Positions 1 through 36,327 of a stretch of 36,327 nt of DNA are shown one piece after another. The DNA comes from Clostridia bacterium (GTDB lineage Bacteria > Bacillota > Clostridia > Peptostreptococcales > JAAYPU01). The translations under genes and the position numbers were made by a program. The stretch is taken from NCBI GenBank assembly GCA_016278615.1, contig JADQBM010000049.1, positions 1 through 36,327 on the forward strand, in the 5' to 3' direction. The notes beneath the pieces were generated by a model. The model did no database searches, had not been told where the DNA came from, and saw only the letters and a list, made by a program, of their open reading frames with translations. Position 1 is the stretch's first letter, and each line of letters starts with the position of its first letter.

Positions 1-20
1 CGCCCATGTTGTTCGTCTTG

Positions 21-54
21 CCATCAGTGGAGAGTCTGAAACTCCCACTGATGG
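21..54 (-). terminator. Long inverted repeat after gerC, possible terminator or REP-like hairpin
   Basis: CCATCAGTGG at 21-30 is the exact reverse complement of CCACTGATGG at 45-54, with an extra GAG/CTC inside, so a strong stem-loop forms just past the stop of the GerC gene. There is no clear T-run, so it may stop transcription poorly, or it may be a dispersed intergenic repeat instead. Confidence 0.45.
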
Positions 55-62
55 GGCTCACT

Positions 63-1226
63 TCATTGTTCAAAACTTCCTGATAGTGCACCGGTATCTC
101 TAACCTCAGCATTCACTTCTACATTTACACCCATGTCAGAAAATAGTTGAGGCCAGCGAGCCCGGTTTTCTTTCCAATAATCTGGGTACTTTCTATATAT
201 TTTCCCCCCAAAACCAAAAATATCCGCATTCAGACTTTGAGTTCTATGAATCACCGCCTTAACCAGATCCTTTATATAAGATTCGACCTTACTATTTATT
301 TTTTCCACTTCTTCCATATCTATTTCCTTCCTACTAAGATAAGCGGACACATCATATTGGACATTTATTTCCAAAGTCATACTGGGTTTATTATCTTGCA
401 AATAGGGTTTATATTTTGTCTGTGTTGTAAGCTCGCTAATGATGATATCAGCTTCTTTTGAGTCAGAAGATGCAGGTATCGCAAAGGATCCTTGACTTTG
501 AATCCCTGAAATAATATGATATGCACCAGTTTCTTCTTTATCCAGCCATCCCACAAGTCGATTATCTGAAAAAACTCCAATCCCCATGTAATCCAACGTA
601 ATGGTATTTTCATCCTGTTTTTTTACTCTTTTGTGAATCCTTAATTGTGGCATAATAGGTGCCTTTTGTTCGTTAAAAGTAGCAATAAGAAAATCTTTTA
701 ATGTGACAGATGCAGTAGATAGCCCTTGTTTACTGACCAGATTAATTCCAACCACAGTCGTAGGTAATCCAGTTTTAACCGTAACAGGGGTTCCCAAGAG
801 CTCCTTCAAATCTTCATCGGTTACCATTAAATAATTGTTTAAGTATATTTCTATACTTCGGCTTAAACTCCCCAGTTCACGATCAATACCACGCTTCGCT
901 ATTCTATCTGTAAATACAATTGCAATAAGCTGTTTCCATGAAAAGTACTGTTGAGAATAATCCATAAGATTAAACATGGCTTCCTTCAGTGTCTTTCCCT
1001 CACCTTCTATCACAGTAAACTCCTTTTGTATCGGACCCTCTTGGGTAAGGGTATCTGGCTTTGAAGAAATTTGAGCATATATATGGATGTTGTTACTGGT
1101 ATCATCCCAATCTATTCCCAATACAAAAGGAAAGGTCATGCGATCTATTTCCCTTAAATCATTGCATCCCGTCAGCATCATACCCAGGACACATATAATA
1201 AGTGATAATTTTAAAATTTTGTCCAA
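63..1226 (-). CDS. Ger(x)C-family spore germination lipoprotein (GerAC-like)
   Basis: This is the C subunit of a nutrient germinant receptor, a lipoprotein on the outer face of the spore inner membrane that works with the A and B subunits. A short signal peptide ends in the lipobox LTGC, followed by the family-typical Asn-Asp-Leu-Arg-Glu-Ile-Asp start of the mature protein and an FVLGIDWDD strand. Length (387 residues) is normal. I chose the TTG at 1226 because AAGGAAG lies 8 nt upstream; a GTG at 1235 has no room for a ribosome binding site. It is the last gene of an A-B-C operon and starts about where gerB stops, so translational coupling is likely. The family is certain; the germinant recognised is unknown. 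Confidence 0.9.
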   Translation of the reverse strand: MDKILKLSLIICVLGMMLTGCNDLREIDRMTFPFVLGIDWDDTSNNIHIYAQISSKPDTLTQEGPIQKEFTVIEGEGKTLKEAMFNLMDYSQQYFSWKQLIAIVFTDRIAKRGIDRELGSLSRSIEIYLNNYLMVTDEDLKELLGTPVTVKTGLPTTVVGINLVSKQGLSTASVTLKDFLIATFNEQKAPIMPQLRIHKRVKKQDENTITLDYMGIGVFSDNRLVGWLDKEETGAYHIISGIQSQGSFAIPASSDSKEADIIISELTTQTKYKPYLQDNKPSMTLEINVQYDVSAYLSRKEIDMEEVEKINSKVESYIKDLVKAVIHRTQSLNADIFGFGGKIYRKYPDYWKENRARWPQLFSDMGVNVEVNAEVRDTGALSGSFEQ

Positions 1227-1227
1227 A

Positions 1228-2325
1228 TTATCCACTTCCTTTCTCTTTCTTTCTAATGAAATCGATTGCCAAAAGAAATATTGGGATCCCTAATTCAATA
1301 GGAATGGCATATAGTCCCCAGACTTGACCAAGAAATAGTGATAAATCCACACTATTGTCAAACAGAGTAAGGGATAATGAAAAAATTACAAGGCCTACAG
1401 GAACAACCAAAGTTTTAGTTTTTTCTATGTTGAACCATTTTGAAGTAATTAAAACGGAAATATAATAGAAAAAACCCATCTTTATATAATTAGAAATAAT
1501 CCATGGAATCAAAAATGTAATCTCTACTCTCTGTATGTATTCTCTTACATTAATATATCGCACCGCCCTATAGGTGGGAAATCTAATAATAGATGTAAGC
1601 TCGGGTCCAAATATCATAATCACCAGCGCAGCCATAAAAGTAAGGGTGACTGTTGCCCATATCACGCCAATTATGGCACACCTCCTGGTTTCATTAGGCT
1701 TATTGATAAAAGGCATAATAAACGCGATACTAACCGCCTCACAAAACCATCCTACCGGTGATATAGAATCCTTTAGAACTGGACCTATTCCCTGTGCCAA
1801 AACCGGTGTTAACAGTTCAGGATCCATATCCTTTATTAAAAGCGCAAAAACAATGAATATTGCCAAAAATGTCACCATGAGATTCAAAACGTTTGCTCTG
1901 GTTATGGTCTCCAGTCCCCTATTAACCGAATAACCAACACCTATAAAAATAACTATGGTAATGACTTCCAATCTGCTTTTTGGAAGCAGTATTCCCTGTA
2001 CAGTTGAAGATATCTCCCTAACGATAATGGATGTAATATGTATATAAAACACCACATAGACAAGCCCTATAACTTTACCCGGCCACTTGCCTAAAATAGT
2101 TTTAGAATACTCCATCAGGCTATCTCCGGGGTGCCTTAGACCCAGTTCTGTAACAATAAGCACCACGATTACTCCAGGAATGCCTCCAAGGAGAACAGAG
2201 ATCCAACCATCTTGCTTGGCATTTTGTACCACAATGGATGGAACAAACAGAGTCCCTGTCGCAATAATGAACGTAAACAATAGCAGTGTCAACTGTCTTC
2301 CGGATATGTTTTCCTTATCTCTCAT
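1228..2325 (-). CDS. GerAB-family spore germination permease
   Basis: This is the B subunit of a germinant receptor, a 10-11 helix membrane protein of the amino acid/polyamine/organocation transporter fold that is thought to bind the nutrient. The 365 residues are mostly hydrophobic. The N-terminal pattern ISGRQLTLLLFTFIIATGTL and the C-terminal GIPIFLLAIDFIRKKEKGSG match GerAB proteins. The ATG has AGGAG 7 nt upstream. It sits between gerA (ends 2356) and gerC (starts 1226) in the standard A-B-C order. The pocket residues that would suggest a ligand cannot be assigned by eye. Confidence 0.9.
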   Translation of the reverse strand: MRDKENISGRQLTLLLFTFIIATGTLFVPSIVVQNAKQDGWISVLLGGIPGVIVVLIVTELGLRHPGDSLMEYSKTILGKWPGKVIGLVYVVFYIHITSIIVREISSTVQGILLPKSRLEVITIVIFIGVGYSVNRGLETITRANVLNLMVTFLAIFIVFALLIKDMDPELLTPVLAQGIGPVLKDSISPVGWFCEAVSIAFIMPFINKPNETRRCAIIGVIWATVTLTFMAALVIMIFGPELTSIIRFPTYRAVRYINVREYIQRVEITFLIPWIISNYIKMGFFYYISVLITSKWFNIEKTKTLVVPVGLVIFSLSLTLFDNSVDLSLFLGQVWGLYAIPIELGIPIFLLAIDFIRKKEKGSG

Positions 2326-2355
2326 TTCCTATCTCCTATGGGTAATTAAATTGAA

Positions 2356-3969
2356 TCATTCCGGTCCCGGCTTCATGCCTTTTTTCTGTCTTACACGGTC
2401 TTTTGCACCTATGCTCTTGGGCCGAAAAGACATGGCCCATATGGGCGTCCTTATTAATGAGTCCTTTAAGTCTGCCGGAATTAAAGGTGCGAAGGGTGCC
2501 ATATAAGGTGAACCGAAGGAACGCAAACTGCATAGATGTATGAGAAAAATAAAAAATGCGGTTAAAAATCCAAAAATCCCCAAGATACTCGAAACGATTA
2601 AAAGAAAAAATCTCGTCACCCGTATGGATAGTGCTGCATTAAAAACAGGAATTGTGAAATTAGCAATTGCTGCAATTGCTACTACCGTCACTGTCGCTGG
2701 ACTGGCTATTCTTGCTTGTATGGCTGCCTGTCCTAGGACTAAGGCCCCGACGATACTGATTGCTTGCCCCACGTTACGTGGCAAACGGACTCCTGCTTCT
2801 CGAATGACCTCAAGAATGAACTCCATGACGAAAACTTCTATTGCCATAGGAAAAGGGATGTTATGGCGTCCTGAAATAATGATATCCAATAACGCCACTG
2901 GAATCTGTTCGTGATGAAATGTTGTGATGGCAACATAAAACGCGGGCAACCCAAGAGCTACAAATAGGGATATGATTCTTAATAGTCTTACTACCATACT
3001 GGTGTAAACTCTCTGATAATAATCCTCCACTGAGTAAAGGAACTCCCAGAATGTAGCAGGAACAACCAAAGCATTTGGTACCCCATCCACCAAAATTGCA
3101 ACCCTACCCTCAACCAATTTTGAAGATACAACGTCTGGACGTTCTGTATAAGTAATCTGGGGGATGGGTGAATATGAATTGTCCTCAATAAACTCTTCAA
3201 TCATGTTACTTTCAAGAACCATATCTGTTTCAATGCGACCCAGTCTTTTTCTTACTTCCTCAACCAGTTTATTGTTTACGATTCCCTCAATATAGACAAT
3301 GGTAATATCGGTTTTTGTCAGAGAACCGATTACCATTGTCTCAAATCTAAGTTTTTGGCTTTTTATTCTTCGCCGGAGTAACATAATATTGGTAGATAAA
3401 GTCTCATTGAAACTGTCTCGAGGACCACGAATCACTTGCTCGTTTTCAGACTGTTGCACACCTCTGTCCGTCCACTTTCTGGTTCCAATGATGACGGCAC
3501 ATTTAATTCCATTTACAATTAAAAAGGTATCTCCCGACATGAGCTTATCTATAATCTCAGTCCAGGACTCTAATTGTTCCACTTCAGTATTAGTTATTAT
3601 TTCTTCTGAGATTTTATTTAAGAGGGTTTTCTGTTTTAAAGCTTTTTGTGTGTCATTCAATAGAGTGATATATTTTAGAGCTTTAATGACATTATTTATG
3701 GTATCTTTATCTGCGAGTTCTTCAATATATATTAAAGCAGAATCAATACCGTTACTAATAGGCAGCTTTATTTTTCTTATAACGATATCTTGGCTACTAC
3801 CCACATATTGCCTAAAAGCAGCGATATTCTTTTCAAGACTTTTATCTAATGATGCGCTTTTAGTAAGCTCCTTGTGTTTGTCTTTGTTTTCCTCTTCCCT
3901 TTCGGGTTTTCTATTTTCATCTTCCTTTTTACTCTCGTTTTTTTTATCTTTATTACGAATTATTTTCAA
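2356..3969 (-). CDS. GerA-family spore germination protein (A subunit)
   Basis: This is the A subunit of the first germinant receptor; GerA-type subunits form oligomeric ion channels in the spore inner membrane. A soluble N-terminal half contains VRGPRDSF-like and YIEGIVN-like segments, and about five membrane helices follow. The C-terminal GSPYMAPFAPLIPADLKDSL motif is diagnostic of the family. The first ~45 residues are unusually rich in Lys and Glu (a KDKKNESKKEDENRK-type tail) and probably disordered, an extension missing from the second A subunit in this window. I prefer the TTG at 3969, with GAAGGAG 9 nt upstream, over the ATG at 3993, which has no ribosome binding site. It is the first gene of the A-B-C operon. 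No convincing sigma-G promoter was found in the 150 nt upstream. Confidence 0.9.
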   Translation of the reverse strand: MKIIRNKDKKNESKKEDENRKPEREEENKDKHKELTKSASLDKSLEKNIAAFRQYVGSSQDIVIRKIKLPISNGIDSALIYIEELADKDTINNVIKALKYITLLNDTQKALKQKTLLNKISEEIITNTEVEQLESWTEIIDKLMSGDTFLIVNGIKCAVIIGTRKWTDRGVQQSENEQVIRGPRDSFNETLSTNIMLLRRRIKSQKLRFETMVIGSLTKTDITIVYIEGIVNNKLVEEVRKRLGRIETDMVLESNMIEEFIEDNSYSPIPQITYTERPDVVSSKLVEGRVAILVDGVPNALVVPATFWEFLYSVEDYYQRVYTSMVVRLLRIISLFVALGLPAFYVAITTFHHEQIPVALLDIIISGRHNIPFPMAIEVFVMEFILEVIREAGVRLPRNVGQAISIVGALVLGQAAIQARIASPATVTVVAIAAIANFTIPVFNAALSIRVTRFFLLIVSSILGIFGFLTAFFIFLIHLCSLRSFGSPYMAPFAPLIPADLKDSLIRTPIWAMSFRPKSIGAKDRVRQKKGMKPGPE

Positions 3970-4070
3970 GTTAAGATACTCCTTCAATACCATTTTTTAT
4001 ATTTTAACCACATAACGGTGTTGTATCCATATATACAATAATTTGCTATGACTATAAGTTTTTTTCTAAT

Positions 4071-4122
4071 AAAAAACGCCTCAACTTGACTTCTCCTAAG
4101 AGAAACCAATTGTTGAGGTGTT
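4071..4122 (-). terminator. Rho-independent terminator after traX
   Basis: AACGCCTCAAC at 4075-4085 pairs with GTTGAGGTGTT at 4112-4122 (one G-T pair). Read on the minus strand the stem is followed by TTTTTT. It closes the TraX transcription unit and separates it from the gerA-B-C operon. Confidence 0.8.
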
Positions 4123-4149
4123 TATGTCTAAAGAAAATTATAAATGTCT

Positions 4150-4815
4150 TTAAATGAATCCTCGAATCACTCCTAATACTAACAAATGAACAGGATAGAA
4201 AGCATAAAATAAATATTTAAAATTCTTGCCCCGCTGCCCGTTATAATAGTATAGGGGAATGATTGTAAGAATTCCTAAGAGCTGAATGGGACTGGAGGAT
4301 AAAGCTAAAACAATATTTCCGAAAACAAGGACCAGAGCTTGATACCTAAAGTTTTCTCGAAAATAGTAAAGGTAGAATATCATTAAAACGCCTACACCAC
4401 CGTAATCCGTATAAAGAAATTCTGCAACCACCGCTATCAAAAAAGGCATCATCATGGATAGGGATTTATAAGGCTTATCTTTTTCTTGAAATTGAGTAAA
4501 GGTATATATACTAAGGGCTCCAAGGAATAAGGTGAAAAAGATGTTTTGATGATATAAATAAACTCCTGTCCCGAAAAAAGCAAAATCAAAGGGGAACTCT
4601 GAGATGAGTGCAAAAATAAAAAGGCGCAACAAAAACTTCTTGATATTTCTTGTTTTAAAACAGCCTTCTGCGATGAAAAAAACAAAAATAGGAAATGCCA
4701 AACGCCCAATGCCTCGAAATATGAAATAGTCCGGAGAAGCCGTAATAAAAACACTTCCTACATGATCCATTAACATGGCAACAATGGCAATCCATTTGAA
4801 TATAAAAGCAGTCAT
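4150..4815 (-). CDS. TraX family membrane protein
   Basis: A 221-residue polytopic membrane protein of the TraX family. The first member described acetylates F-pilin, but most chromosomal Firmicute members have no known substrate and are probably acyltransferase-like. Visible are an N-terminal IAMLMDHVG segment, a GRLAFPIFVFFIAEG helix with its following Arg-Lys-rich loop, and a C-terminal FYAFYPVHLLVLGVIRGF segment, all typical of the family. The ATG has AAGGAGA about 6 nt upstream. It is transcribed alone between two germination operons and has its own terminator. Nothing conjugative lies nearby, so a pilin-acetylation role should not be assumed; modification of an envelope component is one possibility. 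Confidence 0.85.
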   Translation of the reverse strand: MTAFIFKWIAIVAMLMDHVGSVFITASPDYFIFRGIGRLAFPIFVFFIAEGCFKTRNIKKFLLRLFIFALISEFPFDFAFFGTGVYLYHQNIFFTLFLGALSIYTFTQFQEKDKPYKSLSMMMPFLIAVVAEFLYTDYGGVGVLMIFYLYYFRENFRYQALVLVFGNIVLALSSSPIQLLGILTIIPLYYYNGQRGKNFKYLFYAFYPVHLLVLGVIRGFI

Positions 4816-4908
4816 TCATGTTCTCCTTACAATAATGTATTGCTTGTATTTTATCAGAAAAGAGAAGACTTGAATAGTCCATGTATGAGTAGCTTGACGC
4901 CCTATCTA

Positions 4909-6360
4909 CTAATCTCTTTTTCGAATATTGTTTTTAAGATTGAGAAAATTTGGCCTTCCCGCAACAATGGACTTGTTATAAAAAATGCTCTTGATACTAT
5001 CTTTCGTATTCATAGGAGCCAATGGCGCAAGGATTGGCACTCCTAAACTGTTTGTGGAAATCACATTGATCAAAATCATATTAATCCCAATAACAAATCC
5101 AAAAATCCCAAAGGCTCCTGTCAAAAATAACAAAAATACTTTTAATATTCTTATAGGATTCACCAATGTATAATCCGGCGAAACAAAGGAAGTTAAGAGT
5201 GATAAAGATACAATAATGAGTAGCAAGGGACTAAATAAACCAGCAGCAATAGCCGCTTCCCCAATAATTATCGCCCCAATGATACCGATGGCCGGACCAA
5301 TCTGTTTGGGGACTCTAAGTAACGCTTCTCTTATTATTTCTACAATCCCCTCCAAGATTAAGGCTTCTGTAAATGTATTAAATGGGACTGTTGATCTGGC
5401 GGTTGCAATTGTAATGATGTAATCTGAAGCCAGGACATCCAGCCTAAAAGAGACCAAAGCAACATAAAGGGGTGTCAAGGTCAGTGTTATAATAATGGCA
5501 ATAATACGGAGCAATCTTGAATAAGCACCAAAAAATTTATTGTCATAATTGTCCTCGCAGGACCATAAGAATTCCGTAAGGGTTTTAGGCGTAATTAACC
5601 CAATACCACTTCCTTCTATTAATATTACGATTTTACCTTCCAAGAGCGCCTCACAGGCCATATCTGAACGTTCTACTATTCCCATCTGTGGAAACAAACT
5701 ATATTTGTCATTTAATAGAAAGTTCTGTAATTCCCCCGACTCAACAATGCCATCGATACAAATGTCTTTAAGCCTTTCTGTAATCTCTTTGATATGTTTG
5801 CTATTTGCTATATCTTTGATATAAGCAACCGCTACTTTAGCCTTGGTTCGTTGGCCTATCTTGTAATGTTTAATTCTAATATTCTCATCTTTTATCCGAT
5901 ATCGAATTAAAGACAAATTTGCATCCAAATCTTCGGTGAATGTATCCTTTGGGCCTCTAAGGGTAAATGTCAGCTCCGGATTGGTTATGGGCTTTCTCTC
6001 CACCTTTCGAATATCCACCACAATATATTTTTTATCGTTGGCTAAAAGAATGACCACTCTTCCACTAAGCAATATTTCGACAATTGAATCTTCATCCTTT
6101 TCAACAGAACAATCTTCCGCATAAATTACAGAATTTACGATTTCAACTGCCTTTAGAGGTCTTTTTAATTTTGAGTGATAATTGATAATGGGTCTAATAA
6201 TATATTGCGGCAATTTATTGATGTCTGTTAACTGCTTTATATACAAAATGCTAATTTCATCTTCTCCTTGGAATAAGACTCTTCTTCTCAAATCGATATC
6301 TTTAGATAGAATGATTTCTAATAATTTCTCGTACCTTCTTTTATCTAACACGTGACTCAC
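4909..6360 (-). CDS. GerA-family spore germination protein (A subunit, second operon)
   Basis: This is the A subunit of the second germinant receptor. It has 483 residues and lacks the charged N-terminal tail of the other A subunit. The soluble half includes FTLRGPKDTFTEDLDANLSL and a VAYIKDIAN segment, then GIVERSDMACEALLEGKIVI. The membrane half ends with the diagnostic GVPILAPLAPMNTKDSI motif. The start is a GTG whose first bases overlap the stop codon of the gerC gene upstream (GTGA), so translation is probably coupled; a second GTG three codons in is possible. In this operon the A gene comes last (B-C-A), unlike the neighbouring A-B-C operon. Confidence 0.9.
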   Translation of the reverse strand: MSHVLDKRRYEKLLEIILSKDIDLRRRVLFQGEDEISILYIKQLTDINKLPQYIIRPIINYHSKLKRPLKAVEIVNSVIYAEDCSVEKDEDSIVEILLSGRVVILLANDKKYIVVDIRKVERKPITNPELTFTLRGPKDTFTEDLDANLSLIRYRIKDENIRIKHYKIGQRTKAKVAVAYIKDIANSKHIKEITERLKDICIDGIVESGELQNFLLNDKYSLFPQMGIVERSDMACEALLEGKIVILIEGSGIGLITPKTLTEFLWSCEDNYDNKFFGAYSRLLRIIAIIITLTLTPLYVALVSFRLDVLASDYIITIATARSTVPFNTFTEALILEGIVEIIREALLRVPKQIGPAIGIIGAIIIGEAAIAAGLFSPLLLIIVSLSLLTSFVSPDYTLVNPIRILKVFLLFLTGAFGIFGFVIGINMILINVISTNSLGVPILAPLAPMNTKDSIKSIFYNKSIVAGRPNFLNLKNNIRKRD

Positions 6361-7511
6361 CTGCTCTCATCCTTAGGATTAATATTCATCATCCCTGCTG
6401 GAACAATTTTCGAATTAATAGTAACTTGAACATTAGCTTTCGAATAAACCTTTTCCCAGTCCATGTTTTTAAATTCAGTAGGATATTGCATGCGAAAATA
6501 CTTGTAAAACTCCAAGTAGTCGCATTCCAACTCTTGTGACTTTTGAATGGTATCTACAATATCTTTTTTAACTATTTCATTTAACTGCTTCTCTAAATTC
6601 TTTTTAATGCTATTATCAATAGATAATGGCTTTGAGGTATAGCTTACCTCCCCTTCCATTTCCATTTCGATGTTTATAGTCATTTCCTGGTCTTTATCTT
6701 CATACACATGGGTGATTTTTTTATCTTTTCTATTGACTGTAGTGACAGAAATATCGGTATCTTCATAATGTAGGGTGTATCCAAATCGGGGTTCTTTTCG
6801 ATTCAGTAAATAGACAACCCCTTCTCTGTCTTCTGCCTTAATAAAGCCAATTTCTTTTGAGTCTTTAAAAATACTGTATCCATTTACTTCAATAGAACCC
6901 TCTTCTATTCCTACGGAATGAAGCAAAAATCCACATTGTTGGGCGGCAATGTATTGAATGACCTTTCCAGCATCTGTTTCAATAGTGGTTCCATTCTTCT
7001 TCATGTTAAAGATGATTCTTTCGATTTCATATCCGATGTCAATAGAATTTTTGGGTTTTAATTCAAATATTCGATCCAATTCATCTTTGGTCGTAATAAA
7101 TTCTAATGTTTTTCGATACTCAAAATCACTCCGCATTCTCCCAGCATACTCCTGGATCCCCTTCCTTGCCATACCTTGTGACAACAATACAATACGGGTG
7201 GAGCCCAAGAATATTTGATTATCACTAAATCTATTTAATGCGTCTCTGGCTTTTAGAAAATCTTCTCCGCTACCTTTTATTAGCGCTATTTCAATAGGGC
7301 CTTCTTTAGGTGATGCGGCAAAGTTTGCCATATTGGTATAAAAAGTGTATTGATCTGTATCTTTCACATTGTCCTTTTCATAATCAATACCAACAACCAA
7401 GACAATATTTTGATCATCCACATCCACTGCATCCCAACAACCTGTTAAACCAAAGGGGCTCCCTATAATGATTAGATATAATATGAATTTGTTAAGAACT
7501 TTTTTCAACAT
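6357..7511 (-). CDS. Ger(x)C-family spore germination lipoprotein (second operon)
   Basis: This is the C subunit lipoprotein of the second germinant receptor. The chosen ATG at 7511 has AAAGGG 7 nt upstream and gives a clean signal peptide ending in the lipobox GLTGC, followed by the typical mature start WDAVDVDDQNIVLVVGID. The longer reading frame from 7556 has no ribosome binding site and would spoil the signal sequence. At 384 residues the length is normal. The gene overlaps the end of gerB by 20 bp and the start of gerA by 4 bp, so B-C-A is one tightly coupled operon. Confidence 0.9.
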   Translation of the reverse strand: MLKKVLNKFILYLIIIGSPFGLTGCWDAVDVDDQNIVLVVGIDYEKDNVKDTDQYTFYTNMANFAASPKEGPIEIALIKGSGEDFLKARDALNRFSDNQIFLGSTRIVLLSQGMARKGIQEYAGRMRSDFEYRKTLEFITTKDELDRIFELKPKNSIDIGYEIERIIFNMKKNGTTIETDAGKVIQYIAAQQCGFLLHSVGIEEGSIEVNGYSIFKDSKEIGFIKAEDREGVVYLLNRKEPRFGYTLHYEDTDISVTTVNRKDKKITHVYEDKDQEMTINIEMEMEGEVSYTSKPLSIDNSIKKNLEKQLNEIVKKDIVDTIQKSQELECDYLEFYKYFRMQYPTEFKNMDWEKVYSKANVQVTINSKIVPAGMMNINPKDESR

Positions 7512-8586
7512 TTTTTCGCCCTTTATAGACAAGTAATAGAAATAAAGGAATTCCAATTAAAACAAATAGCCCTATATAAGAAAAATACTTAAAAATTGAA
7601 GTAATTTCGTCAGGTCCATTAATGAGTATACACCCGATGAAATTCAATAGACCAATACCCATCAAAGATACTTTCATATTAATCTTTGGCAATAATTTGG
7701 TCGCGTAATCATTTACCCCATACAACAGAATACTTATGGTGGAAAAAACTGCCATGATCCAGACAATATAAAAAACAGAATCCAACCTTGTAAAAAATTG
7801 AAATAACGGTATTTCCAATTGTCTAATGGCAATAATCAGAGCATCATTATAGTGTATTGTATCTTCAATAGATAACATCATAAAGACTGTTTCTACTATG
7901 AAAGAATAAAAAAAACCAACAAAAACAATGGTAAAGAAGCATATCATTATAATCTTTTTCCCATTGTTTTTAGAAATGGGGATAAAAGTAATAACTTCAA
8001 TCCCAAGGAATGGAATAATTGCAGAAGATATACCTTTCAAATAAGTAACAACTTCATCGGGATTAAAAAAGGGGCGTATGTTTAGAACATCTCCTTTATA
8101 GATCATAAGACTGTGTAAAAAAAATGCAGTAAGCAATATGATAACGCCATAGAGTTCTATGATACGAGCAATATTGGTTAATCCTTTAGATGCAGCATAT
8201 ATTGATGGAACGATACACATAAAAACAATAAGATTCATGGGCGTTTTCTCTAAATAATCATGATTAATGACCAATGCAACACTTTTTGTAATCAGTATTA
8301 ACACCCCAAAAAAATAAAAGAGATAGATGACAGAAATTATTTTGGCCAGGCTTTTACCCACCAGTATCGTGCTATACTCAAATAAAGTTTTTTCTTCAAA
8401 AACTGTACCCAAGTATGTCAAAATTAATGACGTAAAAGCAAAGATAACGGAAGTAATCATTAGTGTAAACCACGCACCATTACCAACACTCTCAGCCATA
8501 ATTTTAGGCAATTCAATGACGCTATAACCAGTAAGGGTTAAAAATAATATAGTTACTAATTGACGATTGGATACCGCACTCATCAT
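7492..8586 (-). CDS. GerAB-family spore germination permease (second operon)
   Basis: This is the B subunit of the second germinant receptor, a 364-residue multi-helix permease of the amino acid/polyamine/organocation fold. The N-terminal VSNRQLVTILFLTLTGYSVI and C-terminal GIPLFLLLVYKGRKN segments fit GerAB proteins. AGAGG lies 8 nt before the ATG. It is the first gene of the B-C-A operon and is preceded by a good sigma-G promoter at 8614-8642, which places its expression in the forespore. The nutrient recognised is unknown. Its sequence differs strongly from the other GerB in the window, so the two receptors probably sense different germinants. Confidence 0.9.
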   Translation of the reverse strand: MMSAVSNRQLVTILFLTLTGYSVIELPKIMAESVGNGAWFTLMITSVIFAFTSLILTYLGTVFEEKTLFEYSTILVGKSLAKIISVIYLFYFFGVLILITKSVALVINHDYLEKTPMNLIVFMCIVPSIYAASKGLTNIARIIELYGVIILLTAFFLHSLMIYKGDVLNIRPFFNPDEVVTYLKGISSAIIPFLGIEVITFIPISKNNGKKIIMICFFTIVFVGFFYSFIVETVFMMLSIEDTIHYNDALIIAIRQLEIPLFQFFTRLDSVFYIVWIMAVFSTISILLYGVNDYATKLLPKINMKVSLMGIGLLNFIGCILINGPDEITSIFKYFSYIGLFVLIGIPLFLLLVYKGRKNVEKSS

Positions 8587-8613
8587 ATGTAAAACCTCTT
8601 TATCTTTTCATAT

Positions 8614-8642
8614 TATTATGAACCGATAAATCATCATTATTC
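8614..8642 (-). promoter_or_regulatory. Probable sigma-G (forespore) promoter of the gerB-C-A operon
   Basis: GAATA (minus strand, 8642-8638) is separated by exactly 17 nt from CATAATA (8620-8614). Both match the known sigma-G boxes (GHATR and CATNNTA), and the start site would fall about 20 nt before the gerB ATG. Forespore expression is what germinant-receptor genes need. Confidence 0.65.
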
Positions 8643-8671
8643 CCTAGAGACATCATTCTAAATAAATGCAT

Positions 8672-8693
8672 TAAAAAAAGTGGCTTCACCACT
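8672..8693 (-). terminator. Rho-independent terminator of the structured RNA
   Basis: On the minus strand AGTGG and CCACT enclose a five-base loop (8693-8679) and are followed by seven T residues (8678-8672). It lies upstream of the sigma-G promoter, so it ends a separate transcript rather than attenuating the ger operon. Confidence 0.75.
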
Positions 8694-8880
8694 CCGCTAT
8701 GGAACCCTATGGTTCCCTTCGGCGACTGCTATCACAGTCTGAGCACCCTCCTTAACCGGCAACTGAAAAACTCTTTACCAATCAAAGATTGGAGAGTTTC
8801 TGTATGAGACCTGCTACGTAATCAGAGATTACTGCTAGGGCTTCAAAGGGGATTCCCCTCTGCACTTCCCTCTTTTTATA
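8672..8880 (-). ncRNA. Unidentified structured RNA candidate (about 200 nt)
   Basis: This stretch has no coding sequence but is locally G+C-richer than its surroundings and packed with stem-loops: AGGGG/CCCCT (8846-8858 area), GTAATC/GATTAC, AACTCT/AGAGTT enclosing CCAATC/GATTGG, GACTG/CAGTC and GGAACC/GGGTTCC, ending in a terminator. An early AAGTG can pair with the CACTT of the terminator arm, which would compete with the terminator hairpin, as in riboswitches. It lies between the terminator of the ornithine cyclodeaminase gene and the sigma-G promoter. I could not match it to a riboswitch class, 6S, SRP or tmRNA. Confidence 0.45.
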
Positions 8881-8910
8881 TAATAGAAAATCGATATTTC
8901 CTATTATATA
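8877..8910. repeat. A+T-rich inverted repeat
   Basis: TATATAATAG at 8877-8886 is the exact reverse complement of CTATTATATA at 8901-8910. It lies between a terminator and the structured RNA and contains TATAAT-like boxes, so it may hold the promoter and an operator of that RNA. This is inference from position only. Confidence 0.4.
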
Positions 8911-8939
8911 AAAAGACTGTTCAATCTGAACAGTCTTTT
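8911..8939 (-). terminator. Rho-independent terminator of the ornithine cyclodeaminase gene
   Basis: AAAAGACTGTTCA and TGAACAGTCTTTT form a perfect stem with a three-base loop, followed by TTTT on the minus strand. It lies about 40 nt past the stop codon at 8982. Confidence 0.85.
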
Positions 8940-8981
8940 GAAAACCTTAAAAAATAAACTTAAAAATCCTTGAATCTTAAA

Positions 8982-10067
8982 TTATTCGTTCTCCAGCAAA
9001 CCATTAAGCTTATATAAAAAGTCCTGAATATTTGAAACAATTGTTGTAACCTCTAAGGTGCCTCGGTCTCTTAATTTATTCAGTGCAAACTCTGAAACAT
9101 CAATGGCATATATAAAAATTGGTCTTATCTCTCCATTGACAACGGTATAGGACGGCGTCAAATTTCCTGCCGCGATAGAATGTAATTGAGTTGCTAAGCA
9201 AATGATTGTTGTGGCATCTTTAATTTCATTTCTCATCTCATCCTGTGCCTCATAAACATCTCTACAAACATCTGGAAGAGGACCATCATCCCTTATAGAC
9301 CCCCCTAAAACAAAGGGCACATTGTTTTTTACACAAGAATAAAAAATACCGTCTTGAATTTTATAGTCTCTAATAGCTTTTTCAATGGACCCTGATTTAG
9401 ATACCATATTAATAGCATCTAAATGGTGATAATGCCCATTGGGTTTTAAATCTTGATTTTGAATGTCTTGACCCAGTGCTGTGCCAAAGAACGCACTTTC
9501 CAAGTCATGGGTTGCAATTGCATTCCCGCCGAACAAAGCATCCACATGCCCCTTGTCAACCAAAGAGGCCATTGCATTTCGAGATCTATAATCAAATACA
9601 ACCGCTGGGCCCAAAACCCATACAACTTTTCCATGATTCTTTTCATGCTTTAGTAAATCACATAGTTTTTCATAATCTTTTGAGAAAGGTGTCTCTCTTG
9701 ATCGCCCACTTCTAAAGGCAAAAGCATCTATTTCAGTATTGGGCTCAATAAAACTATTCTCATGTAAGTAGATCCCCCCACTCCCGTCATCCCTTCTTCC
9801 GAGAATCACCTCATCTCCAATTTCTAATCTCCTGAACTCTTTTATGATGATTTTTCCGTTTTCCAAAACAGGGACACTATCCATTCGAGATTGTTCTGCT
9901 AAAAGCCATTGACCGTCTATTTTAAAATATTCAGGATATATGGAAGTTGCATGATAATTATCGGGTGCAACACCTTTAATGACCACTTCCCCAACTTGAA
10001 CATTGGGAGAGTTCATAAATTTTGACCCGTGAAAATCTGGCTCCACATATTTGGGCATATCAAACAT
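8982..10067 (-). CDS. Ornithine cyclodeaminase-like protein (LOR/SDH-domain, TIGR00300-type)
   Basis: A 361-residue protein of the LOR/SDH conserved-domain family (TIGR00300-type), whose archaeal member converts ornithine to proline and ammonia. Visible family segments are GYGxxP-like EPNTEIDAFAFRSGRSRE, VVWVLGPAVVFDYRSRNAM, DALFGGNAIATHDLESA and FVLGGSIRDDGPLPDV, ending in TTIICLATQLHSIAAGNLTP. The start is the ATG at 10067 with AGGAG 8 nt upstream; extension of the frame to 10220 would run through the T-box leader and is not translated sequence. Proline supply is also supported by the T-box, whose specifier reads best as a proline codon. A function only by family resemblance plus regulation is claimed here; the cofactor (NAD or a nickel-pincer nucleotide) was not determined. 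Confidence 0.8.
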   Translation of the reverse strand: MFDMPKYVEPDFHGSKFMNSPNVQVGEVVIKGVAPDNYHATSIYPEYFKIDGQWLLAEQSRMDSVPVLENGKIIIKEFRRLEIGDEVILGRRDDGSGGIYLHENSFIEPNTEIDAFAFRSGRSRETPFSKDYEKLCDLLKHEKNHGKVVWVLGPAVVFDYRSRNAMASLVDKGHVDALFGGNAIATHDLESAFFGTALGQDIQNQDLKPNGHYHHLDAINMVSKSGSIEKAIRDYKIQDGIFYSCVKNNVPFVLGGSIRDDGPLPDVCRDVYEAQDEMRNEIKDATTIICLATQLHSIAAGNLTPSYTVVNGEIRPIFIYAIDVSEFALNKLRDRGTLEVTTIVSNIQDFLYKLNGLLENE

Positions 10068-10106
10068 ATCCTCTACTCCTTTGCTATAATTTTCTTTTAT
10101 CTGCAT

Positions 10107-10320
10107 ACAAAAAAGCCTCTTCTCTTTTAAGAGACGAGACTTCACCCGCGGTACCACTCTTTTTAGTCCTTTTAGGACTCTCTTTAACCAAACTTTAACG
10201 CAGTTAATACGAAGTGACAAACCGATACAGAGCGGGTTCAGAATTTCAGCCTATAAACCTCCCACCAGATGGTTTACTCTCTTAAAGAACTTTCCATTTT
10301 ACTATTCTCTGTAGTCACTT
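10107..10320 (-). promoter_or_regulatory. T-box leader, probably tRNA-Pro responsive
   Basis: The minus strand carries the conserved T-box AGAGTGGTACCGCGGG (10160-10145), then a 12-bp terminator hairpin (10140-10115) and six T residues (10114-10109). Stem I is closed by GTGAC (10318-10314) and GTCAC; inside it CAGAG pairs with CTCTG, and an AGTA S-turn faces the specifier loop GAACCCG. The codon-sized triplet next to the helix and followed by a purine is CCC (10236-10234), proline. Uncharged tRNA would stabilise the antiterminator and switch on the gene downstream. Confidence 0.9.
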
Positions 10321-10341
10321 TATTTTAAAATATTTGATTAC

Positions 10342-10370
10342 ATTTTATATTTAAATGAATCATTAGTCAA
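10342..10370 (-). promoter_or_regulatory. Sigma-A promoter of the T-box transcript
   Basis: TTGACT (10370-10365), a 17-nt spacer and TAAAAT (10347-10342) on the minus strand give a near-consensus promoter about 20 nt before T-box stem I. Confidence 0.7.
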
Positions 10371-10387
10371 ACGATTTATTATTTAAA

Positions 10388-10663
10388 TCATTCTTCTATG
10401 GAATCCCTTTGTATTAACTCTTCTTTTCTTGTTTTAGTCATTTTCTTAATTGCAATCTCACGTCTTAAAGCTTCTGACTTATCAGTGAATTCTTCATAAT
10501 ACTTCAAATCTACAGGCGCCCTACCTCTGGTATATTTCGCACCTTCTCCCAGATTATGTGCTACCATTCTTTTCTCTAAATCCGTTGTCCATCCTGTATA
10601 GAGTGTATCATCCTTGCATTTGATTATATAAACATAATGCATTTTGCGTGTCCATTCTTTCAT
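10388..10663 (-). CDS. GIY-YIG domain protein (UPF0213/YhbQ-like)
   Basis: A 91-residue single-domain GIY-YIG endonuclease-fold protein. The N-terminal YVYIIKCKDDTLYTGWTTDL segment carries the two GIY-YIG strands (here VYI and YTG). It is followed by the conserved Arg of EKRMVAHN and the Glu of KSEALRREIAIKKM, which hold the catalytic metal site in this family. Small proteins of this type are common in bacteria and probably act in DNA repair or RNA processing, but no substrate is established. Neither candidate ATG (10663, or 10642 at MHYVYI) has a clear ribosome binding site; 10642 would give the usual family start. The gene ends just before the promoter of the T-box transcript. Confidence 0.8.
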   Translation of the reverse strand: MKEWTRKMHYVYIIKCKDDTLYTGWTTDLEKRMVAHNLGEGAKYTRGRAPVDLKYYEEFTDKSEALRREIAIKKMTKTRKEELIQRDSIEE

Positions 10664-10713
10664 GTTTTTAGATAATTAAAAAATATAGTAAAAGTCTAAA
10701 AGTGTTATGGATA

Positions 10714-11028
10714 TTAATCTCTTTCATATAGGACAATGCCTTCTTTATCTATGGACTGTTTTAATTCCTCTTTGATTTTATGATATTGAATCATGCTGAA
10801 ACCCATAGGCGTATAAAGCTCATCAATATCTTCTATGATTTCATACCATTCATCATGAAAAATATCTTCTCCAAAAATGCAAAGTTCAATAGGGTCATAA
10901 GCCTCGAATTTTCCTCTGGCTCGACTCCCAAAAATATGCACTTTTTTTATATGAGGATATTTCGTAAAAATATAAAACAATTCCTCCATTAGTTCCTTAC
11001 TCAAACCAAAGTCCTTTTGATTACTCAT
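10714..11028 (-). CDS. MNT-type nucleotidyltransferase domain protein with altered active site
   Basis: A 104-residue minimal nucleotidyltransferase. The helix-turn IFGSRARG motif is intact, but the acidic motif that normally reads SDIDL about ten residues later is DPIEL, so the first metal-binding Asp is replaced by Pro and the second by Glu. This suggests a weakened or lost transferase activity. The ATG at 11028 is preferred because GGGG lies 7 nt upstream; the ATG at 11046 lacks a ribosome binding site. No HEPN partner lies next to it, so a toxin-antitoxin pair is not supported. The GIY-YIG gene is 50 bp downstream and may be co-transcribed. Confidence 0.65.
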   Translation of the reverse strand: MSNQKDFGLSKELMEELFYIFTKYPHIKKVHIFGSRARGKFEAYDPIELCIFGEDIFHDEWYEIIEDIDELYTPMGFSMIQYHKIKEELKQSIDKEGIVLYERD

Positions 11029-11126
11029 ATCCAAACCCCACAGCATTTTTATATTTTAATCTAAATCACCAAGATAATTATATCTTAAACCATCAGAAAA
11101 TGGCAAGCACTTCATTCTTTATCATA

Positions 11127-11163
11127 AATAAATCACCTGATGCATACAATCAGGTGATTTATT
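11127..11163. terminator. Terminator downstream of the M20 hydrolase gene
   Basis: AATAAATCACCTGA (11127-11140) and its exact reverse complement (11150-11163) form a 14-bp stem with a nine-base loop. It ends the minus-strand M20 gene (stop at 11188). The tail is T-rich but not a pure T-run. Confidence 0.75.
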
Positions 11164-11187
11164 ATTAGATAAGTTATTATTAGTTTT

Positions 11188-12411
11188 CTATTTCTTGTCA
11201 ATCTCCAAAACTGTCTGTAGAACTACATTTATACCCTTCCAGCACTCTTCAACAGAAGTGAATTCAGGCTCACAATGGCTATGACCATCCTTACTTGGAA
11301 CGAAGAACATAGTCGTAGGCATCATATCAGCAACATACTGTGCATCATGTCCAGCGCCACTGTACATCCTTTTACTTGAGTAGCCATATGCATCTGCACT
11401 CTTCTGAACCAAGTCAACTAATTCTTTATCAAAATCAATTGTATTACGTGCCCATGCTTCTTCATATTTTACTTCGCACTTGTCAAATTCTTTAGGCATA
11501 TTCTTGATGACTTCCACAACCTGCTTAATAACTTCTGGATCCTTATGTCTTGCATCGATTGAAAAGTCAACTAAATCAGGAATTACCGTATGTATACATG
11601 GATGACAAAGGATTTCACCTGTTGTGTAAACAAGATTGCTATCAAGTTTATCAAGCTCTGCATGCAAATACTTAAGGGCAGAAGCTGCAGCCAAAAGGGC
11701 ATCTCTTCTATATGGCATTGGAGTAGTACCTGCATGGTCAGACTGTCCATAAGTTCTGATTCGGTAGTTAACCATTCCAACAACACCCTCTACAACGCCA
11801 ATTTCTTTCTTTTCAGCTTCAAGTACAGGCCCTTGTTCAATATGTAGTTCTAACATAGCCATGTAATCTTTAGGATTAAGTCTGTTTGCTTCATCACCTA
11901 CATATCCGCTCTGTTTTAAAGCTTCACCAAAGGTCTTTCCTTCTGAGCTCTTTGAAGCCAGCATCTTAGCCTTATCAAACTTACCACAAACAACACCTGA
12001 GGACATCATTGCAGGTGGATACAGCGAGCCTTCTTCGTTGGTCCAAACCATTGCTGTAATGGGATGTTTATGAGGAATCTTTTCAGTAGCAATTGTTTCA
12101 ACTACTTCCATTGCTGTTATAACGCCCAAAATACCATCGTAGTTTCCACCATTTCTCACAGAGTCAGTATGTGATGCCATTACAATCCTGGGAAGACCTT
12201 CTTCTGTTCCAGGAAGTGTTGCATACATATTTCCCATATCATCGGTTACTGTTTCTACTCCAACTGCCTTCATTCTTTTAACGAATTCTTCTCTCGCTTG
12301 AAGGTCTTCTGGTGAAAAGCAAAATCTTGTGATACCACCATGTCCAGCATCACCAAATTTGGCAAAAGTTTCGATTTTGTTTTGTACTCTGTCTTTGCTA
12401 CAAGTTAACAT
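11188..12411 (-). CDS. M20-family Zn-dependent amidohydrolase (allantoate/N-carbamoyl-amino-acid hydrolase type)
   Basis: A 407-residue metallohydrolase of the M20 family, in the branch with allantoate amidohydrolase, N-carbamoyl-L-amino-acid hydrolase and beta-ureidopropionase. Metal ligands are visible: His81 of ASHTDSV, Asp92 of GGNYDGILG, Glu126-Glu127 of WTNEEG, His in ELHIEQGPVLE and His in GHSHCEPEF near the C-terminus. The SHxDSVxxGGxYDGxLG and TNEEGS motifs are typical of this branch rather than of the peptidases. The ATG has a GGAGG 8 nt upstream. No hydantoinase or allantoinase gene is adjacent, so the substrate is open. The divergent AEC carrier may import or export its substrate or product. 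Confidence 0.85.
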   Translation of the reverse strand: MLTCSKDRVQNKIETFAKFGDAGHGGITRFCFSPEDLQAREEFVKRMKAVGVETVTDDMGNMYATLPGTEEGLPRIVMASHTDSVRNGGNYDGILGVITAMEVVETIATEKIPHKHPITAMVWTNEEGSLYPPAMMSSGVVCGKFDKAKMLASKSSEGKTFGEALKQSGYVGDEANRLNPKDYMAMLELHIEQGPVLEAEKKEIGVVEGVVGMVNYRIRTYGQSDHAGTTPMPYRRDALLAAASALKYLHAELDKLDSNLVYTTGEILCHPCIHTVIPDLVDFSIDARHKDPEVIKQVVEVIKNMPKEFDKCEVKYEEAWARNTIDFDKELVDLVQKSADAYGYSSKRMYSGAGHDAQYVADMMPTTMFFVPSKDGHSHCEPEFTSVEECWKGINVVLQTVLEIDKK

Positions 12412-12445
12412 AGTGTTAAACCTCCGTTTTTTAAATAGTATTTTA

Positions 12446-12497
12446 ATGAATTAGCCCATTTTTACTAATTCATCTACCGCTTTGGTATATTATATCA
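12446..12497 (-). promoter_or_regulatory. Extended -10 promoter and leader hairpin of the M20 gene
   Basis: TGATATAAT (minus strand, 12497-12489) is an extended -10 element without a good -35. Downstream, ATGAATTAG and CTAATTCAT (12446-12473) form a 9-bp stem in the untranslated leader of the M20 gene; it has no T-run, so its role is unknown. Confidence 0.4.
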
Positions 12498-12557
12498 CAA
12501 AACTAAGAATTTATGGAAGATTGTCTTTGCTGGTTATACTTGCTATAGATTTACTTT

Positions 12558-12584
12558 TTGTAATACAATATCTATTGTCTACAA
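12558..12584 (+). promoter_or_regulatory. GntR/FadR-like operator candidate
   Basis: TTGTAATACAA (12558-12568) matches the FadR-subfamily operator pattern TNGTNNNACNA exactly. A second half-matching dyad TTGTCTACAA lies at 12575-12584, so the pair forms a larger inverted repeat. The site lies between the divergent M20 and AEC genes, 39 nt before the AEC start. No GntR gene is in the window. Confidence 0.4.
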
Positions 12585-12622
12585 AACAAAAAAAGAATAG
12601 ACAATCCCTTAGGAGAAAAGAG

Positions 12623-13588
12623 ATGAATATTTTATTCTACATATTAGGGCACAACATTATTCCTATCTTTACTATAATTGCATTAGGTTTCTTGTTGAGT
12701 AAAAAATTCGAATTAAATATCTATACCCTTAGCAAATTACACTTTTATCTGTTTATGCCAGCCTTTATATTTGTTAATCTTTATACGACCCATTTAAATA
12801 CCAATATGATTAAAATAATCATTTTTAGTATCATCTACCTCATAACCAATGATATCATCGCCAGGCTCATTGCAAAAATTCGAAACTATGATATGGGCTT
12901 TACAAACGCATTTAAAAACTCCATCATGTTCAATAACACAGGAAACATAGGCTTGTCCCTTATTACCCTTATATTTAGTAGCGGTTCATTAGTCATTAAC
13001 GGTAATACCCCTTACCTGAATGAAGCTTTATCGGGACTCATCGTGATTCTTGTCTTTACAAATATCGCCATCAATACACTGGGCTTTTATAATTCCGGAA
13101 GGGGCTCTATGAGTTTTAAGAAAACCATCCTTAAAATAGTATCCATGCCATCTATTTATGTAATCCTTTTGGCACTACTCCTGAAAAATGTTGATTTTGA
13201 TGTGAAAACAACTTTTGTTTGGCCTTCATTGGTGTATCTTAATAATGGACTTGTCCCTATGGCGTTATTAACATTAGGCGCTCAACTTTCTAAAACCAAA
13301 CTTAATTTCACCGACATTGATGTACATATCTCCGCCTTTACCCGTCTCATCATAGGTCCCTTCCTTGCATTAATATACATCTATCTATTTGGCTTCACTG
13401 GTGTGATTGCACAAACTGTACTCATTGCCCATTCCGTTCCAACAGCAGTAAATACAGCCTTAATTGCAGTTGAATTTAACAACAACCAAGAATTTGCAAC
13501 GCAATCCGTCATGGTATCTACGATCTTTGGTGCCATAACTTTGACATTGGCTATATACATTGCCAAGATTCTATTCCCTGTTATTTAG
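12623..13588 (+). CDS. AEC-family transporter (auxin efflux carrier-like)
   Basis: A 321-residue membrane protein of the AEC family, which exports or takes up small organic acids such as malate in bacteria. The N-terminal IIPIFTIIALGFLLSKKF, the MFNNTGNIGLSL motif in the middle and the C-terminal AVNTALIAVEFNNNQEFATQ segment with an Asn in the broken helix are characteristic. About ten helices are visible. The ATG at 12623 has AGGAG 7 nt upstream; the frame could extend to 12482, but those 47 residues lie in the operator region and are not credible. It is divergent from the M20 hydrolase gene, which hints at a shared substrate. A FadR-like operator lies just upstream. Confidence 0.85.
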   Translation: MNILFYILGHNIIPIFTIIALGFLLSKKFELNIYTLSKLHFYLFMPAFIFVNLYTTHLNTNMIKIIIFSIIYLITNDIIARLIAKIRNYDMGFTNAFKNSIMFNNTGNIGLSLITLIFSSGSLVINGNTPYLNEALSGLIVILVFTNIAINTLGFYNSGRGSMSFKKTILKIVSMPSIYVILLALLLKNVDFDVKTTFVWPSLVYLNNGLVPMALLTLGAQLSKTKLNFTDIDVHISAFTRLIIGPFLALIYIYLFGFTGVIAQTVLIAHSVPTAVNTALIAVEFNNNQEFATQSVMVSTIFGAITLTLAIYIAKILFPVI

Positions 13589-13715
13589 TATCTTTTTCTG
13601 CAATCACTAACATTTTTTTTATAAACAAAGATGCACCATAAAGCTCTCACTTCAGGGCGCACCTTATTACTTGCTTTCCAATTTTATTTTTGCAATAATT
13701 TTTTGAAATTAATTC

Positions 13716-14795
13716 CTACCTTTTATTCTTATTTTTTACATGCCTCATTACTTGTTTCATTTCCCCCTTACTCCCGAACATCCTATTAATCTTTTCATTT
13801 TCCAATTGCCGAGAGTTAAGTCCTTCATACATGATTTCTTTTTGTAGTTTCATATAGTTATTGAAGCGTTTTTCAGATATCTCTCCTGTTTCTATTGCTT
13901 TTCTTATGGCACAACCCGGTTCAGTGATGTGAGAACAATCCTTGTATTTGCATTCTGAAGCCAGTTCATCAATATCTTCAAATGTCTTGGCAAGATTTGC
14001 AGAATAAACTTGTAACTCTCTCATCCCCGGTGTATCGATCACGATGCCGCCTTTGGGCAGGAGCAGAAGCTGCCGATGTGTCGTGGTGTGCTTCCCCCTG
14101 TCATCATCTTGCCGGATTTCTTTTGTAGCAAGAACATTCTCCCCCATCAGTCGGTTAATAAGAGTTGACTTTCCAACCCCTGAAGAACCGATAAAAGCAA
14201 TGGTTTTACCTTCACTAATATAGGAATTAACACTTTGATAACCGTTTTCCTCCATACAGGAGCACGCAATAACGTCTGTTCCTACACTTACCGAATCAAT
14301 TTCAACAAGCTTATGTTGTAAATCATCACACAAATCCATTTTTGTCAGGACAATGACAGGTGTTGCCATACTGTCCCATGCAATTGACAAATACCGTTCC
14401 AAACGCCGCAAATTAAAATCAGCATTTAATGACATACAAATAAATATCACATCAATATTTGCTGCTACAATTTGGGTAGCATTTGCTGTACCAGCGGCCT
14501 TTCGTATAATAACACTTTTACGTCCCAGGATATGGTGAATAATTGCATCTCCTGATTTTTTATCCAGTCTGTCAATCATCACCCAATCACCAACGGTCGG
14601 GAAACTCACACTATCCGCTGCATTATATGCCAGCTTTCCAGAAACCCTTGCATGAAGCTCGCCCTGCTGACCAACCACTTTGTACAAATCATGATGTTGT
14701 TCAGAGACCCTTGCTAAAAAAAACTCTTCATATAAAGCGGCTTCCTGCTTAAAGTGGTCGTCTAATCCATATCTTTTTAAATTTATATCATTCAT
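13716..14795 (-). CDS. rsgA: Small-subunit ribosome assembly GTPase RsgA
   Basis: A 359-residue circularly permuted GTPase that checks late maturation of the 30S subunit. An OB-fold-like N-terminal part (VGDWVMID) is followed by G motifs in permuted order: TKMD (151-154), then the P-loop GSSGVGKS (203-210), then DTPG (254-257). The C-terminal zinc site is Cys282, Cys287, His289 and Cys295. The ATG at 14795 has GGAGG 6 nt upstream. The N-terminus is longer than usual, which suggests a paralog rather than the housekeeping copy beside the kinase/phosphatase pair. Its leader contains a 19-codon open frame and an RNA switch that can cover the ribosome binding site (see 14802-14867), so translation is probably regulated by ribosome behaviour. 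Confidence 0.9.
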   Translation of the reverse strand: MNDINLKRYGLDDHFKQEAALYEEFFLARVSEQHHDLYKVVGQQGELHARVSGKLAYNAADSVSFPTVGDWVMIDRLDKKSGDAIIHHILGRKSVIIRKAAGTANATQIVAANIDVIFICMSLNADFNLRRLERYLSIAWDSMATPVIVLTKMDLCDDLQHKLVEIDSVSVGTDVIACSCMEENGYQSVNSYISEGKTIAFIGSSGVGKSTLINRLMGENVLATKEIRQDDDRGKHTTTHRQLLLLPKGGIVIDTPGMRELQVYSANLAKTFEDIDELASECKYKDCSHITEPGCAIRKAIETGEISEKRFNNYMKLQKEIMYEGLNSRQLENEKINRMFGSKGEMKQVMRHVKNKNKR

Positions 14796-14801
14796 TTTTT
14801 T

Positions 14802-14867
14802 CCTCCAAATTGAATTTTATAAACATATTTTGGAGGGTTCAAAGATTAGTTTTTTATCTTACCCTCC
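14802..14867 (-). promoter_or_regulatory. Three-strand translational switch controlling rsgA
   Basis: On the minus strand, strand 1 (14867-14856, GGAGGGTAAGAT) pairs with strand 2 (14846-14832; 7 bp plus 5 bp with a three-base bulge). The 3' part of strand 2, CCTCCAAA (14836-14829), is also perfectly complementary to TTTGGAGG (14809-14802), the Shine-Dalgarno of rsgA. The two pairings exclude each other. Strand 1 lies inside the leader peptide frame, so a ribosome on it would free strand 2 to block rsgA. Confidence 0.7.
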
Positions 14868-14905
14868 TTTTCCATTAAAAATAACACCGACTCTTTACGT
14901 AACAT
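14846..14905 (-). CDS. Leader peptide upstream of rsgA (19 aa)
   Basis: A short frame MLRKESVLFLMEKEGKIKN ends in TAA at 14848-14846. GGAG lies 9 nt before its ATG, and the frame runs through strand 1 of the switch, ending as strand 2 begins. This layout is that of leader peptides in translational attenuation of erm-type genes. A competing 5-codon frame (MIYVT) starts at 14912 and overlaps it. The peptide itself matches no family I know; its role would lie in where the ribosome sits on it. Confidence 0.55.
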   Translation of the reverse strand: MLRKESVLFLMEKEGKIKN

Positions 14906-14923
14906 AAATCATTTCTCCTTCCT

Positions 14924-14941
14924 TATCATTACTTAATGATA
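14924..14941. repeat. Short perfect inverted repeat before the rsgA leader
   Basis: TATCATTA and TAATGATA flank a two-base centre. It lies just upstream of the leader-peptide ribosome binding site and could be a repressor operator or mRNA 5'-end hairpin. No protein can be assigned. Confidence 0.4.
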
Positions 14942-14976
14942 CCAAAAACATTTCCTACATATAAACATAAACGTTA

Positions 14977-16269
14977 TTACTGTCCAAATTGCTCTATAAT
15001 AATTTTGCTTACTCGTTTAGCCATAGCCATTATTGTAAGTATCGGTGGATTCCCCAAAGACTCTGGAAACAACGTTGCATCTGAAACATACAGGTTTTTT
15101 GGAAGTATTGGGTTATGAAAGGTTTCTGCTTCTAGTCTTGTAAGTGGCAGCATGCCACCTGGGTGTCCTGCATTTATTGTTCCAAGAAAGATATTGTCCT
15201 TTTTTATGCCCAGCCTGCTCATTATCTCCTTGCATATCTCTACTCCCTCCTGCAGCCTTTCTTTATCCCTTTTAGTTAGTATTTTTCTGATATTACTGTT
15301 ATATACACTTCCGTTGCATGAATCTGCCAGCTTTATCATCAGTGCCAATGTATCTGAGGCGGGATAACACCAACTTTTATTGAAAAAAAAGCTGAGATAA
15401 TCAAAGTAAGGAGACAAGATATAATGTTCTTTTTGTACCGCAAAAGGCATCGAAAGCTCCCTATTCTGATAACTTCCAATCTGTTCAGCGGCTACACAGA
15501 GAATTGGATCAACAAATAGTCTGCTTTCACATTCAATGCCCGAATTTTGAAGGATTATAGGTGTAGAAAAGCCACCTGCAGCTAATATGACAATATCCGC
15601 TGGATAGAATACAGACTTCAATCCTTTATGCGCCTGTACCCCCTTAACAGACCCCTTTTCAATAACAACCTTCAAAACCTTACATCCTGTAACCAACCTT
15701 GCTCCCCTATCCTGTGCAATCTTCAAAAACTGACGGCTATCCCATTTTACACCATACCGACATCCCAATACACATCTGCCACAGTTGGTACAGTTTTCGT
15801 AATTTCCAAACTTTGGTATGGGTTCTGGTTCAAGATTCATTTCCTTGCATATTTCAAACAATCTCTTTGTGGCATGTCGCCATTTATTCTGATGATCATT
15901 TGTAACGGGGATTTCGTTATAAAGGTCCTGGAACTCATCGTCCAGATTAATTCCAAGTTCCTTAAGTCCTCTATCCTTGCGAAGTGCATTACCTGCAGAA
16001 AGGGTGGTGGTTCCACCTAGGCTGATCCCTTTGACCATTACCATTCTATCATCAGTAATATTTATTTTCATTGATGAAAATAATAACTGTATTTCTCTTT
16101 CATCAAAAAACAACCCAGTTTTTTTTAGTTGTTCCAAAATAGACAAACTAAAGGAGAAAGGTTTGAAGTCTCTGCCGGCTTCTAGGACGGTAACCTGGAA
16201 TTTTCCCTGTAGCTCCTTAGCTACTGTTGCACCGCCTGCACCACTACCGACTACGATCACCCTTTTCAT
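14977..16269 (-). CDS. GMC-family FAD oxidoreductase with a four-cysteine cluster motif
   Basis: A 430-residue flavoprotein of the glucose-methanol-choline family. The FAD-binding motif VVGSGAGGATVAKEL is at residues 6-20, the family GGTTTLSAGNALR segment near 85-97, and the C-terminal half ends with NPPILTIMAMAKRVSKIII. Unusually, Cys160-x2-Cys163-x2-Cys166-x3-Cys170 (CTNCGRCVLGC) forms a ferredoxin-type Fe-S motif, so electrons may leave the flavin through an iron-sulfur cluster rather than to oxygen. The ATG overlaps the stop of the gene before it (ATGA). It is the last gene of the sigma-factor/radical SAM cassette. Substrate unknown; an alcohol or sterol/lipid-like substrate is possible. 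Confidence 0.8.
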   Translation of the reverse strand: MKRVIVVGSGAGGATVAKELQGKFQVTVLEAGRDFKPFSFSLSILEQLKKTGLFFDEREIQLLFSSMKINITDDRMVMVKGISLGGTTTLSAGNALRKDRGLKELGINLDDEFQDLYNEIPVTNDHQNKWRHATKRLFEICKEMNLEPEPIPKFGNYENCTNCGRCVLGCRYGVKWDSRQFLKIAQDRGARLVTGCKVLKVVIEKGSVKGVQAHKGLKSVFYPADIVILAAGGFSTPIILQNSGIECESRLFVDPILCVAAEQIGSYQNRELSMPFAVQKEHYILSPYFDYLSFFFNKSWCYPASDTLALMIKLADSCNGSVYNSNIRKILTKRDKERLQEGVEICKEIMSRLGIKKDNIFLGTINAGHPGGMLPLTRLEAETFHNPILPKNLYVSDATLFPESLGNPPILTIMAMAKRVSKIIIEQFGQ

Positions 16270-16805
16270 TTCGAATTTCTCCCCTCAAAAGATCCTTTGC
16301 AGCAGCTGCTGCCTTCAGTGATTCTTTGACTAAAGCAAAGTCTACCACCTCCTGAGAGTCCAAACGCCAGTCCTTCATCCAATGAAGAAATAAGCTTACA
16401 AACTTCATCAGAATAGTATTTACTGAAAAAGCACTCTTTGATAATAATTTCTCCATGATTACCATATTGAAGTTCTATCCCGATAATCTTATAAATTACC
16501 TTAAGGGCTTCTGATACCTCTTTCCATGTTCTAATATGAAGGCTTTTATTTAGATTCTGTCCAAAAATGTTAGAATTTTGATACAACCGATCTTTCACTT
16601 CTTCAATGGGACGCCCCCTCTGCAAATAGCTTTCAGCCTGCTCTTTTGTAAATAATGCGTATTTTGATAAGCATTCATCAAAAGAAAGCCCTACAAGCTC
16701 TGGCATCTTACTTTGAAAAGCATCAGCCGTTAAACGAAACAGTTCCTTCAGCTTCTTCTTCTTGATAAATTGCGGCATGTGGAGACTCATTATTTTCACG
16801 AACAT
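16266..16805 (-). CDS. Small soluble protein, ATC-hydrolase-like (uncertain)
   Basis: A 179-residue protein without membrane segments or signal peptide. The C-terminal third, with KECFFSKYYSDEVCKLISSL, then FGLSGGGRLCFSQRITEG and a final SSCCKG, has spaced cysteines and an overall pattern like the L-2-amino-thiazoline-4-carboxylate hydrolase family (PF14196), many members of which accompany redox operons. That assignment is by eye only. The ATG at 16805 has AGGAG 7 nt upstream although the gene then overlaps the radical SAM gene by 83 bp; the last 4 bp overlap the GMC gene. The tight overlaps mean the three proteins are made together. Confidence 0.6.
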   Translation of the reverse strand: MFVKIMSLHMPQFIKKKKLKELFRLTADAFQSKMPELVGLSFDECLSKYALFTKEQAESYLQRGRPIEEVKDRLYQNSNIFGQNLNKSLHIRTWKEVSEALKVIYKIIGIELQYGNHGEIIIKECFFSKYYSDEVCKLISSLDEGLAFGLSGGGRLCFSQRITEGSSCCKGSFEGRNSK

Positions 16806-18420
16806 AATCGTACTCCTGTTTTTTCATTTTCATAAAATATATTGCTGTAATGCCAATAAAGCCATCTACAACAAAGTTGGCAAAATATATCAGGTAAGGT
16901 TGGTGCTTCAAAAATAGATATATGGAAATAAAGGAAGATGCCAGTTTAGCCTGAGCCAACAAAAATGGATAAATCCTCTGCTCTGGATACCGAAACATCC
17001 GGTAAGCAAGTAAAGTGACAACATACATATAAGCAGAAGCCAGTGCCAGATAAAAACCAGTTCCTTGTAAAGGGGATGGGGGCAGACCGAAATAACCTGA
17101 CATACCATTAAAAAAGGTCAGAGCTACATCGGGAAAAAATAGAAAAATCATACCTACAACAGCAAATATTATTGCTGCAGTAAGGCCGAACAATTTATAC
17201 ACTCTCACAGGCATCCCTCCACAACTTTTTTGTTTATAATACATTCGTGAAAATTCAGACATGGAACTAAATGAAACTTCCTTCATCATCTCCAGAGTAT
17301 CTTCTTTACTCATAGGCGATTGTCCCTTATAATACTTCCTTAGTAGCTCATAGTTTTTATTAATGAAGCAACAACTTTCTGAAGGAAAATGATCCTTCAT
17401 CTTTGAAAAAATAGTATTTACCGTCTTATCTCGTACGTTTCCAAAGGTCATTGGCGTAAATACACAAGGGCTTACTTCACCAAATGCATCTATATAAACC
17501 ATTTTATTACCTGCATTACAGCCAAAGTGCTCTTTTCCCTCAAAATGCCCAAGATAGTTTACGGTTATTTTCCCTGCTTTATTGTATTTATCCTGCAACC
17601 TTACCAGACTCAACCTTTCCTCTTCTGTAATAACCGAAGCTTCGTTCCAGAAAGCCTCTCCCGTAGGTTTTGTTTCACTGAGCCAGGCTTCATGAATTCC
17701 AAGGCTAATCAGAAATTTTAAAAATTCATCTACTTGATCCTTTTTAAGCATCTCCCGAGATATAACCGTGGATACACTAACATGAATGCCTAAGTTTTTA
17801 AATATCTCTATTGCTCTGAGTGCTTCTTGATAAGCCCCTTTGTATCCTCTAATCCCATCATGTTCTACCTCTTTCCAATGGTCCAGACTAATAGAGACAT
17901 ACAAAAGACCAGCCTCTTTAAGCGCCTCAGCCAGTTGCTCCGTAAGATTCAGACCTGAAGTAAACAACTTTATTGCACAGTCATCCCCGACACTTTTTAC
18001 AATCTCAACAATATCTTTGTTTAGAAGCGGTTCTCCACCGGTAAACCCCAGCCAAAAAACACCCATTTCTTTTAGGTCTTGAATCAGTTGTTTGATTTTA
18101 GCCGTACTTAAGGGCTCCCCACTTCTATTCTTATTATAGCAATATTGGCAATTCTGTGGACAAACATTGGTCAAGCTAATTTGAGCATGAGAGGGCCCCT
18201 GCTTCTTTCCCAGAAGATGCTCATCTATAAAGCGGGAAAAAACTTTACTGTTTACCGAAGGCAAGTGGGAATGAATGATGAGCTGGCCTTCAACATTCAA
18301 CAAGTTGAACTTCCCCATATATTTGGTCAAAAACCAGTTAAGGGAAGGTTTCACCTTTATAATTTGTATGTTCGATAATAATGCTTTGACTAAAGCAATT
18401 TTATTTCTAAATTTAGACAT
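16723..18420 (-). CDS. Radical SAM/SPASM-like protein with a C-terminal membrane domain
   Basis: A 565-residue fusion. Residues 1-75 are a family-specific N-terminal region; the radical SAM core follows, with the Fe-S motif Cys87-x3-Cys91-x2-Cys94 (CPQNCQYC) and the SAM-binding FTGGEPLL. A SPASM-like cluster region has CNAGNKMVYIDAFGEVSPC and a downstream Cys-Cys pair. From about residue 400 four predicted membrane helices appear (LTAAIIFAVVGMIFLFF, FYLALASAYMYVVTLLAY, LASSFISIYLFL and YFANFVVDGFIGITAIYF). GAGGG lies 8 nt before the ATG. A radical SAM enzyme anchored this way probably acts on a membrane-bound substrate or delivers product there. No precursor peptide gene is visible beside it. 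Confidence 0.8.
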   Translation of the reverse strand: MSKFRNKIALVKALLSNIQIIKVKPSLNWFLTKYMGKFNLLNVEGQLIIHSHLPSVNSKVFSRFIDEHLLGKKQGPSHAQISLTNVCPQNCQYCYNKNRSGEPLSTAKIKQLIQDLKEMGVFWLGFTGGEPLLNKDIVEIVKSVGDDCAIKLFTSGLNLTEQLAEALKEAGLLYVSISLDHWKEVEHDGIRGYKGAYQEALRAIEIFKNLGIHVSVSTVISREMLKKDQVDEFLKFLISLGIHEAWLSETKPTGEAFWNEASVITEEERLSLVRLQDKYNKAGKITVNYLGHFEGKEHFGCNAGNKMVYIDAFGEVSPCVFTPMTFGNVRDKTVNTIFSKMKDHFPSESCCFINKNYELLRKYYKGQSPMSKEDTLEMMKEVSFSSMSEFSRMYYKQKSCGGMPVRVYKLFGLTAAIIFAVVGMIFLFFPDVALTFFNGMSGYFGLPPSPLQGTGFYLALASAYMYVVTLLAYRMFRYPEQRIYPFLLAQAKLASSFISIYLFLKHQPYLIYFANFVVDGFIGITAIYFMKMKKQEYDYVRENNESPHAAIYQEEEAEGTVSFNG

Positions 18421-18533
18421 ATCAAAATCCCTCGTTATTTCTAATCAGTTTCTTGTATTCATATTCCTACTTGGATTTTTTTTCTTAATAATAATGCATC
18501 ATCTTTCTAAGTTAAAACGAAAAAATACATTAT

Positions 18534-19409
18534 TTATAACCATTTGATTTCTTTTTTTGGCTTTGGAGCGATTCTGAGATGGTGAACTGCCGGATGCCCC
18601 AAGATAATAACAGCATTAACATTGTCTCGGGGTGTCAAATTTAGTACTTTCTTACACCTATTACTGGAGTTAATTGCATTTTGCGCAAGGGTGACAAAAC
18701 AAGTCCCAAGTCTTAACGCTTGTGCCATAAGACAAATATTATATCCTGCAAGGACACAGTCTTCCTTTGGAGTGGGTATTTGTTCCTTTGAATGGATAAT
18801 GATAATAACAGGTGCATTGTAAAAGAACGGATCATCTCCACTGTATATGCGTTTTATCAAATCTTTCATCCTGCCGCCATAATTTTTATCCCTCAAGAAG
18901 CCACGCATTTGCTTATTGACAAAGGGCTTAGCCACATTCCTCAATACCGGATTGTTGAGCACATGACTTCTTAATTTATATATTTTAGTCAATTCATCTT
19001 TTATTCTTACTTTTACTGTTTCACTTTTTATTATTGTAAATTCATAGGCATGTGCGTTCCCTCCAGAAGGTATATACCTTGCCCGATCAATTATTGTTTC
19101 TACAATACTGTCATCAACACTCCTTTTTTCAAAATTCCTGATACTCCTTCGATACGCCAGAAAACTTCCTAAGCTTTCATCTGTAGTGGTATTAAACAGA
19201 TCAATTTTTGGTTTGTTATTCTCTGAATTTTTTTTAAGCTTAATTGCATTTTGAGGACAAATAGTGTAGCAGTGAAAACATTTACTACATTTAGGATTGT
19301 TAGGGTCAATATGCTTACTACTTTGTATCTGCACATGATGACCACATTCCTCTACACATTTTCCACAAGAAACACATAATTTTTCATCTAAATAAAATTT
19401 TTCACTCAT
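18534..19409 (-). CDS. Ferredoxin-nitroreductase fusion protein
   Basis: A 291-residue protein. The first 65 residues carry two [4Fe-4S] motifs, CVSCGKCVEEC and CSKCFHCYTICP, and the rest is an FMN nitroreductase fold starting at RRSIRNFEKRSVDDSIVETIIDRARYIPSGGNAH and ending with VILGHPA. Such fusions pass electrons from ferredoxin to FMN for reductive steps on small molecules. GGAAGG stands 7 nt before the ATG. It is the second gene in the cassette, after the sigma factor, and likely supplies the reducing arm to balance the oxidising GMC enzyme. Its substrate is not known. Confidence 0.85.
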   Translation of the reverse strand: MSEKFYLDEKLCVSCGKCVEECGHHVQIQSSKHIDPNNPKCSKCFHCYTICPQNAIKLKKNSENNKPKIDLFNTTTDESLGSFLAYRRSIRNFEKRSVDDSIVETIIDRARYIPSGGNAHAYEFTIIKSETVKVRIKDELTKIYKLRSHVLNNPVLRNVAKPFVNKQMRGFLRDKNYGGRMKDLIKRIYSGDDPFFYNAPVIIIIHSKEQIPTPKEDCVLAGYNICLMAQALRLGTCFVTLAQNAINSSNRCKKVLNLTPRDNVNAVIILGHPAVHHLRIAPKPKKEIKWL

Positions 19410-19483
19410 GTTAAAACCTTCCTCTCATTTTTTTCTTCTAATAACTTAGATACAAAAAATAAAACGAAGGTTACGGTGATTTT

Positions 19484-20257
19484 TTATAATCCACTTATTT
19501 TTTCTTTTAAAATATCCTTACCCCAATACTCCATCATGGGAAACTTTTTATATAGCTCATCAATGCTTGGTTTATACACCGCCTCCAAATCTGATTTGCT
19601 GACTATTCCTACTTCTAAAGCCTGGTCTTTCACTCTTTTTAGTATTTCCGGATCATACATAAGCGCAAAACCTATCCTTGATTTACACGAGCAAGTACTG
19701 TCTTCTGTCAGCCACTGGCATCTTTTGCTAAAAAATTCAACAAGATTGGCCCTAGCCCTGTTCAGCCTTGCTTTAATCACATTTTCACCTATTCCTAAAA
19801 CCTCGGAGATTTCCTTATATGAAAAGTCCAAAATATTTCTCATTACATAAACAATTCTTTGGTTTTCCGGCAGACGAAAAGAAAGAAAATGCAGACAACC
19901 ATGCCTTATTTCCCTTAGCAGTTCGCTTATATAAATGGCTTTTTCTGGGTTGGAATACCACTCTTGCACTTCTTCAGGAATATTATTCTTAAACATTTCG
20001 ATTTTCACGTCCAAAGATTCAACATAAGCCTTACTCATCTTCTTTTTAAGCTTAAGGCAATTATTCAATGCAATTTTATATATCCATGTATATATATTAC
20101 TTTCACCTTTAAAACGGTCTATGTTTTGATATACCTGTATAAAGGTTTCCTGGGATACATCTTCTGCATCTTCTCTGCTGCCCGTTATTCTAAAAGCAAG
20201 GTTATATACCTTCTTACCATATTCGTCTATAAGTTCATTGATATCTATATCTCTCAT
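19484..20257 (-). CDS. ECF-like RNA polymerase sigma factor with Cys-containing C-terminal extension
   Basis: A 257-residue sigma-70-family factor. Region 2 is clear (YNLAFRITGSREDAEDVSQETFIQVYQNIDRFKGESNIYTWIYKIALNNC) and region 4 has FRLPENQRIVYVMRNILDFSYKEISEVLGIGENVIKARLNRAR. A further ~70 residues follow, with CQWLTEDSTCSC (a C-x8-C-x-C group), perhaps a zinc or redox sensor that replaces a separate anti-sigma factor, since none is adjacent. The start at 20257 is chosen because AGGAG lies 6 nt upstream; the upstream ATG at 20272 overlaps that site. It is the first gene of the cassette, transcribed from a sigma-A promoter at 20352-20380. Confidence 0.85.
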   Translation of the reverse strand: MRDIDINELIDEYGKKVYNLAFRITGSREDAEDVSQETFIQVYQNIDRFKGESNIYTWIYKIALNNCLKLKKKMSKAYVESLDVKIEMFKNNIPEEVQEWYSNPEKAIYISELLREIRHGCLHFLSFRLPENQRIVYVMRNILDFSYKEISEVLGIGENVIKARLNRARANLVEFFSKRCQWLTEDSTCSCKSRIGFALMYDPEILKRVKDQALEVGIVSKSDLEAVYKPSIDELYKKFPMMEYWGKDILKEKISGL

Positions 20258-20351
20258 TGTGATCTCCTGCATAGTAATTGATTTTAATTAAGATATGATT
20301 TTATAAATAGATTTTTTGTATAAAAAACAAAAGATATTGTATGCTAAACAC

Positions 20352-20380
20352 ATAATATTCTAGAGAAAATATCATGTCAA
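20352..20380 (-). promoter_or_regulatory. Sigma-A promoter of the sigma-factor cassette
   Basis: TTGACA (20380-20375), a 17-nt spacer and TATTAT (20357-20352) on the minus strand form a near-perfect housekeeping promoter about 90 nt before the sigma gene. The 20258-20565 gap otherwise holds only this and the SulP terminator. An autoregulated ECF-type promoter was not recognised. Confidence 0.7.
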
Positions 20381-20492
20381 GTGTTATCTCTAATGGTCCT
20401 TCTTCGAGACATAGGTGCATAAAACAACCTCTCGACAGATAACTATAATAGTAAAGTCAATGTATTTCTTAACTGTTTTATTATAATACAAA

Positions 20493-20519
20493 ACCGACTA
20501 GAATTATCTCCCAGTCGGT
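20493..20519 (-). terminator. Probable terminator of the SulP gene
   Basis: ACCGACT (20493-20499) and AGTCGGT (20513-20519) form a 7-bp stem; the minus strand continues with TTTTG. The stem is short and the tail modest, so termination may be partial. Confidence 0.55.
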
Positions 20520-20565
20520 ACATTACAGGCCATGGTCTAATACCATTTATGGCAATAATAAGTGT

Positions 20566-22233
20566 TTATACAGATTTAATAAGATATTGTTCAGCATAAT
20601 CAACCGCCTCTTTGATAGTCTTGAAGAATTTATCTTCTCCGATTATCTCAACTAATTCCGCTTTCTTGAGTACGGAATAAGGTTGTTCATTAATGCCTGA
20701 TATAAGAATTTCAATGTGTTTGTGATAGCAAATTTCTATCATTCTTCTAAATGCATTCAATGCAGTAGCATCCATTGCAGGGACATTTCTCATTCTAATA
20801 ATTAAAACATTGGTTTTATCTCCAAGTTCATTTAAAGCAGTAAAAAATTTATGTGCGGCTCCAAAAAAGAAGGGCCCGTTGATTTCATAAATCATTATCT
20901 TATCAAATGTTTTTAGCAAATATTCTTCATTATTGTCTGCTTCATTTTCATCTTCTTCTGCCGCATCTAAGTTATTAATATTCACGTTTGTAACTTCACT
21001 CATTCTTTTCATAAATAAGAAGGCCGCTAAAACCATACCTATCTCAATAGCTTTAACTAAGTCAATCATAACCGTAATTGAGAAAGTAATCAAAAGCACT
21101 AAAATATCACTTTTAGGTGACTTAAAGAGCATTTTAAATTCACGCCATTCACTCATGTTATATGCTACGATGATCAGCACAGCAGCTAAAGATGTTAATG
21201 GAATCATCTTTGCTAAGGGCATAAATATAACCAAAATCAACAAAAGAGTCAAAGAATGTACAATGCCAGCAACAGGTGTTCTCCCACCATTTTTAACATT
21301 TGCAACTGTTCTTGCAATTGCACCTGTAGCAGGGATACCACCAAAGAAACCAGACATCATATTTGCTACGCCTTGAGCTACCAATTCCATATTGGATCTG
21401 TGCTTCCCACCAATCATACCATCTGAAACTACAGCTGATAATAAGGATTCAATTGATCCAAGTATTGCAATTGTAAATGCTGGCGCAATTAAATATTTGA
21501 TTTTTTCAATTGTAAATATGGGCAATTCAAATTTTGGAAGTTGAGATGATATTTCACCAAATTTTGTTCCAATTGTGGCAACATTCAGGCCAAAAATTTG
21601 AACTATTATAGATGTAGCAATTAGGGCTACTAAAGCGCCAGGTATTCTTTTATTTATTCGAGGCCAAACCATTATGATCAGGAGAGCTAAAGAACCAACA
21701 ATAGTAGTTTGCAAGTTTATTGCATCAAATGCCTTAAAGTATTCTTGCCATTTTGCCAAAAAATCTATTGGTACATTTTCAATAGGAAGGCCAAAAAAAT
21801 CTTTAATTTGAGAAGAAAAAATTACTAAGGCGATACCGCTTGTGAATCCAGTTGTTATGGGGTATGGTATATATTTAATTATCCCGCCCAGCTTCATAAC
21901 ACCCATTAATATCATAATAATACCGGCTAGTATTGTTGCAATGGTTAAGCCTCCAATTCCAAACTCTGTTACGATACCAAAAACTATAATCATAAAGGCC
22001 CCAGTAGGACCTCCAATCTGAACTCTACTTCCTCCTAATAATGAAATTAGAAAGCCTGCAATTATTGCAGTATGCAAACCTTTTTCTGGCGATACGCCAG
22101 AGGCAATAGCTAACGCTATAGATAAAGGCAACGCAATAATTGCTACAATGATTCCTGCAGTTAAATCACTAAAAAATTGCTCTTTACTATAATTCTTTAG
22201 TGTTGAAATAATTTTAGGTTGTAATTTTGACAA
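20566..22233 (-). CDS. SulP-family inorganic anion transporter with STAS domain
   Basis: A 555-residue SLC26/SulP carrier for sulfate, bicarbonate or similar anions. The opening FFSDLTAGIIVAIIALPLSIALAIASG, the GGSRVQIGGPTGAFM signature and the PATGAIARTVANVKNGGRTPVAGIVHS segment are diagnostic. About twelve helices are followed by a cytoplasmic STAS domain from about residue 435 (FDKIMIYEINGPFFFGAAHKF ... NVPAMDATALNAFRRM). The start is a TTG at 22233 with only a weak purine-rich site. Fifty-seven nt upstream, a strong AGAGGAG precedes a 4-codon frame (MTVR, 22290-22276) in the same frame but followed by several stops; it may be a tiny regulatory frame or the remnant of an older start. Confidence 0.85.
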   Translation of the reverse strand: MSKLQPKIISTLKNYSKEQFFSDLTAGIIVAIIALPLSIALAIASGVSPEKGLHTAIIAGFLISLLGGSRVQIGGPTGAFMIIVFGIVTEFGIGGLTIATILAGIIMILMGVMKLGGIIKYIPYPITTGFTSGIALVIFSSQIKDFFGLPIENVPIDFLAKWQEYFKAFDAINLQTTIVGSLALLIIMVWPRINKRIPGALVALIATSIIVQIFGLNVATIGTKFGEISSQLPKFELPIFTIEKIKYLIAPAFTIAILGSIESLLSAVVSDGMIGGKHRSNMELVAQGVANMMSGFFGGIPATGAIARTVANVKNGGRTPVAGIVHSLTLLLILVIFMPLAKMIPLTSLAAVLIIVAYNMSEWREFKMLFKSPKSDILVLLITFSITVMIDLVKAIEIGMVLAAFLFMKRMSEVTNVNINNLDAAEEDENEADNNEEYLLKTFDKIMIYEINGPFFFGAAHKFFTALNELGDKTNVLIIRMRNVPAMDATALNAFRRMIEICYHKHIEILISGINEQPYSVLKKAELVEIIGEDKFFKTIKEAVDYAEQYLIKSV

Positions 22234-22409
22234 TTCAAGTCGCTTCTTTCTTCTTTATTTTTTCTAACTTGGAATTTACCGAACAGTCATATATTACTCC
22301 TCTAAAATATGAATTGCAATGTTTTTAATAGGAATGGCATCAACACTAAATAACATACTTTATAATATGCAAGTGGAAATTGTGTAGAAAAAAATCCTCC
22401 TCAATGACA

Positions 22410-24377
22410 TTATCGAACTATTCTTGCATACTGTGCCTTGGTAATAAAATAAAATATCCCGTATACGATACCATACGCTCCGTACATAACAGCCGAAAAG
22501 GCAAGTACAGTAAAATAGGAATTATCCACTGGTATCATGTTGGAAAATACTATGGTATCTGCAGCTTTCATGGCAAACATGCTATGGACAATTCCAACCA
22601 AAAGTGGGATCAAGAAGACTGGGAGTAGCCTCTTTACGATTATTTTTTTCTCAAGTTGGCCGGCTATACCGATTTTCCTGAGCATTCTGTATTGGTGCCG
22701 CTCCTCCTCTGCCGCCATAATCTGTTTAAAATACAATAGGCTTGCTGTCATCAACATAAATACGGCACTCATAAAGAAGCCAATAAAGCAAACCAATCCG
22801 AAAGTCTCTAAGGCTTCAATATAATGGTTATATGCAACTCTAAAGCTTCCTGTGTTGCCAGATAGTATTTGTGTCAGTTCATGGGCTAATTCTCCTGATT
22901 TTAATGGATTTTCATAGTTCAATACAGTGACTTGGTCATAAGCTGACCCCTTTTCATCAACCTCTGAAATATGCCCCTTTTTAAGAAGTGCTTCAAAATC
23001 ATCATCACTTAAAATAAGGGTATGCAATGCGCCAAAGGATACAATGCCAGATCTTAATGCGGCTGTTATACTTACTTCTTTATCAGGAAAGGTGAGTAGC
23101 TGTCCTAACATGGCACTTTCAATATCTTGATGCATATACGGATATGTGTACATTGCTTCCCCATGATTGATATGAACTGGTTTCAAATGACTTTTAGATA
23201 GAGCAACGAGTTTATTGTAGTCAGATTGTGAATATACTCTAAAATAATCTCTTTCACTGGATATATACTCTGCATTGCCAATGGTGACTGTTTCTATTTT
23301 GGGAACTGATTTGTACCGCTGGGTGGTATAACTTTCTGTCATTTTAGTATCATGCTTTTCAAAAGCTGCATACACTTTATCCAGTAATTCTTCCTGTCCC
23401 CCGTAGAAGTACATATCGTAACCAATAATGTCATATGTGTTATTCTCAATATTCTTATATAATGTAAATCCTGTTGCAATTGCTGTAGTAGCAACAGCAG
23501 ACAGAACTGCGATAGTAGCCATAACAGAACCTATTGACTTCATTCTGTGAGAAAAAGCCGATGTTGCTATTAAATTAGCACCTTTGTAGTAATTATTCTT
23601 ATTTCTTTTTATTAAATTCAAAACCTTAGGTAACCCGCCCCAAAAAAACAGATAGGTTCCGAAAATTACTAAAACAAGCACTGGTATAGAGGAGATTACT
23701 ACCATCTGAGGATCGCCGCTGGCGGCCAGATAATATCCTGCCCCTATTGAAACAAGAGATAAAATCAGTAAAATCATTGATCCTTCAGATTTGCCTTCTG
23801 ATACTTTATCTGCCTTGAATAAATCCACCAATTCAAATTTATTGATGACCCTTAAGCCCGATAAACCCATAACGCAAAATATAAATATAAAAAGTATTAC
23901 GGTTATATAAATAGCTTTTGGGTCCATGGTAAAAGCTATACTGCCAGTAAAAGATGCCAAAGAAATATCCAGTAAAATCATTGCAATTAATTTCGAGAAA
24001 AATATGCCAACCCCTATTCCTATAACAAGTGCTATAGAGCCTACAATCATAGTCTCCAAGAAAAGCAATTTGCCTATTTTCCCATTTGTCATACCAAACA
24101 AAGCATAGGTGGAGATTTCTTTCTTCCTTGCTTTTATAAAGCTGTTATTAGAACTTAATAAAAAGAACATCACAAATACCATGATGATAATACCGAACCC
24201 TGTCAGCATAGATCTATATCTGGCATCATAAGTAAAGGCCATTATGACATATTCATTTTGCATAAGGGCAAGAAAAGAATATGCTGTAAAGATGCTGAAA
24301 CTTAAAGAAAAAAAATACATAATGTATTTTTTGAAATTTTGCTTTATGTTACGAAAGGCTAATGTCCTTAGCGTCAT
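22410..24377 (-). CDS. BceB-type ABC transporter permease
   Basis: A 655-residue FtsX-like permease of the peptide-antibiotic sensing and resistance type (BceB). Ten helices are seen in the usual 1 + 3 + 2 + 4-like plan, with a large extracellular domain from about residue 310 to 520 (ENNTYDIIGYDMYFY to SGNTGSFRVAYN), which binds peptide-complexed lipid II-cycle intermediates in known members. The N-terminal MTLRTLAFRNIKQNFKKYIMYFFSLSF opening is typical. It overlaps the ATPase gene by 4 bp (ATGA). With the adjacent kinase and regulator it forms a complete Bce module. Bacitracin-like or lantibiotic specificity cannot be read from sequence. Confidence 0.9.
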   Translation of the reverse strand: MTLRTLAFRNIKQNFKKYIMYFFSLSFSIFTAYSFLALMQNEYVIMAFTYDARYRSMLTGFGIIIMVFVMFFLLSSNNSFIKARKKEISTYALFGMTNGKIGKLLFLETMIVGSIALVIGIGVGIFFSKLIAMILLDISLASFTGSIAFTMDPKAIYITVILFIFIFCVMGLSGLRVINKFELVDLFKADKVSEGKSEGSMILLILSLVSIGAGYYLAASGDPQMVVISSIPVLVLVIFGTYLFFWGGLPKVLNLIKRNKNNYYKGANLIATSAFSHRMKSIGSVMATIAVLSAVATTAIATGFTLYKNIENNTYDIIGYDMYFYGGQEELLDKVYAAFEKHDTKMTESYTTQRYKSVPKIETVTIGNAEYISSERDYFRVYSQSDYNKLVALSKSHLKPVHINHGEAMYTYPYMHQDIESAMLGQLLTFPDKEVSITAALRSGIVSFGALHTLILSDDDFEALLKKGHISEVDEKGSAYDQVTVLNYENPLKSGELAHELTQILSGNTGSFRVAYNHYIEALETFGLVCFIGFFMSAVFMLMTASLLYFKQIMAAEEERHQYRMLRKIGIAGQLEKKIIVKRLLPVFLIPLLVGIVHSMFAMKAADTIVFSNMIPVDNSYFTVLAFSAVMYGAYGIVYGIFYFITKAQYARIVR

Positions 24378-25132
24378 TTCCCCTCACCCCCCAGCACACT
24401 CATAACCTCTATAATAGCGTCAAAAAATTTCTTTTTGCTATCGCCTGCATACAATTCGCTATATATCTCCCCATCACGTATGAACATGATTTTCTGACAA
24501 TAACTTGCAGCAAATACATCGTGGGTTACCAGTAAAATTGTGGCCTTATATTCTTTGTTAATAAAGGTTAGGAGGTCAAGCAAGTCTTTCCCTGATTTTG
24601 AATCTAGGTTACCTGTTGGCTCATCGGCAAGTATCATTTTTGGGTTTGTAATCAAAGCTCGACATGCGGCAGCTCGTTGTTGTTCTCCTCCAGAAACTTC
24701 ATAAGGGTATTTTCCAAGTACTTCTGTAATCCCTAAGTCCTGTGCAATTTGAAAAAGCTTATCCTCCATAACATTTGCCTCGTATCCCTTTAGGGCCAAA
24801 GGTAGTATTATGTTTTCCTTTAATGTCATTGTTTCCAAGAGATTATAGTCTTGGAAAATGAAACCTATATTCTTGATTCTATGTTCTGCAAGCTGATTTT
24901 TATTTAATGTCGCGATTTCTTTTCCGTCCATAATATATCGACCCGTTGTCGGTTTATCAATACTCCCCAGTATATTCAAAAGTGTTGTCTTTCCCGAGCC
25001 CGATGCACCCATTACACCGATGAATTCGCCTTCCTTTACTTCAAAGCTAATACGCCTAAGGGCGATATATTCCTTGGCGCTTTTTTTTGTTCCGTATGTT
25101 TTGCTGATATTCTCTACTTTTAGTATCTGCAT
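24374..25132 (-). CDS. BceA-type ABC transporter ATP-binding protein
   Basis: A 252-residue ATPase of the MacB/BceA type, partner of the downstream permease. Walker A GASGSGKTTLLN, the Q-loop IFQDYNLLETMT, signature VSGGEQQRAAACRALI, Walker B MILADEPTGNLDSKSG and the switch His of LLVTHDVF are all intact. The ATG at 25132 is chosen because GGAGG lies 8 nt upstream; the upstream ATG at 25147 overlaps that site. The pair probably frees the lipid II cycle from an antimicrobial peptide while signalling its flux to the kinase. A BceR-like operator and promoter lie just upstream. Confidence 0.92.
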   Translation of the reverse strand: MQILKVENISKTYGTKKSAKEYIALRRISFEVKEGEFIGVMGASGSGKTTLLNILGSIDKPTTGRYIMDGKEIATLNKNQLAEHRIKNIGFIFQDYNLLETMTLKENIILPLALKGYEANVMEDKLFQIAQDLGITEVLGKYPYEVSGGEQQRAAACRALITNPKMILADEPTGNLDSKSGKDLLDLLTFINKEYKATILLVTHDVFAASYCQKIMFIRDGEIYSELYAGDSKKKFFDAIIEVMSVLGGEGK

Positions 25133-25165
25133 TGGTTTTTCCTCCATATAATTATTCTCAAAATA

Positions 25166-25241
25166 ATTATACTGTAGCTACAAACCTGGCAAAATCGAAT
25201 TAGATGACATTTTTTGTTTTTAGCTTACATTTTTGTCACAT
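25166..25241 (-). promoter_or_regulatory. BceR-type operator and promoter of bceAB
   Basis: On the minus strand TGTGACAAAAATGTAAG (25240-25224 area) resembles the TGTGAC-N-AAAATGTCACA site of Bacillus bceA. It overlaps the stop region of the kinase gene. A TATAAT box (25171-25166) follows about 50 nt downstream, with a weak TTGCCA -35. This fits activation of the transporter operon by the response regulator encoded upstream. Confidence 0.5.
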
Positions 25242-26255
25242 GTGATGGATCGTTTGATTTTCATTAAAAGTTAAACTAAAAACTGTCCATTCGCCGTATT
25301 TAGATTGCACCGTCAATTTATGTCCTAATCTATCGCTCAATTTTTTTGAGTGATATAATCCATAACCCGTGGACTTCATCCCGTTCCTATTTTCAGATGA
25401 TGTGTAACCTCTATTAAATATTTGACCAATATCCTTCTCCAAAATTCCTTTCCCGCTGTTTTTAATGGATATGGTGGTTTCATGTTCATTTTTTTTGGTG
25501 CTTATGACGATGGTGCCTTCAATAGGCGTATACTTAACGGCATTTGATAGGATTTGAGACAATATATATCCACTCCATTTTTCATCTGTTAAAACATCGT
25601 AATCCTCTTTAGAGAAGCAAATATTGATCCTATTATAGCTAAAAAAGTTAGAATAACCTTTGAGAGTTTGAGAAATCAACTTTTTAGTGCTGACTTTTGC
25701 TATTTTGTAATCATCATGAAGATTATTTGATTTAATCTCATAGAAAATTCTTTGTACCGACTCTTCTACCCTAAATAACTCTTTATCGATACTTTGGTAA
25801 AAGCTATCTGGAATATCATTTTCGTGATTTTCTAATATGAGTCTTGCAGCAGAAATTGGCACTTTGACATCATGCACCCATCTTGTGATAAATTCCAATT
25901 CCTCTGAAGATTTATTATATATATCTACCTTATATTTTTCATAGTCTACCACTAAGTTATAAACCAGTTGAGCATATTCTTTGTCAACAGGGTAGGCAAA
26001 TTCATCTAAATCCTCTGAAGAAGCATTTAAACTGCAATACTTTTTAAATTTTTCTACACGGTTATTGAAAATCCAATAATCGATGGTTATAAAAATAACA
26101 AAAATCAATATCCATCCCATGATGATATAACTGGCGTTTGATGTTGTCATGTGAAAACTTCTATCCAATTTATAGATTAAAGCAGAAAATAGAAAGGCCG
26201 CTAAAGCAAATGTATAAGTTGCCCACCTTTCTTTTAAATAATTAATAAATTTCAT
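25236..26255 (-). CDS. BceS-type intramembrane-sensing histidine kinase
   Basis: A 339-residue kinase with two N-terminal helices (about 12-30 and 42-62) separated by only about ten residues, so there is no extracellular sensor domain; such kinases read the state of the partner transporter. The phosphoacceptor is His128 in the HDVKVP motif, followed by N-box QILSNAVKYTP, G1 IKNSGKGI and a G2 STGYGLYHSKKL motif. The start ATG overlaps the regulator stop (ATGA). Kinase, regulator, ATPase and permease lie in one direction and form one sensing circuit. Confidence 0.9.
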   Translation of the reverse strand: MKFINYLKERWATYTFALAAFLFSALIYKLDRSFHMTTSNASYIIMGWILIFVIFITIDYWIFNNRVEKFKKYCSLNASSEDLDEFAYPVDKEYAQLVYNLVVDYEKYKVDIYNKSSEELEFITRWVHDVKVPISAARLILENHENDIPDSFYQSIDKELFRVEESVQRIFYEIKSNNLHDDYKIAKVSTKKLISQTLKGYSNFFSYNRINICFSKEDYDVLTDEKWSGYILSQILSNAVKYTPIEGTIVISTKKNEHETTISIKNSGKGILEKDIGQIFNRGYTSSENRNGMKSTGYGLYHSKKLSDRLGHKLTVQSKYGEWTVFSLTFNENQTIHHM

Positions 26256-26926
26256 ATTAATCCATACCCCTCACCTTTGATTGTTTTAATATATCCTTCT
26301 AATCCAATTGTTCCTAATTTTCTTCGGAGACGATTTATATTAACAGTGAGGGTATTGTCATCCACAAAGCTTTCATCATCCCACAATGCTTTCATCAAAC
26401 GTGCACGGCTTACAATCTTATCATGGTTTCGAATCAATATCGATAATATCTTGCACTCATTTCGTGTCAGTTCTATTTCCTCTTTACCACAAAAAACCTT
26501 TAAATGTTCTATATCTAATATCATATCCTTGTGCTGCAATATATTTAATGTATGATCACTATAGGAATAAGCTCTTCGCAATATCCCTTGTACTTTTGCA
26601 ATCAGCAGATCCATAGAAAAGGGTTTTTCTATATAATCATCGCCGCCCTGTGTGAGAGCTCGTATTTTATCGCTGTCGGTATCTCTTGAAGATATAAAAA
26701 TAATGGGCACATTAGATAATTGTCGGATCTTTCCACACCAATAGAAGCCATCGTAATAGGGTAAATTGATATCCATTAATATAAGATGAGGTTCAAAAGA
26801 AGTATAATGTGAGAATATATCATTAAAATCGTAAATACTTGCAGCTTTATACCCCCATTTATTTAACTTTTCCTCAATAATGGAGGAAATTGTTCTATCG
26901 TCCTCGACAATTAATATTCTGTACAT
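26252..26926 (-). CDS. BceR-type OmpR-family response regulator
   Basis: A 224-residue response regulator. The receiver has acidic EDD at 8-10, the phosphorylation Asp52 (LILMDINLPYYDG), conserved Ser/Thr in FISSRD and Lys in YIEKPF. A winged-helix DNA-binding domain follows, with the ELTRNECKILSILIRN and DDNTLTVNINRLRRKLG segments. AAGGAGG is about 11 nt before the ATG. It should bind the site at 25224-25241 and raise bceAB transcription when the kinase is active. Confidence 0.92.
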   Translation of the reverse strand: MYRILIVEDDRTISSIIEEKLNKWGYKAASIYDFNDIFSHYTSFEPHLILMDINLPYYDGFYWCGKIRQLSNVPIIFISSRDTDSDKIRALTQGGDDYIEKPFSMDLLIAKVQGILRRAYSYSDHTLNILQHKDMILDIEHLKVFCGKEEIELTRNECKILSILIRNHDKIVSRARLMKALWDDESFVDDNTLTVNINRLRRKLGTIGLEGYIKTIKGEGYGLI

Positions 26927-26977
26927 CTATACTCACACCTCCTTAGAATTCTGTTCTCATCTGGCCTGCATGTCATC

Positions 26978-27003
26978 GGGGACGGTTCTTTTTGACACGA
27001 TTT
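26978..27003 (+). repeat. Short dispersed repeat, copy 1
   Basis: GGGGACGGTTCTTTTTGACA followed by CGATTT. The same core occurs at 30895 in this orientation and, less perfectly, at 28074-28093 in the opposite one. I recall this core from ends of clostridial Y1-type transposase genes, but that needs a database check. It lies between the response regulator start and the protease stop. Confidence 0.55.
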
Positions 27004-27056
27004 CTTTCAAGTTTATCTATGTACGAAGCTGTACCTTCGTTCTCCCCCAAAAAAAC

Positions 27057-27878
27057 TTAATGTTCCCATTCTTCAAAAAAATCAAGAATTCGGTCGCTTG
27101 GCATCGCCATTCCATAAATATACTTTCGAAATATGTTCTCGCCACCACCCAAATTTATCCCCACGATCTCCATGTTTTCGTTTAGCAAAGCACTCCCGCT
27201 GCTTCCTTCAGATAGTACAGATGTATGCCTAATAATTGGATATTGTATTTCTCCTGCTTTATCGCCAAATGGCCTTGGTTTTCTACTGCTTACTTTTCCA
27301 GCTGTAACAATATTTCTTTTACCATATGGATTACTCATAGATGCAACTATATCGCCATACTTAGGTATTTCATCCGCAACTGATAGAACTGTATAGTCTT
27401 CATCAGCAATAAAACTAATTAGAGCTAAATCGTATTTATCGTTTGAGTATTCTATTGTAGCTTCGGGAAATTGCTGATAATAATTGATTATTCCCTGGTA
27501 TTCTCCTCCGTTATTTATATAATCCTTAAAGTCAAGATCGTCATATCCCAGAATAATAATCTGAGTTTTATCTATATTATCAAGTTCTTTAATCACATGC
27601 TCGGCTGTAAGCGCATAGTACTTATTATTTTCCTTACGAATAATGACGCCACTAGCACCTGCTGAAACCGATGTGGAACTAATGTTTCCATCATTATTTC
27701 TATAATTAAGTTGAACTATCTTTATATTTGCTGAAAGTACATATTTTCCAACCTTTTCTATAAATTCACTATTCATCCTTTGGTTTAAGAAGGATTTAAT
27801 TGAGGGAAGAAAAAAAGAAATGATAAGAATTAAAACAACCATTATTCTGAGAAATACTGTTTTTTGTTTTGTTTTCAT
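27057..27878 (-). CDS. Membrane-anchored trypsin-like serine protease
   Basis: A 273-residue protein with one N-terminal helix (about 8-28, uncleaved or anchor) and a chymotrypsin-fold domain outside the membrane. The catalytic triad reads His94 (ALTAEHVI), Asp150 (NDKYDLALI) and Ser227 (EGSSGSALL, Gly-Ser-Ser-Gly-Ser). No PDZ domain follows, so it is smaller than HtrA/DegP proteases and closer to stress- or signalling-type trypsin-like proteases. GGAGGG is 7 nt before the ATG. The gene is transcribed alone and is bracketed by inverted copies of the dispersed repeat. Its substrate is unknown. Confidence 0.8.
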   Translation of the reverse strand: MKTKQKTVFLRIMVVLILIISFFLPSIKSFLNQRMNSEFIEKVGKYVLSANIKIVQLNYRNNDGNISSTSVSAGASGVIIRKENNKYYALTAEHVIKELDNIDKTQIIILGYDDLDFKDYINNGGEYQGIINYYQQFPEATIEYSNDKYDLALISFIADEDYTVLSVADEIPKYGDIVASMSNPYGKRNIVTAGKVSSRKPRPFGDKAGEIQYPIIRHTSVLSEGSSGSALLNENMEIVGINLGGGENIFRKYIYGMAMPSDRILDFFEEWEH

Positions 27879-28073
27879 TTACATTCCCTCCATTATTGCT
27901 TGAATATTTATTCGTTTTTAATACATCGAACCATAATATGATAATGCCCAGTTTTACTTTCTGCTCTTGCTTGTCGTGGCATATTATCACCCCTAAATGA
28001 TTATATCTTAATTGTAAAAAATGTAAAATGCAAAGAAGAACTTAAATTCGTGATTTTTAAGTTGCACAATTAT

Positions 28074-28093
28074 CAAACAAAAAGAACCGCCCC
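28074..28093 (-). repeat. Short dispersed repeat, inverted diverged copy
   Basis: CAAACAAAAAGAACCGCCCC is the reverse complement of the core seen at 26978, with a few changes. With that copy it encloses the protease gene in inverted orientation. Just upstream, AACTTAAA and TTTTTAAGTT (28040-28063 area) form another A+T-rich stem. Confidence 0.45.
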
Positions 28094-28167
28094 TTATGTT
28101 TCAAAATGTCATTTTGCTCTCAGTAAACATAAAATATTAGTAAATCAGAATGAAAGGAATGAAAAGA

Positions 28168-29748
28168 ATGTGGCTGAGAAAGCTATATTGGTTGTTAATT
28201 AAACCTTTTTTGGTCGTAAGAGATGTTAAGCTTGAGTGTTTACTAGGTCCACTGCCCCCTATATTAAGATATTTAAAGGCTTTTATAATTCGTAAGGCTG
28301 TAGCTTTATTTTATAGAAATAAACCAATAACACGTCACCCATGCAACGGGGATGAAGAACAGTATCCGAATAAGATTTCTAGTTTCTCAAAAGCACTTCC
28401 TCACGATGAATTAGGACATGTAAATGTAAATGCTTATGAAAGATATATAGATATTTTGGATTCAGGCAAACCTAAGAGGTTTGAAGAGCTGCGTCTAGGA
28501 AGTGTTAGAAAATTGGTTAATCCTCAAGCAGCTTATGCTTATGAATTAATTGGTCCTGATAGCCATCAACTAGTTACTCCTTCAGCACCAAAATTTAGTA
28601 GTGCTGAGTCTGCAGCAGAAATGGTAGAGTTATACTGGCAGGCCCTGACCCGGGATGTTCCTTTTGAAGAATATGATAATCATCCACTTACCATCGCTGC
28701 CGCAAGAGAACTTTCAACATTATCTGACTTCCGTGGCCCAAAAGCAAATGGTAGGGTGACACCTGAAACATTATTTCGTGGGGATGTGTCAGGAGTTCTA
28801 GTTGGACCTTACGTTTCACAATTTTTATGGAAAGATGTGCCATACGTAAGTGCAACTTTAGAGCAACGCTATCAAACAACATTACCGTGTGATGACCATC
28901 TCACTAATTATAGGGATTGGTTAGCTGTCCAAAATGGGCAACTACCTCCTACACAAAATAGGTTTGATCCAGAACCACGATATATTCGAAATGGACGAAA
29001 TCTAGGCGAATATGTTCATAATGACATCACTATAGAAGATGGGGTAACCCCAGCTTTAATATTATTAAGTTATGGTGACCAGGCCTTAGACCGTGGGAAT
29101 TCTTATCTTAACTCTAGTTCACAAGAAGGATTTGCAACATTTGGAAGGCCTCACGTACTAGATTTTGTAACAAAGGCAGCACGACCAGCTCTTGAAGCTG
29201 CATGGTTTCAAAAATGGCTTGTCCATCGTCGTCTGCGTCCTGAGGAGTTTGGTGGGCGTATTCATAACAAATTAAAAGGAAGAGCGAATTACCCAATACA
29301 CCCTGATGTTCTAGCATCTGAAGCATTGGCACTTACTTTTGAAAAGCACGGATCATATTTATTACCTCAAGCATATGAAGAGGGATGTCCAACACACCCT
29401 GCCTATCCAGCAGGACATGCGACGTTTATTGGGGCTATGGTGACAATGTTAAAAGCATTCTTTAATGAATCATTCATTATCCCTGATCCAGTCCTAGCTA
29501 GTAGTGATGGTCTGTCCTTATTACCTTATGGAGGGGAACTAACAGTTGGTGGAGAGTTGAATAAACTAGCATTCAATATTTCACTTGGAAGAGATGCATC
29601 AGGAGTTCATTACCGAAGTGATGGTGTTAGTTTAATGTTAGGTGAAGAAATTGCCATTGCGATCTTACGTGATTACAGAAAAACGTACAATGAAGACTTC
29701 AGAGGATTCTCTCTTACAAAATTTGATGGTACGAAAATAGAAGTTTAA
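28168..29748 (+). CDS. Vanadium-dependent haloperoxidase/PAP2-type enzyme
   Basis: A 526-residue protein of the vanadium haloperoxidase branch of the acid phosphatase superfamily. The oxyanion-site residues are found in order: Lys349 and Arg357 (QKWLVHRRLRPEEFGGR), the Pro-Ala-Gly-His box with His417 (HPAYPAGHATFIGAM), then Arg475 and His481 (GRDASGVHYRSD). In fungal chloroperoxidase the box is Pro-Ser-Gly-His; here the Ser is Ala, which may alter halide choice or activity. There is no cleavable signal peptide, only an N-terminal hydrophobic stretch. I chose the ATG at 28168 (AGGA 9 nt upstream); ATGs at 28150 and 28159 have none. It is the only plus-strand gene nearby and probably came by transfer. 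Confidence 0.75.
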   Translation: MWLRKLYWLLIKPFLVVRDVKLECLLGPLPPILRYLKAFIIRKAVALFYRNKPITRHPCNGDEEQYPNKISSFSKALPHDELGHVNVNAYERYIDILDSGKPKRFEELRLGSVRKLVNPQAAYAYELIGPDSHQLVTPSAPKFSSAESAAEMVELYWQALTRDVPFEEYDNHPLTIAAARELSTLSDFRGPKANGRVTPETLFRGDVSGVLVGPYVSQFLWKDVPYVSATLEQRYQTTLPCDDHLTNYRDWLAVQNGQLPPTQNRFDPEPRYIRNGRNLGEYVHNDITIEDGVTPALILLSYGDQALDRGNSYLNSSSQEGFATFGRPHVLDFVTKAARPALEAAWFQKWLVHRRLRPEEFGGRIHNKLKGRANYPIHPDVLASEALALTFEKHGSYLLPQAYEEGCPTHPAYPAGHATFIGAMVTMLKAFFNESFIIPDPVLASSDGLSLLPYGGELTVGGELNKLAFNISLGRDASGVHYRSDGVSLMLGEEIAIAILRDYRKTYNEDFRGFSLTKFDGTKIEV

Positions 29749-29821
29749 TAAATTTTATTTTACTATTTGTAATTAGATTTGTGGTAAAATCAAGTGTATT
29801 AAACTAAGGGAGGCTGATAGT

Positions 29822-30834
29822 ATCTTACTTATTAAAAATAATGCAAGAGGCGTAGTCATCGCTGCACTTCTTGCATCTTTATCTATTTTTATAAATGATC
29901 TTATTCCATACCATTTTATAGGTGTGGGTGTTTTTGCACTCATCATGGGTATGCTATTAAACCCTGTGGTTACCAAGTACCCTTCACTAGAAAAAGGTTT
30001 TAATTTTACCTCCAAAAAAATCCTCCGCTTTGCTATTGTACTTATGGGAGCTACCCTTAGCTTCAAGCAGGTTTTAACAGTAGGCAAATTTTCTTTAATT
30101 GTCATGATATTTACTCTCTTGACGGCTTTTGGCGGCGGATACTTGCTTGGCAAGCTTTTTAAAATGGATTGGAAGCTCTCAGGGCTTATATCCGCAGGAA
30201 CCGGCATATGCGGGGCTTCTGCGATCGCAGCCATTGCACCAACCATTGATGCAGATGACAGCCATGTGGCCTATGCCATCTCTGCCACCTTTATTTTTGA
30301 TGTGTTCATGGTCATACTCTTTCCCATAATGGGCGCTTACTTTGGAATGACAGATTTAGGATATGGGCTTTGGACTGGAACTGCAGTGAATGACACTTCT
30401 TCTGTTGTGGCAGCAGGCTATGCTTTTTCAGATATGGCCGGCAACTTATCGGTTATTGTTAAGCTTACGCGTACTTTGTCCATTATACCTGCTGTCCTCA
30501 TTTTTTCCTATATCAATGAACACCTTACAAATGTTGAATCAACCTCTATAAAAAAGAAAAAATTAGACCTGAAAAAGTTTTCCCGTGGTTTATTCTCCTG
30601 TTTCTTGGAGTTGTGGCCATAAAAAGTACTGGATTCATCCCATACCCCGTCAGCAGTTCAATTTCAAGTATAAGCAAATTCTTAATGGTAATGTCACTGG
30701 GGGCAATAGGGCTTAAAACGAATTTCGCAAAACTCGTAAAATCGGGATTCATTCCTATGTTGCACGGATTCACTCTTTCCGCACTCGTAGTAATCGTTTC
30801 TTTTTTAGTTCAGATGGCTTTAGGACAAGTTTAA
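29822..30834 (+). pseudogene. Decayed YeiH-family sulfate/sulfite exporter-like transporter
   Basis: The frame reads LLIKNNARGVVIAALLASLSI and then typical YeiH-family membrane segments (LMGATLSFKQVL, GTGICGASAIAAIAPTIDA, WTGTAVNDTSSVVAAGYAFS). A good AAGGGAGG stands 8 nt before ATC at 29822, where an ATG is expected, so the start codon seems to be mutated. Near 30550-30590, in an A-rich run, the frame shifts: the first frame ends at 30622, while the family-typical FPWFILLFLGVVAIKSTGF to the C-terminus at 30834 lies in another frame. A one-base deletion explains it. The protein is probably not made in full length. Confidence 0.75.
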
Positions 30835-30877
30835 TGTATAAGGATTAATTCCCGATATCCCTTCACTTCGTCCCGCT

Positions 30878-31069
30878 CTATAGACTGTGTCGATGGGGAC
30901 AGTTCTTTTTGACACGATTTTTTCGCAAAAATGTGTTTATATCTTGAGTGCGGTAAGGATTCATCCCCTGACATTCGAAAAAGGCATCCATAATCTTTAA
31001 ATATTTTTTGTACAGTATTTGCAAATTCAATGAGATATGCGTCTCCTTCAGGATGTCCATATTGATCAT
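30878..31069 (-). pseudogene. Short gene remnant ending in the dispersed repeat (copy 2)
   Basis: A 63-codon frame without a clear ribosome binding site. Its last residues run into GGGGACAGTTCTTTTTGACA (30895-30914, read here on the plus strand), the same core as at 26978. It could be the 3' tail of a degraded mobile-element or other gene; the protein (ILYKKYLKIMDAFFEC region) matches nothing I recognise. The rest of the 30835-31202 gap shows only the terminator of the AraC gene. Confidence 0.35.
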
Positions 31070-31153
31070 TAACTAATTTAATCTAAATCAATAAAATTAA
31101 TCCAATTACAGTTAATTAGGGACAAGTTTTCTGCCATTTACCGCACCACACGC

Positions 31154-31186
31154 ATAAAAAAAGACACCTCCTTATGAAGTGCCTTT
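31154..31186 (-). terminator. Rho-independent terminator of the AraC-family gene
   Basis: On the minus strand AAAGGCACTTC and GGAGGTGTCTTT form an 11-bp stem with two wobble pairs (31186-31160), followed by a run of seven T. The stop codon of the regulator gene is at 31203. Confidence 0.8.
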
Positions 31187-31202
31187 AACCAAGATTATAT
31201 GT

Positions 31203-32084
31203 TTATTCATTGCATTTTTTCTTTACTGGAATCCAAATTTCGCTTCTATATTTTGAATCACTTGTATCCTTACTTTCATTCCATAAAATTTCAGGTCCTT
31301 CAATGGCTTCATACCCTGATGAAGGGAACCACTCTGAATATATCCTTCCCCATACATCCTGAAGCGTTTCTGGAAATGGTCCAATGGATTCAAAGACCGC
31401 CCAAGTAGCCGCTTCAATTTTCAAGATATCAAACTTAGCAATGTCATCACGAGTTGTCGCTACTCCAATATAGTGATCCAATTCACCTTTTTCTTCCATT
31501 CTTCCTTCAGAAAAGTTAGTTGAAGCACTAATAATACCTGATGGCTCCATATGCGAAAGTGCTTTTAAGTCTTTAATAACTTCTGATGTTAATAATTGAT
31601 ACATTTTAGCAATCTCTGGGTTAACACCATTAAAAACTATAGGAACTCTCTTCTTAAATCCAACCAACTTAAATGGTTCTTTTTCAACAATACGATAATT
31701 CATTTCGAATCCTCCTTTAATTGATAACTGAAAGGTCATTCTAGGATAAGCTTTTACTTTTTGATTCTCACTTCTAGCATTAGAAGGTAAAACGCCATGT
31801 ATGGAATGAAAAGCACGCGAGAATGAGTCAGCTGAGCTATAACCATACTTGACAGCAATATCGATAATTCTCAAATTGCTATCTTTCAAATCAAGTGCAG
31901 CCAATGTTAGCCTTCTTCTTCGAATGTACTCTGACAAACTGATACCAGCTAAAAAAGAAAATATTCTCTTAAAATGATACTCTGAACAGTAGGAAAGCTT
32001 AGATAATTTACTGCAGTCAATATCATCTGTTAAATGCTCTTCAATATATGCTAATGCATTATTCATGCTACTTAAAGAATCCAT
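31203..32084 (-). CDS. AraC-family regulator with GyrI-like effector-binding domain
   Basis: A 293-residue regulator. Two helix-turn-helix motifs fill residues 1-100 ([20 protein letters not shown] and [20 protein letters not shown]). From about 115 a GyrI-like/Rob-type small-molecule binding domain follows ([20 protein letters not shown] ... [29 protein letters not shown]). Proteins of this layout bind lipophilic drugs or dyes and activate efflux or defence genes. The ATG at 32084 has AGGAGG 7 nt upstream; the frame from 32105 overlaps that site. No efflux gene is adjacent, so its targets lie elsewhere or it is autoregulated. Confidence 0.88.
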
Positions 32085-32168
32085 TAAACAACCTCCTTTC
32101 ATCAACTATATTATCAAGGGATACATATCTACATCCGATATTCTGTGTAAAGTTTAGTCGACTGGAAT

Positions 32169-32534
32169 TTAACTTCTTTTACTAATTTCATCTGTTATCA
32201 ATGATTTTGAGATATGTATTGCTTTTATCATGTTCTTGAAGCGGGTGTGATGAGAGGCACCCTCCGTAAATTTTAGCTGTGCTTTTTCACATTTGCTGAT
32301 AATTGAAGACACGGGTCGTAGTGCTTCTATTAATTCTTCTTTTGTATATTTGTCCACAACATTTTCATCTGTTATCAATGATTTTGAAATATACAGTGCT
32401 TTTATCCTGTTCTTAAGGAGTGTGTGCTGAGAGGTACCCTTTACAAATTTTAACTGTGCTTTTTCGCATCTACTGATAGTTGAAGAAACAATTTGTAGAG
32501 CTTCTTCCAATTCTTCTTTTGTATATTTGTCCAT
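32169..32534 (-). CDS. Small protein made of two tandem 59-residue repeats
   Basis: A 121-residue protein built from two copies of one unit: residues 1-59 and 60-118 match at 42 of 59 positions. Each carries DKYTKEEL, then CEKAQLKF, GxSxHT and ISKSLITDE. The strong identity across the whole unit, with no third copy, means a recent tandem duplication of a 59-residue domain of unknown function. Predicted mostly helical, soluble. The ATG at 32534 has AGGGG 7 nt upstream; the frame start at 32558 does not. It follows the Imm5-like gene in the same direction, with a hairpin between them. I do not know the family name. Confidence 0.7.
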   Translation of the reverse strand: MDKYTKEELEEALQIVSSTISRCEKAQLKFVKGTSQHTLLKNRIKALYISKSLITDENVVDKYTKEELIEALRPVSSIISKCEKAQLKFTEGASHHTRFKNMIKAIHISKSLITDEISKRS

Positions 32535-32560
32535 AACATCACCCCTGATCATTTTCACAT

Positions 32561-32590
32561 AATATGCCCCGACCTCCAGTGGGGCATATT
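32561..32590 (-). terminator. Perfect hairpin between the Imm5-like and repeat-protein genes
   Basis: AATATGCCCC (32561-32570) and GGGGCATATT (32581-32590) form a 10-bp stem overlapping the last base of the Imm5 gene. There is no T-run on either side, so it may stabilise mRNA ends rather than stop transcription. Confidence 0.55.
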
Positions 32591-33117
32591 CAGCATTTCC
32601 AGTCGATTTTAGCCGGGTTTAGCTCGTTCTCCAAGGCAACGGCACGCAGGGCGGCTTCCATACGTCCGCACTCTTCGGCAGCGCATTGCTCGATTTGTTC
32701 CCACGGTGCGTCAGTCCCGATCTGGTCATAAGCGACCGCTATCGCTCCATAAAAGGCAAGACCGATACAATGCCGTGCTGAATGGATGGTCGATGCGCAT
32801 TGACCTATTGTCCTCGCCGCCGCTTGTGCAACAGGATTTCCCTCTGCTTCACGGGCGGCCCCATGGCACTCGAGGATTGCCGATTTCGCCTGGGGCAGTT
32901 TGATTGTACCTGCCAGCCATTGGCGGGCAGCGTTTAAAGCGTTTTGCGGACGCAAGTCATCCGGATAGTACTTGCGCCACAGCGGTAATATAATCCGTTC
33001 GGAATAATCAACCGCCCAAATCCCAAGTGTTGCCTTACTCTGCGTTTCAATTAGTTTCATAAGTGACTGAATATACGGCGCATTCCAATCACTTAGCATC
33101 TTTCTTGCTTTTGACAT
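32590..33117 (-). CDS. Imm5-like putative immunity protein
   Basis: A 175-residue all-helical soluble protein of the Imm5-like family found near polymorphic toxins. Family-typical stretches are WAVDYSERIILPLWRKYYPDDLRPQNALNAARQWL, IHSARHCIGLAFYGAIAVAYDQIG and WEQIEQCAAEECGRMEAALR. The ATG at 33117 has AGGAGG 6 nt upstream; the ATG two codons before is too close. The gene is clearly G+C-richer than its A+T-rich neighbours, a sign of recent transfer. No toxin gene is visible next to it, so this would be an orphan immunity gene that protects against toxins of other strains, or a member with another role. Confidence 0.7.
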   Translation of the reverse strand: MSKARKMLSDWNAPYIQSLMKLIETQSKATLGIWAVDYSERIILPLWRKYYPDDLRPQNALNAARQWLAGTIKLPQAKSAILECHGAAREAEGNPVAQAAARTIGQCASTIHSARHCIGLAFYGAIAVAYDQIGTDAPWEQIEQCAAEECGRMEAALRAVALENELNPAKIDWKC

Positions 33118-33153
33118 ACTCATCCTCCTTATTTTCTGTCATTAGTTTCACAG

Positions 33154-33243
33154 ACATCCAATCTGCTCTGTCACGAGGGTATAACATCTAACCTGCTCTG
33201 TCACCAGACTATTACATCTAATCCGCTCTATAGCACTCAAATT
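33154..33243. repeat. Three tandem 30-bp imperfect repeats
   Basis: Units start at 33154, 33184 and 33214, each beginning ACATCYAAYCYGCTCTRTNNC. The period is exactly 30 bp with no spacers, so it is not a CRISPR array. Read on the minus strand in one frame the unit encodes a ten-residue repeat LVTEQ-V/I-R/G-C plus two residues, suggesting decayed coding sequence at the end of the micro-ORF region. Confidence 0.6.
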
Positions 33244-33310
33244 CGCTTGCTTTGACTTGTTCCCACAGGACGATACAATCACAGTTTTGAGGTTCGGCTT
33301 TTTTGCACAT
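33218..33310 (-). CDS. Cys-rich micro-ORF (30 aa)
   Basis: A 30-codon frame from an ATG with GGAG 6 nt upstream; it reads MCKKAEPQNCDCIVLWEQVK and then ten more residues with a further Cys. Four cysteines (2, 10, 12 and 26) could bind zinc, though this is only inferred. It overlaps the first tandem repeat. The rest of the 33118-33417 gap shows nothing else I can name. Confidence 0.4.
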   Translation of the reverse strand: MCKKAEPQNCDCIVLWEQVKASEFECYRAD

Positions 33311-33417
33311 CTACTTCTCCATCCTTGACATCAACACTACGCACTCCACATGCCTTGTGGCTTCACTCCAGATGTACTAGCTCCTTTAACTATACCATTT
33401 GATAAATTTTAAAAACA

Positions 33418-34239
33418 CTATGAATTTAGATAGAAAATAGGTTGTTTTTGAAATTGATTGCCTTTCTTTAGAAATTTTACAACAACCCATCTCTTTTTAT
33501 ATTCTTTTTTTCTCGAATGTAGAGGGCACTTTCTAACACATGCAAAACACCTTAGGCAAAGCTCCTCATTTATTTCGAGTGTGCTATCATTAATAGCATT
33601 CATAGGACATATCTTTATACAAGCCCCACATTTTGTACATGCTACGCTGTCAACTGTAGGCTGTTTTGTAAAAAGCCTTGCACTATTTGGAGGTAGTATC
33701 CTTGCAATTAAAGGAAATTCTCCTTGTGGAATTTTAATCTGTATATTTGTAATATCATCAATTAAATTCAAACTTTCAAATATTTTTTCTCCGAATAGTA
33801 TTGACAACTCTAAGTCTTTTTTATTTGGCCTGCCTTCTGCAACCGGAACTTCTTCGGTTGAAAATGAATGCTCCCCTATGAATGAAGCAGCTCCTACCAC
33901 ATTCATATTCTTTTTAGCACATAGTTCTTGTAACTCATTTAAAGCAACCCCACTTCCAATATTTCCGTATACGCTGACAAGGATCACCGGTTTACCATAT
34001 CCATTAATATTATTTAAAACATTATTCAAGAAGCAAGGAATCCTTTCCTCATAGACTGGCACCCCAATAATAACTATGTCTTCTTCTATATCTATCCTTT
34101 GTAAGTTTCTGACTCGAGGTACAGTTAAGTCTAGGGTATGTGGTTCTTCAATATTAAGCCCTTTACAAATTCCATCGAGTATTTTCTTGGTCGTGCCGGT
34201 AGTAGAAAAATAAATTAGCTTTGCAGTTTTAATATCCAT
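33418..34239 (-). CDS. EFR1-type flavodoxin-ferredoxin fusion protein
   Basis: A 273-residue electron carrier. The N-terminal flavodoxin-like half has the FMN-loop STTGTTKK and the VYGNIGSGVALNEL region; the C-terminal part has two [4Fe-4S] motifs, CTKCGACIKICP and CLRCFACVRKCP. Fusions of this EFR1 type move electrons between FMN and Fe-S clusters in anaerobes. The ATG at 34239 with AAAGGTG 5 nt upstream is preferred over the GTG at 34254. It is the last gene of the TetR-controlled operon. The partner enzyme is not in the window; a link to the hydrolase's product is possible but unproven. Confidence 0.8.
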   Translation of the reverse strand: MDIKTAKLIYFSTTGTTKKILDGICKGLNIEEPHTLDLTVPRVRNLQRIDIEEDIVIIGVPVYEERIPCFLNNVLNNINGYGKPVILVSVYGNIGSGVALNELQELCAKKNMNVVGAASFIGEHSFSTEEVPVAEGRPNKKDLELSILFGEKIFESLNLIDDITNIQIKIPQGEFPLIARILPPNSARLFTKQPTVDSVACTKCGACIKICPMNAINDSTLEINEELCLRCFACVRKCPLHSRKKEYKKRWVVVKFLKKGNQFQKQPIFYLNS

Positions 34240-34287
34240 AGTTTCACCTTTCACCTCACATTTATCTAGTGATTACAATTTTACCGT

Positions 34288-34911
34288 TTACTCTTTATTG
34301 GTATTCTTATAAGCCAAGCCATTCTCTAAGAAATCAATATAATATTTTAGATATTCCATTATTTCAGCGGTATATTTCGAGTCTATTTTTACATCCATAT
34401 TCAATAAAAAGTCACTAAAGTGGATAAGCATATATACAAGCAATTGGGAAATAAATTCCTCAGGAATGTCATTACGTAGATTCTGCTGCTCAATATTTGC
34501 TTTTATAAGTGGATTCAAGTATTCATTTGTTTTATTGCCGACTATAGCTTCAATTTTTTTTCTAATATTTTGATTGGTTTCATTGGCGACCCTTGCACTA
34601 AACATTACGTACTTGGGATAGGTTAATCCAAATTTAACTGATGCTTTAATCTGAATTCTTAGTATCTCAAAAAGAGAAGAATCATTGTTTATACTTTCTA
34701 CTTCATTTGCTTTTTCCTGTAAAAATCTTATTTTTTCTTTAGCAACTATGTTAATTAATTCCATATACAACTCTTCTTTACTACTAAAATAGTGATAAAA
34801 TGTTCCTTTACTAGTATTTGAATTCTCAATGATGGAATTTATTGAAGCTCTATCATAATCATATTTACCAAATTCTTCTATCGCTGAGTTTATAATATCA
34901 TCCTTCTTCAT
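34288..34911 (-). CDS. TetR/AcrR-family transcriptional regulator
   Basis: A 207-residue regulator. The N-terminal helix-turn-helix region, from IINSAIEEFGKYDYDRASINSIIENSNTSKGTFYHYFSSKEELYMEL, is typical; the C-terminal ligand domain is variable. The ATG at 34911 has AGGAG 8 nt upstream, inside the end of the hydrolase gene, whose stop overlaps that site, so the two are coupled. The perfect 44-bp palindrome at 35825-35868 in front of this operon is the probable operator, which means autoregulation and induction by a ligand that could be the hydrolase's substrate. Confidence 0.88.
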   Translation of the reverse strand: MKKDDIINSAIEEFGKYDYDRASINSIIENSNTSKGTFYHYFSSKEELYMELINIVAKEKIRFLQEKANEVESINNDSSLFEILRIQIKASVKFGLTYPKYVMFSARVANETNQNIRKKIEAIVGNKTNEYLNPLIKANIEQQNLRNDIPEEFISQLLVYMLIHFSDFLLNMDVKIDSKYTAEIMEYLKYYIDFLENGLAYKNTNKE

Positions 34912-34916
34912 TTGTT

Positions 34917-35801
34917 TCACTCCTCGCTGCATTCATTATCTATACCTTTTAGGATATGCTGTCTCAATAGTTTAAACTTGGTAGCACCTGTGGCATGACC
35001 AAAAGGTATTAGGCTCACTTGTCTAGGGTTAAAGTCTAAACTTTGAAGATCATATTTAATTATCTGGTCATGTTTAGCCATCAGCGGAAAAAGGTTCTTT
35101 TGTTCCATCTTCCTAATGTCGTCTTCAAAGTTTAGTGCATATCGAAGTTTATCCGGATTCATTTTGCCATTAGCTGAAGTTACTTTTGAATAAGCCGAAT
35201 TTATAAACACATCTCCTATTCGTGCACCAGATAATAATGGCTTATAATAATCAGCCGTATTATAATATGCGAAATGCAAATTTGTAACAAAGCCACCTAA
35301 GCTTGTTCCTGTAACAATAATTTTATTATTACTTATCCTTCTAATTTGATTAGTTAAGTTTTCTACTATTAATGTAGAGGCAGCAACCATTAAAGTATAG
35401 TTAGATAAACAGCTTATGCTCTCTAAAAACTCCTTATTGTTGTGATTAAACAAAGCTTGGATTGCTATAAGATTAGCTTTAATATTACTTTTATTCTTCG
35501 CCAAAGTTCTATTAAAGCTATAATCATACCCTCCTTCCGCTGCTCCATGATGATAAATAATCGTAGGATATTGTATACCCTTCCATTGTTCTATTCTAAA
35601 AGCGGCTTCATTAGTAACTCCGTCATACTGAACTTTTATAGGGTAATAACCCTCTCCATTTATTTCTGGAATCTCTAATTTTACGTAATTAAACCAGTCT
35701 TTTATTTTTCGGCTTTCAACCTCTTTAGAGAAATATTTCTTACGTATTAGTGTACTGCCAATGCTCATGCTTAAATTGTCAACGAACTCATATAGACCCA
35801 T
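34917..35801 (-). CDS. Alpha/beta-hydrolase fold protein
   Basis: A 294-residue alpha/beta hydrolase. The nucleophile elbow is TGTSLGGFVTNLHFAYY with Ser in Gly-Thr-Ser-Leu-Gly; the oxyanion region is YHHGAAEGGYDYSFNR and a catalytic His sits in PFGHATG near the C-terminus. The active Asp is probably in the DDIRKME-to-KHDQIIKYD region. No signal peptide is seen. The ATG at 35801 is chosen over the GTG at 35810; its ribosome binding site is weak. It is the first gene of the TetR operon under a consensus promoter. It probably breaks down an ester or similar inducer. Confidence 0.8.
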   Translation of the reverse strand: MGLYEFVDNLSMSIGSTLIRKKYFSKEVESRKIKDWFNYVKLEIPEINGEGYYPIKVQYDGVTNEAAFRIEQWKGIQYPTIIYHHGAAEGGYDYSFNRTLAKNKSNIKANLIAIQALFNHNNKEFLESISCLSNYTLMVAASTLIVENLTNQIRRISNNKIIVTGTSLGGFVTNLHFAYYNTADYYKPLLSGARIGDVFINSAYSKVTSANGKMNPDKLRYALNFEDDIRKMEQKNLFPLMAKHDQIIKYDLQSLDFNPRQVSLIPFGHATGATKFKLLRQHILKGIDNECSEE

Positions 35802-35824
35802 CTTTTTCACTCTTTTCTTTATAA

Positions 35825-35868
35825 AATATAATAGACCACATAGTCTAGACTATGTGGTCTATTATATT
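35825..35868. promoter_or_regulatory. Perfect 44-bp palindrome, probable TetR operator
   Basis: Each 22-base arm is the exact reverse complement of the other, centred between 35846 and 35847, with core GACCACATAGTCT. It overlaps the -10 box and start site of the hydrolase-TetR-EFR1 promoter, which is where a repressor blocks RNA polymerase. As RNA it would also form a strong hairpin, but there is no T-run after it, so termination is less likely. Confidence 0.75.
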
Positions 35869-35889
35869 GCTGATTATTTTATTTGTCAA
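35861..35889 (-). promoter_or_regulatory. Consensus sigma-A promoter of the hydrolase-TetR-EFR1 operon
   Basis: TTGACA (35889-35884) and TATAAT (35866-35861) are both perfect and separated by exactly 17 nt. The -10 box lies within the palindromic operator. Confidence 0.85.
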
Positions 35890-35958
35890 TACCACTCTTC
35901 TACATCCCTGTTATTCTGGATAGCTGTCTTATGGAAACTCTCCTCAAGGTGTGAATTA

Positions 35959-36162
35959 TCAGTTTACTTTTTCATAATGAGGCGCATAAAGTATTGTACC
36001 CTCTTTATCCGTTATAATTACCTCACCCAGCCACATCCATTCATTTTCCTGTATCCGATCTGAATTTTCATTCAGCTCAAATTTGTCTATAATTGTCTTA
36101 TGATGAAGTCCCAGACTATCTGTAGCCGTGTTTTGTTGCCACAGACCGGGCATAATATCCAT
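35959..36162 (-). CDS. Chimeric small ORF of unknown function
   Basis: A 67-codon frame. Its first ~20 codons overlap the Cys-rich-KTR remnant in another frame, so they are not natural; the later part (IIDKFELNENSDRIQENEWM, then LGEVIITDKEGTILYAPHYE) has codon use that looks truly protein-like. The frame probably joins two old genes at a deletion point. There is no well-placed ribosome binding site. I cannot name a family. Confidence 0.35.
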   Translation of the reverse strand: MDIMPGLWQQNTATDSLGLHHKTIIDKFELNENSDRIQENEWMWLGEVIITDKEGTILYAPHYEKVN

Positions 36163-36173
36163 TCATATTTCAC
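36087..36173 (-). pseudogene. Truncated Cys-rich-KTR gene remnant
   Basis: From a GTG at 36173 the frame reads MKYEWILCPVCGNKTR and a few further residues, then stops at 36087. The WILCPVCGNKTR opening is the hallmark of the Cys-rich-KTR family, which normally goes on to a second Cys pair (CPKCKQE) that is missing here. Members often sit in integrative elements of Firmicutes. GGGAGG lies 12 nt before the GTG. It is a 28-residue fragment. Confidence 0.6.
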
Positions 36174-36193
36174 ACTCTACCATTCCCTCCCTT

Positions 36194-36327
36194 TTACTTT
36201 GTTTTATCCGTAACCTTTTTCATGGCCTTGTTAACTTCTTGGTTAACATATTCTTGACAGATATCAGCGTATGTTTTTGAATCTTTGATTAGATCGTCGC
36301 AGAAAGCCGCTACGTCACTGCCCGTCA
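36194..36327 (-). CDS. C-terminal end of a gene cut by the window edge
   Basis: The minus strand is open from the window edge to a stop at 36196-36194; 43 residues are visible (ending QEVNKAMKKVTDKTK), charged and predicted helical, with two Cys. GGGAGGG follows the stop. Too little is present to name a function. Confidence 0.45.
   Translation of the reverse strand, partial: TGSDVAAFCDDLIKDSKTYADICQEYVNQEVNKAMKKVTDKTK

Follow-up and report, generated by a model that had tools for sequence, protein, structure and literature searches.

A Candidate erm-Type Translational Attenuator Family in Front of Accessory rsgA and Other Genes of Clostridia

Introduction

A family of mRNA leaders, mainly Clostridial, combines an upstream open reading frame (uORF) of 10-22 codons, led by its own Shine-Dalgarno (SD) sequence, with four RNA strands (S1 to S4) of nearly fixed spacing, the last of which holds the SD of the downstream gene. 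The genes behind it encode accessory RsgA, RNHCP proteins, GNAT acetyltransferases, methyltransferases, Smr-less MutS2 paralogues and a CD3324-family protein. Conservation, partner-specific pairings and structure modelling together make it quite probable that this leader is an erm-type translational attenuator, which would induce spare ribosome factors when a ribosome stalls early in the uORF. By analogy with known systems, such a stall is probably due to a ribosome-targeting inhibitor. One member of the family lies within the window, that is, the whole stretch of 36,327 nucleotides of Clostridia bacterium analyzed here. A first-pass annotation had interpreted it as a ribosome-sensing switch in front of the gene of a 30S maturation factor, and this interpretation is partly supported.

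The Leader of the Window rsgA

All the elements read in the first-pass annotation are found on the minus strand, base for base, including the leader ORF with an SD of its own (Table 1). As had been described, one strand can pair either with the end of the leader or with the rsgA SD. The S2:S3 hairpin comprises 12 bp with a 3-nt bulge (14867-14856 with 14846-14829), while the competing pairing comprises 8 bp, between CCTCCAAA (14836-14829) and TTTGGAGG (14809-14802), the latter holding the rsgA SD. The corresponding energies are -15.5 kcal/mol for S2:S3, -11.5 for S3:S4 and only -4.9 for S1:S2, versus a mean of -10.8 kcal/mol for S1:S2 across leaders.

Table 1. Elements of the leader and its downstream gene in the window.
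Feature	Position	Strand	Remark
Shine-Dalgarno of leader ORF, AAGGAG	14915..14920	minus	
Leader ORF, 19 codons, MLRKESVLFLMEKEGKIKN and stop	14846..14905	minus	stop codon adjoins S3
S1	14868..14887	minus	leader codon 7 to second base of codon 13; weak S2 partner in window copy (-4.9 kcal/mol)
S2, GGAGGGTAAGAT	14856..14867	minus	strand 1 of the first-pass annotation
S3, ATCTTTGAACCCTCCAAA	14829..14846	minus	strand 2 of the first-pass annotation; partner of S2 (rsgA open) or of S4 (rsgA closed)
S4, TTTGGAGG	14802..14809	minus	contains rsgA Shine-Dalgarno
Accessory rsgA, 359 aa, RsgA GTPase	13716..14795	minus	ATG at 14795

Compared with shuffled sequences, the whole leader folds only modestly better (z -2.09; 5 of 200 shuffles as good). 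For the stretch 14887-14811, an SD pairing of equal strength occurred in 3 of 2000 dinucleotide shuffles and the fold alone was matched in 64 of 1000, while both were jointly matched in none of 2000. Conservation among relatives is stronger evidence for the window leader than these statistics. Rfam covariance models gave 0 gathering matches in the whole window and no match up to E 1 within 14700-15000; a search of 14700-15100 for terminator-like sites was negative as well.

Two further observations concern the surroundings of the leader. A 5-codon ORF (MIYVT and stop; 14912-14895, minus) begins 7 bases ahead of the leader ORF and overlaps it, with a very short SD spacing. Upstream of the leader, 14977-18420 (minus) encodes a radical SAM/SPASM protein, a small protein without NCBIfam match and a GMC-like oxidoreductase; none of these proteins reaches the cut-off of its best-scoring family (PqqE, mycofactocin MftG and others).

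An Accessory RsgA Under Putative uORF-Coupled Control

The window protein belongs to the RsgA family (TIGR00157, 178.7 bits for a cut-off of 100; PF03193, 187 bits) and matches RsgA chains in the PDB by sequence. The gene had been taken for that of the housekeeping 30S factor; judged by protein comparison, it is instead a second, accessory paralogue and not the primary copy of its genome, which holds a housekeeping-type RsgA, 34% identical to the window protein, on another contig (G000:C31). Among 60 genomes searched (the own genome, two of its family and the remainder of its order), 14, own genome included, encode the accessory type (E 2e-75 or better), and in 13 of them a second RsgA, of the housekeeping type, is present as well. 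The RsgA genes that follow a leader and were scored, 47 in number, are all of the accessory type: each is closer to the window protein, with 48-100% identity, than to the housekeeping copy of the window's genome. Remnants of an accessory rsgA with internal stops are located at G044:C1:209874-210316.

Protein searches yielded 59 accessory RsgA homologues, the upstream DNA of which was read for 58. An SD-led uORF ending in GGAGG, followed by CCTCC and then by the GGAGG SD of the gene, is present at 21 of these loci; among them, L032 carries a leader ORF (MLRKESVEIVLIREVSIEN) homologous to that of the window, ahead of an 81%-identical RsgA. By script, 14 others have a uORF preceding a terminator-like hairpin (in 11 of them, a short uORF like MSVVR-stop and a GCGCAG...CTGCGC terminator), 4 have just a terminator, 6 just a uORF and 12 neither, and 1 offers too little upstream DNA. 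With the same script, 17 housekeeping-type loci gave 1 uORF plus terminator (L002, of the own genome), 2 terminators only, 3 uORFs only and 11 with neither. These counts indicate that accessory rsgA is often under uORF-coupled control of two different kinds. The second leader type (L036, L037, L038, L039, L041, L049, L052, L069, L077, L079 and L084) consists of a 5-codon uORF (MSVVR-stop, MRVVR-stop, MTVIR-stop and alike), a long region and a GCGCAG...CTGCGC terminator-like hairpin, and looks like transcription attenuation. The possibility that some accessory rsgA genes (L010-L015) have tet(M)-like leaders was not retained, a distant search of L011:1280-1470 in a plasmid collection giving no match.

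Distribution of the Leader Family

Two covariance models were built, R1 from 14 leaders and R2 from 22 leaders excluding that of the window. The expectation of the first-pass annotation that leader layout and pairing would be kept in relatives was borne out: the S2:S3 pairing covaries in 14 leaders, and the window-free R2 finds the window leader with 28.4 bits (E 7.6e-4 in a 98.6-kb search). In the whole own genome R2 gave no match at E ≤ 0.01, as 28.4 bits is too weak for a genome-wide search; R1 at E ≤ 0.1 matched the window leader and no further leader there, and this genome holds no RNHCP.

At the level of the class, R1 matched 25 of 391 genomes (E ≤ 0.1), and 24 of the 29 places look like leaders, preceding 13 RsgA (including the window), 6 GNAT (one decayed), 4 RNHCP (PF12647) and 1 methyltransferase gene; L111, L112, L114, L115 and L119 are false matches positioned in coding sequence. 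Across the phylum, R1 matched 17 of 398 genomes (E ≤ 0.02) at 18 places: the window, 10 RsgA, 2 GNAT, 2 RNHCP, one without gene, one that was not parsed (L127) and one false match in coding sequence (L131). R2 matched 64 of 393 order genomes (E ≤ 0.01). From its 65 places, G015 and G944 were left out and L138, L139 and L152 are repeats of earlier loci. The 60 parsed places, whose gene counts include four leaders added by hand and one GNAT gene that the script had mislabelled, comprise 31 GNAT with a common FWNVY.PGC stretch, 2 other GNAT, 10 RNHCP, 10 RsgA, 3 methyltransferases, 3 MutS2-like and 1 CD3324. Among 26 genomes of the class of G721, R2 matched G721 alone. When 71 genomes of one Clostridial family were searched by pattern for the AAATAAGGAGTT hairpin, 14 and 9 genomes were matched. 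All 23 loci were screened by script and 8 more were read directly, L214 and L218 having no assignment and the other nine being covered by the script. Among the loci that were read are MutS2-like and CD3324 genes preceded by uORFs such as MKKYNYIELVVKLNK and MKKTNYKELGVVLLNK, each followed by a stop codon.

As judged from these gene assignments, the device is not specific to rsgA: unrelated genes, namely those of RNHCP, GNAT, methyltransferase and MutS2-like proteins, carry the same leader. At one locus (L009), the leader is followed by RNHCP and then by rsgA. Two leaders have no intact gene behind them: L136 is a copy of the L126 leader that then diverges, and L113 lacks the DNA from S3 up to where the GNAT gene begins. 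Rfam gave no match at the leaders in 18 further loci and three matches elsewhere in them (cobalamin, lysine and fluoride riboswitches). The family is absent from the Rfam release used, to which it represents an addition. No description of such a leader ahead of rsgA or RNHCP was found in the accessible parts of the open-licence PMC literature.

The MutS2 paralogue that bears the leader matches TIGR01069 over the first 540 of 790 positions and is devoid of an Smr domain by Pfam. All 7 genomes searched also hold a MutS2 of 793-801 aa, and the single Smr match of each genome sits in that longer frame. The Smr-less form is encoded at L202:2364-4250, with equivalents in G956, G995, G989, G867, G852 and G983, as frames of 629-647 aa; in G983 it is split across two frames. 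In the MutS2-like leader peptides of L207 and L221 (MKKNTNINESGVKLLNK and MKKNTNISESGVRLLNK, each followed by a stop codon), ESG replaces ELV.

Partner-Specific Pairings and Leader Geometry

In the 14 leaders, 5 of the 11 S2:S3 pairs are changed on both sides and 92.9% of cells are paired, with a covariation score of 0.296 versus 0.153 ± 0.026 in shuffles. One slid control also has 5 pairs changed on both sides, yet it scores 0.084 and only 39% of its cells are paired. A partner-swap test on 29 non-redundant leaders (a 70% filter reduces relatedness, and some remains) gave z -6.1 for S1:S2, -6.5 for S2:S3 and -5.2 for S3:S4, with 0 of 5000 permutations reaching each value; the median rank of the own partner among 29 was 5, 5 and 6, respectively. 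No partner preference was seen for the control S2:linker (z +1.1) or when the partners of these three pairings were read backwards (z -1.2, +1.7 and -0.8). The S3:S4 match is more than a by-product of two GGAGG motifs, since the stretch beyond CCTCC also shows specific pairing with the bases that precede the SD (z -3.4). A long-range S1:linker pairing is strong in some leaders and weaker overall (z -2.7; 25 of 5000 permutations), slight in the window (-1.4 kcal/mol), and was not kept in the main model.

For these analyses 62 leaders were tried, 61 of which remained as L121 was not parsed. The swap test left out 8 of them: L008, L046, L050, L063 and L075 (insertion before the SD or strands not found), L113 and L136 (no intact gene) and L118 (unclear). 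With 60 further leaders, minus L154 and L174 (no gene start found) and L195 (identical with L048), the total is 110.

The position of S2 is tied to the uORF: its GGAGG begins at uORF base 39 or 40 in 48 of the 61 leaders. In detail, it begins at base 39 in 39 leaders, at 36, 42, 45 or 48, i.e., at whole-codon steps, in 9, and at 38, 40 or 43 in 12, and was not found in 1. The uORF itself ends in two ways. In one group (GNAT leaders, some RNHCP leaders and a few others), the stop at codon 11-13 lies just ahead of S2, while in the other (nearly all RsgA leaders) it lies later, usually just ahead of S3.

The Leader Peptide

Codons 8-10 of the uORF usually encode [D/E]-[I/L/S]-V. Among the 50 leaders that have S2 at base 38-40, D/E stands at residue 8 in 41, I/S/L at residue 9 in 46 and Val at residue 10 in 42, this valine being spelled GTA, GTG, GTC and GTT. 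Of 110 leaders, 89 carry the motif, as do 30 of the 43 non-redundant ones, and it is written in 14 codon spellings; it is missing in 21 and 13, respectively, the window leader (LFL) being one of the 13. These counts are biased upwards, as the scripts favored start codons of motif-bearing ORFs and the models were built mostly from motif-bearing leaders. In a motif-blind listing, 15 of the 21 leaders of accessory rsgA found by protein search bear [DE][ILSVTN][VA] with its last position at residue 8, 9 or 10; close relatives (Acetobacterium) make up many of these 15. Arrest motifs of erm leaders include IFVI and IAVV; neither was seen in the Clostridial leaders by eye.

Ribosome Position and Predicted Opening of the SD

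Opening of the downstream SD was computed as a function of ribosome position, using thermodynamic folding that ignores co-transcriptional kinetics and the mRNA behind the ribosome; in short uORFs, codons beyond the stop are hypothetical positions. In the window copy, the SD has a computed probability of being open (P_open) of 0.99 in free RNA and with codons 1-8 in the P site. This value is 0.92 at codon 9, drops to 0.003-0.005 over codons 10-18 and is 0.50 when the last sense codon, codon 19, occupies the P site. The computation thus agrees with the earlier proposal that rsgA closes as the ribosome finishes the leader. The other branch of that proposal, i.e., that rsgA is open when ribosomes are missing, fits the window copy and not the family, in which the untranslated RNA is mostly predicted closed (median P_open 0.023 in 29 non-redundant leaders). 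In these relatives the free RNA would be closed with the help of the further strand S1, and therefore an early-halted ribosome, rather than the absence of ribosomes, should open the gene.

Across 43 non-redundant leaders, the median predicted cost of opening the SD is 1.1 kcal/mol with codons 7-8 in the P site, 4.3 at codon 9 and 6.8-7.3 at codons 10-17. The contrast averages 5.1 kcal/mol versus -0.3 ± 1.25 in shuffles, and exceeds 2 kcal/mol in 40 of 43 leaders versus 5 of 258 shuffles. It is robust for a first free base from P+12 to P+17, the switch point shifting between codons 8 and 10; with the shorter footprint, opening is easiest at codon 9. Closing is sharpest after codon 8 or 9 in 28 leaders, after codon 7 in 5 and elsewhere in 10. 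The early-stalled state is computed to be only partly open (median P_open 0.226 at codon 8). Leaders of some gene classes deviate: at codon 8 the SD is not open in the two methyltransferase leaders (5.0 kcal/mol), closure is less tight in GNAT leaders (2.8 kcal/mol at codon 10), and in the MutS2-type leader it sets in only at codon 12.

Proposed Mechanism and Alternatives

A mechanism can be proposed in which the leader ORF would be translated from its own strong SD. A ribosome running through it would mask S2, so that S3 pairs with S4 and the SD of the downstream gene is hidden. In most members the untranslated RNA is predicted to be closed too, because S1 holds S2 and S3 holds S4. Were a ribosome to halt with its P site near codons 7-9, it would cover S1 and leave S2 free to take S3, and the SD would be released. 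The [D/E]-[I/L/S]-V motif may be the arrest signal, as a halt on codon 9 would put it at the -1, P and A positions. The inducer would be a ribosome-targeting inhibitor or another stalling stress, as with HflXr; an inhibitor is favored from the precedents of HflXr, the Streptomyces RsgA paralogue and MutS2.

The logic of the first-pass annotation, in which the leader senses ribosome capacity, appears unlikely for the family. According to it, rsgA is open when the leader is untranslated (few working 30S subunits, blocked initiation) and closed when it is translated, so that a 30S maturation factor is made upon initiation failure. The window copy acts in this way in silico, both in its open free RNA and in its closure at codons 10-18, and its S1:S2 pairing is weak. 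In most relatives, however, the free RNA is predicted closed and S1:S2 is partner-specific, and R2 gave just two weak matches at the 17 housekeeping-type rsgA loci, namely one at L017 (E 0.0097), which overlaps the 5' end of the rsgA coding sequence, and one at L030 (E 0.088).

It is considerably less probable that the leader reports amino-acid starvation through a pause at the Ile, Leu or Val codons 9-10 when charged branched-chain tRNA is scarce. These codons are often Ile/Leu-Val, and with codon 9 in the A site the P site would be at codon 8, where the gene opens easily; yet there are just one or two such codons, 17 of the 89 leaders with the motif have serine in the middle, and no amino-acid biosynthesis or transport gene is found among the downstream genes identified. 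Slightly lower still is the probability of a structured 5' UTR that fixes a constant low expression or mRNA stability and in which the uORF is incidental. Switching is indeed a computed prediction here, but the regular position of GGAGG relative to the uORF, with its shifts by whole codons, speaks against this possibility, as do mutually exclusive pairings that are each partner-specific, none of which a constant hairpin needs.

Under the preferred attenuator mechanism, the window copy would be a derived member of the family, with L-F-L instead of the motif, a weak S1:S2 pairing and a free RNA predicted to be open. The window rsgA would therefore be shut only while ribosomes finish the leader; lacking the motif and a strong S1:S2 pairing, it may respond to any lack of leader translation, or it may be drifting.

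A broader and more tentative suggestion, to which we give somewhat less than an even chance, is that Clostridia hold a dispersed regulon in which resistance-type paralogues of ribosome factors (RsgA, Smr-less MutS2), together with RNHCP, GNAT and methyltransferase, are governed by one family of arrest-peptide attenuators with [D/E]-[I/L/S]-V at codons 8-10. On this view, accessory RsgA and Smr-less MutS2 would represent new factors that protect the ribosome from a specific inhibitor class, as HflXr does for lincomycin and erythromycin. If true, this would supply a physiological reason for the second copies of RsgA and MutS2 in Clostridia, and it would point to RNHCP and a GNAT subfamily, whose roles are so far unassigned, as parts of a stalled-ribosome response.

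Comparison With Known Systems

In Listeria, hflXr (lmo0762), a duplicated ribosome-splitting factor, is under the control of an attenuator with a 14-aa uORF, while the other hflX copy is not involved in resistance (PMC6310831). Both cases concern an accessory paralogue of a ribosome-associated GTPase under a uORF-coupled attenuator; they differ in that hflXr relies on transcription attenuation with an RLR-containing uORF, whereas the window leader is predicted to control the SD of its gene, and no terminator-like site was found around it. Similarly, the Streptomyces RsgA paralogue SCO6149 depends on WblC and tetracycline and the other copy does not (PMC7157823). This is again a second RsgA, with expression dependent on antibiotic stress, although SCO6149 is controlled by a transcription factor. 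MutS2 acts on stalled ribosomes by splitting them, and cells lacking it are hypersensitive to chloramphenicol, tetracycline and erythromycin (PMC10897456). The leader-bearing Clostridial paralogue resembles B. subtilis MutS2 in its match to TIGR01069 and differs from it by the absence of the Smr domain and by being a second copy in its genomes.

The closest parallel is with ermC and ermB, in which ribosome arrest within the leader allows the formation of an alternative structure that exposes the ribosome binding site (RBS) of the second gene (PMC5418344, PMC8274638). The Clostridial leaders share with them a short SD-led leader ORF and mutually exclusive pairings that would hide the RBS of the second gene. 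They also share, by computation, a geometry in which run-through closes the gene and an early arrest would free its RBS. ErmBL halts with codon 10 in the P site (PMC8274638), near the codons 7-9 predicted for the Clostridial leaders, which differ from ermC and ermB in their target genes and in their conserved residues at codons 8-10. As far as sequence comparison allows, layout and logic thus match those of ermC and ermB, and the difference lies in the set of target genes.
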